This document shows, in pieces, positions 1 to 64,000 of a stretch of DNA of 64,000 bases (position 1 is its first letter; each line of letters opens with the position of its first letter). The notes beneath the pieces were generated by a model, which saw nothing but the letters and a program-made list of their open reading frames with translations, was not told the origin of the DNA and did not search any database. The position numbers were made by a program, and so were the translations under genes. The stretch comes from Stramenopiles sp. TOSAG23-2 (taxonomy: Eukaryota > Sar): positions 1-64,000 of the forward strand of contig LT649240.1 of NCBI GenBank assembly GCA_900128395.1, in the 5' to 3' direction.

Positions 1-257
1 AGTTTAAGTATAGTATTTTGTATTATTCCATTGTTATTGTGTTCTATCATATTTTACACATCAACCAAATCACGAACTATTAATTAAGTATCAAACCTGA
101 TTAACTTTAGAAGAAGTTTAAGTATAGTATTTTGTATTATTCCATTGTTATTGTGTTCTATCATATTTTTTACAACATCAGCCAAATCGTCGCGTTACTG
201 GTAGGGTTTATTTGTCCGATTTTCAGAATATATTTTAAGGAAATGTCTAATATTTTT
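1..257 (+). repeat. Left inverted-repeat arm with two tandem sub-units
   Basis: Sub-unit 1 (1-73) and sub-unit 2 (115-190) are near-identical. The linker between them (GTATCAAACCTGATTAAC) also appears, inverted, near 1350-1368. The arm continues to the inner boundary at about 257, where similarity with the right arm ends. Confidence 0.7.
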
Positions 258-1118
258 CCTTCAAATAATCTGTCATTTCAGGATATATGATTTCCAGGTT
301 TCCAGATTCCAGATAAAAGATTTAGCTTCTAAAATCAGGTTGGTTTGTATTTTAATTTCCTCTTCAAGTATATATTACTCTCATTTGGTAGGTATGCCAC
401 AATACGCGATGATTATTTTTCTTTTTTCTTTCAGAGGCAAGATTTTGTATTTATCACCACAAGGCACACAGCAAGTGCTATAATAGCATGTACTTAGCAG
501 GCACTACCTCAGGAACAAATTGATAGATAATTTTTTTGTATTCACACTGTGTACTTGAGAAATTAACTACACAAACTCCTTTTTCCATTTTAAAATTCAC
601 AAATTCACATACTGGATATAAATTTTACGCAGGAGCAAAGGTCCTGCGTAAATTACAGGGATACAATGAGGAAAAGGATTTGTGCTATTTGTATTATCGG
701 ATATCTACCAAACTCCGTTTCTAAAATTTGTATCTTCTTCCTGTCTGTAACATTTTGGACACACTCTCTTCCTATGCATTATGTGGTGTTGCACAATATC
801 ATATAACAGGTCTTTGATCATATCTAATCAACAATAATAGGAGTGTAACACAAAACTGACAGAACACAAAAAAGAGGTGACAGACTAAAACTATTTACAT
901 GATAAACTATACAAAAACAAAGATATAGTATCAATATTTATGATAATAACATCACACTTCAATGTATTGGAAATTATGCGTAGAAATTTAAAGGCATTAG
1001 TGTTAGCACATTCCTTGAATGCGAGCGAAACGAGATCATTCAACAGGTTGGTGATAGGAAATTAATTATGATATTTGATTTTAGAAACAATTTGCTTCAA
1101 AATGCATTGACAATTTTC

Positions 1119-1368
1119 GAGACATTTCCTTTAAATATATTCTGAAAATCGGACAAATAAAACCCTACCAGTAACGCGACGATTTGGCTGATGTGTAAAA
1201 AACTTAAACTTCTTATAGAGGTTATTCCGGTTGGATACTTAATTAATAGTTCTAATTAATAGATCGTGACGATTTGGCTGATGTGTAAAATATGATAGAA
1301 CACGATAACAATAAATATTGCAAAATACTATACTTAAACTTCTTCTAAAATTATTCAGGTTTGATACT
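1119..1368 (-). repeat. Right inverted-repeat arm
   Basis: Read on the minus strand this repeats the left arm in the same order, with small indels and a shortened second sub-unit (1200-1215). Divergence between the arms shows the insertion is not brand new. Confidence 0.7.
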
Positions 1369-1587
1369 GTTCCACAATAATTGTAGTATCACGACAAAGT
1401 CTCTCTTGGTAATATAATTATTTTATACACAGAAAGGAAAAGTATGGATCATGATATGCTACGAAGATGAAAACTAATGATAATAAATAATAATGATGAT
1501 GACGATATGGATGCTTTTGCATCAACACCGAAGACGATGATGTAACCAATTAATAAGGAATGCTGCAACAAAAAAAAATTTGTATGT

Positions 1588-1728
1588 TGCCAACTGTGAG
1601 GTTCGAACTCACGCATTCGAAAATACCACACTATTTATATGTTATGTTAGACAATGTTTTTCCTTAATTCTTTCCTTGTAATCACTTACTCTTAAGTGTG
1701 GCGCCTTAGACCACTCGGCCAACTTTAT
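1588..1728 (-). tRNA. tRNA-Leu(UAA)-like gene with a 59-nt intron; acceptor stem does not pair
   Basis: On the minus strand box A reads TGGCCGAGTGG and box B reads AGTTCGAACCTC. The D arm (GCC/GGC), the T arm (GTGAG/CTCAC) and the anticodon arm (CCACA/TGTGG) all pair. The anticodon loop is CTTAAGA, giving UAA (Leu). An intron of about 59 nt (1631-1689) sits at the canonical position just 3' of the anticodon loop. The problem is the acceptor stem: the seven bases before U8 (ATAAAGT) do not pair with the 3' strand (AGTTGGC); instead both ends carry the same AGTTGGC string. It is either a pseudogene, a tRNA-derived repeat, or a gene with a damaged 5' end. Confidence 0.6.
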
Positions 1729-2139
1729 TTTTTTGTTAATGGTATTTCTATGTTAATAATTATTTTTTGTTTGTTTGTTTTGTTACATGTTTCACTTACG
1801 TGGGCAGAACATGCTGTCATATGAATTGCTTCATATAGTAAAAATTGCAAATTTTTGATATATATAACAATGTATTATTTTACATATAAGTACTATGTAG
1901 TACATACAAATAGCATTGCACTTTTTCATTTTACATAGAAATAGCATTGTAAAGAATAATGGATGAAAAAAAACGACTGTTTTATTATTATTATTGCACA
2001 ATTCATCACATATATATGTTGTGGTTTTAAGATAGCAGATATATGTTGTGGTTTTAAGATAGCAGAAAAAAAAAAAAACATATCACATCCACATCCACAT
2101 CCACTACAACATCCACATCCACTACAACATATCACAAAC
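1729..2139. other. Gap with short tandem repeats upstream of the dikinase gene
   Basis: AT-rich sequence. A 27-bp unit (TATATGTTGTGGTTTTAAGA plus GATAGCAG) is repeated at about 2010-2065, followed by a CCACATCCACTACAACAT repeat. An open frame runs through it from 1963 into the dikinase, but the low-complexity translation and repeats favour 5' untranslated sequence. Confidence 0.5.
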
Positions 2140-5100
2140 ATGCCCCTTCGTCGCCGTCATCGCCACCTCTCTCAAAGGAAAAAAAGACACTCCTCCTCCT
2201 CCTCCTCCACCTCCACCTCCTCCTCAAAAAATAAAAATAATTACATTCTATTTTTCTCTGACGTCACCAAAAACGATGCTCATAAAGTAGGTGGAAAAGG
2301 TGCAAATTTAGGTGAATGTTTACGTGCTGGCTTAAACGTACCTCCAGGATTTTGTATCACAGCAAATGCATTCAAAAAACAAATGGAATATTCCAATATT
2401 AAATCAACCAATTGCTGCCAAAACAACAACAACAACAACAACAATAACATCGTCGCAAATAACATTTTAACACTTCAATTCTTACCATCCCTATTAAAAG
2501 AAATTAAATTAGCATATAAAAAACTTGGTTCCCAAATGGTAGCAGTAAGATCATCTGCCACCGCAGAGGACTCTGCAACTGCATCGTTCGCTGGGCAACT
2601 GGAAACATATTTAGGCATAAATGGGGAAGAATCGTTATTGTTAGCTGTCAAAGAGTGTTGGGCTTCATTATTTTCTGAACGCGTAGCTAGCTATAGCCAT
2701 TCCACCACTAATATTACCAATCTATTAGATAAAATATCATGTTGTGTAGTAGTACAAGTAATGATCGATGCTGATGCAGCTGGTGTTGCATTTACAGCAA
2801 ATCCTATGACACGAAATAGAAATGAAATTGTAATAACATCAAATTTTGGACTTGGTGAATCTGTTGTAAGTGATATAGTGACGCCAGATACTTTCATTCT
2901 TGATCATGATGGCAATTTAATAACAAAAACTATTTCTGAAAAAAATAAAATGGTAGTGTTGATTAATAATAATAAAAATGGTAGGGATGATGATATCAAT
3001 AATAATAATAACAAGAAGAAGAAGAAGAAACAGCAACAAAAATCATCAATTCAAAATCCGGGATCGACGGATAGTGGTGATATGTGCGGTAGGTAAAATA
3101 TAAATATGCTTTTCACATATATATATGACAAACATTCACTAACATGTAATCGTTATTTTTATTATCGTATCACACATTGTCGTCGTCTATAATCAATATT
3201 GTCTGGTTGTCTTAATAATGTCGTCGTCGTCGAATCGGTATTGTCGCAAACGTCTTCGACTCCACCTATATACCTTTGATCGTATTGTCACTCCACAAAC
3301 TTGGTGCACTATATTAGCTCCACAAACACAGTGCAGGACTATCCCACAAACACAGTGCAGGACTATCCCACAAACACAGTGCAGGACTATCATAAAAAAT
3401 GTGCCAAAATCAAAACAAAAGAAATCTTCAATCAACAATAACAATCTCCAATCAATTGTAACATTATGCAAAACAGTCGAAGCACATTATAATTCACCAC
3501 AAGATATTGAATGGGCATGTATAAACAATGAAATATATTTATTACAAAGTAGACCTATCACAACGTTGGGGGTAGAAAAAGATCATCCGCATCAGCAAAT
3601 TTGTAGGTAAAATATAATATCCTGCACCGTGTTGGCGTATTCTATACTCCTGCACACACATATATATATATGACAAACATTCACTAACATGTAATCGTTA
3701 TTTTTATCATATCTCATATTGTCGTCGTCGTCTAATCGGTATTGTCGTCGTCTATAATCGGTATTGTCGTCGTCGTCTATAATCGGTATTGTCGTCGTCG
3801 TCTATAATCGGTATTGTCTGGTTGTCTATAATCGGTATTGTCGTCGTCTATAATCGGTATTGCCGCAAACGTCTTCGACTCCACCTATATACCTTTGATC
3901 GTATTGTCACTCCACAAACCTGGTGCACTATATTAGCTCCACAAACACAGTGCAGGACTATCCCACAAACACAGTGCAGGACTATCAGCAGGACTGTCAC
4001 GGTGAATGAATTTGATTTTAAAATTAGATCAACTGATTGGATAACAACATGTAATGCGCAAGAAATGTTTCCTGGTCCTGGAACACCATTAACTATTTCT
4101 ACTTTTGGCAATGGTATTGAAATTGCAATGCAACGCTTGCATGTTGAATTTGGTGTCCTTGATAAAGTTTCCAAACATAAAGATCCACGCGCACCATGGT
4201 TCTATGGACATTTCTTCATAAATATGACAAATATTTTAGAAGTTACAATGCGTTTGCCACTGGGAAATCATGCAAAATCAAATGCAGAAATGAGCTTGCT
4301 AGGGCGTAAAAACCCAAAGGAAACGTTAGAGCAACTTGAATCGGTACATGGTGAATCGTTTTTGATTAAAAAATTAATAAATGGTTTATTTTATGCGAAG
4401 GCGATTGCATTTGCACCTTGGCGGATACCGACAATGGAGAAGCGAAAAATACAAGTAAAAGACTTATTGCGTGAATTGCCAAATGAAACTCCAATATCAC
4501 TCTATAATCGCATTGATCATTTATTGCCAGAGTATAATAATCAATGGTCAGATGGCATTTTAACGAGTTCACCAAGTGCTGGATGGATGCTTTTAATTAT
4601 GAAATTAATTGCAAAATCAAGTAGTGATATGTGGTGTAGGTAAAATATAAATATGCTTTTCACACACACACACACACACATATATATATGTAACAAACAT
4701 TCACTAACATGTAAGCATTATTTTTTATCGTATCACACCCGCTGAAATCGACCTACCTTTGGTTGTATTGTCGTATCACACATTGTCGTCTAATTGGTAA
4801 TGTCGTTGTATAATCGGTATTGTCGTCGTCTAATAATCGTATTGTCGCATACGTCTAATAATCGTATTGTCGTCGTCTAATAATCGTATCGTCGTCGTCT
4901 AATAATCGTATTGTCGCATACGTCTTCGTCTCCACAAACCTGGTGCACTATTTACCTCCACTTATGCTGGGATGTAGCTGTCGAACGCCTATCAGAGCTT
5001 TCAACTGTTTTATCTGATTCTGCTGGTAATAATGTTGAAAGTGCAGATGTGGTTAAGACATTAAATTTATTGAAGGAATGTATTGCAAATAGTGAATATG

Positions 5101-6083
5101 GTGAAGTATTTTCTTCATGGCCGGTGGACAAAGCAATTGATTTTTTGGAAAATGTCGATAATGATGCAAAAGAGGAAAAATTACACATTGTATATCGTAA
5201 TTTTATAAATCGCCATGGTCATAGATGCGTTAAAGAAGCAGAACTACGTAATAAAGATTGGTCAGAAGATCCAACTACATTGATAAAACTTTTACAAGAA
5301 AATGTTAATTCGTATAATACTATTGGTAGTCGTACCATTGAAACTTCCATTTCGTTAGATGAAATGTTAAAAACAAAATGGTCACATGTATCATGTTTGA
5401 CTAGACCTATTCTTCGTTATGCCGTCCATCAAACAAGAGCTGGGGTTGCTAGAAGAGAATATGGAAAATCAATGCAGGTACACGTGCATAGTTCATTTAA
5501 ACATGCATATAGACGATTAGGAAGATTATGTTACAAATTAAATATAATCCCAGAAATAGATTTAATATATTTTTTCACCCATACTGAATTGAAAGATTTG
5601 TTAAATTATGAGGACATGTCACAAATGAACAATCTTCATATGATTAAACGTGCTGTACAGCGTAGGGAAATATTAGCTATTCAAGAGACATATTCTTTTG
5701 ATGATTTAGGATGTGGTATTCCAGCACCAAGTACAGCTAGTGATTATGAACAAGGTGTAACTGGAGATGAATATACCGGAACACCAGTGTCTGTTGGCAC
5801 CGTTATTGGTATTGCAAGAGTTGTACGCACTTTAAATGATGCTGGAAATTTAAAATGTGGTGAAATATTGGTATGTCCATTTACTGATGTTGGTTGGACA
5901 CCATATTTTTCATTAGCATCTGGTCTAATAACAGAAATTGGTGGATTATTATCACATGGTGCAGTAGTTGCACGCGAGTATGGCTTACCATGCGTCGTCA
6001 ATGTGAAAGGTGCTACTCATATGATTCAAACTGGTGATAGAATTTGTTTAAATGGAGAGAATGGGAGTGTAAGAATTTTATAG
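2140..6083 (+). CDS. PEP-synthase / rifampicin-phosphotransferase-like dikinase, 4 exons
   Basis: Exons 2140-3092, 3385-3606, 3992-4635 and 4978-6083 join in phase to about 974 aa. Exon 1 carries the PPDK N-terminal ATP-grasp domain (KVGGKGANLGE, AVRSSATAEDS, ASFAGQLETYL, GVAFTANPMT). Exon 2 completes it (PQDIEWA, YLLQSRPITTL). Exon 4 ends with the swivelling phosphohistidine domain, GGLLSHGAVVAREYGLP, with the catalytic His present. The C-terminal PEP-binding barrel of classical PPDK and PEP synthase is absent, so the order ATP-grasp, middle domain, His domain is that of the rifampicin phosphotransferase group; the true substrate cannot be read from sequence. Start: ATG 2140 is preferred over 1963. 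Low-complexity inserts (poly-Asn, poly-Lys) lie near the end of exon 1. Exon 3 could alternatively start at 3980, adding four codons. Confidence 0.85.
3093..3384 (+). other. Intron 1 of the dikinase gene
   Basis: AG|GTAAAATATAAATATG donor and GTGCAG|GACTATC acceptor restore the frame as a phase-2 intron: AG+G codes Arg, then Thr-Ile-Ile-Lys. The 3' end holds three tandem copies of a 24-bp unit (CACAAACACAGTGCAGGACT core), each with the same potential acceptor. Homologous to introns 2 and 3. Confidence 0.75.
3607..3991 (+). other. Intron 2 of the dikinase gene
   Basis: Same AG|GTAAAATATAA donor block as intron 1. It contains repeated GTCGTCGTCTATAATCGGTA units (3718-3865), then the block CGCAAACGTCTTCGACTCC shared with intron 1. 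Two in-frame acceptors exist, after 3979 and after 3991 (CAGCAG|G), so a four-codon alternative splice is possible. Confidence 0.7.
4636..4977 (+). other. Intron 3 of the dikinase gene
   Basis: The 5' part repeats the GTAGGTAAAATATAAATATG block and the CA/TA microsatellite, ACATTCACTAACATGTAA block and GTCGTC repeats of introns 1 and 2. Using donor GTAGGT at 4636 and acceptor GATGTAG|CT at 4977 keeps frame (phase 1, Ser). The exact donor (4636 or 4640) is less sure than for introns 1 and 2. Confidence 0.6.
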
Positions 6084-6165
6084 AAAAAAAATACTATATA
6101 TATATATAAAACGGTGTTTCCTACGAGCGTACGTATCAGCAGGTATGCATATGCACATAGAAGAT

Positions 6166-7248
6166 TTAAAACGCAGCAACCATTTTTTTCATATCATATC
6201 CTAACTTCTCCAAATTAGGCTTACATGCAAATTTAATCATTGGTGGTGGTCCACATAATAATATTAACGTCTCATTGCTTGGCTTTGGCATATGGGTATC
6301 AATCATCTTGTCATCAATAAAACCGGTTGAATATTCCCAATCTTTTGGTGGACGATCCAATGTATACCATATTTTAAATCGATCTTTATATTCCATTGCC
6401 CAATCTTCCAACATATCACGAATCAATATATCATCTGCTGTTTGATTTGCAAATAATAATGAAATTTCAGTTTGATCATTTTCTTTATCTAATAATATAG
6501 CTTTAATGATTTGTAACATTGGAGTTACACCAGTACCACCAGCTATCATACCAAGCTTAGTTTTATTATTACCATATTTTTTCCACGAGCTACGTCCATA
6601 ATATTCAATATGTCCATATGGTCCTGCAATTTGTAACTCATCACCAACTTGTAAACTATTCATATATTGACTAACTTTGCCACCGTTTGGAAAACGTTTG
6701 TTTACATCTTTGAAATATACTTTTAAAATTAAATCAAAATAATTCACGTCGCAATCCAATGAACATGGCGTATATTTTCTTACAATTTCTTCTCTCCATT
6801 CCCCTGTTTCCTTATTGAAATCACCTTCACCGGAACCATAATCTTTTGGCCTTGCTGGACCACGTTGACTTTCAGGCACTGGATTCCACTCCTCATGTCC
6901 TGCAGCTATATTTGGTACATATACTTTAATGCATTTTCCTAATGGTAAACCAAGCACAGGTGCTGATTTTGGTAAAGCAAAACGAAAACGTCTTACATCA
7001 TGAGTAATATCTTCCTTTTCAATTAATTCAACCTGTTTTCTAGTGGAATTTAAAAATTTATTTCCACTTACTTTGTAAGGTAACTTATTTTTTTTACTAC
7101 TACTACTATTATTATTATTATTATTATTATCACGCATTAGAAAAAAATAACATGTTGCAACAATTGCAGTAGCAACAGTAATTAGTATACGAGTATCTAG
7201 ACCATCGCCATTATTAATACCAGTGGATTGAAGGATATTATATGACAT
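6166..7248 (-). CDS. NADH-cytochrome b5 reductase
   Basis: A 360-aa FAD/NAD(P)H oxidoreductase that would pass electrons from NADH to cytochrome b5 (lipid desaturation, sterol synthesis). An N-terminal membrane segment (about residues 14-32, ILITVATAIVATCYFFL) is followed by a poly-Asn/Ser linker. The FAD-binding RKYTPCS motif is near 155, GKVSQYMN follows, and the NAD-binding GMIAGGTGVTPM is near 235. The C-terminal part has LLCGPPPMIKFAC and ends in Phe, as is usual for the family. An insert of about 30 residues (PVPESQRGPARPKDYG) precedes the FAD motif. The start at 7248 (MSYNIL) is chosen because the hydrophobic anchor follows directly. The gene is tail-to-tail with the dikinase, about 80 bp apart. 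Confidence 0.92.
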   Translation of the reverse strand: MSYNILQSTGINNGDGLDTRILITVATAIVATCYFFLMRDNNNNNNNSSSSKKNKLPYKVSGNKFLNSTRKQVELIEKEDITHDVRRFRFALPKSAPVLGLPLGKCIKVYVPNIAAGHEEWNPVPESQRGPARPKDYGSGEGDFNKETGEWREEIVRKYTPCSLDCDVNYFDLILKVYFKDVNKRFPNGGKVSQYMNSLQVGDELQIAGPYGHIEYYGRSSWKKYGNNKTKLGMIAGGTGVTPMLQIIKAILLDKENDQTEISLLFANQTADDILIRDMLEDWAMEYKDRFKIWYTLDRPPKDWEYSTGFIDDKMIDTHMPKPSNETLILLCGPPPMIKFACKPNLEKLGYDMKKMVAAF

Positions 7249-7614
7249 TTTATTGATTGTAAATTGAATGCTGATGTATGTATATAGTCTATATATTCTT
7301 GGGGTATATGATTTATATGATGTTGTATCCAATATCTATCTATATATATGTTTTGTGGTTGTGATGGTTGTAACGACAAAAGTATAAAAAGAACGTATAT
7401 TATTATATATGTACAATATTCCCTTTTGCACTTTTCTTCTTTCTGTTCTATTTTTCCTATTTTTAATGATATCTCTATCTATAATTTAAATTGGCCGAAC
7501 AACTCTATATATCATTGCGGTTTGGATACGGTCAATTAATGCAATAAAATAAAAACCCCCTTTCATCTGCGCATCTCCCTCCACACTGATTTAGATTTTA
7601 TTGGTTGTTTTCTG
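7249..7614. other. Promoter-side gap
   Basis: Upstream of the reductase. AT-rich with TATATA runs; no gene or repeat recognised. Confidence 0.4.
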
Positions 7615-8427
7615 GTGTGGGAAATTGTGCTAGGGGATATTATTACGATATCGATAGGCTTGGTAGCATACGTAAGGTTGATAGAGACAATCGATCGAGT
7701 TATGTATTTGCGTGCCATTTGTCAAAGCCGAATAAAGAAACTTTCCAACAGGATAGTTCAGTTTCACAGACTTTATCGATGCACTAGTAAAAGAGTTTAC
7801 CGTTGTGATAAAACACATGTATACGAAATGATTTGTGTAGGTGACACCTACAAGAAAGGCAGAAAAATTGGAACACTGGATGCCAGTAACGGTTTATACA
7901 AAATAGACAATAAATTTTTTAAATACAGATTCCAATTAGACAACAATAAAAATTTCAAGACAAGTGTAAATTATCGAATGTCATACAAGCATCGTAACCC
8001 AGCACGTGTAGCGCATTTGCGCTTAGGATGCATAAATGCAAGATATTTGAAAGAAACAATAAGAAGGAAAAGTATATTAGGTTTAGACAATATCACCAAT
8101 GAACATATAAATGCATTCGACGAATGCCCATGCATTGGATGTATTGCAGCAGCACGGGCAAAATTCAGCACAAGTAGAACTAGAGGTAAGCAGCAACTTA
8201 GCTCATACAGACGAGATGGCAAGGAATACCATCCAGGTGAATATGCCATTGATTTTGCTGGACCAATACCACAAGGTCGTTTAATGCATAGACATATATT
8301 CTTCATAATGCATCTACGTACGGGTAAAACATGGACGTACGGATCCCCGACAACAAGTACAAAGGATGTAATACCAATAATGAGACTATTTCTAAATGAA
8401 CGTCATCTAGAAGAATCATGGCAGTAA
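7615..8427 (+). mobile_element. Ty1/copia-type Pol fragment (GAG-pre-integrase and start of integrase)
   Basis: A 270-codon open frame without a convincing start. Residues about 130-175 match a copia GAG-pre-integrase zinc region (HLRLGCINARYL ... CPCIGCIAAARAKF), with the usual second His replaced by Cys. It then enters the integrase core: DFAGPIP carries the first catalytic Asp and is followed by a TGKTWTY segment. The frame stops at 8427 before the remaining catalytic Asp and Glu, and no reverse transcriptase, protease or LTRs are seen nearby. It is a truncated, inactive remnant. Confidence 0.7.
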
Positions 8428-8921
8428 TCATTCAGGACGAGGACAAAGAGATTTATACATATGCCGTATAAGGGATATGACAATCGTGCATTTAGTGACC
8501 CAATATTTTTACAAGTTCATTTTCCTTTATGTGCCTATACTATGCAGTTGTATATCTCTGCACCACCTATTTTCATGTTTTTATCAGGGTTATAGCAATG
8601 GACGTAAAGCTAAACAGCCTCCTTGATTTCACTAGGTCCATCAATACTATTTTCATGTTATTTGTTACGCACTTCTTTTCTAAAATCAATCATCATCAAC
8701 AATGATGTTTAGGCTGTGCCAATCTAATAATAAATCATCTCTCATTTTTTACTCAAACAGTACATGATATATTGCGTTAGTTCATTAAAAAATAATAATA
8801 TCATACATATGATAAAGTGTGAATAAATGTATCCAATCCAACTATAGATTTGAAAGAATAACAATTAATTCATAACGTTGCAAATATCATTTGGTAAGAG
8901 CAAAAAAAGAGAGAGAGACGG
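8428..8921. other. Gap after the copia remnant
   Basis: No gene recognised. It may contain further decayed element sequence; a short open stretch near 8440-8600 has no family signature. Confidence 0.35.
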
Positions 8922-9202
8922 ATGAAAGGGATACAAGGACTTGTTAGACGTTGGAGTTTGAACAAGAATAATAGACAAGACGGTATATCATTTACAGACG
9001 AAGAGAAAAAAGGTGCTTTTTTTGTTGTAGCATTATACAAGGACTTGTTAGACGTTGGAGTTTGAACAAGAATAATAGACAAGACGGTATATCATTTACA
9101 GACGAAGAGAAAAAAGGTGCTTTTTTTGTTGTAGCATTGCTTTTTGTTGCTGCTGGTGGATATTATTATTATACAAAGAAAGGCACAAACAAAACATCAT
9201 AA
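8922..9202 (+). pseudogene. Small single-pass membrane-protein gene split by a 104-bp tandem duplication
   Basis: From ATG 8922 the frame reads MKGIQGLVRRWSLNKNN..., then at the repeat junction (about 9035) shifts and stops at 9065. The second repeat copy continues the original frame with DEEKKGAFFVVALLFVAAGG followed by YYYYTKK and a TAA at 9200. Read through one copy, the gene would be about 58 aa with one membrane segment near the C-terminus and basic residues after it. The repeat length is not a multiple of three, so as assembled the gene is broken. I do not recognise the family. Confidence 0.5.
8931..9138 (+). repeat. Direct duplication, period 104 bp
   Basis: 8931-9034 is repeated at 9035-9138 with essentially no differences. 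It interrupts the small membrane-protein frame. Confidence 0.9.
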
Positions 9203-9224
9203 AATAAACACACATATATATATA

Positions 9225-9800
9225 ATGGGAAACACACAAAGTGAAGAAAATAGTGACAATAGTCACGATAAGGATAAAAACAATAACAATGGGGATGAAG
9301 AAGAATATGAAAAAATGTGTAATGAATACGACAGAAAAACCAGTTCTAGGCAAATATATGCAAAAGAAGCTATGAAATTACATGAAGAAGGTAAACTGGT
9401 TATCATTGATACGAGAGAAGTATACGAACATGAATATGCTGCAATTCCTAATGCAAAAATCTTAAGTCCGACAACGCTTGGGATGACGTTAGTTAGTACC
9501 GTTGGCACTGGAATGCGATATCAACAAAATATTCCATTGGAAGAGCTTAAAAAGATACCAGAAGATGTAACTATTGTTTGTAGTTGCACTGCTGGACTTA
9601 GAAGCGGATATTGTGCCGTGGATTTAAGTAAAAGATTACAACGCCCGGTATTAAATTTACATGGTGGAATTATCAGTTGGTTCAATGCTGGTGGTAAAGT
9701 CGTCAATCCAAAAACCAATGAACAGGTAGATACTGTACATACGTATGGTGAAAACTGGGCAAAATATGTTAAGGGTGGCAAAGGCATTTTCAAATTGTGA
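9225..9800 (+). CDS. N-myristoylated-type rhodanese-domain protein
   Basis: A 191-aa protein. Start ATG 9225 gives MGNTQSEE, a good N-myristoylation signal, followed by a poly-acidic/Asn linker and a single rhodanese domain from about residue 43 (IYAKEAMKLHEEGKLVIIDT, REVYEHEYAAIPNA). The active-site loop is CSCTAGLRSGY, with a Cys in the expected place and the Gly-x-Arg-Ser turn; HGGIISWFNAGG is the usual C-terminal motif. Function would be sulfur transfer or a related persulfide reaction, probably at a membrane face. The C-terminus (about 35 residues) and 3' flank are duplicated downstream without affecting the frame. Confidence 0.88.
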   Translation: MGNTQSEENSDNSHDKDKNNNNGDEEEYEKMCNEYDRKTSSRQIYAKEAMKLHEEGKLVIIDTREVYEHEYAAIPNAKILSPTTLGMTLVSTVGTGMRYQQNIPLEELKKIPEDVTIVCSCTAGLRSGYCAVDLSKRLQRPVLNLHGGIISWFNAGGKVVNPKTNEQVDTVHTYGENWAKYVKGGKGIFKL

Positions 9801-9934
9801 TTAGATATATCATATTTCAAGAAGATATAGAATACTGTACATACGTATGGTGAAAACTGGGCAAAATATGTTAAGGGTGGCAAAGGCATTTTCAAATTGT
9901 GATTAGATATATCATATTTCAAGAAGATATAGAT
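9727..9934 (+). repeat. Direct duplication of the rhodanese 3' end, period about 104 bp
   Basis: The last roughly 75 coding bases plus 30 bp of 3' flank (9727-9830) recur at 9831-9934. The second copy lies wholly downstream of the stop codon. Confidence 0.9.
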
Positions 9935-10661
9935 ATGATATATATATATGATACTTGAAAAAAAGATACGCGTATTTTTTTTAAATTTTAAATATATACC
10001 TGTAAGGGGTATTAAAACAAAAAGGAGAGAAGAGCGGTGGTGCCAATTTTAGAGGGGAAATTGTTTTTATTATTCGTATGGTCTGTATGTGTATACGTGT
10101 GTGTGTGTGTGTATTCTTTTAAAAAATATAAAAAAAATACTTTTTATTTTATAGTGTATGATAGATAGAGACTAGATATTTATTAATATGATATAGATAT
10201 TTATATTCTCTTACTCATATATATGTGTTTTTCTCTTACTCATATATATATATATATATTTATAATATATTATATTATAAAAATATAAAAAAGAGTATTC
10301 GTACGAAACTTCGTATTAGCTTGCGGCGGCGCAAGAGAGCTTTATTAAATAGTAGGAGTAAATCCTTCTTAGATTGCGAGGATTAACAAGATATTATTCC
10401 TGAGATTGAGAGTATTGAGCGTACGAGTTCGTATGATAGTATTTACCACCGGGAACTAAAATTATTATATCAAAATAAACTTTATAGATTTTAACCATCT
10501 CATATTATAAAATAAAAAAATGTATTAATTTAAAAAATGTACGCACACACATATATATTTTGTTTTAAAAAAAACTCTTTTTTTTACGCCCTCTCGGTAC
10601 GTACAAAACAAAACACACAGTGGGCACCACATCAGCCAGCATGAGGTTTTTATATAGAGAA
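9935..10661. other. Convergent 3' gap with microsatellites, hairpins and a dispersed-repeat copy
   Basis: Between the ends of rhodanese and amylase. It holds GT and AT microsatellites, two TACGA-type hairpins (10302-10315 and 10422-10433) and a copy of a dispersed family at about 10325-10510. Confidence 0.6.
10325..10510 (+). repeat. Dispersed 3'-gap family, copy 1
   Basis: Shares ordered blocks with 45950-46165 (inverted) and 62140-62300: AGAGCTTTA, TATTATTCCTGAGATTGAG, TATTGAGC, GGGAACTAAAATTATTATAT and AGATTTTAACCATC. The blocks are separated by variable spacers. Confidence 0.65.
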
Positions 10662-12185
10662 TTATACTGGAACATAAATTTTACTTTCACCTTTTGCTAA
10701 ATAAATACCAAAACTAATACCATTCTCATTCTCATTTTTATTATTACTTTTTTCACCTAAGCGTCCAATACGTTTAACAGTATCACTACTACTACTACCA
10801 CTACCAATAGTAATACAATCACTATTATCTGCATAAAATACATTGCATATTTTTGTACCAGCAGCATATGGATGATATGTTATAGTTCGTTGAATATTTT
10901 TATTACTACCTTGGTTTGTAACCAATACTAATGCATCTCCACGTGTAAATGCTAGAAATTCATCATCTAAATATCTTTCTACTTGATTTTCTTGCCATAA
11001 TTTCATTTTAGCACGATATTTCAATATAGTTTGTATTAAAACATACATTTCCGTTTGCGTATTGAAGCCATAATTCCATAATGGTGCACGATTTGCCGGA
11101 TCTTGCGTACCTTCTAACCATTGTTCCGTTCCATAATATACAATTGGTATACCTTGCGTCATCAAAACAAATGTAATAGCCGCTTCATACATTTTTCTAT
11201 CTTGTTGTATTGATAAAAATCTTGGATTGTCATGATTATCAATGAATGTACCTAATATCGTTACATCGTGGAATGAGGTTTGGTAATTTCCCAACATATC
11301 ATGGATTTGCCTGAATGATTGTCCTTTTGCAAACACATTTAATATGGAATAATATAATGGATAGCTCAATGTACCATCAACACCAGGTGCATTTGTACCA
11401 GGACTAGTCGATTGATAGCTTGAAACATAACCAACATCGCCATTATTTACTTCTCCAACACTGTATACACCACTTGCTTTTTTAAAACCACCCCAAAATT
11501 GTTTATTTACTTCACATACGGTATCGATACGGATACCATCGAATGAATAATTTGCTACAAGTTGATGGATCCAAGTGGTCAATATGTTAGAAACGATTGG
11601 ATTCGATTGATTTAAATCTGGAAGACCAACTAATCTGCAAAGTTCAACTTGATTTTGATTGGTGAAATCATCGATATTACAATATTGTGGACAGGAGTCA
11701 CAATTGTGATAGGAAGAAGGATCTGCTAATGGGGCAAATTCAGCAGATGGGGCACCATAACCCATATGATTACCAACAACATCTACCATGACCCAAATAT
11801 CACGTTTATGGCATTCACTAATCAATAATTCCAAATCAGAAGCAGTACCAAAATTGGAATTGATTTTATTGATATTTCGTGCCCAATATCCATGATATCC
11901 ACCATCTGTATTATCTACGACAGGTGATATCCATATAGCGTCAAAACCCATACCTTGTATATAATCTAATTTAGATACAATGCCAGAAAATGTTCCACCA
12001 CAATATGACCCTAAATTGTTGCACGTCGGTGTATTAGCTGATCCATAAAATCTATCAGTTAATAATTGATAAATTGTACGGGAACGCCAATCAGCTGCAC
12101 TTGCTGCATGTGTATATGTTATTGTTGTTGATACGGTCAGTAACAATATTATTTTTGCAAATGGGAAAATATTTGTAATATGCAT
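10662..12185 (-). CDS. Secreted alpha-amylase, GH13 (fungal TAKA-type)
   Basis: 507 aa. The N-terminal hydrophobic segment (FAKIILLLTVSTTITYTHAA) is a signal peptide, and the mature domain starts near WRSRTIYQLLTDRFYG. Conserved regions follow in order: DVVGNHMGY (region I), GIRIDTV with the nucleophile Asp near residue 217, SVGEVNNGD with the acid/base Glu near 244, and FIDNHDNPRF with the third Asp near 313. Cysteines in TCNNLGSYCGG and the CDSCPQYC loop match the fungal-type disulfides. A C-terminal beta domain is present; there is no starch-binding domain. It would hydrolyse starch outside the cell or in a food vacuole. Confidence 0.94.
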   Translation of the reverse strand: MHITNIFPFAKIILLLTVSTTITYTHAASAADWRSRTIYQLLTDRFYGSANTPTCNNLGSYCGGTFSGIVSKLDYIQGMGFDAIWISPVVDNTDGGYHGYWARNINKINSNFGTASDLELLISECHKRDIWVMVDVVGNHMGYGAPSAEFAPLADPSSYHNCDSCPQYCNIDDFTNQNQVELCRLVGLPDLNQSNPIVSNILTTWIHQLVANYSFDGIRIDTVCEVNKQFWGGFKKASGVYSVGEVNNGDVGYVSSYQSTSPGTNAPGVDGTLSYPLYYSILNVFAKGQSFRQIHDMLGNYQTSFHDVTILGTFIDNHDNPRFLSIQQDRKMYEAAITFVLMTQGIPIVYYGTEQWLEGTQDPANRAPLWNYGFNTQTEMYVLIQTILKYRAKMKLWQENQVERYLDDEFLAFTRGDALVLVTNQGSNKNIQRTITYHPYAAGTKICNVFYADNSDCITIGSGSSSSDTVKRIGRLGEKSNNKNENENGISFGIYLAKGESKIYVPV

Positions 12186-12861
12186 ATTTTATTATGTATT
12201 ATATATAATATTTCAATTTTATAATTTCTTTTGCTTTAGTACGTATATATATGTTTTTTATAGTTTCTATTTTTATAAAGGTATTATTAGAATTAGTTTT
12301 TAATTCTTTTTTTGTTGTTGTGTTCTATGTATCTCTGTTATTATCTCTGTTATATTATAATATATATATGTAGGCTAGACATAATAAATTTGTGGTTCCT
12401 CTGATGATAATGTGATGATGTAGCACGTGCGCACGTGCATGCCCGCATGGAGAGAAGATCGAGAGTTGTGGTGGATTTTTATTATAGTTAAAAATCCCTT
12501 AATATTTATTAATTTTTTTGTCCAGGCAGTTGCCCAGAGGTGTTAAAACATGATTCGCTGTGTCGCTGTGTGAATTCTGGAATGACCTCTGGGAAATTAT
12601 TCTTTTTTACTTGCAACTATAATATACCAGGTACCAGGTATTAGATCTATACAGTATTATACTTCGGTAGACGACTACGCACTCCTCATTAGCATCGAAA
12701 TACAACAATTAAAAAACTCATCAATCCGATACTTGTAGAAGATTATCCACACACACAAACAAACTTTTCTACTATATATATATATATATATATATCAATC
12801 AAAAAAGCACTAATCACAATCTTAAACAATAGCAATAAATAAACAAGAAAATAATAATACA
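12186..12861. promoter_or_regulatory. Divergent promoter region with paired G-boxes and ACCAGGTA motifs
   Basis: Between amylase and the bZIP gene. Two CACGTG sites (12424-12429 and 12432-12437) form one palindrome; two overlapping ACCAGGTA copies lie at 12626-12640. TATA runs at 12770-12795 precede the bZIP ATG. Confidence 0.45.
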
Positions 12862-14427
12862 ATGGCGGCAGCTGAAATTATGAATTTACATACAAATTTC
12901 TTTGATGAAGTGTATGAAAGTAATTTTATGATGAAGGGAAAAAAAAGTGAGGAAAATGAAAATATTGAAACAAAAAATGTTAATTCAACATTATTCACGT
13001 CAAAAGTCAATAATACATTTGTTGATAAGTCAAAATTATTGCGAATATCTAGTGTTGATTCAAGCGAGGATCAAATTGTTTCTTCTTCAGATTTTGAAAG
13101 CGGTTCCTCCCCGTTAACTGATACAACAAATGAAGATGATGTAGATTGGGATTATCTAAGTGAAGAAGATGAAAATGATGATGTAGATTGGGATTATAAT
13201 AATGATAATAATAAAAGTCAAAAAAATATATTATCTCTTGATAGTGACGAGGATGACGAAGACGATGATATGAGTAATACAATCTTTTCAAATAAATTAC
13301 TACAACCACGACAATCGTCTATGATATGTACATCAAGTGATAATAATCATACTGTACAAAACATAAGAAATGAAAACAAGAATACTATTGCTGCTGCTGT
13401 TACTACTACTACTACTAGCGCCAACACCACCAACAACAGCAATGTTAATAATCAAACAACATGGAATCCATTTGGTATCCCAATACCACCAGCATTAGTA
13501 TGGTTTACTGTGATGAAACAACAAATAAATCAATTACCTATAACACGCCAAGATGTAACTGTTACACATAGTAATCATGATCATCAACATGTTGACGATG
13601 ATGCAACATCAATACAAACGTTATCAAATAGTGGAAATATATCAATCACTACTAATACTACTAATAATAATATAGAAACAACACTATCACCACCATTAAA
13701 TAATAATAATAACAATGTAGTAATAATGAAAAAGAAGAAGAATAGAAAACCATTTACAAAAGAGGAAAGAAAACAACGTAATCGTGAGGCTGCTGCAGAA
13801 TCACGTATAAAAAAGAAACAACAACTTGCAGATTTAAATAATGAAATTTTACGATTAAAAAATTTAGTATTACATAAAGATAAACATATTGAAAAATTAA
13901 CAAATGAAAATTTAATGTTAAAATCACAACTTGGTTTAAAGACGAACAACAACAATAATAACAATAGTAATGATGACGATGCGACACAACAACAACCACC
14001 TCGAAAACGGAAACGTATTATTACAAATAATAATAATAATAATATGATCAAAAATTCATTGAAAATTGGTGTTGCATGTTCAATGGCAATGTGTTTGTTT
14101 ACGGAGGATGGTACAACTACTGCATTTGTTTTTGATCACGTTTCACATGTACATAATAATATATTATTGATGAAATTTACGAATTGGTTTTTTACGTTGA
14201 CAATATTTACTATGTTTTTATTTTCGTATATTGTGATAAATTTTGAGTTGAAAAAATGTAAAGAAAAAACAACAAAATTTTTATTGCCATTATTTACTAC
14301 AACATCAAAAACGAGGAGTAAGACAAGTTGTAGTAATAATAATAATTACAATGAAAGAAAAGGAGTGAGGATAAGAAGAGATGAAGAAGATAATAAAGTT
14401 TTTACATATGGAAATCGTCGATTTTAA
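12862..14427 (+). CDS. Membrane-tethered bZIP transcription factor
   Basis: 521 aa. The N-terminal half is acidic and Asn/Thr-rich (DDVDWDY occurs twice near residues 93-110), as in an activation domain. Basic region at about 294-318: QRNREAAAESRIKKKQQ fits the N-x7-R/K bZIP signature. The leucine zipper heptads follow (LADLNNEILRLKNLVLHK, then IEKLTNENLMLKSQLGL). Near residues 441-463 is a strong hydrophobic segment (WFFTLTIFTMFLFSYIVI) followed by a basic tail, so the protein is probably anchored in the ER or nuclear membrane and released by proteolysis, as for ATF6 or plant bZIP28. This is inference from layout; no S1P site is identified. AAT/ACT repeats explain the poly-Asn and poly-Thr tracts. 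Confidence 0.88.
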   Translation: MAAAEIMNLHTNFFDEVYESNFMMKGKKSEENENIETKNVNSTLFTSKVNNTFVDKSKLLRISSVDSSEDQIVSSSDFESGSSPLTDTTNEDDVDWDYLSEEDENDDVDWDYNNDNNKSQKNILSLDSDEDDEDDDMSNTIFSNKLLQPRQSSMICTSSDNNHTVQNIRNENKNTIAAAVTTTTTSANTTNNSNVNNQTTWNPFGIPIPPALVWFTVMKQQINQLPITRQDVTVTHSNHDHQHVDDDATSIQTLSNSGNISITTNTTNNNIETTLSPPLNNNNNNVVIMKKKKNRKPFTKEERKQRNREAAAESRIKKKQQLADLNNEILRLKNLVLHKDKHIEKLTNENLMLKSQLGLKTNNNNNNNSNDDDATQQQPPRKRKRIITNNNNNNMIKNSLKIGVACSMAMCLFTEDGTTTAFVFDHVSHVHNNILLMKFTNWFFTLTIFTMFLFSYIVINFELKKCKEKTTKFLLPLFTTTSKTRSKTSCSNNNNYNERKGVRIRRDEEDNKVFTYGNRRF

Positions 14428-14439
14428 AATATATAGGTG

Positions 14440-14472
<33 letters not shown>

Positions 14473-14765
14473 GGCTGTAATATTCTGATTAAAAAATATA
14501 AAAAAATATGTAAGTTAAACATGCATTAATTATACGTATCGTATAATTAATAAAATATTAAATTGCGAGGAGAGATTCAACATTATTACTGGGTTCCTAT
14601 TATTAAAAAGTGTTATATTACGTACGAAGCGTATTATTTTAAGATTTTTTAAATATCTCTCTCACTTCATGAATTGTTCGGTGTACGATCTCGTAAAATT
14701 TATACGCGTACGTATTACACACGTTTGTTTGTGTAATGATACTTCGTAAATGCGTACATTTTATT
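14428..14765. terminator. Convergent 3' gap with TACGA-type hairpins
   Basis: GT microsatellite at 14440-14470, then short inverted repeats TACG-AAG-CGTA (14623-14633) and TACGA-TC-TCGTA (14684-14695). Both neighbouring genes end here, so a 3'-end role is possible. Confidence 0.35.
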
Positions 14766-15536
14766 TTATGAAAAGTACAACCATAAAACAATTCTTGTCA
14801 TATTCAAATTTAATATTGTTAATAATAAATAAAATAATATTAACATACCAATTGGATATAAAAATAATTCTGTTTTCCCTAAAAATGACATGGAACGATA
14901 ACCTAAATGTGTTATATATAAATATAAAATTAAACCAAGGAAATGCAATGTATTTGCAACTAATGATGCAAAAAAAGTTTTTGTTAAAAGAAATGGCAAT
15001 AAAAAATATTGCAATACATGTGTTAATAAAAACATCACAAAAAATGAATTGCAATGTATATCAAATGCATATAACCATTCAACACTTTGCCCAGTATTTC
15101 CATGTGGATCATTGATACGCATATATTTATTTGCTGCATACCAACACGCAGTGGATATTGCAACACCAGACCCCAACAACGACATTAACCCATAAAAGGT
15201 CAATATCATCATGTCACCAAAAGTCGTTGCTGAAAATGCTACACCATATGCTATTGAAGTTACTAAAATGAAAAAAGTCAAGACAATTAAAAAAGCAGGA
15301 TCATCCCTTGCCCATTGTTTCTTCATACGATGTCTATATTGACTGAACGTATATACTTTCTTTGGATTAACCATTAAAAGTAACATCTGTGTGAATGTGT
15401 ATTCCCAATCCATTTGCGAACGTTGTAAAAACCTACGTAAAAAACGTGAAGTAGAAGAAGAACTTGTATTATTATTATTATTATTATTCTCAATATTCAT
15501 AAAATGAATATCAGAGGCTAAATTTCTTGTTGCCAT
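14766..15536 (-). CDS. UNC50: UNC-50 / GMH1 family Golgi membrane protein
   Basis: 256 aa, the usual family length. Hallmarks: RFLRRFLQRSQMDWEYTFTQ, then NPKKVY, YRHRMKKQWARDDPAF and IHCNSFF. About five hydrophobic segments follow residue 80. UNC-50 proteins sit in the Golgi and early secretory pathway and act in membrane-protein trafficking. A poly-Asn/Ser tract near residue 17 is the only oddity. Confidence 0.92.
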   Translation of the reverse strand: MATRNLASDIHFMNIENNNNNNNTSSSSTSRFLRRFLQRSQMDWEYTFTQMLLLMVNPKKVYTFSQYRHRMKKQWARDDPAFLIVLTFFILVTSIAYGVAFSATTFGDMMILTFYGLMSLLGSGVAISTACWYAANKYMRINDPHGNTGQSVEWLYAFDIHCNSFFVMFLLTHVLQYFLLPFLLTKTFFASLVANTLHFLGLILYLYITHLGYRSMSFLGKTELFLYPIGMLILFYLLLTILNLNMTRIVLWLYFS

Positions 15537-16264
15537 CTTCTTCTTTTAATCCTTTAATCTTTCAATGATTATTCTTTGATAATAACGATATAATATAAAT
15601 ATCTAATTGACAAAGTATATAATTAATATAGAAATAATGAATTAATATTATGTATCTATTGCTCTTTGGATCTCTTCTTAATTTATACCAAGTAGCATCT
15701 ACGGTGTGTTGTAAATATAGTTTCATAATCTCTGATTCAAATAAATCCAATAATAATAATTTGAAATAATAATAATAAAGGCACATGATGGCAACAATAA
15801 AAAATCATGATAAATCACAGTCTGGCAGTCTGGCAGTCCTGTAAAACAATCTAAAGCATAAGCAAGCAGAGTATGATGAGATTTCTCTGTATGCTACCAA
15901 GTACTTTATTCTCTATAAGTGGATGATAATAATGCTATCTCTATGCTATTGATGTCCACCATCACACTACTGGTGGTAGTATGGAGCACCATAAAAATCC
16001 TGTTATTGAATGGTGCAATGAATATGAATGAAAAAGTGGTGTGTAATTGTGTCTATTGTCTATTTATTAGTTTGTATATCTATCTACAACAGTATCTATC
16101 TATCTGGAAGAAGAGGTACAATAGACACAGACAATATTATAAATAATTAAATTAATATATATATACCAGAATCATCATCATCACTATTAGTATTGGAATA
16201 ACCACCATCTCTGTGTTAAGTACATACACACACACACACACATATATATAATAGATAATTTATT
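15537..16264. other. Divergent promoter gap, UNC50 / PDZ protein
   Basis: AT-rich. A short CTGGCAGT repeat occurs at 15824-15838 and a CA microsatellite sits just before the PDZ gene. No gene supported. Confidence 0.4.
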
Positions 16265-19200
16265 ATGTCAAATAATCCACCTGCACCACAATCAAATGCT
16301 ACGCTTACCATGCCGACAAATATTGTCAACACGGTAGCACCGGAAGCGGCAAATATGTTATCAAATTTTTGGGAAAAGAGTAAAAATGCTGATATTGAAA
16401 ATACTGTACAAACTTGGTTAAATGAATTGAAGAAATCTACACAGGCAATAAAGCCGGAAGATACATTAGGCGTTTTGAACAACGATACGAAGCAACATTT
16501 AGGTGATATGGTTGATGTTTTACAACGTTTAGTGAAAGAAAAATCATCTTCAAAAGCAGTTGATAATTTTTTAAAAAATAATAATGCAGAGTTAGGTGAT
16601 GCTTTGAAAGTATTGAAAAACGTTGGTGGACAGCTTGGCGAAGAATTTGGTGTTGGGGAAAGTGATTTGAACTTTGATGAATTGATGAGTGCAGGGGAAG
16701 GAATCGTTGGCAAATATAAGGAAAGAGCATCAATATTAGTTACAGATGGTACTAGTTTAATGGAACAGTTAGTTAATAGTGAGGAAGGGCAAGAAATTAA
16801 GAAAGAAGGTGAAAGTTTTTATAATGCTATATCAAATACGAAAGGTGCAAAAATGCTTATGGAAAGTGCGAAAAAAATTGCAACAAGTGAAAAAATGAAA
16901 AACGAAGTAGGAAAATTATTACAACAAGCACCTAGTTTTATTGAAACGACAGTTTCAGATGTCGAGACACAAATATCAGAATTAAAAGTAAAAGATTTGA
17001 CAAATGAAATTACGACTAATCTTGTTAATAATGATGATAGTGGTATTGCAAAGAAATTAATAAACGAAAATGAAGGTCAAGGTATCCTTCAAGATTTAAC
17101 AGATAGCAAAGCTGTACAAGATTTAAAAACAAATGCACTTAATACGATCAACGAAGTGAAAGGAAAAGGCGTAGGGAATACCATGGAAGAAGTGACTAGC
17201 GAGGTATTAGGAAAAGGTGAATCAATGTTGGAAGAATTTCGTGCAACTAGGAAAGGGCAACAAGTCATGGCAGAAGGTTTGAAATCCTTTCGAAAAAATG
17301 TTGCAAATAAAGATGCATTGGAAAGAGCTGTTAGTAATACCATGGAACAAATTGATGCACCTCGTTTAGTTGAATTGAGTGAAAAAGCATGGGAAGATGA
17401 AGATGCAAGGAGTGAATTATTTTTAAAGATTAGCGATGTGTTTTTGGAATTTTTATTAAAAAGTTTGCCCGCCGTTGCTATACCGCCAATATCTGGTGTT
17501 GATGATGATGTTGCATATACAATTGATGGGTTAGATATGTCTGGTTTTGTAATTGAGAAAGAAAATGTTAATTTATACATATGTACAAAGGAAGATGTTG
17601 AACAAGAGGATTGGGATGGTACAGTATTGAGGATAAATGCGACAGATATGAGAGCAGAATTTGCAAAAGTTATGTGGAGTTATCGTCAAAATTATTTTCC
17701 ATATATGTCTGGTCAAGGTTTAGCAAGTGCAACTATACAAGATGTTGATTTAGAATTGTCATTTAAATTAGTGAAAGAAACGAAATTAATCGATACAAAA
17801 AATGATAATAGTTATAATAATAATAATAACAATGATACGTCATCCATTAAACAAACATTAGTACCTCGTTTAGTATTAGCAAGCAATACATTGTCCATGG
17901 CAGAAATTGAATTAAATGAAAAAGGTTCAACGATTGGCTGGGTATATAATATGTTATTAGGTTTATTTGCCGATGTTGTGAAACGTTATATTATTTTAAA
18001 TGTCACGGAAGCATTGGATGTCTTAGTTGATGATTTTTTTGACAAATTAAGTACAGCTGCTGAGGCATTTAATATTGCACCAATATTGATGCGTTTAACA
18101 AATATTAATTTAAATACATTATCCCAATACGACCCAACAACTAGAAAAAAACGCGGCGCATCGTTAACGATCGCAGATGGCTCTACAGATGAATCGTCCA
18201 ACAAGCCATATAGTGTAACCTTTCGAGATGAAGGTAAGATTGGTTTGCGATTAGGTAGCGATCCAGCAATGCCCCATTTCGCAGTTGTCATTGCATTTAC
18301 AAGAGGTAAAAACGATGAGAAATTGCAAGCAGAGGCAAATGGCAATTTGCATATTGGCGATGCATTGATGGAGATCAATGGCAAAAAAGTAACGCAAATG
18401 CCATTGCAAAAAGTGTTACAAACCTTTCAAGCAGCAAAACGACCAACGACGTTGGTATTGTTGTCTACTGGAAAGCGTAGAGCTAGTGTAACGAGTGGAA
18501 GTGGTGGATCAAATACGAAACATGCTGTTGTGGAAGTTGCATTTGGCCCTGGTCCAATTGGGATGGAATTAACATCTAGAGAAAGTTCAGGTAAAAAATC
18601 GAAAGGCGCTATGATACGTTCCTTTAAAATGATGAAAGATGGAACGCAAGGTCCAGCAGAGCGTTGTGGAAAATTGCAACCATCGATGATTTTACATGCA
18701 TGTAACGATGAAATTGTAAATAATTATACATTTGAAGATATTATGAATTGTTTAAGGCAAGCGTCAAGGCCAATGGTATTAAAATTTTTGCATGATCCTG
18801 ATATTAAATTAACATTTCGCGAATCTGGTCCAATTGGTCTACGTCTTGGTAAATTTAAAGATTATATCGTCGTCACAGGCTTTGTAAATATTCGCGGACC
18901 TGGTGAATCAACTGGTGTCATTAAACAAGGTCATATTGTACATATGGTTGGTGGTAAACCATGCACAGTAACTGCTGGTTCAAAAAAAAATTGGGAATAT
19001 AAAATGATATTAAATGCATTGAGACGTTATCCACGCCCTATTATCATACGTTTTGGACCAGATATTGAAGATGTATGGGGTAATGACAATACGAGTGCAA
19101 CAAATGATAACAAGAACGATGATAAAAAAGCCCCATCATCACCATCATCACCTGGTTTTAGTAAAAAGAAGTTACCATCAGAGCCATTGAAATGGTGTGA

Positions 19201-19471
19201 TGTAACATTTGGACAAGGTGCATTAGGCATTACATTTAAAAAATTAGAAAATGGACGTACGATGGTTAACGGTTTTCCAAAATTACAAAGTCCAGCACAA
19301 AAACGTGGTGATATCATACGGCATGGTATGATTTTATTAAAATTAAATGGTGAAGAGATTGGCTCTTTATCTTTGGAAGAAGTCATAGGGCGTTTACGAA
19401 CGACACCACCACCACGTACATTGGTATTTCGTGATATGGATTTATACAATCGTATACATAAAATTAGGTGA
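16265..19471 (+). CDS. Large protein with TULIP-like middle region and four C-terminal PDZ domains
   Basis: 1068 aa, soluble. Residues 1-380 are helical with repeated amphipathic segments. Residues about 387-600 (LFLKISDVFLEFLLKSLPAV, then FPYMSGQGLASATIQDVDLE, and a helix ending LLGLFADVVKRYIIL) alternate long amphipathic strands and helices in a way that recalls BPI/TULIP lipid-binding modules; this is a weak structural guess. Four PDZ-type domains follow at about 649-735, 755-845, 846-935 and 976-1062, with carboxylate loops IGLRLG, IGMELT, IGLRLG and LGITFK. A likely role is a membrane- or lipid-associated scaffold. No signal peptide or membrane segment is seen. Confidence 0.82.
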   Translation: MSNNPPAPQSNATLTMPTNIVNTVAPEAANMLSNFWEKSKNADIENTVQTWLNELKKSTQAIKPEDTLGVLNNDTKQHLGDMVDVLQRLVKEKSSSKAVDNFLKNNNAELGDALKVLKNVGGQLGEEFGVGESDLNFDELMSAGEGIVGKYKERASILVTDGTSLMEQLVNSEEGQEIKKEGESFYNAISNTKGAKMLMESAKKIATSEKMKNEVGKLLQQAPSFIETTVSDVETQISELKVKDLTNEITTNLVNNDDSGIAKKLINENEGQGILQDLTDSKAVQDLKTNALNTINEVKGKGVGNTMEEVTSEVLGKGESMLEEFRATRKGQQVMAEGLKSFRKNVANKDALERAVSNTMEQIDAPRLVELSEKAWEDEDARSELFLKISDVFLEFLLKSLPAVAIPPISGVDDDVAYTIDGLDMSGFVIEKENVNLYICTKEDVEQEDWDGTVLRINATDMRAEFAKVMWSYRQNYFPYMSGQGLASATIQDVDLELSFKLVKETKLIDTKNDNSYNNNNNNDTSSIKQTLVPRLVLASNTLSMAEIELNEKGSTIGWVYNMLLGLFADVVKRYIILNVTEALDVLVDDFFDKLSTAAEAFNIAPILMRLTNINLNTLSQYDPTTRKKRGASLTIADGSTDESSNKPYSVTFRDEGKIGLRLGSDPAMPHFAVVIAFTRGKNDEKLQAEANGNLHIGDALMEINGKKVTQMPLQKVLQTFQAAKRPTTLVLLSTGKRRASVTSGSGGSNTKHAVVEVAFGPGPIGMELTSRESSGKKSKGAMIRSFKMMKDGTQGPAERCGKLQPSMILHACNDEIVNNYTFEDIMNCLRQASRPMVLKFLHDPDIKLTFRESGPIGLRLGKFKDYIVVTGFVNIRGPGESTGVIKQGHIVHMVGGKPCTVTAGSKKNWEYKMILNALRRYPRPIIIRFGPDIEDVWGNDNTSATNDNKNDDKKAPSSPSSPGFSKKKLPSEPLKWCDVTFGQGALGITFKKLENGRTMVNGFPKLQSPAQKRGDIIRHGMILLKLNGEEIGSLSLEEVIGRLRTTPPPRTLVFRDMDLYNRIHKIR

Positions 19472-19865
19472 TGTGTGAGAAGGGAAATGTATATTCTTAG
19501 TATTACTAATCGATAAAATTGATCTTCGTATTCTTATAGTTGTTAGTATATTATTTCTTATTCCAAATATTCTATTTATAATGCTATTTACATGCTATAT
19601 CGATCGATGCATCATCAAATCATCTTTCATCATCAACAACCACAAATATATACGATGAAGAAAGATGAACACATACATTTATATAAATACTGTACATAGA
19701 CGACTATAGATATTACTCGTCATCGTCTATATCATCGTTCTTTATATTAAGAATATATAACATTTTATATTGTAACATATAACAAATATAAATTACAGAG
19801 ATACACGTACAAACGTATATATATATACATATACAATTTGTATAGGTCATTTATTATTTTTAATA
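19472..19865. other. Gap upstream of cis-prenyltransferase
   Basis: AT-rich. No repeat or gene recognised. Confidence 0.4.
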
Positions 19866-21068
19866 ATGGCAACTAAATATCAAAATAAACACAAGATATA
19901 TCAGAATATACCATCGTTATATGAAACTACAGAATATTATAAAGGTACAAATGTAAATACAGCTGCAACTAAATCAACATGGTATAGGCAAGAGGATAAT
20001 GATACTTTTCAGAAAAGTAGTTACGTCTTAAATAGTAATAATTTATTCACGTTGGAGGAAACACTTATACATTTTGGTAGTATCGTATGTTTCATCTTTG
20101 TAACGACAATAATAATATCAATATTTACTTTAATAATATTAGAAATTAAAAATAGGTTATATACAGAACGTTTTATATCAAAATTAAAATTGTATATATA
20201 TAAAAATTGGATGAAAGAAAAAACCAAAGATGACAACAATAAATTGAACAATGGAAAAAAAATATTATCATCGTCATTATCATCATCATCATCATCACCT
20301 ATTATTGTAGTACCAAAACATATTGCAATTATTATGGATGGTAACAGACGTTATGGTGAAACGAAGTTAGGATCAAAATCAAAAGGCCATACAAAAGGTG
20401 GTGAAACATTAGGAAATTGTATAAAATGGTGTCAAGAATGTGATGTAAAAGTATTAAGCGTATATGCTTTTAGCACTGAAAATTGGAAAAGAGATGCAAA
20501 TGAAGTGGATTTTTTAATGAAAACATTTGAAAAATATGCAAATGAAATTTTAGTAAAAGCATTAAAAAATAATATTCGTGTAAATGTCTTAGCATCTGAA
20601 CCAGAATTATTGCCAATGCATATACGTGAATTATTTCATAAAATTGAAGAACAAACAATTAATAATACATCATTTTCATTAAATTTATGTGTTAGTTATG
20701 GTGGACGAAGCGAAATTATTCAAACGACGAAAAAAATCGTAAATGATGTATTAAATGGTAATATCAAATCAATAAATGATATTGATGAAAATTTATATGA
20801 AAATTATTTATTAACAAAAAATTGTTACAAAAATGTAAATAATAATAATAATAATAATACGAAGAAATCGAATAATCGTCCCATCGATAATAATCCAGAC
20901 TTGTTGATACGGACATCCGGTGAATGTCGTTTATCTAATTTTTTATTGTATCAACTTGCATATAGTGAAATGATTTTTGTTGATAAATTTTGGCCAGAAT
21001 TTACAAAAACTGATTTAATTGATTGTATCAATACATTTTCAAATAGAAAACGTAGGTATGGAAAGTGA
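19866..21068 (+). CDS. cis-Prenyltransferase (dehydrodolichyl/undecaprenyl diphosphate synthase)
   Basis: 400 aa. An N-terminal membrane segment (about 73-97, FGSIVCFIFVTTIIISIFTL) anchors the enzyme. The catalytic domain starts near residue 145: AIIMDGNRRYG carries the substrate Asp, followed by SVYAFSTENWKR, LCVSYGGRSEI and, after a poly-Asn insert, PDLLIRTSGECRLSNFLLYQ. The C-terminus reads FSNRKRRYGK. It elongates farnesyl diphosphate with isopentenyl units to make dolichol-type polyprenyl diphosphate for glycosylation in the ER. The poly-Asn loop lies just before the fifth conserved region and is unlikely to be structural. Confidence 0.93.
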   Translation: MATKYQNKHKIYQNIPSLYETTEYYKGTNVNTAATKSTWYRQEDNDTFQKSSYVLNSNNLFTLEETLIHFGSIVCFIFVTTIIISIFTLIILEIKNRLYTERFISKLKLYIYKNWMKEKTKDDNNKLNNGKKILSSSLSSSSSSPIIVVPKHIAIIMDGNRRYGETKLGSKSKGHTKGGETLGNCIKWCQECDVKVLSVYAFSTENWKRDANEVDFLMKTFEKYANEILVKALKNNIRVNVLASEPELLPMHIRELFHKIEEQTINNTSFSLNLCVSYGGRSEIIQTTKKIVNDVLNGNIKSINDIDENLYENYLLTKNCYKNVNNNNNNNTKKSNNRPIDNNPDLLIRTSGECRLSNFLLYQLAYSEMIFVDKFWPEFTKTDLIDCINTFSNRKRRYGK

Positions 21069-21180
21069 TTTTTTTTTTTTATATTTTCTAGAAAAAATTC
21101 TGTTTTGATGTGATGATGGAAGAGAAATAGAGTTTGTTGTGGGTAGAGATTTTAAAAATATTTTTGAGTGTACTTTTTTA

Positions 21181-21192
21181 TACGAAGTCGTA
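21181..21192. terminator. TACGA-AG-TCGTA hairpin in a convergent gap
   Basis: A perfect 5-bp inverted repeat with a 2-nt loop, midway between the stop codons of the cis-prenyltransferase and DAD2-like genes. The same motif recurs in other convergent gaps. Confidence 0.3.
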
Positions 21193-21238
21193 TAATAAAA
21201 TTAATCATACTAAAATACAACACAATACATTATATAAA

Positions 21239-21487
21239 TTATTTTTTATTTACACTCGCTTCTTCTTCCTCTAACGTTTCAATCATAAGTAAATCGCGAT
21301 CTTCTTCTCGCATTAATTTAAAGACATCGTTCCAACGTTGACTAACATTCATGACTAACTTCGTACCATCTAATATAGTATCAAATTTAGTATTTATCCC
21401 ATTAAGAGTTTTTACAAATTGTTCTGAAACATTTTGTAAATGTTCCAATTGTTCTAATTCTTCTGTTTTCTTATCTATTATCGACAT
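21239..21487 (-). CDS. DAD2-like small coiled-coil protein (DASH complex)
   Basis: 82 aa. A heptad-rich N-terminal helix (ELEQLEHLQNVSEQFVKTL) is followed by the segment ILDGTKLVMNVSQRWNDVF. This resembles the DAD2 signature, in which an Leu-x-x-Gly-Thr-x-x-Val stretch precedes Asn/Arg-Trp and a hydrophobic helix. DASH links kinetochores to microtubules in fungi and is also known from scattered protists. Short coiled coils give chance matches, so BLOC-1-type or other small proteins remain possible. Confidence 0.55.
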   Translation of the reverse strand: MSIIDKKTEELEQLEHLQNVSEQFVKTLNGINTKFDTILDGTKLVMNVSQRWNDVFKLMREEDRDLLMIETLEEEEASVNKK

Positions 21488-21989
21488 CGTTTAAGAAACA
21501 TAAAAGTATGAATAAAAATATAATAAAAAGGTAGGATTAAGATTGTATGTATATAATTTGATTATGTTGCTTTGTTTCTTTTTGAATAATTTATAATTTT
21601 ATAATAATATTTTGTATAAAAAAATAAAAATTTTTTGAATGAATTTTTTTATCGAGTATAAAAATGTTAATAATGATGTAGCAAGGCTTACCAGCTTATA
21701 ATACAGGACCAGGTATCATTACTGAGGACTATTTTAAGGTGTTATACATTCCATCCACATCGATTGTACTAATAGATTGTATTTGTGTATTGTAGATATA
21801 GGAAATCAAGCATCCAGCAGTATGATATGATGTGAAGGAACGTTAGCTGGTTAGTACACATATATATGTTTTCAAAAAAAAACTATTAATAGAATAGAGA
21901 GAGGTGGATGAACAAATAGAAACAAACGAAATAATAAATACAAGATATATATTGAAGCGATCATCATAATATAATAGTATATACATCAT
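21488..21989. promoter_or_regulatory. Divergent promoter region (DAD2-like / RJL GTPase)
   Basis: AT-rich; contains one ACCAGGTA motif at 21708-21715, also seen in other divergent gaps. No other gene. Confidence 0.35.
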
Positions 21990-22565
21990 ATGCCGAGAAC
22001 TGCAGCAGCCAATAACATGGCAGATGATGATAGAGTCGATAAATCGAAATTAATACGAATTAAAATCACGTCTTTAGGTGACGGTGGAACTGGTAAAAGT
22101 TGTATTATAAAACGTTATTGTGAAGAAAAGTTTGTATCAAGATATATAAGTACTATTGGAGTAGATTTTGGTGTCAAACCAATGGAAATCAATGGATACG
22201 ATGTAAAGGTAAATTTTTGGGACTTAAGTGGACATCCTGAATTTTATGATGTAAGAAATGAATTTTATAAAGACACTCAAGGATGTTTATTAGTATACGA
22301 TGTAACTGCAAGAAGGTCTTTTGAGCAATTAGAAATGTGGGTACAAGAAGCAACTAAGTTTGGTGTGAAAGACAATACCGTATGGGCCGTCTGTGCTAAC
22401 AAATGTGATAAAAAAAATCGTGCCGTGACACTTAGAGAAGGTTTGGCATGGGCCGAAGACCATGGTGTTAAACATTTCGAAACATCAGCAAAATCTGGTA
22501 GTAATGTAAATGAAGTGTTTGATTATTTATTTTCAACGGTTGTTGATAATATGACTAGACGATAA
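21990..22565 (+). CDS. RJL-family small GTPase (DNAJC27/RBJ-type, without J domain)
   Basis: 191 aa. G1 GDGGTGKSC, switch I ISTIGVDFGVKP, G3 WDLSGHPEF (the usual Gln replaced, typical for RJL), G4 NKCDKK and G5 ETSAKSG. The string VRNEFYKDTQGCLLVYDVT is specific to the RJL/DNAJC27 group. There is no C-terminal DnaJ domain and no prenylation cysteine. RJL proteins track with flagella across eukaryotes, so the cell probably builds one at some stage. The start could be ATG 21990 or 22017. Confidence 0.9.
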   Translation: MPRTAAANNMADDDRVDKSKLIRIKITSLGDGGTGKSCIIKRYCEEKFVSRYISTIGVDFGVKPMEINGYDVKVNFWDLSGHPEFYDVRNEFYKDTQGCLLVYDVTARRSFEQLEMWVQEATKFGVKDNTVWAVCANKCDKKNRAVTLREGLAWAEDHGVKHFETSAKSGSNVNEVFDYLFSTVVDNMTRR

Positions 22566-22822
22566 ACGATAAGAGAAGAAGTGAAGAGAAGAAGATGGAA
22601 TTTTTAAAAAAAAAAATTTATAATATTTTTTATATATACGAAATATTAATATAAAATCACATGTTTACATGTTCGCGACAAGAAGAGCGTGTGTGTATTT
22701 TAAAACACATTTTTTATATATTTAAAATATCATATATATAATATATAAAACATAAAACCCTCTCAAATGTTTTTTATTATAAAAGACACACACACACACA
22801 CACACGACAATTATTCTTTTTT

Positions 22823-23938
22823 TTAATGAAAAATGGTGGCAATATTATAGACAGCATCATCGTTGTTCTCATCTATACTCCCATCAACTGTAGATTGCTT
22901 TGAATTTTTATTTCCTTTTTTGTTCATTGTATTATTACTGTTTGTACCAATTTGAAAATATAAATTAAAACCAACACCAGTCACAACACCAGCTCGTTGA
23001 TATTTAGATAAATTTTCATCCCATATAAAACATAACATAATGACACCTAAAAAAAAACCAAGGAAAAAACCAACAAGAAATTCAACATGACGTCTATTTC
23101 TACTTGTTCGATTATTATTATCATCATTATTATTATTTACATCATCATTACTATCTCGTCGATTTGTTAAACCTCCACCTTCTATAATATCTCGCCTTCG
23201 TAAAATATCATTATCATCATCATCATCATGATCATCTAAAGAATTGTTTGTACCTCTAGCAATCCGTTGGTACTGTAAAAAACTTCGTACAATACGATCC
23301 ATTTCAGTATCGTTTGAATTATTATTATTATTTCGAATCCGCCTTGTTGCAACATTTAAAGCAAAATCCGATGTTGGTCCTTGTCTACTAATCCATTCCT
23401 CTTCCATACGATAATATCGCTCTGCTTCATCTTCCCTTGGTCGACGTCTTTGTGTTCTTTCATATTCCAATACCTCTTGATAAAATGTTGAACGGATTAT
23501 TTCAACATCTTCTCTTGAGAATGTGCCACCTTGTCGTAACCTATCAAATCCTCTGTAATTTTGTTCTTCCTCCTCCTCGTCATCATCATCTCCACCTTCA
23601 TTATTTTGTCTATTCCTATTATTATTATTATTATTTGTTCGTACAATATCTGATAATGCAGCATGTATACAAGTATTTTCTTTTAATTTATATGATGATA
23701 TATCTTTTGCATCATCTAATACTTTACCAGCATGAATCAACCTTATACGTTTTCCCAATGCTTGTTCTTTTAAATATTCTTTTATTATTTTTTGTTTAAA
23801 TGATAAAACTTTTGTTTTTTTAGGTATAGTTAGTTTAAACATATTTGTCAATGTTTTGACTTTAATTGATATTAAATTTGTTTGTGATTCAAGATCATAT
23901 TCTTGATCCTTATTATTATTATTATTATTCTCATTCAT
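22823..23938 (-). CDS. DSC3-like ubiquitin-like-domain membrane protein
   Basis: 371 aa. Ubiquitin-like fold at about 22-95 (ISIKVKTLTNMFKLTIPKKT, then KRIRLIHAGKVLDDAKDISS and YKLKENTCIHA). A long Asn/Asp-rich linker follows. The C-terminal region at about 284-331 has HVEFLVGFFLGFFLGVIML, then LSKYQRAGVVTGVGFN, which matches the Dsc3/DUF2407 C-terminal membrane module. In fungi Dsc3 is part of the Golgi/endosome Dsc E3 ubiquitin ligase. The protein ends after a Ser/Asn-rich tail. Metazoan TMUB proteins are an alternative relative. Confidence 0.75.
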   Translation of the reverse strand: MNENNNNNNKDQEYDLESQTNLISIKVKTLTNMFKLTIPKKTKVLSFKQKIIKEYLKEQALGKRIRLIHAGKVLDDAKDISSYKLKENTCIHAALSDIVRTNNNNNNRNRQNNEGGDDDDEEEEEQNYRGFDRLRQGGTFSREDVEIIRSTFYQEVLEYERTQRRRPREDEAERYYRMEEEWISRQGPTSDFALNVATRRIRNNNNNSNDTEMDRIVRSFLQYQRIARGTNNSLDDHDDDDDNDILRRRDIIEGGGLTNRRDSNDDVNNNNDDNNNRTSRNRRHVEFLVGFFLGFFLGVIMLCFIWDENLSKYQRAGVVTGVGFNLYFQIGTNSNNTMNKKGNKNSKQSTVDGSIDENNDDAVYNIATIFH

Positions 23939-24201
23939 CTTAATATGGAGGAAAAAAATAAATAAGATGAAGAAGAAGAAGATGATGATGATTGATAAAT
24001 GATATGTTATGTAAATATGTATATATATATGAATATGTAAAGTGTGTGTATTAGATATATAATTGTATTAGAATAAATAATAGAGCTCTTCTTGTGGGCT
24101 CCTATAAAAATTAATGATGTGGTCTGCTTCGGGTCATTAGACTAGACTACCAGGTATGGTATATGGTAGCTAGAATAACCCTAACAAGAACACGAAAATA
24201 A

Positions 24202-24819
24202 TTACAATGGTAATAGCATCATGCCATGTTTCACGCAAGAAATTGACACATCTTGGATACACTCTGGATTTTGACCAACTATCTGGATACACACTTGAAT
24301 ACACATCTTGGATACACATCTTTGATATATCAATACACCACCAACCGGCCGCTCCTTGTGATTATACGGCTGGACACCGAAATAATCATGATGGATGGAG
24401 CAATATTTTTCCCATGAGAAGTTATCGGCGCTTAATGCGTGGTCGACATGCTGCAAAAATGATAACATGCAACACATCACTGAACTAGGCACCACATCAG
24501 TTATTGTCCTCCATCCACATATTCCACATTTGTTCAAATTTGTGAAATACGCGAACGGGAACCATTCGGCGTCGACAACGATTGTCATGTCTCTGATAGC
24601 ACGTTCTTCAGAAAATAATTTTATTACAAATTCATCAGAGAAATGACGACAGATGTATAAATCTCTTTGTCCATGATTCTTCTCTTGATGATTCTTCTCT
24701 TGAAATACATGTCCATTGTGAAGTACAAATGTGCCGAGATTGGTTTTCAATTCAACTGGTTTAATTCTTTTAGACATTGGTAAAGATAGGAGGATCAATC
24801 GATTTTTAATACCATTCAA
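24202..24819 (-). CDS. Hypothetical protein, weakly supported
   Basis: A 205-codon frame with Cys-rich patches (NKCGICGWRT, CVSKMCIQVCIQIV) and no family I recognise. The 3' part (24236-24325) contains imperfect CTTGGATACAC repeats, and codon use is less AT-biased than neighbouring genes. It lies beside a decayed zinc-finger gene and may be part of the same old insertion. The first ATG is uncertain. Confidence 0.3.
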   Translation of the reverse strand: MNGIKNRLILLSLPMSKRIKPVELKTNLGTFVLHNGHVFQEKNHQEKNHGQRDLYICRHFSDEFVIKLFSEERAIRDMTIVVDAEWFPFAYFTNLNKCGICGWRTITDVVPSSVMCCMLSFLQHVDHALSADNFSWEKYCSIHHDYFGVQPYNHKERPVGGVLIYQRCVSKMCIQVCIQIVGQNPECIQDVSISCVKHGMMLLPL

Positions 24820-25020
24820 TATTTAGCACTGCACATATGCCAGCAGAACTGGCCCTGAACGGCAGAAGCTTTCAACATTTATTGCTATTGCCTGAAATTG
24901 TGGCCCAAATACTGCATATGAATATATTGTGTTTGCACTGCTGCTGGACATTTGCCTCCACATATACCATTACTGACAGTTTGTATTTGTTTCAACACTA
25001 AATCAACAGCACTTTTATAC

Positions 25021-25656
25021 ATGCCACCTTCTTCTCAGTTAATTGTATCAAATTTAGCTATTAGTGTGGCCAATGTTTGTCTTGTGAAGAAATATGAAAT
25101 GGCTCTGTCATGTTTAAAGAAGAGTACTTCTCAAATGGAGAAAGACAGTGAGGTGAAGAAGCCAACATGCAAATACTGTGGGAGGCAGTTTAAAAATCTC
25201 CAAGGCCTAGGCAATCATAGAAAGCATTGCAAGGCAAACCCAAACAAGGAAGAATAATAATAATGATTTTGTTTCACCACCAACAAAAATAAAGAAGAAG
25301 AACAAGAAAGAAAGAAATGGAAGCAGCGGCTATACCATGAAAATGAAAAATCACACCAAGATAATATGGCAAGATCATTGGGATGAAGCTGTTCAGTATG
25401 GAAAACAGAGAGCGGAGAGGAAACTGCAATCAATTATAACTCGATTAAAACCGCTGCTGTAGCAATAGGTATCGAACCTGTTGAAGGAGGAAAATGGTGC
25501 AACAAGTGTAGAAGAACACGAAGTCTTGATGATTTTGAACCTCTCCACAGGGTCTGCACTGAATGCAGCAGTGGAAGCAACAAACAAAGTCAGCAGTCAA
25601 TGCAGCAATGCATGATGCATAGATGGAAATCGGAATTGCTAAAATGCGGAGTATAG
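25021..25656 (+). pseudogene. Decayed gene with C2HC finger and CxxC...CxxC zinc motif
   Basis: One reading frame is kept from ATG 25021 to TAG 25654-25656 but is cut by in-frame stops: a TAA TAA TAA TGA cluster at 25255-25266 and a TGA near 25384. The first part has CKYCGRQFKNLQGLGNHRKH followed by C, a C2H2/C2HC-like finger. The last part has WCNKCRRTRSLDDFEP then CTEC, a pattern often seen in protist and giant-virus zinc proteins. Preservation of frame across the stops indicates a former gene of about 210 codons rather than chance. Confidence 0.5.
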
Positions 25657-25931
25657 GATTTAGCAATGCTATTTTTATGTTTATTATATATTGATAGGAA
25701 AAACTATAGTAGTATGAATAATCAATATCACTTATAAGTACAACTTATAAACTTGGCGCAAAACAACTTGTGTTTGAAATTAAAATTAAAATATGTATAG
25801 TAATATTTGATATAGAAATACATTCATATAGACAAACACTTCTATATACACATATATACATAACACAAAGGACAAACAGAACGACCGAAACTACACAACA
25901 GCATATAACGAAAGATACAAATATATATAAC

Positions 25932-28193
25932 ATGAATGATAGTAGTGTCAATGAAATAGATGTATCTTTAGATGCAGAGGTGGAATTAGGTGGAGTTGAT
26001 GATTTAGATAAATTTCTGAAAGAACGTGAAGATGAACTTGAAAAATACAAAGCGGGAAATATTGACTATCAAGATGAAGCGGGAAATAATAAAAATAATA
26101 ATAAAGGTGATCTATCCCCACAAAGTATATCTAGTGATGATATCAATAAACGATTAACACAATTGCAATCATTGATAGATGATGGAATGGATGGTGTTGA
26201 TGATACTTTGAACACAAACAACAACAACAACGATGCTATGACAATAGGTGAAATAAAAGGAAATAAGTTAGACTTTGGCTCTCCAAAAAAACAAGCAGGT
26301 GTTGCATTGTCCTCCGCAACTTTGAAAAGTCCACCTGCAGATGACGAGCTTCAATCACGACTTCAACGATTAAACAGAATGCTAGACGATGAAACCACAG
26401 CGAAGGTGCCAATCGGTTTAAATGATGTTGAATTTATATCTGGATTTGAACTTGGGAAAGGACTTTTAGATGAAACATCGAATCCACCGGAGTGGCATTC
26501 GTTAAATGTTATGCTTCGTCAAAATGGTTTTGGTGGTTTTCCAATGTCTACGTCCGAGGAAACAGGGGAAACGATTCCAGATACGATGTCATTACGAAGA
26601 ACCGTCCGAGAGCTTTTGAATCAATGGGAACGGCGTGGGGAAGTTGTTCAAGAATTGATGTTAAATCAAGCTGGTGGTGGTAATTTAGCACAAAGTAAAC
26701 GCAACCAAGAAATTGATAAAATTATTGAACGTCATCGTGAAAAAGATGAAGCGGCGAGACGGGCATTAGGTGCATCGGAGGCACGTTTAGCAGAGGTAGA
26801 AGAAGAATTGAAACGACTGCAAAAGAAAGATCGGAAAGAAACAGCAAATTATTCCATGGAAACAATGGGATTAAAGCAACAATTGATCCAAAGCGAACAT
26901 CGTGTCAAAGCAAAAGAACAAGTGATTGGTAGGTTGCAAGATCGCTTAGAGCAAGAAGCGAAAAGGCATGAACGGGAGATGAAGCGTTCAAGGGAAATAT
27001 TTAAAAAATTTCGTGGTAGAGAAGCAAGGCCATCATCAGCGGTTGATTCAAAAACATTGGAAGTGGTCAAAATGTACGAAACGCAACGCGATGGGATGGT
27101 TCGGGAATTAGAACATTTGCGAAGGGAAGTTCGACGATTGAACGTTGAGTTGAAATCCAGAGAAAATGTTATTCAACGACAGGATTTTGCTTCAAGTTGG
27201 AAAGCAGTCCCAGAGGCAGGTGCCATTTTAGAACGGTTAGAACAAGAAAAAATGTCATTGAAATTAAAAGCAGAAGCAGTTGCAGAGCGTGAATCGTTGT
27301 TGTCGCAGAAAATTGCTAAAGCAAGTGCTCGTATAACAAAATCAGAGTTAAAAGCACAAACATTAGAGGAAGAAAATGCAAATTTACGATTGGATCTAGA
27401 AGGAAGACCAAGTGTACGAAGTTTTAAATTGTTGCAAAAGAAATGCCAACGATTAGCAGAACAATTATCTTCGAAAAAACAAGATGAAAATGATGAACGA
27501 CGTGGTAATTGGAAAAATACAGATACACGCGCTTCTATCAAACGTGATCGTGACAATGCCAAATTAAATTTGAATCGATTAGATACGGAGATGAAAGAAG
27601 TCGATGCTATTGAGATTATTAAAACTGTATGTAGAATATTATCATTGCGTGATCCATCGTTAATTGAATCATCCATTGAAAAAATCAATAAAGTAATACG
27701 TGCTGTACCACGGATGCAAGCATTTGTAACACGTGTATGCAATGTCGTTCTTCCACAAACAAGTGGTATAGTGAAAGCATTACCTGCACAAGAACGTATG
27801 CAACGTGCTTTGATAATGTTGGATCAAATGTCAGAAAATGCTGATGATGCAACTGATACTTCAATTGCATACAAAAAGCAAGCTAAAAAAGCTGTCCAAT
27901 ATAATCGTAGTAGTACTAATAGTAGTAGAACAAAAGTAGATATTAGGAATGATTTAAAAATTGAAAATGTAGTAGTAACGAAGCCAAGCTCTGTTATGGT
28001 TGATCCAAATGCAACTTCCGAGAAACCAAAAGTGTATGATGGTGATATCGAACAAACACGTGGTGGACAAGCATGGACAATTCCAGCACCTACTGATAAC
28101 ATTGGTGATGATGCACCAATTGGCGTTTCTGTGATACCACCAAGATGGAAAGATAATAAGAAAAAAAGTAGTGATGTAAATGTTAAGAAGTGA
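25932..28193 (+). CDS. CEP70-like centrosomal coiled-coil protein
   Basis: 753 aa from ATG 25932 (MNDSSVNEIDVSLD). An acidic N-terminus is followed by the conserved-looking block PPEWHSLNVMLRQNGFGGFP (near residue 187), which resembles the CEP70 motif of Trp-x-x-Leu-Asn ahead of a Gly-Phe turn. Long coiled coils occupy about 240-560. A helical region follows (AIEIIKTVCRILSLRDPSLI through LPQTSGIVKALPAQ) comparable with the CEP70 C-terminal part. CEP70 acts at centrosomes and basal bodies. Coiled coils inflate similarity, so the call rests on the two non-coil blocks. Confidence 0.6.
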   Translation: MNDSSVNEIDVSLDAEVELGGVDDLDKFLKEREDELEKYKAGNIDYQDEAGNNKNNNKGDLSPQSISSDDINKRLTQLQSLIDDGMDGVDDTLNTNNNNNDAMTIGEIKGNKLDFGSPKKQAGVALSSATLKSPPADDELQSRLQRLNRMLDDETTAKVPIGLNDVEFISGFELGKGLLDETSNPPEWHSLNVMLRQNGFGGFPMSTSEETGETIPDTMSLRRTVRELLNQWERRGEVVQELMLNQAGGGNLAQSKRNQEIDKIIERHREKDEAARRALGASEARLAEVEEELKRLQKKDRKETANYSMETMGLKQQLIQSEHRVKAKEQVIGRLQDRLEQEAKRHEREMKRSREIFKKFRGREARPSSAVDSKTLEVVKMYETQRDGMVRELEHLRREVRRLNVELKSRENVIQRQDFASSWKAVPEAGAILERLEQEKMSLKLKAEAVAERESLLSQKIAKASARITKSELKAQTLEEENANLRLDLEGRPSVRSFKLLQKKCQRLAEQLSSKKQDENDERRGNWKNTDTRASIKRDRDNAKLNLNRLDTEMKEVDAIEIIKTVCRILSLRDPSLIESSIEKINKVIRAVPRMQAFVTRVCNVVLPQTSGIVKALPAQERMQRALIMLDQMSENADDATDTSIAYKKQAKKAVQYNRSSTNSSRTKVDIRNDLKIENVVVTKPSSVMVDPNATSEKPKVYDGDIEQTRGGQAWTIPAPTDNIGDDAPIGVSVIPPRWKDNKKKSSDVNVKK

Positions 28194-28414
28194 TTTATAA
28201 TGATGTGTGTGTGTGCAGTCCAGGCTCTTATAGTTTGTCATTTTATTTTTTAATAATTTTTTATGCAACTTATATCTTTACCCTATATATATCTTTAATA
28301 AATAAAAGATACATACATACACACACACATAGTATACAGTATATATAATATATTTATACATACGAACATATTTACATATTTTTATACAAAACTATCAAAT
28401 ACATTTTAAGACAA

Positions 28415-28532
28415 ATGATAACCAAACCAACCAAAATAAAAAAACTATTGATACTAATAGCAGTATGCATCATAATAAAATCAACATCACAATCATTAGA
28501 AGAAGATGATATAATTAATAATAGTTTTGAAT

Positions 28533-28567
<35 letters not shown>

Positions 28568-29864
28568 TATATAGAAAAATCTAACATTGTCTGGAGAGTT
28601 CCAGTTGGTTGTGACTATTCTGGTTTCTTTGTTGAAGTTTTAAATTTTTTTATAGGTCTTGATAATATTCTAGGAAACGCCGTTGGTGATAATAATTTAC
28701 ACTTGGATATAGGAACTTGTTCAAATGAATTTCTAAAAACATTAGAAACACGTGAGGCAACAATAATACAAAAATATCAAGCTAATTATAATAACAGATA
28801 TGCAATGAAGAATAACCCAGATTGGACAAATACAATTTTGATTCATCACAAGCTACCAAATAACCCATTTTCAACATTTCAACCATCCAATCGACCAAAG
28901 ATAATAATAGCTCGTGTTATGATTGAGTCAAATATACTTCCTAGGAATGAAATTCAATATTTAAAAAACGACATTGATTATATTTGGGTACCTACTTCAT
29001 GGCATGAAAATATTTATGTAAATCATGGAATAAATAAAAATAAATTATTTGTAGTCAATGAACCAATGAGTTTTAAGCAATTTGAAACAAAAACAAATTC
29101 GGCAACCTATCGGTTTCTGTCTGTCTTCAAATATGAACATAGAAAAGGTGGTGATATATTACTTAATAGTTATTGGAATGCATTTACATTAAAGGATGAT
29201 GTTGAATTGGTTATCAGAAGTTATTGTCGTTTCTGTCTGTCTTCAAATATGAACATAGAAAAGGTGGTGATATATTACTTAATAGTTATTGGAATGCATT
29301 TACATTAAAGGATGATGTTGAATTGGTTATCAGAAGTTATTGTCCTTCATAGTTACCTGGAACAAAAAATTTAGAGAATATATTTAAATCTATTGCCAAA
29401 CAAAATTTTGGCAAATTGTTAAGTGAATTGCCTAAAGTTACATGGGTGAAAGAAGAATTAAATCGAAAAGAGATGTTTAATTTGTATAAATCTGCATCAG
29501 CATTTGTATTACCGACCAGAGGTGAAGGATGGTGCTTACCATGTGTTGAAGCGATGTCTATGGGTTTACCCATAGTTGTAACAAATTTTAGTGGGCCTAC
29601 AGAATATTTAAATGAAAAATATTCATATCCAATACACCAATACATAATAATATTAATCATGATGGAACAGCAGAACCAGATTCAAATGCATGTACCAACT
29701 TGATGCAACATTTATATAAAAATCCAGCAGAGGGAAAGGAAAAAGGAGCTTTAGCAAGTAAATTTGTTGCAAAACATTTATCACCAAATATTATCGCAAA
29801 GAAAATTTTGAAGAAATTGCATGAGTATGTTTCGTATGATGATGAAGATAAAAGTGAATTATGA
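28415..29864 (+). pseudogene. GT4-type glycosyltransferase, disrupted
   Basis: The N-terminal hydrophobic segment (IKKLLILIAVCIIIK) is a likely signal/anchor. The body looks like a glycosyltransferase: IDYIWVPTSWHENIYVNHGI, then VFKYEHRKGGDILL, and the C-terminal FVLPTRGEGWCLPCVEAMS with GLPIVVTNFSGPTEYL. Three lesions are visible. A 116-bp tandem duplication (29113-29344) shifts the frame; an in-frame TAG near 29350 follows even if one copy is removed; and near 29630 the frame shifts again, so the C-terminal tail (DGTAEPDSNACTNLMQHLYK and onward) continues in another frame to TGA 29862-29864. Either a real pseudogene or a badly assembled locus. Confidence 0.7.
29113..29344 (+). repeat. Direct duplication inside the glycosyltransferase, period 116 bp
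   Basis: 29113-29228 (starting GTTTCTGTCTGTCTTC) recurs at 29229-29344 without visible differences. The length is not a multiple of three, so the frame is lost. Confidence 0.9.
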
Positions 29865-30194
29865 AAATTTCTTTTACAAGTATTTATATTAATAATATTA
29901 GAAAAAATATTTTTTTAAACACACACACTTTTTAGAGTGTATGTTTATCCAAAAAAAAAATATACGAGAGTGTAATTTTTTATACGAAAAATAAATCTAC
30001 TCCTGAATGAAATTTTATATTTTTTTTATTTTACACACAGTGCCACACACACACGACACAACTACCATCTGTAGAACCAAAAATATTTCATCGCGGTTCA
30101 TTATTTACATACACACATGTCATCATAATCTCCTGGGAAAATTTACCGCTAATTCATTCATCTCCACATATAATATATACATGTTTCCTTTTTT
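29865..30194. other. Convergent 3' gap
   Basis: Contains a CA-rich hairpin-like segment (ACACACACTTTTTAGAGTGT at 29920-29939) and AT-rich DNA. No gene supported. Confidence 0.4.
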
Positions 30195-31847
30195 TTAATA
30201 AATGTAATTTGGCGACGATGTTGAATTATTTCTAGAGGATCCATCTGGACTGTAAAAGGATTCTTGTCCTGATCTTCCGATTTGTTGATCTTCTCCAATG
30301 AAATTATTCATCATATTTGTAGAATTATGTTCATAATTATTATTTAACAATTGATCTTCCAACGAAGTATTTGGTTTATTATCATCGCCATTGCTTTGTT
30401 CTATTGCATCAAATCCTTTTCGTGACACTGTAAAAATTAAAATAAGAAAGCCAATAAAACTTGAACCAGCACAAATATATAAAAAGAATTCTGGAGTATC
30501 TAAAACATTTGTCGAATATTTAAATAAAAAACCAAATACAATTGGTAACCATAGGGTAGAAACGGCTTCAACTGCTGCAACAGCTGTTAATGCAACTCCT
30601 TGCTCTTCTTGACTGAACGATTTACTAACAGTACTGCGTGTCAATGGCATTAATAAGCCACCAAATAAATTCATACCAGCCATAGCAAAAAATGCAGTAG
30701 CATTCGCAGCAAATATGGAAAGTAAATACATCACACCACGACTCAATGCACTTAGCCGCATAATGTCTAATTCATGCATTCGTGTACACTCTGGCCCTCT
30801 TAATAATAACATGGTAAGAAACCATATACCAAATGCAAGCATGCCCGTTGATGCGGCGGAATATACACCAAATTGTTCTGGCCCCCAATTATATTTTAAT
30901 TCCGTATATTGTCCAGTCAATACAGATGAACCTAGCAATGCGATGAAATAGCACATGAAACCACCTACAACGAAAATAACTTCTTTTTGACGTTTGAATA
31001 ACGCAATAATGACAGTGAAAATATTATATTTATAAAATAATCCTAAAATAGATAAATCATCATTTACGTTGCTTTTGTTTCTATTATTGGTAGCATTGCT
31101 GCTATTGCTTGGTGTTTTTGTTCCATTTTCCATATGATTTTTCTTTCCATCTCGACTTTTTGGTATGCAATAAACATACAATACAAGAATTGCGCTAATG
31201 ACTGCTAATACACAAACAGCAACGTAATGGTGATATTCTTTTAAAACGTAGCCAATTAATACAGGGCCAATAACACCACCTAAAAATAACATCGATTCAC
31301 CACCTCCAAATATTACAGGTCGATCTTCTTTTGAAGTCAAGTCAGCAATATATGCAAATGCACATGCAAGAAATGCTGGATAGCCACCAGTCAACCCATT
31401 TAATGCATAGCCAATGATGAAAAAATATGGATTTAAATTATATGCTAAACAAAATAGAACAACCACTGCATTAATGGTCTGACCAAACGCAGCTAAACCT
31501 AAAATTAAACGTCTTCCATACCTATCGGTAAGTGCAGCAACTGTACCACTTGTTATGCAACTAGTTAATCCTAATGCAGTTACTAAAACACCGTTCCATT
31601 GCCCAGTCGCCGCAATGACAGTTTTATCAGTTGCACAATTGATATTTGGCGATGTTGAATTGTTATCATGCAAAGGATTTGGCTTTATTTGTTTATGTAG
31701 GTCATAACATACAACATCTTGTAAGGCATATCGAAAACATATACCACTAGCAAACATACATGTGGTAAATAATAATAATGCTGGAAATACTGCAAATGCT
31801 TTTGGTATCTCAAACGACAGACATTTCCATTTTGGTGTTGTCGCCAT
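30195..31847 (-). CDS. MFS transporter, SLC46/folate-transporter-like
   Basis: 550 aa with 12 predicted membrane segments. The loop after segment 2 reads TDRYGRRLILG, the canonical MFS motif. The block AYIADLTSKEDRPVIFGGGE followed by FLGGVIGPVLIGYVLKEYHH is typical of SLC46 and tetracycline-type MFS carriers. A Ser/Asn-rich cytosolic loop (about 235-262) divides the two halves and the C-terminal tail is Asn-rich and hydrophilic. The substrate cannot be told from sequence; a proton-coupled organic-anion or vitamin carrier is a reasonable guess. Confidence 0.82.
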   Translation of the reverse strand: MATTPKWKCLSFEIPKAFAVFPALLLFTTCMFASGICFRYALQDVVCYDLHKQIKPNPLHDNNSTSPNINCATDKTVIAATGQWNGVLVTALGLTSCITSGTVAALTDRYGRRLILGLAAFGQTINAVVVLFCLAYNLNPYFFIIGYALNGLTGGYPAFLACAFAYIADLTSKEDRPVIFGGGESMLFLGGVIGPVLIGYVLKEYHHYVAVCVLAVISAILVLYVYCIPKSRDGKKNHMENGTKTPSNSSNATNNRNKSNVNDDLSILGLFYKYNIFTVIIALFKRQKEVIFVVGGFMCYFIALLGSSVLTGQYTELKYNWGPEQFGVYSAASTGMLAFGIWFLTMLLLRGPECTRMHELDIMRLSALSRGVMYLLSIFAANATAFFAMAGMNLFGGLLMPLTRSTVSKSFSQEEQGVALTAVAAVEAVSTLWLPIVFGFLFKYSTNVLDTPEFFLYICAGSSFIGFLILIFTVSRKGFDAIEQSNGDDNKPNTSLEDQLLNNNYEHNSTNMMNNFIGEDQQIGRSGQESFYSPDGSSRNNSTSSPNYIY

Positions 31848-32445
31848 CTTGTCTATATATATATATTGTAATTCTTTCTATGTTATCTATTACGTATATA
31901 TACATATATATGTAATATGATCTTCCTTCTACGTAAAAACAACTTCTTCAATATATCTCTATGTATATATTTTTTAAGCTTTACATGATGAATTAGTGCA
32001 ATATTCGATTATTTGGGTGTGAAATTCAGTCGTCATCTCGGAGGTTTGTTTGAGACGGAGCGGACGAGCGGACATCAAAAACAAGTACGTTATTAGGAAC
32101 AATGATACGAAAGTATACAATTATCAATACTTAATTATTTAGATTTACTGAACATTTTGAACATATGATAATTTGATCCTTAAAAAAAATGACTCGATTA
32201 ATATAAAATAGATCCAGTCTACTCCGTATTGTACAGTATGATCGCCTATCATCTCCTCCACATCAAAACAAAAAAAATTGAAATGATGATGATCCTTTTT
32301 TCTAATTTCTTCTTTTTTATACATTACTCGTAACATTGATAAAAATAAATGAATAGCAATGCAATATTATAAGACAAAAAAGAAAGAAAAACAAATGTAA
32401 AAGATATTCAATGTACTACAATAAATTTTTTTATCCATAATAACC
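31848..32445. other. Divergent promoter gap, MFS / glutaminyl cyclase
   Basis: AT-rich; a short GGAGCGGACGAGCGGAC repeat lies at 32056-32072. No gene supported. Confidence 0.4.
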
Positions 32446-33504
32446 ATGGCGAAAAATACTAGCACTAAACGTTTTTCAACAACTTCCATCATAACGATAG
32501 CATTGTGTGTAGGGATTGTATTAGTCTTTTTTTATCAACACTTTAGTCAACAACAATCCCATGTTGTTAATACAATTAATAAAAGAGTTTTAAAAACCAA
32601 TAGATTGAATGTAGGAAATAATAATGATAATAATAATTTCAGAAAAGAAGATGTTGCGTCTACAAAAGCACCATCGAAAAAAAAACTTAAAAATGTAAAA
32701 AAGAAAGCAAGAAAAAAGAAACAAAAACCAAAAAGAAAAAGAAAGAAACGATCAAATAAGGCAGTTACTTTGCAATGGAATTTAACAGGAAAATTTGCGC
32801 ATGACCGACACGCGTTTACGCAAGGATTGGAAATTGAAGATAGTATTATGTATGAAACAACAGGACTTTATGGTGGTAGGTCGACGTTACGGAAGGTTGA
32901 TATGGAAACTGGGAAAGTATTGAAGCAAATTCCATTAGGAGATGATTATTTTGGCGAAGGTATGACCATATGGGGAGATAACATTATAGTTATAACGTGG
33001 AAAAAAAGAGTAGGATTTGTTTTTGATAAAAAAACTTTTGAAAAAAAAAGCGAGTTTAAATTTAAAACAAAAAATGGTCAAGGTTGGGGTCTTACCCACG
33101 ATGAAAAGCAATTAATAGTAAGCGATGGTACACAACACATTTTTTTTTGGGATCCAAAATCATTTAAAGAACATCGTCGTGTAAAAGTTACTTGGAACGG
33201 CAAGGAAGTATATAAAGTAAATGAACTTGAATATATGAAAATGGATGATGGGAAAGGGGTTATATTAGCAAATATTTGGTATAAAGATGATGTAATAGTT
33301 ATTGATCCAGAAAATGGCAAAGTTATAGCTAGATACGATATGAGAAAATTGTTAAAAAGTAAAGATCGTTATGGTGGAGAAGACTGTTTAAATGGTATTG
33401 CATTTGATAAAAGAACTGGAATTGCATATTTTACTGGAAAACTTTATCAACATGTCTATAAGCTGAAGTTAGATAATTTTGGAAAAATAAACAATGATTT
33501 ATGA
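32446..33504 (+). CDS. Glutaminyl-peptide cyclotransferase (plant/bacterial beta-propeller type)
   Basis: 352 aa. Type II membrane anchor at about 13-32 (TSIITIALCVGIVLVFFYQH), then a very basic Lys/Arg stem, then the five-bladed propeller domain from about residue 112: HDRHAFTQGLEIEDSIMYET, GLYGGRSTLRKVDMETGKVL, GEGMTIWGDN, GWGLTHDEKQLIVSDGTQHI, VNELEYM, and DCLNGIAFDKRTG near the end. These match the plant/bacterial glutamine cyclotransferase family. It would form N-terminal pyroglutamate on peptides in the secretory pathway. Confidence 0.9.
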   Translation: MAKNTSTKRFSTTSIITIALCVGIVLVFFYQHFSQQQSHVVNTINKRVLKTNRLNVGNNNDNNNFRKEDVASTKAPSKKKLKNVKKKARKKKQKPKRKRKKRSNKAVTLQWNLTGKFAHDRHAFTQGLEIEDSIMYETTGLYGGRSTLRKVDMETGKVLKQIPLGDDYFGEGMTIWGDNIIVITWKKRVGFVFDKKTFEKKSEFKFKTKNGQGWGLTHDEKQLIVSDGTQHIFFWDPKSFKEHRRVKVTWNGKEVYKVNELEYMKMDDGKGVILANIWYKDDVIVIDPENGKVIARYDMRKLLKSKDRYGGEDCLNGIAFDKRTGIAYFTGKLYQHVYKLKLDNFGKINNDL

Positions 33505-34204
33505 TTTTTTAATAAGATGTTATTTTAAAATTTAAATATATATATATATTGATACTGATATCTATACTGATACCTAGATACACTGATATCTACGATATCT
33601 ACTGATATCATTAATGATACCAAATAATACGAATCATATGCGCGTGTGTAATTTACACTGAATGTCATGCTAACTAAAATATACGTACATATAAATGCAT
33701 AATTAAACGTTACAAAAGAGTGTAGTGTGTGTGTTTTTAATAAAACGCAAAAACGTACACGTAAAAATAATATTACAAAAAGCCTTTTATGATACTCGAA
33801 GTATATTTTACAATAATTTAAATTTTTCTTTATAATATGTATGATATTGATATCTCCATTATTATAAAAATTTTCTCTTACACATAATTTATCTAAAGTT
33901 TTTTTACAGGTTCACTAGTAAAATATGTATTTTATATTGTAATATATACGGCTTCGTACTTAATATTCTATAGATAAATCCTCGTCCGAATTTGATGAAT
34001 TAGATTTTGACAATTCTTCTCGTTTAGCTCATATATATATCATATTTAAATATTATTTCATAATATATTATGATAAATTACATTATACTCGTATGTACGA
34101 AGCGTTCGTAACACATAATATATAAAATTTATACAGGTATGCAGTAATACTCTATTCAAATATATATATTTTGTATATATATAGAGTGTGGGGCATAATA
34201 GAAA
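33505..34204. other. Convergent 3' gap with GATATC repeats and TACG hairpins
   Basis: Short CTGATATCTA-type repeats at 33550-33620. Inverted repeats TACG-GCTT-CGTA (33947-33958) and TACGAA-GCG-TTCGTA (34096-34110). No gene supported. Confidence 0.45.
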
Positions 34205-36793
34205 TCAATATGTAATAATCATGCCACCAAACGATATACCCGCAGATGTACCCACTAAACATATTTTATCCCCACGAACAATTCTACCATTTTCAATACC
34301 ATCGATCAAAGTTAATGGAATAGAGACACCAATGCAATTACCATATTTCGAGATTGTTGTTAAGATCTTTTCTTTTTCCCAACCAAGAATACTTAATGCA
34401 TCTAATGCTAATGCAGATGCTTGATGTGGTACTACCCAATTTACATCAAATGTTTGATTTTCATTTGTATCACGATGTAAGCGTAAACTAGATAATCCAT
34501 GATCCAAACCATCCACAAAACGTGCTGTGCATGGTCTTAAATATCTACCAACTAAGCCAATAGTTCCTGGTCCATCCATAATAAATTGAGCATTGTTTAA
34601 ATATGGATCAAACGTACCACCCCCCTTTACCGCGCATAAATCGCTACCAACACCAAAAGTTTCAAAGGAATAATGATTAATTGCACCAGACAGACTTTCA
34701 TTATTATGTAAGACATTTGAGGCAAAAGTTTTTGATGATAAAATAATTGCAGCAGCGCCATCGCCAAATAATGGGGCAGTATGTGGATCGGTTTTGTTCA
34801 CATTATGGGTTCTTCCAGCATTACACGCCGATAAAATAATCGTTCGATGCCTGCCATGTTGAATAAAACTACCAGCAATATCCATAGCAACCACAAAGGA
34901 TAAGCATGTAGCATGAATAGTAAAACTTGGCACACCACTATCACCTAAACCTAATTCATTTTGAATAAGACACGCATCGTCTGGTATCGCTTGATGAGGA
35001 ACTCCACCGCAATGGATAATACAATCCACATCATTGTACAAATCTAAGCCAGCTTTCTTGACAGCATTTTGTATAGCTGCACATGCCAATTGGATTTGAT
35101 TTTCCCCATTTAATAAATTAGCATGATGCCTAGTTACTACTCCACATCGTGTATTTTGAATAGAGCCAATAGGGAAATTCCCTACTTTCTCAACTTCGTC
35201 ATTTGTTACTATTCGTTTTGGCATTGCTTTACCATATCCAATAATAGTTGCATTATATAGTATTGAACAACTTGTTTTTATTTTACCTGGGTCATCATTA
35301 ATAATAATATTATCTTCATTTACTATAGTATGTTTCACATTATTGGCGTACGTAGTACTACTATTTTTCAGTTTTTTACTTTTGACTAGATTATCATTGG
35401 AACGATCAGCCACTTTGTTCATTACATCTATATACAATTTCATTGATTCATTTAAACCTAGATTAGAAACAAGTTGACGGGCTTTATATTTCTTTAAATC
35501 TTTTTCACACATGTGATCAAAACTTTGTGTTTCAGGTATTTCAATGAATCCAGATGTGATAGATTCTTTTTCATTTATTTTCTTTCTTTTTGAAAGCTTT
35601 TCAACTTGTTTATAAGCTCCATAAACTTTCATGCCCTCCTCCTCTGTAAATAAATAAGATAACATTGTCACAAGTTGTGTTGCCAAAAAATATTGTTCTT
35701 CAAGTGTCAATTTTTCGTTTCTCCATGGCCATTTTTGTTTGTTATTTTCATTATCATTACAAGATGAATTATTTGAATCATTTCCTTCCGTACGTTTATT
35801 ATTATTATTATACAGTAAAAAATATAGTTTTAAACGTGTATAAATTCCATATTTATCATTTGCAAAATTTAAAAATAATATTAAGTAAGTTACATATATA
35901 AACAATGATATGCCAATAGACGTGTTTGTCACATTACAGTTGTTGAAAGATGTTGCCGAGAAATTATTGAAATTTTTATGATAATATGCAAAAGATAATA
36001 AAACAATGCCACAAAACATTTGTAAACATTGGACAAATGTTATTAATTTTGGAATTTTACCATGGGATGGAAACCGTTTTCTACCATATTCAGTATAAAC
36101 AATAGCAAAGTAGGCATACATTAAAGAATGGACAGCTAAATTCATAGCAGCAAATGTAGCTGATGGGGCACTTTCATGTGCAAGCTCATTCCATGCCCAT
36201 GGTAAAACAGTTGAATGATGCCAAAAATGTAACATTGAAATTTTCCGTTTTCGCAATATTAAAAAGATGGTATCTCCCAACTCTAAAGCTTTTGAAAATA
36301 CAAATAAACATACCCATAATGATGCTGGGCCATTTTTCACAGCATAAGCATTATCACATGATACGGATACAAAGATATTATAAATATCAACGTTGTTTCT
36401 CATGCTATGTACGGCATTTAAAAAAACATATGGAACCACCCTTGATGTACCATAAATAGAAAAAAGTGCTAAAAAAATATTCCATGCGAAAAAAAAATTA
36501 GAATTTGAAGAACATATTGCTCGTTCCCTTGTTTTCATGATTCGCTGTCCAATTATGACAATGCTAATATATAAACAAACGATGATATACATGGCGTTGT
36601 AATTATTTTTAGCAAATTCAACGAGTGTATCTGGTATAAATTCAAGCTCATATGGTGTATACATATATTTTTCAAAAGTAAATGTTTGTGTTTTTCGTGA
36701 ATTACAATATTTTTCGGGACTGTTATTTTTTACATTGCCATTGTCATAAGCAAAAACATTAGAAATGAAATCCATCATATGGAAGGCAATCAT
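34205..36793 (-). CDS. Fusion: ELO fatty-acid elongase + acyl-CoA-binding domain + KAS III (FabH-like)
   Basis: One uninterrupted 862-codon frame. Residues about 45-330 are an ELO-family elongase with several membrane segments, KALELGDTIFLILRKRK, the catalytic histidine box LHFWHHSTVL and MNLAVHSLMYAYF. Residues about 360-465 look like an acyl-CoA-binding protein: LTLEEQYFLATQLVTML, then MKVYGAYKQ, and KYKARQLVSNLGLNESMKLY, in the right order and spacing, with an insert in the loop after YKQ. Residues about 515-862 are a thiolase-fold 3-ketoacyl synthase III with the full triad: Cys in FTIHATCLSFVVAMD, His in WVVPHQASAL, Asn in YGNCIGVSIP; GDGAAAIILSS is also kept. Substrates cannot be deduced; initiation or extension of acyl chains at the ER is the natural guess. 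Confidence 0.88.
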   Translation of the reverse strand: MIAFHMMDFISNVFAYDNGNVKNNSPEKYCNSRKTQTFTFEKYMYTPYELEFIPDTLVEFAKNNYNAMYIIVCLYISIVIIGQRIMKTRERAICSSNSNFFFAWNIFLALFSIYGTSRVVPYVFLNAVHSMRNNVDIYNIFVSVSCDNAYAVKNGPASLWVCLFVFSKALELGDTIFLILRKRKISMLHFWHHSTVLPWAWNELAHESAPSATFAAMNLAVHSLMYAYFAIVYTEYGRKRFPSHGKIPKLITFVQCLQMFCGIVLLSFAYYHKNFNNFSATSFNNCNVTNTSIGISLFIYVTYLILFLNFANDKYGIYTRLKLYFLLYNNNNKRTEGNDSNNSSCNDNENNKQKWPWRNEKLTLEEQYFLATQLVTMLSYLFTEEEGMKVYGAYKQVEKLSKRKKINEKESITSGFIEIPETQSFDHMCEKDLKKYKARQLVSNLGLNESMKLYIDVMNKVADRSNDNLVKSKKLKNSSTTYANNVKHTIVNEDNIIINDDPGKIKTSCSILYNATIIGYGKAMPKRIVTNDEVEKVGNFPIGSIQNTRCGVVTRHHANLLNGENQIQLACAAIQNAVKKAGLDLYNDVDCIIHCGGVPHQAIPDDACLIQNELGLGDSGVPSFTIHATCLSFVVAMDIAGSFIQHGRHRTIILSACNAGRTHNVNKTDPHTAPLFGDGAAAIILSSKTFASNVLHNNESLSGAINHYSFETFGVGSDLCAVKGGGTFDPYLNNAQFIMDGPGTIGLVGRYLRPCTARFVDGLDHGLSSLRLHRDTNENQTFDVNWVVPHQASALALDALSILGWEKEKILTTISKYGNCIGVSIPLTLIDGIENGRIVRGDKICLVGTSAGISFGGMIITY

Positions 36794-37182
36794 TGAAAGT
36801 ATAGTTTACAACCTCAACGATGATTATCGTCGTGGTGGTGAATCAAAAAAACGATTGATGTAATTTATATATATGTATTATTACCATGTCTTGTTTATAA
36901 TTTATTATGTGGTGTATCTCTCTCCACTATGGTGCTAGACAGTGGATATCCATGCTGTGTCCATACTGTAATAAAAAGAAAAAAATATTATAAACTGGCT
37001 ATAACCTAAACCAGCTAAGTGCACAAGTGTGCAAAAATAAAAAAGCAAAAATTAAATATACACACAAATAATAACATAACATTATGTAAAGCATTGTATT
37101 ATTATTTTATTTGATTTCAAAGAGAAAATTTTATTCTCTACGTCATAATGACAACCTCGTAGACATGTCAAATAATAAATTT
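36794..37182. other. Gap upstream of the fusion gene
   Basis: AT-rich promoter-type sequence between the fusion-gene start and the end of the PHD gene. No gene supported. Confidence 0.4.
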
Positions 37183-40100
37183 TTACACCAACATGATTTC
37201 AGGAACAGGATTTGGTTTGTTACGACGAGTGTTATTTTCATAGTCGGAGGTATTATTAATATCCACATTTGCATTTATATCTACACTTATTGAATCAAGT
37301 TTCCGTTTGTTACCGATTATTTTATTCCTGTCATCATCATTATTGGTATCGTCATTTGGACCTGTTGTACTATCATCATCGATTATTACTATTGGGTTAT
37401 TATGAGTGATGCCAATTGGGTTTTCTTTTCTTAATGGTAAAATATCATCATCAACGCTACTGCTAGCACTACTAGTACTACTATCATCACTTTGTTCAGC
37501 TCGTCGTCTTATGTCATTTGTTGTCGAATCATTTGTTGCATTCTTTGTAATACTGATACCTGCATCATTGTCAGGATTTAGATTCTTACCAGTTTGTTCA
37601 CTTATGTCATTTATCTGTTCGTCTTGAACTGAATCTTCTTTCAAGCTTTTTGATGCCTGTTTTATATTATTACTATTCATCATTGCTTTTTCTGCATCAT
37701 AATTGCTATATTTATTACTAGTGATTTCTTCATGTAAATTCATCATACTGCTACTACCATTTGTACAATCATTGTTTTTTGCTGTTTTCTTAGTGCACAT
37801 TGGGCAAAACCATGTCCCCTCTGGTATGACGTGCAACGGTGGGTCTAAACATTGCATATGGTATACAAGTCGACAGCTTCCGCTTTCACAACACAAAAGA
37901 TTACCACCTGACCCACAAACCTCGCAAGAATCGTTATATTCGTCTTCTTCGTCGTAAGGATTAACTTTTTTTGGAACATAATTAGCTTTGAAATATTCTC
38001 CTTGCTCGCTTTGAATAAAGTATAAATAATAATATTCCACTAAATCTACAATTTTAATTTCTGATAGATAATCATGATGTATCTTGTAGAAATCAGTCCC
38101 TTCTTTCATAACAGCATCGTAAAATTTTTCTTTTTCATCCGCGGTAAATAATCTTTTAATACCATTATTTTTTGTGTGACTCACACCTACAGCTAAGTTA
38201 AACACTTCCAAAATGTTATAGTTAGCTTTAGCTAATAAATCCAATTGATACTCAATCGTGCCACCAATTTTCTCTGCAGCTTCCTTTAAATAATTATCGA
38301 CCAATTCTTCCCAACGATTGCCCAACACCTCCTTTGCATCTTCTACACTCCAAAGTAAACGATCTTTTTCTAAATTTTTCACTTTCATTAAATATTTATT
38401 GCTGGCATCTGTACTACTGGAATCTATAATTATATTTGGAATCTTATCAGGCTCCACTTGATAATGTCCACCAAGCCGGACTTTTTTTCTTTTTTGTTGT
38501 TTCTTTCTATATTGTTTTTTCCCGCTTCTTGGAGATATGTTACTAATACTGTTAGACCTGTACAAAGCTGCTTTTTTATCGCGTTTCGCTGCTGCAATTT
38601 TCCGTTTTTTCGCTGCCCTGGCTGCTGCTGCTTTTTTTTTCTTTGCTAAGGTCGCTGCTTTCCGTTTTGCAACTAATGCTTTCTTCCTTCGAGTTGTTTC
38701 CCTTTCGTCCTCACTACTACTTTCCTCACTACTACTTTCTTCCTCATAGCTGCTGTCACCATCATCTTCGCTGCTGCTGCTTTCCTCCTCCTCACTGCTA
38801 CTCTCCTCTTCGCTGCTTATTTCCTTACTCTTTGTAGACATCACACCGCTTGCATGTGCCCCCTTTTGCAACTCTAAAATCAATTTAGACCTCCTATTTG
38901 AAATACCACCATCTGGAAGTTCTGCGATTTCACCATTCATCATCCTTTTATATGTCCGACTTTCTTTTACATCGCTGTCTTTTACATTGTTCAATAATTT
39001 ATCAACTTCCGCATTCACTTCATTTAATTTCTTCATGATTTCATTTATAGAAGTGATTTTAATAGCATCATCATTACCAAAATGATTAGACATATCAGGT
39101 TCAAGGGTATCCCACGTATTCTTCAATTGCAAGCTACGATCGCTTAACAATTTTATATCTTTTAAAAGGCTCGTTTTCATACCTAAAGCAGTTGAAAAAC
39201 TTTTATATTTCAGTGCTTTTAATTCGTTGTATGTAAGGTTTGGTTTTGCAATAAAACCTAGACGTATTATTTTATCTCCATTTGCATTCTCACCAGCAGG
39301 TATATCTTCACACCTTTCAATTTCATCCTTCAACTTCCTTACAATCATATCAAAGTCAGAGTTAACATCGTATCGACTATTTTGTATCATAGAAAGTATC
39401 ATCCCTTTCTTGATGTTTTTTCCCCAGCACGCTTTGTTTTCCAAAACTTGATCTACAACACAACCTAAATTTTCCTTTGGCTTACATGTATTTACCTCCA
39501 AGCCTATGGTTCCTTTAGAAGGATACACTTTAATAATAATTTCATTTCTGGCACACGCATTCCATGTTTTATGCATGGATTCAGGTAATTGATTCCACTG
39601 CTCATTAATTTTTTCCGCGACAGCAATTGGAATAGTCATGTCGCTTCTAACAAGTACTGTTTCATATTTTTTATTTTCCGTATCGTATTCATCCCACACC
39701 TGATCTCGCATCTCTGATGCGAATAGCTGAAATCCTGTTCTTGGAGCGACAGGACGTAACTTTGAATGCTTTCTTTTTTTCACTACATTTAATATCTCCG
39801 TAGTTTCTTCTTTTTCTTCTTCTTCTTCTTTATCATCATCATCATCAATGCTCTCTTCCTCTCTTTGTTCGTCATCATCAATATTATTCTCCTTCTCGTT
39901 ATTTTCTACTATTTGCTTGTTACTATTCTTATTTTCTACTACTTCATTATTATTATTCTTGTTTTTAAACATTGCTGTCGTTCCATCAATCTTTTTATTC
40001 AACAGTCGTTTATTTCTGGACGAACGAACAAAACCTAGTCGTAACACAGCACTGTGATTTAACACATCATTCTGTTTCGCACAAGCTATTTTATTATCAA

Positions 40101-40797
40101 CTAAATCTGCAACTACCTTATCATAATTTGATTTGGCATCATAATGAGTATTCTGTATTAAGGAAAGTATCATACCCTTTTGGATATTTTTTAAGCCGCA
40201 TAACTTATCTTGTGCAATTTTTTGAACCAAACAACCCTCTTCATTCTTTTTGTTACAAGCAACTAATTCCAAACCAAGTTGTACTTGGCCGGATGGATAT
40301 AAATATATAATTAAATCGTGGGTATACCCACCTATTTGATCTAAAGGCAATAGACGCGGAATGCTGTGGTAAGTAAAACCCAACAGTAAAGATTTAGAGT
40401 CGTTTTGAATATCATTTTGTTGTATACATTCTTTTATACTTGCTCTCAAGTGATCAACCATTTTTTGATAATTTGCATGAATATCATATGAAGTATTTTG
40501 AATAAAGGAAAGAATCATGCCCTTTTGAACTCCAAAACCGCTACACAAACCACCATTTTTGATTTTGCTCACACATAAACCCTCACCCTTGTCCTCATCA
40601 ATCGGATCTACTGATAAGCCTAGGAGGGTTGCTTTGGAGTTAGGAAATATTGACAATCTTATCATATTATTATTGATATTGGGTTCGATGGTGGTGGTGG
40701 TGGTGGTGGTGATGGTATTAGTAGTAATGTTTGCATGAGAAATGTTTACACCATTCATATTGTAATTAAAAATTCCAAACCAATATTCCCAGATCAC
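37183..40797 (-). CDS. Chromatin protein: three PDZ-like repeats, HMG box, ELM2, SANT, PHD finger
   Basis: 1204 aa. Three related domains at about 46-160, 168-275 and 420-521 share the core KGMILSxIQNxxYD plus an upstream LGLxV/LGLEL strand; they resemble divergent PDZ folds. An HMG box lies between copies 2 and 3 (about 344-420: APRTGFQLFASEMRDQV, then INEQWNQLPESMHKTW). Ser/Glu- and Lys/Ala-rich low complexity covers about 655-765. ELM2-like start VRLGGHYQVEPDKIPNI at about 770. SANT domain at about 884-938 (LFTADEKEKFYDAVMKEG, then LVEYYYLYF). The PHD finger at about 954-1003 begins CEVCGSGGNLLCC and ends WFCPMC, with all zinc ligands. ELM2-SANT modules bind histone deacetylases in MTA/CoREST-type complexes. 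The start may be the downstream Met 13. Confidence 0.82.
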   Translation of the reverse strand: MIWEYWFGIFNYNMNGVNISHANITTNTITTTTTTTIEPNINNNMIRLSIFPNSKATLLGLSVDPIDEDKGEGLCVSKIKNGGLCSGFGVQKGMILSFIQNTSYDIHANYQKMVDHLRASIKECIQQNDIQNDSKSLLLGFTYHSIPRLLPLDQIGGYTHDLIIYLYPSGQVQLGLELVACNKKNEEGCLVQKIAQDKLCGLKNIQKGMILSLIQNTHYDAKSNYDKVVADLVDNKIACAKQNDVLNHSAVLRLGFVRSSRNKRLLNKKIDGTTAMFKNKNNNNEVVENKNSNKQIVENNEKENNIDDDEQREEESIDDDDDKEEEEEKEETTEILNVVKKRKHSKLRPVAPRTGFQLFASEMRDQVWDEYDTENKKYETVLVRSDMTIPIAVAEKINEQWNQLPESMHKTWNACARNEIIIKVYPSKGTIGLEVNTCKPKENLGCVVDQVLENKACWGKNIKKGMILSMIQNSRYDVNSDFDMIVRKLKDEIERCEDIPAGENANGDKIIRLGFIAKPNLTYNELKALKYKSFSTALGMKTSLLKDIKLLSDRSLQLKNTWDTLEPDMSNHFGNDDAIKITSINEIMKKLNEVNAEVDKLLNNVKDSDVKESRTYKRMMNGEIAELPDGGISNRRSKLILELQKGAHASGVMSTKSKEISSEEESSSEEEESSSSEDDGDSSYEEESSSEESSSEDERETTRRKKALVAKRKAATLAKKKKAAAARAAKKRKIAAAKRDKKAALYRSNSISNISPRSGKKQYRKKQQKRKKVRLGGHYQVEPDKIPNIIIDSSSTDASNKYLMKVKNLEKDRLLWSVEDAKEVLGNRWEELVDNYLKEAAEKIGGTIEYQLDLLAKANYNILEVFNLAVGVSHTKNNGIKRLFTADEKEKFYDAVMKEGTDFYKIHHDYLSEIKIVDLVEYYYLYFIQSEQGEYFKANYVPKKVNPYDEEDEYNDSCEVCGSGGNLLCCESGSCRLVYHMQCLDPPLHVIPEGTWFCPMCTKKTAKNNDCTNGSSSMMNLHEEITSNKYSNYDAEKAMMNSNNIKQASKSLKEDSVQDEQINDISEQTGKNLNPDNDAGISITKNATNDSTTNDIRRRAEQSDDSSTSSASSSVDDDILPLRKENPIGITHNNPIVIIDDDSTTGPNDDTNNDDDRNKIIGNKRKLDSISVDINANVDINNTSDYENNTRRNKPNPVPEIMLV

Positions 40798-41337
40798 ACT
40801 TTGAAATGGATACGTGTATATATATATATATATATATATGATATTCTATGTACAATACATACATGATGGCAATACAACCCGATATATTCTATTATTGTAA
40901 TATTCTTTATTATTATTCCTATATATATTTTAATTTTATTTATTTCCACCACTGCCACTGGTATAATAAGTCGTCTATAAATAATAATGGTGCAATGGTG
41001 CAATGCATTTTTAAATTTAAAAAAAAATAAATAGAGTAGTCGTCTGGTACAGTAGTGTTGCTAGTATAATAGTGATGTAGGTGTGGTTTATCCATTTATC
41101 CATTTATCCAGCAGTATAGTATAGTAGTAGTGCTATCTACATACAGGCGAGTGGTAAATACAGGATACAGGATACAGGTAACCAATATCCATTATGATAT
41201 ACACTAATAGTATATATAATATACGGTATATTATTCTAATTATAGTTGCTATGTTTCCCTTTTTATTTTATTCATCTCCCCGGCCGACTCCTCCATCCAG
41301 TCGTCTCCAGGCTCTCTCTTTCACATTAATCCGTATT
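40798..41337. other. Gap between the PHD-gene promoter and the ATG9 3' end
   Basis: AT microsatellite at 40820-40840; short repeats ATCCATTTATCC (about 41090-41110) and GGATACAGGATACAGG (about 41160-41180). No gene supported. Confidence 0.4.
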
Positions 41338-43665
41338 TTAAAATTCATGTTGCATTTTAAAACTCACAAATGATTTATAAACTTTATCACCTGGATCATC
41401 CCAACTATTTGACATTTCTTCAAAAACTCTCGGATCTGCAATTGTTGACCAAATTTGTGATGCAGCTTTTTCTTCATCATCATTGTTGTCTTCAGATCGA
41501 ATGATATTCATGCTATTTTTACCTTTGCCTTGCTCCATCATAGCTACTCCATAATCACTGCCTCCAGCCATAAAACTACCAACACCACGTTTTGCAAAAG
41601 TAGCAGGTCCACACACATCGCCTAAAGAAGGATGTGCTTCAATTTTATCACATACTGTTGACATAATTGCATTTGTCCTTGGAGCAATATAAAACCATAA
41701 TACATATGGTGTCATCAATGCGCTTGCAACATCTTCTAAAAAGCAAATAATCGGATGCTTAAATTTCGAGCAAAATTCATCGTATACTTGTTGTGTATGC
41801 CCACGATTACGCCAGGTTAATGGCATATAATGCGTATGAACTGCAACTTCTTCTAAAGCTTGATTCGGATCTTTCATAACATCATGATCTTGAGATGCTG
41901 GCGATGGTACAAATGATCGAGATGCACCCAAGACTAAACCACTTACGGTTAATAGTTGCAAAATAGTTAAATCTCCGAGTTGTACTGTTAATAAAGGGTC
42001 ATTTACGAGCACTAATGATATGAAAATGATACCAACAATTCCGCCAGCAATAAATGATATACAGCGTGCAAGCACAACTAGGCAAGGATTATGAAATTGT
42101 CTTAAATATGACATACCTTTTGGTATGCTCAACGCCATTCTTTTCTCAAACACATGAGGCAATTCATTGTATTCACGAAACTGCCATTTCGCCATCGGTG
42201 TCCATTGAGATGTATGCAACGGACTTTTTGTATTTTTTTGATGGAATTCATGTGCAACATTTAGAACAAAATATACAATTAAAAATGCTACGAAGAAAGG
42301 CATGACGATTAACATTAAGATTGCAATAATCCTCAATTTAAAACGTAACCAATTGCCCGCACTACCATTTTTCCACCCGCCTCGTATTCTAAAATCTTTT
42401 GAAAAAATATCTTTAACAATCCCAACGTATATGCTCCATTTCAAACTTTTACCTAAATAGATTGGTAAGGTCCCAATACTATTTTTACATATACAATGTA
42501 AAAATGGAACGTCAATCGTAACATCGAAGAATCCTTTATTAATTAAATGTATGAAAATATTATCTTCCCTCATAATTCTCATAGCAATATCATGTGCCGT
42601 AGGAGGTTCCTCCGTCAATTGCACACGTTGCCCATTCTTATGCAAATCTCTCATTTTACCAACAACTTTATCCCATGACATAATTTGCAATTCAGAATTA
42701 CTTATATGTAAATGATCATGAAAGAATTTACTAATGCGTCTAATCTTCCATATATCATAAAATATGAAAAGGAAAAGATTCCATGCCCAATAACATGAAA
42801 AAACGATTAAATACAATACAACTACAATACCCCATAAGCTTTGCGAACTGTTTTCCAATGGGTTTACGTGTATGTATGAAGATAAATCTTTTTGGCAACC
42901 ACTTGCTGATTTACACTCTGTTTTTAATTTAGTCCAATTTACCCATACAAAACAAAATGCTGAAATTGCAATGGTGAAAAATAAAGTCAATAAATCTGAT
43001 ATTTTAGAACATATAAACGTCGAAGCACCTTTTTCATAATAAAATTCATAACAATTTGTATAAAACTCATCTAAATTGTCACCAAACGAATCCCATACGC
43101 CATCGGTAACTGTCTTATGTTGCCCACTTAACATGCCACTATGTTCATCGTATGAAAAATCTTCACCATCGTCTTCTGTCATATTATTTTCATCTTCCGT
43201 TGTACTTGCTGAAGACATATATAAAGTATTATCATCATTATCATTGCTATTTACTAACGATTCATACCCACTTGGGTTATTTACAGTTTTCATGTTTGAT
43301 TTTAGAGGAGTTACAACATTTTTTGCACAATTTAATGCCATCCCGACTGCACCGGTTGCACGCTCTAGTGTAACTCCTGAAGAAGATTGTTTTTGCTCTG
43401 ATTTGTTTGAATAATGATGGTTTTGTATTTTACCTGATGATATATTATTATTATTATTATTATTATTATCGTTGTTGTTAGTATAACGATTAATCTTGCC
43501 GTTGTTGTTATTATTATTGGTTAATGTTTCAAGATTATTGTTGATATTAATATTGTTATTTCTGTTTATATTGTTGGATGTAGTTTTAGTTGCTTGTTCA
43601 ATATTTTCGTCTTCGTTTAACTCTTTCCAAAATGAATTTGATTCACCGGTCGTTGAGGATGTCAT
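41338..43665 (-). CDS. ATG9: Autophagy-related protein 9 (ATG9)
   Basis: 775 aa. A hydrophilic poly-Asn N-terminus (1-190) precedes the ATG9 core: FYTNCYEFYYEKGASTFICS, then membrane segments, SWDKVVGKMRDLH, AMRIMREDNIFIHLINKG, YLGKSLKWSIYVGIV, a re-entrant helix region, EFNELPH-like REYNELPHVFEKRMALSIP, and the C-terminal FKHPIICFLEDVASALMTPY with LWFY. ATG9 is the lipid scramblase that seeds autophagosomes. The order of blocks and length match the family; the C-terminal tail is short. Confidence 0.95.
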   Translation of the reverse strand: MTSSTTGESNSFWKELNEDENIEQATKTTSNNINRNNNININNNLETLTNNNNNNGKINRYTNNNDNNNNNNNNISSGKIQNHHYSNKSEQKQSSSGVTLERATGAVGMALNCAKNVVTPLKSNMKTVNNPSGYESLVNSNDNDDNTLYMSSASTTEDENNMTEDDGEDFSYDEHSGMLSGQHKTVTDGVWDSFGDNLDEFYTNCYEFYYEKGASTFICSKISDLLTLFFTIAISAFCFVWVNWTKLKTECKSASGCQKDLSSYIHVNPLENSSQSLWGIVVVLYLIVFSCYWAWNLFLFIFYDIWKIRRISKFFHDHLHISNSELQIMSWDKVVGKMRDLHKNGQRVQLTEEPPTAHDIAMRIMREDNIFIHLINKGFFDVTIDVPFLHCICKNSIGTLPIYLGKSLKWSIYVGIVKDIFSKDFRIRGGWKNGSAGNWLRFKLRIIAILMLIVMPFFVAFLIVYFVLNVAHEFHQKNTKSPLHTSQWTPMAKWQFREYNELPHVFEKRMALSIPKGMSYLRQFHNPCLVVLARCISFIAGGIVGIIFISLVLVNDPLLTVQLGDLTILQLLTVSGLVLGASRSFVPSPASQDHDVMKDPNQALEEVAVHTHYMPLTWRNRGHTQQVYDEFCSKFKHPIICFLEDVASALMTPYVLWFYIAPRTNAIMSTVCDKIEAHPSLGDVCGPATFAKRGVGSFMAGGSDYGVAMMEQGKGKNSMNIIRSEDNNDDEEKAASQIWSTIADPRVFEEMSNSWDDPGDKVYKSFVSFKMQHEF

Positions 43666-44408
43666 TTTATATTTTTATTTTATGACGTATAACAGTTATT
43701 GTTTTTTCCCCCGTTTCTATTGTTATATATTTTCAATATATATATGTTTCCTGTTTAGATACTTTTTATATATTAAATAATTCTTGTGTTGATCTGATTG
43801 TGTATATGTATCGCTATCTTCCGTTACTGTTTCCATCTATTTTGTATATTTCTTAGTGATGTATAAAATATGTATGTGCATGTATTTGTTGTTGTTACTA
43901 CTGATGTGTAGTAGCTAATAGCAATTAAGTGATATTATTGTTGGTCTTCTTGGTATTTTTCAATCTCGATTCCCATACTATTTTCATCGTAGCTGGCGAT
44001 AAATAAATGACAAGGAAAGGTTCTCGCATTTTCTTAAGCTTATGTCATCAATAAATCTATACGCTGCCATTTAGTAAGGTGGGCCATAGCATTAATTACC
44101 ATAGAATCCATTATAAGTACATATTTTTGTATATATTAATATTCCTATTTAATTGAAAACTTTTTGTTTTTTTTGATGAGGAGATCATCTGGGAGATCGA
44201 GACGTTACCAGGTATAAAACCGATTTCGTTCTTCCGATTTATATATGATAATATATGATAGAATCAAACATAATAATAATAATATAGACAATAAGAACAT
44301 CAATAATTACTTATGCACGATACAATACATTATAATAAAACATTCAAAGAGACAACAGCAACACTAAACAAGAAAGTAATAAATATTATATGTAATTAAA
44401 AACAGAAT
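43666..44408. promoter_or_regulatory. Divergent promoter region, ATG9 / ankyrin protein
   Basis: AT-rich with one ACCAGGTA motif at 44207-44214. No gene supported. Confidence 0.35.
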
Positions 44409-45635
44409 ATGTGGAGATCCGATCAAACAGATGATATGATAGATGACGATGAAGTCATTAAACCATCAAACAGTAATAATAATAATAGTAATACACTAGG
44501 ACGTAACAATAGCAATGTTTTAAAACAAAGTAAAATGCAAAACGATCAAAATATTATCAATAATGAGGAAGTATTGCAACGGAGGAAACGTACCAATCAT
44601 CGCATGCAAGCATATGGTGAGCGTGAACGGTTTTTACCACAGATTGCATGGAAACGTGCCTTGTTTATGGCATTATGCCAAGGACATGTACCTATGATTG
44701 AAAATATCCTTGCAGAACATCCACGTGCGGTAAACCAACGTATATTTGATATGGGATTTCAAATTGGTTTAGGAGGTGCTATGAAATTTTTAGAATGCTC
44801 TGCACCTTTACATGTAACATGTTGGAATGGACAAGCAGCAGCAACACGCTGGTTGTTGAACCACGGTGCTTCGCCAACACTTAAAGATGGTTTAAATCAA
44901 AGTCCAGTTGAAATAGCACGTACCAATGAAATAAAACAAATTTTAGGTGCAGCGAAAGGTATCATTAAATTGGATGACAAACTTAGTCGTGTTGAATATC
45001 AAGCAGCATATACCGTAAAAGAAATGGGTTCAAAATTGCATACGCAAATACAACGTGTATTTGCACAACTTGGTACGATTGAACATGATATAGAAATCAG
45101 TGCACGAAGACATTGTAAGGAAGAAATGAAACATTTAGAACTGGATATGAAGGAAGAAATGAAAGAGGATTTATTAGATTTTAGAAAACAAATGAGAAAA
45201 ATGATGCAAGAGGAAAATGCATCGAAATACATTGCAAAGTTAGAAAAAAAATTGAAAAACACAAATAGTAAAGTGAAAGATGTAGAAAAATATGTAAAAG
45301 ATACAACGCATGAAAACGAACGAAGATTAAAAGATATTGAAGATGAGCAAGATGAATTGATGAAAAATGGAGGAAAATTCAATAATAATAAAAAAGAAAC
45401 AAAGAATTATGATTCAGATGATTCAGCAGCAGAAGTAGAAGCAGGTGCTGGTGGTGCATATAATAATGGAAATAATGAACGATTAAAACGTCAAGTGACA
45501 AAATTAGAATCAAAAATAGTTAGGTTGGAACGTAAAATTAAAGATATTGAAACTCCACATGAAAGACTAGATGATCTTCATGATAGGTTACTTAAAATAG
45601 AAAACAAAAAGAGTAGCACTTGCGCTGTTATGTAA
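44409..45635 (+). CDS. Ankyrin-repeat, coiled-coil protein with C-terminal CaaX box
   Basis: 408 aa. Ankyrin-type repeats at about 75-180 (ALFMALCQGHVPMIENIL, then APLHVTCWNGQAAATRWLL and NHGASPTLKDG). Residues about 200-330 and 355-405 are charged coiled coil (KHLELDMKEEMKEDLLDFRK and onward). The last four residues are Cys-Ala-Val-Met, a CaaX motif whose final Met favours farnesylation, so the protein is probably membrane-attached through its tail. No family-level name. Confidence 0.8.
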   Translation: MWRSDQTDDMIDDDEVIKPSNSNNNNSNTLGRNNSNVLKQSKMQNDQNIINNEEVLQRRKRTNHRMQAYGERERFLPQIAWKRALFMALCQGHVPMIENILAEHPRAVNQRIFDMGFQIGLGGAMKFLECSAPLHVTCWNGQAAATRWLLNHGASPTLKDGLNQSPVEIARTNEIKQILGAAKGIIKLDDKLSRVEYQAAYTVKEMGSKLHTQIQRVFAQLGTIEHDIEISARRHCKEEMKHLELDMKEEMKEDLLDFRKQMRKMMQEENASKYIAKLEKKLKNTNSKVKDVEKYVKDTTHENERRLKDIEDEQDELMKNGGKFNNNKKETKNYDSDDSAAEVEAGAGGAYNNGNNERLKRQVTKLESKIVRLERKIKDIETPHERLDDLHDRLLKIENKKSSTCAVM

Positions 45636-45748
45636 TATATATATATATATTATATTAATAATATATAACATGAGAATATCAACATCCTATTAGCTGGCTA
45701 GTGTGAGATGATAGATATTATGATACTGCCTCAGTTATTGTATATTCT

Positions 45749-45875
45749 TTTGAAGAGTATGATAGAAATTACTATAAGTAAAATTAAAAAAAATACACGC
45801 TATAAAATGCGTTTTTGAAGAGTATGATAGAAATTACTATAAGTAAAATTAAAAAAAATACACGCTAAAATGCGT
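45749..45875 (+). repeat. Direct duplication, period about 65 bp
   Basis: The unit beginning TTGAAGAGTATGATAG and ending with ACACGCTAAAATGCG occurs twice; the first copy has two extra bases (CTATAAAATG). Confidence 0.85.
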
Positions 45876-45949
45876 AAATTAAAATTATAAAAGAGAGATA
45901 CACGTATACTGTATATCATTATATATATTAAATCACGAAGTTGGTATAT

Positions 45950-46165
45950 TTTTAATACATTTTATACTAATGATGTGATGGTTAAAATCTAAAGTTATAA
46001 TATATAATAATATATAATAATTTTACTTCCCGTGCTATCATAAGTAATGTATGCTCAATACATTAATTATCATTATCATATCATACTCAATCTCAAGAAT
46101 AATATTCTATATCCTAATAATATCATAATAGTAAAGCTCTAATGCACCTCTGCAAACTAATACGA
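45950..46165 (-). repeat. Dispersed 3'-gap family, copy 2
   Basis: Read on the minus strand: TTTGCAGAGGTGCATTAGAG, TATTATTCTTGAGATTGAG, TATTGAGCATA, GGGAAGTAAAATTATTATAT and TTTAGATTTTAACCATCA, the same ordered blocks as the copies at 10325 and 62140. Confidence 0.7.
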
Positions 46166-46569
46166 CGTACATTTTTTTATACAAATTTTGTATTTTTTTA
46201 AAATGTTTTACGAAGAGTGGTATTATTAAAAAACCATGTTTACGTTCGTATTTTTGATATCATACGGCCGCTGTGGCCTGGAGAGTAAAATAATTCCTGA
46301 TTAAATGTTTCTCAATATTTATATATATCATTGATACGGTAAAATACACTTTTCCTCTCTTCCTTTGTCTAAAAGATATGTACACAACACACAAAATTTT
46401 AAATAAAATTTTAACCTCTCCTCATATCACACCCATCTTCTTCTCCGGGAAATTTATGTAAATTTTGTCTTATCATATATCATCTTTCTCTCTGATAGTG
46501 GGATATCACACACATACCATGTATTTAAATACACTATATTAATAAATATTCAATATTCATAACATTTTC

Positions 46570-47646
46570 TCACAAACTACTATTATTACCATTCAACGAT
46601 ATAACAATTTGACCAATAAAATTGCCACTTTCCATCAACTCAAATGCTTTATTTGATTGACTAAATGGGAATACGGCATTTACAACAGGTTTAATACGAT
46701 GTTCAGCAATACATTTATTCATGTCTTCAAAATCTTCTCTGGAACCAACAGAGATACCATTCATGCGAATTTGTTTGATAAAAAATTGTACAACATTAAT
46801 CTTTGCTTCTACACCTTCAAGTAACCCAATAACAGCTAATGAACCATTATTATTCAATGCCATCATGGCTTGATCTAAAGTTCCAGCACCTCCAATTTCC
46901 AATACATGATCAGCACCACCAAAATCTTTCTTTGCTTTTTTACCCCAATCTTTATGCTCCCGATAATTAATTGTATAATCAACACCTAGCATTTCTTTCA
47001 CTTGTTTCAATTTATCATCTGATGATGATGTGCATATGACTTTTCCTCCGAGTGCTTTTGCAAATTGTGCACCAAAGATAGAAACCCCTCCTGTACCTTC
47101 CACCAATAATGTCTCACCCTTTTTCATTCTTCCTTCTGTAACTAAACCTCTCCAAGCTGTTACACCAGCACATGGTAAAGTAGATGCTTCTTCATCACTT
47201 AAATGCGATGGTACAACTACCACATTGTCTTCTGACAATAACATAGATTCACACAATGCACCAGGAATACCTTTGGTATTCCCAAGCGCAAATGCATTTG
47301 CACGGTTAGAATCAGTTATGTAATTTTGTGTGAAGATTGGGCATACTCTATCACCAACTTTTACACGCGTGACTTTTGATCCAACTGCAATGACCTTTCC
47401 GACAGCATCAGAACATGGAATCCAACCCCCCTTACGCGAACCTTGTATACCAAATGTATCACGATGATTTAAACATACAGCTAATACTTGTATGACAATT
47501 TCATGATCTTTCGGTGATGGAACTTCTGGTAAAGTTGTTAATTTTAAATTGCCTATACCGTTTCCTTGTAATACAACTGCTTTGCCACCAGCAATTGCGG
47601 ATGGTGCAAGCCAATCTGGCAAACTTGGATTAATAACTGATTGCAT
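46570..47646 (-). CDS. MDR-superfamily zinc-type alcohol dehydrogenase-like oxidoreductase
   Basis: 358 aa. N-terminal GroES-like domain (VLAVCLNHRDTFGIQGSRKG, then SDAVGKVIAVGSKVTRVKVG and DRVCPIF) and Rossmann domain with LLVEGTGGVSIFGAQFAKAL. The zinc-binding cysteines of true alcohol dehydrogenases are lacking, so it belongs with quinone-oxidoreductase or enoyl-reductase type NAD(P)H enzymes. The substrate is unknown. Confidence 0.9.
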   Translation of the reverse strand: MQSVINPSLPDWLAPSAIAGGKAVVLQGNGIGNLKLTTLPEVPSPKDHEIVIQVLAVCLNHRDTFGIQGSRKGGWIPCSDAVGKVIAVGSKVTRVKVGDRVCPIFTQNYITDSNRANAFALGNTKGIPGALCESMLLSEDNVVVVPSHLSDEEASTLPCAGVTAWRGLVTEGRMKKGETLLVEGTGGVSIFGAQFAKALGGKVICTSSSDDKLKQVKEMLGVDYTINYREHKDWGKKAKKDFGGADHVLEIGGAGTLDQAMMALNNNGSLAVIGLLEGVEAKINVVQFFIKQIRMNGISVGSREDFEDMNKCIAEHRIKPVVNAVFPFSQSNKAFELMESGNFIGQIVISLNGNNSSL

Positions 47647-47688
47647 TGTTTTTCCGCGTGATTTTCTACTTTCTTTTTTATATATATA

Positions 47689-47925
47689 TATTCACTATAT
47701 CTATCCTTTCCTACCATCACATCTATTTATTATTTGATGATAAAAAAGATATTATGTGTGGTAAGACTCAACAAAAAAGAATGAAGTGGTGCACCTGTGT
47801 TGTGGTGCAAACTGGTATATTCACTATATCTATCCTTTCCTACCATCACATCTATTTATTATTTGATGATTAAAAAGATATTATGTGTGGTAAGACTCAA
47901 CAAAAAAGAATGAAGTGTGCAAGTG
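47689..47925 (+). repeat. Direct duplication, period about 127 bp
   Basis: The unit starting TATTCACTATATCTATCC recurs with few differences (AAAAAAG to TTAAAAAG, and altered spacing after AATGAAGTG). Confidence 0.9.
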
Positions 47926-48101
47926 GTGCACTTGTTGTGTGGTGTCGCTACCACACCGTATAACAGGCATATTGGCAAACGTGGCATTGTATCTTTCCTC
48001 ATCATGGTTATACCAGGTGCCCAGGTATACTAATGCTATACTCATAGAAGTGTGACCATCAATATAGATAATCCAGTAATCATTGGGATCACATCATACT
48101 A

Positions 48102-48358
48102 TACATACACATTTATATAGATCTTATGTGTAAGAGAGAGACAAGATCATCATATAGTACCATAGATATATATATATTATCATATAAATAATTATTATAT
48201 AAATTCATTCTAGTGATATATATATATATACATACACATTTATATAGATCTTATGTGTAAGAGAGAGACAAGATCATCATATAGTACCATAGATATATAT
48301 ATATTATCATATAAATAATTATTATATAAATTCATTCTAGTGATATATATATATATAT
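48102..48358 (+). repeat. Direct duplication, period about 128 bp
   Basis: The unit starting TACATACACATTTATATAG is repeated head to tail, ending just before the PH-protein ATG at 48385. Confidence 0.92.
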
Positions 48359-48384
48359 ATAAATTGTATCATTGAATAGTAATA

Positions 48385-49593
48385 ATGAGTACACAAGAAA
48401 TAAAAGGTTATTTTGAAAAAAGAGCACGTAGTTCTGGTAGAAATTGGAAAAAACGTTGGTTTGTATTTTCACCATTACGTAATGATAAAAGTGCAACTAT
48501 AACTTATTACAAAGATGAAAAGACGGAACTTGGACAAGGAAAATCAAAGGGCAAGATTGAATTGAACTCGGAGACCGTGATTGGTGTATTGGCATTGCGG
48601 GATTATTGCTTTGAAATCGTACCCGGTGGTGGTGAAGCACCTTTAATTATTGCAGCTGATAATTCTGTTCAATATACCAACGTGTTAAAAATGTATGCTT
48701 GTTTTGTACATAGTCAAAGAGTTGGTTATTTAATGAAACGTGCAAGGCATAGTGGACGTAATTGGAAAAAAAGATGGTTTGTATTAGATTTTCACGATCG
48801 TAAATTATTTGTATTTGATAATGAAAAAGATGCTGTATCAACCAAAAAAAAGCGAATTGCAGATCTTGCAAAGGATACGATAGATTTTAACGACGATGTG
48901 GTTGTTCATCCATCAGGTTTAAAACAATATTGTATTGAAATTTTGCCTGGTGAAGGGGAAGTATCATTGTTTGTAGCTGCATTAAGCAAAAACGATTATG
49001 CAATGTGGCTTGCTGCATTTGCGCGTGCGTGTTCCGAGAAAGCATCTGGTAGAAAAGCAACTGTACTTCGCACACCAGAGGAAGAACAAGCGAAAGGTAT
49101 GAAACGCGTATTAAGTGAAAAAGGAAAAGGATTATTGCAACAAGCAAATGGTGGGCCACCACCACCACCATTGCCAGGTCCAAATTCTCCCCCACCATTA
49201 CCAAACAACAACAAGTCAAACGAACCACCACGCTCAAGTTTACCACCACCACGAAGAACAAATGGACCACCACGTAGAGTTAATGGAAGTATTCCACCAC
49301 CTAGGAGAACTGCACCGGTACGCAAAACATTAAATGCCAGGGGGCCACCACCAATGCCAACTAGAAAAATGCCACCACCAACAAGAGCTAATAGTGGTGG
49401 TGGTTCACCATCCTTTCTGTCTGGAATACAAAATTTTAGTAAAGGCGCATTAAAACATGCAGAAACAGTAGATAAGAGTGGCCCAGCAATAAAAAAGAAA
49501 TCAAGCAATGGCGGTGGCGGTGGTGGTATGGCTGATATGTTAGCAGCTAGATTAGCCAAACGAAGAACACAATTAGGTTCAGTTAGCAGGTAA
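48385..49593 (+). CDS. Double PH-domain, proline-rich protein with WH2-like tail
   Basis: 402 aa. Two pleckstrin homology domains: residues 5-110 (GYFEKRARSSGRNWKKRWFV) and 112-215 (GYLMKRARHSGRNWKKRWFV), each with the basic beta1-beta2 loop and the C-terminal helix; the second has MWLAAFARAC. Basic loops suggest phosphoinositide binding. Residues about 250-345 are Pro-rich (PPPPPLPGPNSPPPLP) and could bind SH3 or profilin. Near the end GGMADMLAARLAKRRTQL looks like a WH2-type actin-binding helix, though short. A membrane-actin adaptor is inferred. Confidence 0.82.
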   Translation: MSTQEIKGYFEKRARSSGRNWKKRWFVFSPLRNDKSATITYYKDEKTELGQGKSKGKIELNSETVIGVLALRDYCFEIVPGGGEAPLIIAADNSVQYTNVLKMYACFVHSQRVGYLMKRARHSGRNWKKRWFVLDFHDRKLFVFDNEKDAVSTKKKRIADLAKDTIDFNDDVVVHPSGLKQYCIEILPGEGEVSLFVAALSKNDYAMWLAAFARACSEKASGRKATVLRTPEEEQAKGMKRVLSEKGKGLLQQANGGPPPPPLPGPNSPPPLPNNNKSNEPPRSSLPPPRRTNGPPRRVNGSIPPPRRTAPVRKTLNARGPPPMPTRKMPPPTRANSGGGSPSFLSGIQNFSKGALKHAETVDKSGPAIKKKSSNGGGGGGMADMLAARLAKRRTQLGSVSR

Positions 49594-50244
49594 AAAAAAA
49601 AAATAAATCAGAAGAGAAAAAGCGAGAGAAAAAGGTCATTATTAAAATATCTAAAGAAATGTTTGATGTACTTTTAGTATACCCTTAATCGTACTAAAAT
49701 GTAAAATTACCTATATAAAAATATATATTTATTTATTAGAACCAAGAAACCCGTAATGTGTGGTTTTGTGAAAAGAAAAATACACACAGACTTTTTCCAA
49801 AAATCAATAGCTCCACTAGTATTATACTAGAATATAGCACTATTACAGTAGCAAGCCCTAAGGCAAGCTAGAGCTAGCCTGATAGATATATATTGTGGGC
49901 TATATTATAATAGCCTGGCCAGCTAATAGCTATAATATAATAGCCTGGAATTAATTTTTCAAATAAAATACACCCTCTGTATCTGCACCTCTACCTTTTT
50001 TTTTGCTTTTTTTGATGCGACGATACTAGACGTTAATTTATTTATATGAAAAATAACAAAACATATATTACACTCAAGCATTAATCTAATCATAATGAGT
50101 ATATAATAAAATAAAATATAATGTTTCTTTTAAATCAATAATTTCATAATATTTTTTTAATTATATAGTTTTTCTACGTCAGTAGTAATAGTAGTAGTAG
50201 TAATAGTAATAGTAATAGTAGTAGTAGTAGTATTGGTTTCAACA
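49594..50244. other. Gap between PH and WD40 genes
   Basis: Contains GCTAGC-type and ATAGCCTGG repeats (49855-49950) and a TAG microsatellite (50178-50230) ending 15 bp before the WD40 ATG. No gene supported. Confidence 0.45.
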
Positions 50245-51408
50245 ATGTCTGATAAATACAAAGTAAATACTGGGAAAAAGAAAACAAATAATGATGCTTT
50301 AATGGCGGAAATAAACCAACAAGTTTATTTACATATACCAAAAGGTTTGGCACCAGCAAAAATAAAGTCGTATGTCTTTGAGCATACTTTGAATGGCCAT
50401 AAAAAAGCAGTCTACTGCTGCGCATTCGAACCAACAATTGGGTTTTTAATTGCAACATGTTCACACGATATGACTTGTGTCATTTGGGATATAAGAAATG
50501 GCTCTCGTGTACGCACGTTAAAGGAACATGCTGGATGGATTATGCATTTGGCATGGACGCCAGATGGTAATTTTTTATTAACTGCATCTGCGGATAAAAC
50601 CATCAAAATGTGGACTGTACACAAAACGTTTGTATGGGGCGACTTTGAATGCGTTCATACATTTTTGGGCCATACTGATATAATTATGGGTTTATCTATA
50701 ACACCGGATTCGTCTCAATTAATATCATGTAGTAAAGATAAAACATTGCGTGTATGGGATTTAAAAGATGCTGTAAAGACAATGTTGCGTAAAGAAACAG
50801 ACAGGGCACAACTATATTGTATAAAAGGTAACCCGGAGTATTATGATGGCCACTCATTATCTATAATGAAAGTGTGTGTAAATCCAAATGGCACTGATTT
50901 TATGTCAGTATCCGAAGATATGACAGTCAAACGATGGATGTTATCAACAGGGGAATTGCTATTAACATATACTGGTCATACAGAGCCTATATTAGGATTA
51001 GATTTTCGATATGATGGCGTATTTTTAGCGACAGCATCTCACGATAAAACTGTTAAATTATGGGACGTAGAAAACGGCCGATGTGCACTCACTTTAAGAG
51101 GTCATAAAGATGCTGTTTACGATGTAAAATTCACTAGCCCATCCAATAAAGGGCGTTTTTTAATATCATGTGGCCATGATAGTCGTATTATTGTATGGGA
51201 TAGTAAAAAAAATTTTGATTTATTACATATAGTGAAATCGCACCTAGGATGGGTATTGTGTCTATCAATTTCACCGGACGGATATCGGTTTGCATCAGCA
51301 GGTGGTGATCATAAATGCAATCTGTACATAGGTCGAAACCGCTCATGTAATGAATGTTGTGGTGAATGTTGCTTTGATTGTCGTCAGTGTTGTAGTATTT
51401 GTTGTTAA
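50245..51408 (+). CDS. WD40-repeat protein with cysteine-rich tail
   Basis: 387 aa from ATG 50245. About seven WD repeats: e.g. HDMTCVIWDIRNGSRVRTLK, SADKTIKMWTVH, SKDKTLRVWDLKD, EDMTVKRWML, SHDKTVKLWDVENGRCALTL and GHDSRIIVWDSKK. A single seven-blade propeller is likely. The last 20 or so residues are cysteine-rich (CNECCGECCFDCRQCCSICC), which could be palmitoylated or bind metal. Exact orthology is not clear. Confidence 0.85.
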   Translation: MSDKYKVNTGKKKTNNDALMAEINQQVYLHIPKGLAPAKIKSYVFEHTLNGHKKAVYCCAFEPTIGFLIATCSHDMTCVIWDIRNGSRVRTLKEHAGWIMHLAWTPDGNFLLTASADKTIKMWTVHKTFVWGDFECVHTFLGHTDIIMGLSITPDSSQLISCSKDKTLRVWDLKDAVKTMLRKETDRAQLYCIKGNPEYYDGHSLSIMKVCVNPNGTDFMSVSEDMTVKRWMLSTGELLLTYTGHTEPILGLDFRYDGVFLATASHDKTVKLWDVENGRCALTLRGHKDAVYDVKFTSPSNKGRFLISCGHDSRIIVWDSKKNFDLLHIVKSHLGWVLCLSISPDGYRFASAGGDHKCNLYIGRNRSCNECCGECCFDCRQCCSICC

Positions 51409-51951
51409 AATTAAAAAGTAACGGCATCATGTATATATATGCATATGCAATTTTTGTCTTTTTTTGTAAATTGCTACTATATGATAATAATTGTATGATA
51501 TCCTCTCTGATTAAATACAATTTTAATTTATCATGCGTAGAGAATACCTTTCGTACGACGTTATGAATTCGATGTTATGTAAAAAAGAAAATATTTTAGA
51601 ACTACACATACACTTTTACGGATATTGTTACTTTATAGCAAAGAAAGAGAGGCAGTGTTGTAAGGGGGCTTAAATAAAATTGTGTACACACATGTGTGTA
51701 TATACTCTATGATTAAAAAAATTCTAACTCGCGCGTATGGCGCGTATTTTTGTATTTTTTTACGAAGAAATATAGCGACTAAAATTTTTTATAATATCTG
51801 AATATAATTATTTTATTTACAATCCAAAAATTTAATTGTGTATCTACGATGCATAACACTTATTGAAAAACGGAGGTGTATATATATTTAATATACTATG
51901 TACGAAAATGTTTTCAGAAATATTGATGATACATGTTTTACAAATCTATTA
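51409..51951. other. Convergent 3' gap
   Basis: AT-rich; contains a TTTCGTACGACG segment at 51549-51560 and a GTACACACATGTGTG inverted repeat near 51683-51697. No gene supported. Confidence 0.4.
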
Positions 51952-52179
51952 CTATAAATCCTTATCAGTTATAAATCGATTACCTTCTTGTTCTTTTCCA
52001 TCTCCCCCTCTATCTTTTAATGATTCCGGTGCTTTTCCATACCTTCCTTGTTTTGGTTCATTTTTACTTTCATCGTTAGCTGCTGGTGTTGTTGGTGGAG
52101 TGAATTTACCTGGTTTTCCACTACCATCACCATCTGCTTCTTTCCTCTCTGCGCCCCCGCACACAGCTAGATTGCCCAT
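51952..52179 (-). CDS. Small dually acylated-type protein
   Basis: 75 aa starting MGNLAVCGG, a consensus for N-myristoylation at Gly2 with palmitoylation at Cys7. The rest is hydrophilic, Pro/Gly/Lys-rich and probably disordered. No family recognised. Base composition is richer in GC than the flanks, supporting a real coding region. Confidence 0.6.
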   Translation of the reverse strand: MGNLAVCGGAERKEADGDGSGKPGKFTPPTTPAANDESKNEPKQGRYGKAPESLKDRGGDGKEQEGNRFITDKDL

Positions 52180-52685
52180 GTTTTGGTGCCTACTCTAATT
52201 TGTATATATTGAACCCAACTGGTTGGATATAACTCATACTATTTATATTATTTTTATTTGTGTGTAATAATTATTGTAAATCTATGTTTTCTTCCTCCTC
52301 CTTATACCAGGTATTAGCTAGCCAGCTAGTGCTATTTAGTGCTGTGTGATTTTTCAATGAGTAAGTTTATTATTTTTTGGCATGAATTTAGCATTTAGCA
52401 TTTTTGGTAAAAAAGAAGATATAGGGAACCAGTAGCCTCAGAATACAAAGAAGTGCACAAAGTATACGAAATCGAACAAAAAGGCAGTTACAATTTTAGT
52501 CTATATTTAATTATTCAAGAAAATCACTACGAGAAAAATAGAAAGAATGTATATATCTACATGGTTTATAATATAGATAGATATAAAACTTCCATAGGTA
52601 TCGTATATATATTATATTTGATAGAGATATAAACTACATAATATTATATAGAAAGGAAATAGATTTTATAGTGAAAAAAAAAAAG
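52180..52685. promoter_or_regulatory. Divergent promoter region
   Basis: One ACCAGGTA at 52306-52313, followed by AGCTAGCCAGCTAG. Otherwise AT-rich. Confidence 0.35.
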
Positions 52686-53690
52686 ATGAACAATGATGTG
52701 ATTAATATCAACGAAGATTTGCCTACTTCAGATCAATGGTTATTATCACAAGGTGTTATTATGCAAGACCCAGAGAAAGCTATTAATAATTTAATACATC
52801 GTGCAAAATCAAAGCAAGTCACGACATTGCGTGAAAAGGGGTTTATGGAGCATCAGAATGGTAATTATGACGAAGCTGTCGAAATATTTAAAAAAGCAAA
52901 TGAAATTGAAAAAGAAAAGCAAACTATAAAACATCAAATATCACCACGTTTACAAACACCACACGTAAATAATAAAAGGAAGAAAACAAATAATAATAAA
53001 AAAATGTTACAAAATAATGGAAAAAAAGTCGTTGTATTTACAGAACAGCCATTATTTGGATTTACAAAAATGGAAAAAGGCAGTATTGTTGGCAATGAAA
53101 GTAGTAAATATAACCCAGAAACAAGTCATTTAAATGCTGGAATATCACCAAGAGCAACAAGTGGTGTAGTAAAAACGGAATCATTTTTTGCACGTAGTGC
53201 ACAGGAAAGAGAAAAATATACAAAATATTTATTAGAAAAAAAACGTATAGATGCAATAAATATAGAAGAAATGAATAGAAAAAATAGAAATAATAATAGA
53301 AGACAACTGAGAAAGAAAAAACTTAGTGGTATAGAAAAAAGAGATTTGAAAGAAAAAAAACATCAACGTGAAATTCAAAAATTATATGTTGCAAATGGAT
53401 GTTTATTAAATGATAATAATGGGGCGCCATATAATTTTGTTGATGATGGTGATGATATTAATAATGATATGAATAATAATGATATAAATAACCCAAATTA
53501 TGCTAGAATTGGCGGCGTGAATATAAAAACAGGCAAAAGATATTATAGGAGGAAAGGGCAGAAAAAAAGAGGGGCAGGGAAAAACAGTAAAGTTTTACAA
53601 ATCCCATCTGTAAATAGATTAGAACAAGGAAGCAAAGAATTACCACGAGGAATAAGAGATGAATCATTAATATTAAAAAATGAAAGGTAA
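52686..53690 (+). CDS. Hypothetical protein with one TPR-like unit and basic C-terminus
   Basis: 334 aa from ATG 52686. The segment REKGFMEHQNGNYDEAVEIF (about 50-70) looks like a single TPR helix pair. The rest is Lys/Asn-rich and mostly disordered, with charged helices near 190-230. No family recognised. Confidence 0.6.
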   Translation: MNNDVININEDLPTSDQWLLSQGVIMQDPEKAINNLIHRAKSKQVTTLREKGFMEHQNGNYDEAVEIFKKANEIEKEKQTIKHQISPRLQTPHVNNKRKKTNNNKKMLQNNGKKVVVFTEQPLFGFTKMEKGSIVGNESSKYNPETSHLNAGISPRATSGVVKTESFFARSAQEREKYTKYLLEKKRIDAINIEEMNRKNRNNNRRQLRKKKLSGIEKRDLKEKKHQREIQKLYVANGCLLNDNNGAPYNFVDDGDDINNDMNNNDINNPNYARIGGVNIKTGKRYYRRKGQKKRGAGKNSKVLQIPSVNRLEQGSKELPRGIRDESLILKNER

Positions 53691-53937
53691 AAAAAACATT
53701 TTTAATTTTTATTTTCGTATGATGCATATATGCATTTTAAATGGATAAAAATGTGAGATCTATGCATATCATATATTATAATATATTATTCTCTTACTCA
53801 TATATTATATATATAAATTTCTTTTACTCCCGGAAATTAACAGCAGCATATAGCATATATCATACTCGTATATTTAGCTCGTATATTAGTAGTACAGATG
53901 TAGTATGTTGTATTTTTTTAATTATCATAATATTTAC

Positions 53938-53971
<34 letters not shown>

Positions 53972-54137
53972 TTTGTTTGGCAAATTTATACGCTCGTACA
54001 TATATATATATATATATATATGTTCATCGTACGTACATCTTGTTACAATTTAACACACACACACACTTTGTTTGGCAAATTTATACGCTCGTACATATAT
54101 ATATATATATATATATGTTCATCGTACGTACATCTTG
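53691..54137. other. Convergent 3' gap with microsatellites and a 96-bp duplication
   Basis: CA and TA microsatellites; the direct repeat 53962-54150 overlaps the 3' end of the GST gene by a few bases. Confidence 0.5.
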
Positions 54138-54150
54138 TTACAATTTATTA
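53962..54150 (+). repeat. Direct duplication, period about 96 bp
   Basis: The block CTTTGTTTGGCAAATTTATA followed by CGCTCGTAC, a TA run and GTTCATCGTACGTACATC occurs twice; the second copy carries the GST stop codon region. Confidence 0.88.
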
Positions 54151-54830
54151 CGACTGTTATATCTCTCTACATATTTCATACCACTAGTATACGTATTTGG
54201 CACATGTTTTTCATATGCTCTTTTAAAACTATCTCTTGCACACATTCTTCCTAAATAATTATTCACATAGGAAAGATCATCTTTATACCATCCTAATGAT
54301 TTTGCCCATAAAAATGTATGCGTACATAAAATATCCAAACCTGTTATACTATCTCCAAACATGTATTGATTACTCTCCAGCACTTTTGTATAAATTGGAA
54401 ATTGCTTCTCAAAATATGTTTTAGCGGCATCAACAGCAGTTGGTGCTTCACCATAAATATGTTTTAATCCAATATGTTTACGATGCATATACAAACTTTG
54501 TGCATCAATTTCAATTACAAGGGTATAACATAAAGCATCATATTTTGCTCTTTCTTTTGACCCAGCTTTTGGAATATAATTTCCTTTTCCATACTGATCA
54601 CACAAATAGTTAACAATTACAGCACTTTCATTTAATACGAAATCATCATCAACTAAGGTAGGTACTTTACCATATGGATTCACTCCGGACATATATTCTG
54701 CATAATCTTTCGTATTTTTTGCTGCTCCTACACGTGGATTAATTGGTATCAATTCATATTCTAATTCCAATTCCTCCAACATGAATAAAGGCCTTGCTGT
54801 TCTCATAAATGGTGCCCCAAATAATTTCAT
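54138..54830 (-). CDS. Glutathione S-transferase family protein
   Basis: 230 aa from MKLFGAPFMRTARPLF. N-terminal thioredoxin fold with GKVPTLVDDDFVLNESAVIV (cis-Pro and the ES motif) and an all-helical C-terminal domain containing MFGDSITGLDILCTHTFLWA, which matches the GST N-capping Asp motif. The class is not clear. The frame remains open 24 codons upstream (to 54902), but that part comes from the duplicated segment, so the internal Met is preferred. Confidence 0.88.
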   Translation of the reverse strand: MKLFGAPFMRTARPLFMLEELELEYELIPINPRVGAAKNTKDYAEYMSGVNPYGKVPTLVDDDFVLNESAVIVNYLCDQYGKGNYIPKAGSKERAKYDALCYTLVIEIDAQSLYMHRKHIGLKHIYGEAPTAVDAAKTYFEKQFPIYTKVLESNQYMFGDSITGLDILCTHTFLWAKSLGWYKDDLSYVNNYLGRMCARDSFKRAYEKHVPNTYTSGMKYVERYNSRNKL

Positions 54831-55026
54831 TATGTGTAATTTTCTTGATTCTGATAATGCATTAAATATATGATCTACGTCTTGTATATCTATTTTATAC
54901 AAAACTATTTGCTGTTCTCATAAATGGTGCCCCAAATAATTTCATTATGTGTAATTTTCTTGATTCTGATAATGCATTAAATATATGATCTACGTCTTGT
55001 ATATCTATTTTATACAAAACTATTTC
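54796..55026 (+). repeat. Direct duplication of the GST 5' end, period 115 bp
   Basis: 54796-54910 recurs at 54911-55025 without visible changes; it includes the first 11-12 codons of the GST gene and its upstream region. Confidence 0.9.
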
Positions 55027-55452
55027 TCCACACATACGAGGACACACCTCGTACACATATATATATATCTATTGATTGTTCAATTATACTGTAGAAAAGA
55101 TCTATATATGTTTTTTTCTTCTCCTCTCTCTCTGGCGGCGCTGTGGTAAGACGGTAAAGGATTAAAGGTAAATAGCATTGTAACTGGATCATTTAAGGTT
55201 TATAATTCTTAGGAGCTTCTCTCTCTGTGGTGCACAATTTTATAATATTATTTTTTAAATAAGTAAACGTTTTTTATTATTATTATTTGTTAGATACATG
55301 TACATATATTAAAAATACGTTATGTGTACACATATCTCAATAAAATATATGTGTAGATATATTATTATACATATAATCACATATATACAAAGATAAAATC
55401 ATAGAAACAATACAAAAACAAAATAAAATTAGTGTAAAATAATAATTAAAAG
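55027..55452. other. Divergent gap upstream of the GST gene
   Basis: AT-rich with TATATA runs. No gene supported. Confidence 0.4.
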
Positions 55453-55722
55453 ATGAGATCATGGAGGGAATGGACACCACCATGGGAAGCCATGAGAAGA
55501 AGACGAAGAAAGAAACAAAAGAAACAACAACATGTAAAAAATAAGAATAGGAAAAAATTAAGATCGTATGAGGAACAATTTGAAATAGATATGAAACCAC
55601 CAACACCAAAATTTGTTCCTGTTGAAACGAAAAAAACAACGCATCATCCAGATCCATTATTAATTGGACCAGTTGGTGAAGCGCCTACAACAATTTTTCC
55701 AAAAGTTGCACCATTTCATTAA
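55453..55722 (+). CDS. Small basic hypothetical protein
   Basis: 89 aa starting MRSWREWTPPWEAMRRRRRK, very basic in the first 40 residues, then Pro/Thr-rich. No family recognised. Its last 63 bases overlap, tail to tail, the end of the next minus-strand gene. Confidence 0.5.
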   Translation: MRSWREWTPPWEAMRRRRRKKQKKQQHVKNKNRKKLRSYEEQFEIDMKPPTPKFVPVETKKTTHHPDPLLIGPVGEAPTTIFPKVAPFH

Positions 55723-56510
55723 ATTGTAATGCATAAATCGTACATGTTTTTTATACCAAAATGTAAAATAACGATCGTAACATATCATTTTATATAATGC
55801 ATCTGCACGATAATTCATTTGCATCATCGTTTTCCCTTGTGCATATTTGATATAATAATCTGTCTTTGCTCTATCTCTTAAAACAGCACGTTCCACTTGC
55901 ATATTAGCAAATTCTTCCAATTTCGAATCAAATTGTATTCTTCCAGCTTCTGTATGTGGCAACGGTAAAACATTTGATGCATATTTTTTAATCTTTTCAT
56001 CAACAAAAGTGACATCTTCACCAAGCTGCGATTTTTCAATCGTTTCCGTATTATATCGTGTATTTTGCCTTAATTGTAAATTTCGTTTATTTTGATAAAC
56101 ATTTTTTACAATTTGTGGTGTTTTTATTGTACGTGTACTATTAAACAATGCCTGTCGATGATTTCGAGACAATGATTCTCGTTTGGAAAATACATGATTA
56201 TTCGGCGGTCTCTCTACATTATCTATGTATCTATAATTTTGTTTTCTTGCTTGTCGTTTAATTTCTTTTAATTCTTTATTTTTTTGTACAACATGTGATG
56301 CTATATGGCGTTTATAATTATATCCTTGCCTTGTATTTAATCGAAATGGTGGTGGTTCTTTTAATGGTAATTTATTTTCTTTAGACGATTAAAAGATGCA
56401 CAAAAAGTGGCAATGAAATCCAATCCATTTCTTAGTTAAAAAAAATTACCTTGTGTTAGAATTAGGGTTACAAAGATCGCGTGAAATTTAGAAAAAAAGA
56501 AAAGCCACAT
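55660..56510 (-). CDS. Hypothetical basic protein, probable two-exon gene
   Basis: The main frame (55660-56378) is open with no in-frame ATG near its start, then a stop. A 71-nt intron (56379-56449) with CAAG|GTAATT donor and CTAAAG|AA acceptor joins it in phase to a short exon 56450-56510 starting MWLFFFSKFHAIF, giving about 259 aa. The protein is basic and rich in Asn, Arg and Tyr (e.g. NYKRHIASHVVQKN, RFMHYNLMKW). No family recognised; the intron is inference from frame and splice signals. Confidence 0.45.
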
Positions 56511-56864
56511 TTTTTTTCGCGATCACGTTGAAGTATACTGGTATACAAAAAGTGTAGCTATTTATCATTACGCACATTGTCTCCGTATGCGTGCGTGTGT
56601 TGTAAATACTTTTATTATCTTGTCTTTTTACATATGTGTGCATTCATCTTTTAAGAGAATCTATATATATAAACTTTTCCACACACTTTAATATTTTTTA
56701 TCTTCTAAAAAGAGTATATTTTTTAATTTATTTTATTTTTTTTATTTTTAAATTATTTACATCTCATTTACGCGCTCTAAGCACGTACATCCTGCCAAAA
56801 ATTTTGTGTCTTACATACATATACTTTTAAAATTACATTTTACATTTCTTAATCCATATGGAAC
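56511..56864. other. Gap upstream of the 55.7-56.5 kb gene
   Basis: AT-rich; a GTATACTGGTATAC palindrome lies near 56534-56547. No gene supported. Confidence 0.4.
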
Positions 56865-57686
56865 TTATGGTGACGTCACCTTTTGCTCATTATTTGGTTG
56901 GTATTTACTCAGTGCGGCTTCTACACCAAATGTTTTATTCAAAAATGGACGTACATCATCTAATGGTTTCAGTCTCTTCACAAAATTTTCTAATATACTC
57001 AATGCATTATCTCTGCAATTACCATACCAACTTAAAATTGGCACACCATTTCTAGGTTGTGGTAAAAATGACATTGGGTTGTTATCTACAAGTATCGTAC
57101 GCGTCATATCGTTTTGGTCACATACTTTGGTCAAATCCTTTACAAACGTTTTGCCTTTAAATTTGGTACACTCCGTGCGGTAATAGCATCCAATGAAAAT
57201 TTCTTTCTTTGGATCTAATAAGTTCAAAATTGGTTTAGCATAGTAACTTTCAGATGCTGTGAAAGCATATACATCATGTTCCAACGCTAAGTTTCTCAAG
57301 AAACGATCTACGCCAGGGCGTTTTCTAACTACCACGTCGTGCAAAGTGCCATCAAGTGCTTGGATTTTCACCAATATTCCTTCCACTTTGTCACTACGTT
57401 TCGATTCATTGCTACCATCCATGCCAGTACGTAATTTTGCTACGTTCTCATTGACTTCTGCATGAATCAGTGTCTCATCAATATCAAGTACTACTTTTAA
57501 TCTTTGTGTTTTTTTAATATTACTGCCGCTATTGTCTCTACCAGACACGCAACAGACATCATTGAAGACTTCTGCATGAATCAGTGTCTCATCAATATCA
57601 AGTACTACTTTTAATCTTTGTGTTTTTTTAATATTACTGCCGCTATTGTCTCTACCAGACACGCAACAGACATCATTGAACATCAT
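56865..57686 (-). CDS. FCP1/SCP-type (NLI-interacting factor) phosphatase with duplicated catalytic motif
   Basis: 273 aa. HAD-family CTD-phosphatase domain: VVLDIDETLIHAEV carries the DxDxT nucleophile, VVRKRPGVDRFLRNLA follows, FTASESYYAKPILNLLDP and TRTILVDNNPMSF carry later motifs, and NGVPILSWYGN completes the core. A 114-bp in-frame tandem duplication doubles the N-terminal 38 residues, so the catalytic DIDETLIHAE appears twice (about residues 30 and 68). Only the second copy is continuous with the rest of the domain. Ser/Thr phosphatases of this group act on RNA polymerase II CTD or other targets. Confidence 0.88.
   Translation of the reverse strand: MMFNDVCCVSGRDNSGSNIKKTQRLKVVLDIDETLIHAEVFNDVCCVSGRDNSGSNIKKTQRLKVVLDIDETLIHAEVNENVAKLRTGMDGSNESKRSDKVEGILVKIQALDGTLHDVVVRKRPGVDRFLRNLALEHDVYAFTASESYYAKPILNLLDPKKEIFIGCYYRTECTKFKGKTFVKDLTKVCDQNDMTRTILVDNNPMSFLPQPRNGVPILSWYGNCRDNALSILENFVKRLKPLDDVRPFLNKTFGVEAALSKYQPNNEQKVTSP
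57453..57686 (+). repeat. In-frame direct duplication, period 114 bp
   Basis: GACTTCTGCATGAATCAGTG at 57453 recurs at 57567, and the following bases match to the end of the gene's 5' end. 114 bp equals 38 codons, so the phosphatase frame is kept. Confidence 0.92.
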
Positions 57687-58519
57687 ATTTGTTATTTATT
57701 AAATATTGTTGTATTTCAAATCTTATATTGTTTGGATATAATGATTTGTTTTGTATATATATATATATATAATATATAAATATTTCTATCTTCATGATAT
57801 GTACATTCTATGTGTGTGTTTATATATATAATATATATTCTCGTGTGGTAGATGTTTGTTTATTGCAATAGCAGGTACAGAGTATTGAATACGGTCGAGG
57901 AATGAAATTTGTCAAAAAAAAAAAAAAAAAACCGATCGATTGGTTAGGATTAGGGTTAGGGACAGTCCCCCCTTTTTGCATTTTGCACATCGAGGTGAAA
58001 AATCCTTCTTTTCACTTTTTTTATTTATAGTTAATAGTCTACTCACATTTTCCCCTATCATTTGAATCCAATTGAAATTTTCTCCCCGTTGTCCCGTTTT
58101 CTAATTGGTTGTGAATTGGTGAATATTGCAACTCACAATTCATATAAATATGCATCTGCCTATCTGCAATTCTATTTCCTATACTATTTACATGTAAATT
58201 ATTATTATTATTATTTGATACAACTATACTTTCGTAACTTATATGTATGCACTGAAATATATAAACTATAATAACTGCCAACATGATAATAAGATGTACA
58301 TACACAGAAACAACGATATCAAAAACATATTGAAGATAATATTACTAATAAAACCAACATAATATAATAATATATTAAGTTAAAAAAGATGCCTTTAACA
58401 AATTCTGGAAAACGTTTTGTTGGTAAACCAAGAAATGCATCACGTTCACGTACTGACATATTGAAGATAATATTACTAATAAAACCAACATAATATAATA
58501 ATATATTAAGTAATAAGAG
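57687..58519. other. Divergent promoter region with telomere-like repeat and duplication
   Basis: Short TTAGGATTAGGGTTAGGG tract at 57944-57961; A-run at 57914-57931; a direct duplication 58326-58587 that extends into the next gene. Confidence 0.45.
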
Positions 58520-58587
58520 ATGCCTTTAACTAATTCTGGAAAACGTTTTGTTGGTAAACCAAGAAATGCATCACGTTCACGTACTGC
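58326..58587 (+). repeat. Direct duplication of the 5' end of the 4-TM gene, period 131 bp
   Basis: The unit CATATTGAAGATAATATTAC through the first 22 codons of the gene occurs twice. The upstream copy (ATG at 58389) runs into the junction and stops; the downstream copy begins the intact gene. A few base differences exist (TTAACA versus TTAACT). Confidence 0.9.
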
Positions 58588-59881
58588 TGGTGCAACGATG
58601 CCAAGAGCCAAATTAGATACTACTCGTGGAGGCAGGGCTGTAAGTTCTGCGGCAACCACAACGCCTGGGTATCGAAACAATGCAATAACGGCGCAAAGTC
58701 AATGGGGTGGTATAGCGCCAACTGGTAAAGCTGCAGCACAAGCAGCTATATTACAATTTGCCGGTGCTTCTGGTACTATGGGTATAATTTATATTATAGG
58801 AACTTATGTCTTGAGTGTTAGCATTGATGAACAATATAAAGAAAAAAAATTAGAACCAAAAGTATTTTTATCTTTGCCTATCGCGTCATGGTTGTATATT
58901 AAAGGTTTCAGTTATATGTTTGGTTTTATTTATGGCATTCTAATGAAAATGTATTGGAAATGCAATGATTATCAAGGCCGTTCGAAAGTGCGAACATTTT
59001 TTGTATATTTAGTCTTGGATTTTATTTTAGCATGTTGGAATTTAGTTGCGATATTAGTCAATTTAAAAGGAGGTGAAATAGATTTTTATTGGTTCTTTAT
59101 AATAATGTGTTGTTTAAGTATCATATTGATACCATGTGAAATTGTAAAAGTAGTTCATATTATTGATTCAGAAATGCAACGTAAAGCTAATGAAAAGGAA
59201 CGGAAGACGAGAAGAAAGAATAATGGTGAGCAACAACAACAACAACAACAACGAGGGATGAGGCAAGGAGAAGATATTGAATCAAAAGTTAGTGTTGATA
59301 GTATTGAATCGAAATTAACTGATGGTAATGGTAATATGCCAACTGCAGTAGCATCACCAGTGAATACAAACGTTGGGCATATGGAAACGAATATAAATCA
59401 ATTTCAACCATCTGCACCTGCATCATTGAATGGTATTGAATTAAATATTCCAACTCATAATAATAATAATAACAATATGTATGATTTTACATTGGTAAAA
59501 AATGCTCAATTAAAAGCAGCAAAATTTGAAGAAATGTGGGTAAATATGCAACCATGTGGAGGGTTTCATTCAGGTATACAATATTATCCTGAAATATCGA
59601 CGCTAAATGAACATTTAAAAAGTCGTGATTTTGGTATCATTGCAAGTGGTTTAGTTGGTACGGGTACAAGATTATTTTTATATGCTATTGAAGATCATCA
59701 ATTTACCAGTCGCCCTGGTTATGAACAAGCATCTGGTATCTTTTTATGTGAAATAGTATTGAGTACATCTGAGAATGGTGAATATTATTGCAAAGCAACA
59801 TATAAATGTAGCAAACCAGGCTTAGTCGATACATTTCAAAATTATTTAATGTTGCACGAAGTGTTTGGTGAGATGTATTGA
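58520..59881 (+). CDS. Four-pass membrane protein with beta-adaptin-appendage-like C-terminal domain
   Basis: 453 aa. A basic N-terminus (1-65) is followed by four hydrophobic segments at about 90-215 (GTMGIIYIIGTYVLSV; FLSLPIASWLYIKGFSYMFG; FFVYLVLDFILACWNLVAIL; FYWFFIIMCCLSIILIP). A Lys/Gln-rich linker leads to residues about 322-453: AAKFEEMWVNMQPCGG, then DFGIIASGLVGTGTRLFLYA, SGIFLCEIVLSTSENGEYYC, KATYKCSKPGLVDTFQNYLM. The spacing and alternation resemble the C-terminal platform of AP-complex beta-subunit appendages. This is a tentative structural reading. Confidence 0.7.
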   Translation: MPLTNSGKRFVGKPRNASRSRTAGATMPRAKLDTTRGGRAVSSAATTTPGYRNNAITAQSQWGGIAPTGKAAAQAAILQFAGASGTMGIIYIIGTYVLSVSIDEQYKEKKLEPKVFLSLPIASWLYIKGFSYMFGFIYGILMKMYWKCNDYQGRSKVRTFFVYLVLDFILACWNLVAILVNLKGGEIDFYWFFIIMCCLSIILIPCEIVKVVHIIDSEMQRKANEKERKTRRKNNGEQQQQQQQRGMRQGEDIESKVSVDSIESKLTDGNGNMPTAVASPVNTNVGHMETNINQFQPSAPASLNGIELNIPTHNNNNNNMYDFTLVKNAQLKAAKFEEMWVNMQPCGGFHSGIQYYPEISTLNEHLKSRDFGIIASGLVGTGTRLFLYAIEDHQFTSRPGYEQASGIFLCEIVLSTSENGEYYCKATYKCSKPGLVDTFQNYLMLHEVFGEMY

Positions 59882-60027
59882 GAGAGAGAGAGAGAGAGAG
59901 AGGAAGAGAAAGAGAGACAAGGGATGATAAAAATTTTCAAAATTATTTAATGTTGCACGAAGTGTTTGGTGAGATGTATTGAGAGAGAGGAAGAGAAAGA
60001 GAAAGAGAGACAAGGGATGATAAAAAT
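59836..60027 (+). repeat. Direct duplication of the 4-TM gene 3' end, period about 101 bp
   Basis: TTCAAAATTATTTAATGTTG and following bases, including the stop codon and GA repeat, recur downstream; the second copy is outside the frame. Confidence 0.88.
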
Positions 60028-60825
60028 AGGTGCGGGGAGAACATGCCCGTCTGTGTATGTACATTAGTGTTTCTTCAGTATTTTTTAGTGTAAAAATTTG
60101 ATTTTCAATATTTTATTTTTCAACTCTCGTCACCTTTTATACCATGGTATACTTCGTACTTCACTTTTTTTTCGGCCCCTATAAAAATGATCGACCCGTT
60201 GTCTCTGTCTCTGTCATGTGTCGTGTGCCATTTGATCCATATTGACTTTTTGTTCATGAAGATGGTAGTTATACATCATGTGTACAGTACATGGTTGTTA
60301 TACATAATTCTAAAATAGTTGGACTAACGATCATTTCGTTCAACATAAAATTAAGAGACTTTTATGAAATACAAACCGTGAAACAAAGAGAAAGAGAGAC
60401 AAGGGATGATAAAAATAGGTGCGGGGAGAACATGCCCGTCTGTGTATGTACATTAGTGTTTCTTCAGTATTTTTTAGTGTAAAAATTTGATTTTCAATAT
60501 TTTATTTTCAACTCTCGTCACCTTAATTTTACTTCACGGCCCCTAAAATGATCGACCCGTTGTTGTCTCTGGTTGTGTCGTGTGCCATTTGATCCATATT
60601 GACTTTTTGTTCATGAAGATGGTAGTTATACACCATGTGTACAGATGGTTGTTATACATAATTCTAAAATAGTTGGACTAACGATCATTTCGTTCAACAT
60701 AAAATTAAGAGACTTTTATGAAATACAAACCGTGAAACACAACTCTAACGTTTAAATATATTAACCACAATTGTATATCATTTTTTTTATTGCGTGTGTA
60801 TAAAATACCTTCTTTCTATCATACA
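59882..60825. other. Gap with two tandem duplications
   Basis: GA-rich segment after the stop; direct repeats M (59836-60027) and N (60028-60745), the latter with many small indels. No gene supported. Confidence 0.5.
60028..60745 (+). repeat. Diverged direct duplication, period about 389 bp
   Basis: The block AGGTGCGGGGAGAACATGCC and roughly 355-390 bp after it occur twice, with indels (e.g. TTTTATACCATGGTATAC present only in copy 1; CTCTGTCTCTGTC versus GTTGTCTCTGGTTG). The divergence looks like two alleles or haplotypes placed in series. Confidence 0.88.
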
Positions 60826-61659
60826 ATGTGCATGAATACTTTTATCATTATATTATTAACATTATTATTATGTGTAATTGTACATGGGGATGTTTATATG
60901 AATCAACCTAGAGGTAGTAACAACAAATTAAATGAAGTTAGTGATAATGTACGAAATGATAATCGCTTATTTGATAGTCAAAACAATGCTGCAGCTGGAT
61001 ATCAAGTTGGTGATAAATGCAATCCATCATGTGCCATTGATACAAACAACGATAGGAATGCAGCACCAGATACATATAGATCGGATTATCCAGGAGCAGG
61101 GAAAGGGATCATGTATTATTATGCATCTAGCTTCTTACAAATAGAATGGACTGCGCAGCATGGATGTGGTGTAGAAGACCGAACGAATCAGTGTGAGATG
61201 ATACTACAATACATGTGCGAAGATACAACGAAAGGAATAAGGGATGGCACCACACGTGCAACAATTGGTGGTGGGCATAATGAAAATGGTGGAAATACAG
61301 CTGATAATGCTGCCGGGTTAAATGAAAGAGTATTTCCAAGCGAAGAGAAAGCAAATGATCCGAAATATGGTCAACATGAAAATTTCAATTATTATATGAA
61401 TTGTAAAACAAGGGAGAGAAATAAAGGGTTATTTACTTCGGATAAATTGCAATCAACGACAAGGCAGCAAACCGCACTTTATACGAGACAAGGCAACAAC
61501 GGAGAACGTTATGGTTTTGAATGTCCAGAGGAACGAGATTACTATCCATATTGGCATCCATCACCTTGGCGTGATATTGCTGTTTTAACTGATGATACTT
61601 CACGTTGCAAATATTATCAAGAGATGCTTTGTATTTCATCAAGAAAATTTTTAAAATAA
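60826..61659 (+). CDS. DD3-3-like secreted protein, probably C-terminally truncated
   Basis: 277 aa from ATG 60826 (MCMNTFIIIL). Signal peptide to about residue 22, then DVYMNQPRGSNNKLNE, NRLFDSQNNAAAGYQVGDKC, YYYASSFLQIEWTAQHGCG, EMILQYMCEDTTKGIRDGTT, and near the end CPEERDYYPYWHPSPWRDIA. These match the Dictyostelium DD3-3-type extracellular domain shared by many protists and animals. The frame stops after CKYYQEMLCISSRKFLK, earlier than the family's usual end, so the C-terminus may be lost. Function in the family is unknown. Confidence 0.82.
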   Translation: MCMNTFIIILLTLLLCVIVHGDVYMNQPRGSNNKLNEVSDNVRNDNRLFDSQNNAAAGYQVGDKCNPSCAIDTNNDRNAAPDTYRSDYPGAGKGIMYYYASSFLQIEWTAQHGCGVEDRTNQCEMILQYMCEDTTKGIRDGTTRATIGGGHNENGGNTADNAAGLNERVFPSEEKANDPKYGQHENFNYYMNCKTRERNKGLFTSDKLQSTTRQQTALYTRQGNNGERYGFECPEERDYYPYWHPSPWRDIAVLTDDTSRCKYYQEMLCISSRKFLK

Positions 61660-61757
61660 GGGCATACGAACGTATAATATATTTTAAACCGTTTGGGGAG
61701 ACAAGCACGCGCGTGCGTTGTGTTAATTAATCTGAGAAACATGTTATGATGTGTGTT

Positions 61758-62060
61758 TCATTTAAATTAAACTAGAGTGGTGTGGTGTGTGTGTTATTTG
61801 TTAAAAACTCTGGGTTCTTAATACGAGTAATTTTTTTATATGATACTAATAATATAATTTAATTTACGCATAATTTATTTTTAATTTACTCATGATAATT
61901 CCTACTCTTCAAAAGAATAAAATAACTGAAATAATCTATCTCACACAAATCATTTAAATTAAACTAGAGTGGTGTGGTGTGTGTGTTATTTGTTAAAAAC
62001 TCTGTGGGTTCTTAATTACAAATATCGTGTGTTATTTTTTTTTATGATACGAGTAATTTT
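61758..62060 (+). repeat. Direct duplication, period about 191 bp
   Basis: CATTTAAATTAAACTAGAGT and the following GGTGTGGTGTGTGTGTTATT block recur near 61949, with changes such as CTCTGGG versus CTCTGTGGG. Confidence 0.85.
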
Positions 62061-62139
62061 TATTTTAAAATAATAAAATCATTTATTCTCAAGCATTCTA
62101 GTAAAATTTATTTTTTTAAGTATTTACCTAAAACTTGTG

Positions 62140-62300
62140 CTTGTGGAGTATTGGTTTGCAGAGGTGCATTAGAGCTTTACTATAGTAGAATAGCATATTA
62201 TTCTTGCGATTGAGTATTGAGCATATTACTTAACACGAGAAGTGTAAAATTATTACGCGTGTATAACTTAGATTTTAACCATCATATTTATATCAATATT
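62140..62300 (+). repeat. Dispersed 3'-gap family, copy 3
   Basis: Ordered blocks GGTTTGCAGAGGTGCATTAG, AGCTTTACTAT, TATTATTCTTGCGATTGAG, TATTGAGCATATTACTTAAC, AAAATTATTA and TTAGATTTTAACCATCA match the minus strand of 45950-46165. Confidence 0.7.
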
Positions 62301-62380
62301 TTAATTCATTATAAAAAAGTACATTATCTCTCTCTCTCTCTCTGACATATACAAGAGAGACTAACGTTGTCATTTTACGA

Positions 62381-62584
62381 AGGTATAGAATGCATATGTA
62401 TATTTTCTTTTATGCAAATGTTTCGTTTTCAGTCATGTATGGTAATTTGTTACCTGGTGTAAAATCACGATCTGGACCATCTTAAGGTATAGAATGCATA
62501 TGTATATTTTCTTTTATGCAAATGTTTCGTTTTCAGTCATGTATGGTAATTTGTTACCTGGTGTAAAATCACGATCTGGACCAT
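62381..62584 (+). repeat. Direct duplication of the proteasome-gene 3' end, period 104 bp
   Basis: AGGTATAGAATGCATATGTA and following bases to GGACCATCTT occur twice (62381-62484 and 62485-62588); the upstream copy lies beyond the stop codon. Confidence 0.9.
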
Positions 62585-63197
62585 CTTTAGTAATCATAAC
62601 TGTACGTATAACACCACCAGATGAACCATCTCTTGACATAGCTAATGACAATGCTTTTTTAACAAAAGTTCTGCATTCTTCCCCGGTCATACCTGGTTTA
62701 TATGTTGCATCGCAATATGCATAAATAAATGTCGAACCTGAACCGCCAATAGAGTATGGCTGTCTAACCATGGTACCACCAATCGGTACAGAATAAACTT
62801 GGCCACCATTAACCTCGTCCCAGCCAGCAACGATAATACCAGCCATTAGTTGATCTTTATAGTCATAACAAAATTTACGAAAAAGTGTTGCAGCAGTTTT
62901 TACTTGTGGTTTTTTTTTTTCACCTAATGTTACACCATGGGATGCAAGTTGGTATCGAACTATATCAGAAATGGCTTGTGTATCTGCTGCGGAACCAGAA
63001 CGACAGCAATAGATCGTATCATGTACTTCTGTGAGTTTATCACTAACTCTGTTTGCTACATATGATCCAGTAGATGTTCTACTATCTGCACCAAGTATGA
63101 CACCACCGTCGAATTCAACAGCTATGATAGAAGTACCTGAATCAACTTCACCTTTTTTGTGTATTTCACGCTCTGCCCAATTCCAAATATCAGTCAT
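62514..63197 (-). CDS. PSMB6: Proteasome subunit beta type-6 (20S beta-1)
   Basis: 227 aa. A short propeptide ([20 protein letters not shown]) precedes GTSIIAVEF, where the Thr after Gly becomes the N-terminal nucleophile. Conserved Asp ([14 protein letters not shown]) and Lys (VSDKL) of the active site follow, then [15 protein letters not shown] and [14 protein letters not shown]. It forms the caspase-like peptidase of the 20S core. Confidence 0.95.
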
Positions 63198-63430
63198 TAT
63201 TTACACACACACACACACAGAAAATTATAAACTTTACTAAATATAATATATATATATATATATATATGTTTGTTTTGTTGTATCCTTTTTTCCCTTTGTA
63301 TATATCATTTCACGCTCTGCCCAATTCCAAATATCAGTCATTATTTACACACACACACACAGAAAATTATAAACTTTACTAAATATAATATATATATATA
63401 TATATATGTTTGTTTTGTTGTATCCTTTTT
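63164..63430 (+). repeat. Direct duplication of the proteasome-gene 5' end, period 144 bp
   Basis: TTTCACGCTCTGCCCAATTC and following bases, including the start codon and the CA/TA microsatellites, occur twice; the second copy is upstream of the gene. Confidence 0.9.
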
Positions 63431-64000
63431 TCCCTTTGTATATATCTATATACCTATATGATCTGTATATTTTAGTTCGTACATTGTATTATATTCAATA
63501 TAATTAGATCAAATCACTTATTCATTGTTGTTTGCCATTTTCAAATAATCTTAAAAATCTAAATCGATCGATCTTTCAGTACTATGTCTATGTTATTATT
63601 TCTATCATAGTAGAAATATCTAACATTAGTATAATGAATATTATACTTAAACGCTATTTCTATACAAATAAACACAAAGGAAGTGGACTCTCTGCATACA
63701 ACTCCAACATTCAGCAGCAGGAAAATAATGTATTATATTATATATATTGGATATTCAAGTGTGAGATGGCAATATTTCCAATACTGAACAGTGTTATTTA
63801 TACTATGTCTATGTTATTATTTCTATCATAGTAGAAATATCTAACATTAGTATAAGGAATATTATACTTAAACGCTATTTCTATACAAATAAACACAAAG
63901 ACGTGGACTCTCTGCAACAACTCCAACATTCAGCAGGAAAATAATGTATTGGATATTCAAGTGTGAGATGGCAATATTTCCAATACTGAACAGTGTTATT
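63431..64000. other. Non-coding end of the window with a tandem duplication
   Basis: AT-rich; direct repeat 63581-64000 with indels. No gene supported. Confidence 0.45.
63581..64000 (+). repeat. Diverged direct duplication, period about 221 bp
   Basis: ACTATGTCTATGTTATTATT and the following segment down to ATACTGAACAGTGTTATT occur twice (63581-63801 and 63802-64000) with several small deletions in the second copy (e.g. ATGTATTATATTATATATAT reduced to ATGTATT). Confidence 0.88.

Follow-up and report, generated by a model that had tools for sequence, protein, structure and literature searches.

ELO elongases and the condensing enzymes of the thiolase fold are unrelated answers to one chemical problem and as a rule belong to separate pathways. 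ELO enzymes react malonyl-CoA with an acyl-CoA to give a 3-ketoacyl-CoA, which is usually handed to a reductase, and the usual ELOs stop shortly after their final membrane helix. On the thiolase-fold side, the closest described enzymes are MxnB and CorB, the α-pyrone ketosynthases for myxopyronin and corallopyronin, which are stand-alone bacterial KAS III proteins working on carrier-protein-bound chains. Two other acyl-chain-joining ketosynthases of FabH-like descent, OleA and PpyS, use a glutamate from the partner subunit (E117 and E105, respectively), at the place where MxnB and CorB have V94; the MxnB nucleophile, lying between two carbonyls, may be deprotonated without Glu (PMC4578411). 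MxnB has two substrate tunnels, which meet near T322 (PMC5724707).

The window analysed here, a stretch of 64 000 nucleotides from Stramenopiles sp. TOSAG23-2 (contig LT649240.1), carries both kinds of synthase in one gene (34205..36793, minus strand), with an acyl-CoA-binding (ACBP) domain between them. The gene encodes 862 amino acids, and the earlier note's single 862-codon frame without stops was borne out on the minus strand, from an ATG at 36793 to a stop at 34205-34207; read on the plus strand, the same interval has many stops. From stop to stop the open frame spans 866 codons, a run with a probability of approximately 3e-32 at the local base composition, and a frame open by chance was rejected on this basis. 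In a Pfam scan of the whole protein we found ELO at residues 62-315 (E 2.4e-50), ACP_syn_III at 625-689 (9.2e-12) and ACP_syn_III_C at 780-861 (3.3e-19). The order of domains is ELO (62-315), ACBP (about 363-464) and KAS III (513-862), joined by an Asn-rich linker of GC 0.241 (residues 316-362; 35708..35848, minus strand) and by a second linker between the ACBP and KAS III domains (residues 465-512; 35258..35401, minus strand). Recent insertion of foreign DNA was rejected on the similar GC3 of the ELO, ACBP and KAS III parts (0.236, 0.206 and 0.203), although the higher overall GC of KAS III (0.369 versus 0.302 for ELO) speaks against that rejection. We regard it as almost certain that the gene encodes a real three-domain protein.

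The ELO domain (35849..36610, minus strand) has six hydrophobic 19-residue segments and scores 171.8 bits against PF01151, exceeding the curated threshold of 27. Conservation here and in the ACBP was read from a 10-row alignment of the window protein with P0003-P0008, P0011, P0014 and P0022, in which the rows absent at ELO sites are truncated proteins or proteins without an ELO. All four of what we take to be the ELO motifs (K..E..DT, HxxHH, NxxxHxxMY and TxxQ) are conserved in the aligned fusion relatives, as in ELO (ELOVL) elongases at large. K168, E171, D174, T175, H189, H192 and H193 are invariant in the 7 of 7 rows with letters there, the three histidines being those of the box H189-F-W-H192-H193 (36215..36229, minus strand), while N218, H222 (36128..36130, minus strand), M225, Y226, T252 and Q255 are invariant in 9 of 9. 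The HFWHH box named in the earlier note is present in the window protein, as is the Cys-His-Asn triad described below. The difference from usual ELOs lies in what follows the domain, namely 547 extra residues holding two further domains.

The ACBP domain (about residues 363-464; 35402..35707, minus strand) was less readily recognized. Of the profile searches suggested in the earlier note, those for ELO and KAS III found their domains and that for ACBP did not: PF00887 was not listed for the whole window protein even at E ≤ 1, and a search of the organism's own genome with the ACBP profile at the same limit matched three other places and not this gene. When the 120-residue middle segment was scanned alone, it matched positions 2-75 of the 76-position ACBP profile with E 0.0033, at 18.0 bits against a cut-off of 28.3. 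Six relatives were scanned, of which two passed the cut-off (P0006, 2e-14; P0007, 1e-7), and P0003, P0004, P0005 and P0008 fell under it (5e-5 to 8e-4). A family profile built from seven segments gave 25 matches among PDB chains at E ≤ 1, of which 18 carry ACBP, ACBD or ACB-domain names (best E 2.9e-8); the other seven are an 'uncharacterized protein' (0.0069), an enoyl-CoA isomerase (0.009) and five chains of EsxB or epsin-2 (E 0.38 or weaker). Y391, K395, K435 and Y454, presumably the acyl-CoA-binding Tyr and Lys positions, are the same in 10 of 10 rows, and Y394 is Phe in two of the ten. The segment fits nearly the whole of PF00887 and shares its YG.YK, K and Y positions; it differs from known ACBPs in its divergence, in a long insert and in its setting between two synthases. 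By these profile comparisons the domain is divergent but real, because relatives pass the cut-off at the same place and the family profile retrieves ACBP structures. The earlier note had held that the protein would shrink to a two-part fusion if no ACBP profile matched within 360-465; the match comes through P0006, P0007 and the family profile, and not from the window protein alone.

The same arrangement recurs in other proteins. In a first search, which scored the 7997 candidates sharing most words, six of six proteins aligned along the entire ELO-ACBP-KAS III layout, at 31-99% identity to the window protein (P0002 99%, P0003 70%, P0004 and P0005 50%, P0006 38%, P0007 31%). P0002, with 43 member sequences, may come from the same organism as the window. 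A search with an alignment of the relatives returned P0002-P0005 again, together with P0008, whose sequence covers the ELO, the ACBP and the first part of KAS III and then diverges, and P0009, an animal ELO without other domains; P0006 and P0007 were not recovered. Searching with KAS III only, over 8000 scored candidates, gave 2217 proteins at E ≤ 1e-20, and 120 of them were listed. In that list, P0011 and P0014 start inside the ELO and continue through ACBP and KAS III, P0022 has ACBP and KAS III with no ELO match, and P0010, P0012, P0013, P0015, P0016 and P0017 are KAS III pieces, P0015 opening, by eye, with the end of an ACBP. P0014 is a protein of MMETSP0800 in EukProt, assigned to taxon 210618, the diatom Striatella unipunctata; we take MMETSP to be a transcriptome project and P0014 thus to be transcriptome-derived. 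The same order, which the earlier note proposed to look for in related genomes, is found in the six proteins of the first search and, over the length that they cover, in P0008, P0011 and the diatom protein P0014. The fusion relatives come from five sources (ncbi, ena, jgi, lgn and eukprot), and these sources together with identities of 31-70% indicate different species, so that a chimera of this particular assembly is excluded for practical purposes. On this comparative evidence the protein is probably a genuine, conserved three-domain protist enzyme of lipid synthesis.

The KAS III domain (residues 513-862; 34208..35257, minus strand) has both Pfam halves and a complete Cys-His-Asn triad. Its solved-structure matches are led by MxnB (4v2p) and CorB (4yuc), for the window protein and for the relative P0006 alike, and a KAS III family profile ranked the same two first among PDB chains (267.7 and 255.6 bits), followed by a FabH-type entry (186.8) and, much lower, OleA entries (approx. 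64 or less). The nearest curated models are those for β-ketoacyl-ACP synthase III, for which the window protein falls below cut-off: the best NCBIfam model, PRK07204, gave 221.5 bits against its cut-off of 402, and TIGR00747 (FabH) 149.8 against 292.1. PRK07204 / NF005541 is also the best model for the KAS III proteins of bacterial loci L009 and L016. Its bacterial members differ from the window protein in being separate genes, often clustered with an OleD-like reductase, a lactonase-like hydrolase and an AMP ligase. When viral contigs were scanned with this domain, seven pattern matches turned up, none of them a relative.

A tree of 91 rows (IQ-TREE, LG+C20) placed nine fused KAS III domains together with four fragments in one clade, with support of 100/99. 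The tree drops P0016, P0017, L021, L058 and L080 as fragments, thins the listed proteins further, and adds E. coli FabH and the OleA-like L090, the one very long row; midpoint rooting was used for drawing only. The fusion clade sits in an open fork with uncharacterized bacterial enzymes (Anaerolineae, Hydrogenedentota, Fraserbacteria, Planctomycetota and others) and with MxnB and CorB, which we take to be the sole characterized rows besides the FabHs. The branch holding the fusions and MxnB/CorB is separated from the two FabH rows at 97/94. The label 'fusion' changes five times on the tree, a count owed to the unlabelled P0010, P0012, P0013 and P0015 and to the open fork at the base of the clade; the simplest reading of the tree is that the KAS III part had one bacterial-type origin.

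Residues of the active site were compared in a 117-row KAS III alignment that draws on 41 of the 80 retained bacterial loci and on 67 of the 120 proteins listed. Fifteen of its rows belong to the fusion family: the 13 that form the tree clade, together with P0016 and P0017 (placed by similarity only); P0002, a near copy of the window protein, and P0008, with its KAS III cut short, are outside the fifteen. Cys630 (34904..34906), His790 (34424..34426) and Asn819 (34337..34339, all on the minus strand) are invariant across all 117 rows, and neither here nor in the ELO and ACBP do the residues give any sign of a dead domain. Ile603 (34985..34987, minus strand) occupies the place of OleA E117, PpyS E105 and MxnB V94 and is Ile or Leu in all 15 fusion-family rows. 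Glu occurs at this place in none of the 117 rows, the FabH row having Phe, and is present in the OleA-like L090. Thr849 (34247..34249, minus strand) falls at the place of MxnB T322, located by counting back from the MxnB C-terminus, and all 15 fusion-family rows have Thr there. So do MxnB and CorB, whereas E. coli FabH has Phe, but Thr is also found in 39 of the 41 rows from bacterial loci and in 57 of 58 further rows; in this alignment Thr849 characterizes the branch as a whole and is not particular to the fusions. For what we take to be the CoA/ACP contacts of FabH, the fusions and MxnB/CorB alike have other residues in place of R151 and R249, W32 is retained in MxnB/CorB and replaced in the fusions, and R36 shows the reverse. 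The place of FabH F87, which we take to line the acyl pocket, is Ile or Leu in the fusions.

With these residues in hand, we rejected the canonical FabH class, since the TIGR00747 cut-off was missed, the fusions stand apart from the FabH rows in the tree, and W32, R151 and R249 are not kept, though R36 is. The OleA/PpyS class was likewise rejected, on the Ile or Leu at the Glu place in 15 of 15 fusion-family rows; the same substitution does not distinguish MxnB-like from FabH-like chemistry. Shared branch and non-Glu base site point to the MxnB/CorB type, though the site is non-Glu in all 117 rows. The window KAS III has in common with MxnB and CorB the fold and triad, the non-Glu base site and the Thr at the T322 place, and differs from them in being fused to a membrane elongase and an ACBP in a protist.

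We also examined the surroundings of the bacterial relatives, taking the best 80 of 106 loci with a KAS III. Each neighbour gene of locus L011 was counted in another locus wherever BLAST matched it there (E ≤ 1e-8 over more than half of the query, at any position in the locus and without separating paralogues). On this measure, an OleD-like reductase and a lactonase-like metallo-hydrolase were each found in 39 loci, while 35 loci matched a TIGR02304 AMP ligase, 30 an ATP-grasp protein and 28 a GNAT-like protein. Within the fork of the fusions, matches of all five kinds occur at L011, of two kinds at L009, of at least two at L012 and at L014, of one at L013 and of none at L010. The reductase of L016, the cluster-bearing locus of Brevibacillus fluminis, resembles OleD (266 bits against a cut-off of 580), and the name of the model, 2-alkyl-3-oxoalkanoate reductase, suggests that its substrate would be a two-chain product. 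These neighbour genes lend modest support to two-chain chemistry in the branch, and the relatives sketch an uncharacterized gene cluster across several phyla.

Searches of the rest of the genome (17.45 Mb in 793 contigs) gave one other ELO match, three other ACBP matches and one KAS I/II match; neither a second KAS III C-terminal domain nor a light-harvesting protein was found. The genome's OleD-like matches are weak, with a best score of 90 bits against a cut-off of 580, and all 14 control genomes give such matches too, so that they carry no meaning. Genes flanking the fusion in the window are eukaryotic, for example those for a NIF phosphatase and a PHD-finger protein, and on account of such neighbours we consider the source genome to be that of a eukaryote; our guess is that it belongs to a non-photosynthetic stramenopile.

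The kinship of the KAS III with enzymes that join β-ketoacyl chains, next to an ELO and with an ACBP between, suggests that 3-ketoacyl-CoA is diverted and joined. In such a scheme, the ELO domain in the ER membrane would use malonyl-CoA to convert acyl-CoA to 3-ketoacyl-CoA, and the ACBP, on the cytosolic side, would retain the long-chain (3-keto)acyl-CoA nearby. Part of the 3-ketoacyl-CoA would thereby be diverted from the reductase toward joining. The KAS III would load one chain on Cys630 and join it to a second, β-keto-activated chain in the Glu-free manner of MxnB and CorB; an ELO product is a substrate of the β-keto class, which fits Glu-free, MxnB-like deprotonation. The product would be a two-chain ketolipid or an α-pyrone. 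This scheme, in which the elongase makes a β-ketoacyl-CoA, the ACBP holds it and the KAS III couples it with another chain, is to us the best of the readings, at somewhat less than an even chance.

Two-chain joining draws on the conserved fusion order, the invariant catalytic residues, the leading PDB scores of MxnB and CorB, the position of the fusion clade inside their branch with Ile or Leu where MxnB has Val, the Thr at the T322 place, the replacement of R151 and R249 as in MxnB/CorB, and the OleD-like neighbours in bacteria. Against it, the Cys-His-Asn triad also serves decarboxylative condensation with malonyl thioesters, and the Glu-less base site is not special, given its absence of Glu throughout the alignment and the Phe of FabH. 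Thr849 is common to the branch, W32 is kept in MxnB/CorB and not in the fusions (with R36 reversed), and MxnB/CorB sit on a long stem (0.89), joined to the fusion clade by an open fork. MxnB substrates are, moreover, carrier-protein-bound and not CoA esters, and a search of the window genome for the TIGR02304 ligase gave no match. The 'head-to-head or polyketide-like' lipids proposed in the earlier note accordingly fare unevenly: the KAS III does fall in the branch of MxnB and CorB, joiners of two acyl chains (PMC5724707), whereas the OleA/PpyS glutamate is missing (PMC4578411).

The alternative that survives best is an ordinary decarboxylative addition of malonyl units by the KAS III to the elongated acyl-CoA or 3-ketoacyl-CoA delivered by the ACBP, giving a 3-ketoacyl or diketide (polyketide-like) chain, so that the protein would be a two-step extension module. 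It fits the triad, complete in 117 of 117 rows, equally as well as two-chain joining does; the nearest curated models, though below cut-off, are for β-ketoacyl-ACP synthase III, and the Ile or Leu at the place of F87 would presumably open a longer acyl pocket. However, the nearest solved structures are two-chain enzymes rather than FabH, R151 and R249 of FabH are replaced, and the ELO already adds malonyl units, which makes a second such synthase in cis less clearly useful. We hold malonyl extension to be a close rival, only slightly less probable than two-chain joining.

Less probably, the ELO would carry out ordinary very-long-chain elongation and the ACBP and KAS III would form a regulatory or thioester-exchange arm, transferring acyl groups without making a C-C bond. 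An ACBP does bind acyl-CoA, and ketosynthases with acylating activity are mentioned in PMC4578411. The presence of His790 and Asn819 in all 117 rows argues otherwise, since their FabH counterparts are tied to the condensation step (PMC5724707), and we think such an arm improbable. More improbable still is a head-to-head enzyme of the OleA/PpyS kind, in which a partner-subunit Glu would deprotonate the bound chain on the way to long-chain olefins or photopyrones: OleA entries were matched, at lower score, and OleD-like reductases stand beside the bacterial relatives in many loci, but the Glu place is Ile or Leu throughout the fusion family and the OleA-like L090 has the Glu. An assembly chimera, a chance-joined frame or read-through of adjacent genes, for which the sub-threshold ACBP of the window protein might be cited, is given scarcely any credence in view of the same layout at 31-70% identity in proteins from several sources, the transcriptome-derived diatom protein running from inside the ELO through KAS III, and a single direct repeat of at least 20 bases in 33900-37100 (a 23-base pair at 78%).

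We return to two-chain joining for what the fusion may mean. A tentative extension of it, which we place short of even, is that the protein is a self-contained eukaryotic two-chain synthase, passing from elongase to built-in ACBP to bacterial-type ketosynthase, and that it would make a new class of ketolipids or α-pyrones in protists, diatoms included. The earlier note knew of no described protein with this order, and in searches of a full-text library (subscription papers and preprints aside), judged by title and the start of the abstract, we too found no published description of ELO-ACBP-KAS III. A conserved protein holding both kinds of synthase and an acyl-CoA carrier would be a new lipid-building route in protists. 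To our knowledge, no enzymes are known for two-chain or polyketide-like protist lipids, and the fusion would link a gene to them.

Within the window, the gene for a NIF-type phosphatase (56865-57686, minus strand) contains an exact 114-base tandem duplication (57453-57680). The duplicated unit is an integral number of codons, and the event is either very recent or an assembly artefact. Two further frames, of 241 amino acids (7702-8427) and 277 amino acids (60826-61659), had no Pfam match at E<=0.001. By eye, the former looks like a portion of a retroelement integrase; in the latter, a putative signal peptide can be made out, together with a stretch MNQPRGSNNKL at the N-terminus that recalls secreted copper oxygenase-like proteins.

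Among the best 80 of the 106 bacterial loci holding relatives of the fusion's KAS III domain, a gene cluster recurs in several phyla around a PRK07204-type KAS III (for example, L016:5944-12487 and L011:20-6984). Its partners are an ATP-grasp protein, an OleD-like reductase, a lactonase-like hydrolase, a TIGR02304 AMP ligase and a GNAT-like protein; it is perhaps an OleABCD-like pathway, so far uncharacterised. At another of the 80 loci (L010:120-6700), the KAS III gene comes directly after a frame of 1863 amino acids, whose domains are AMP-binding, carrier, ketosynthase, acyltransferase and thioesterase. In Candidatus Uabimicrobium amorphum (L014:5145-10142), a short-chain dehydrogenase gene comes after the KAS III gene, together with two genes that match GT21, a family of ceramide glucosyltransferases; these neighbours suggest that the product there may be a glycosylated lipid.
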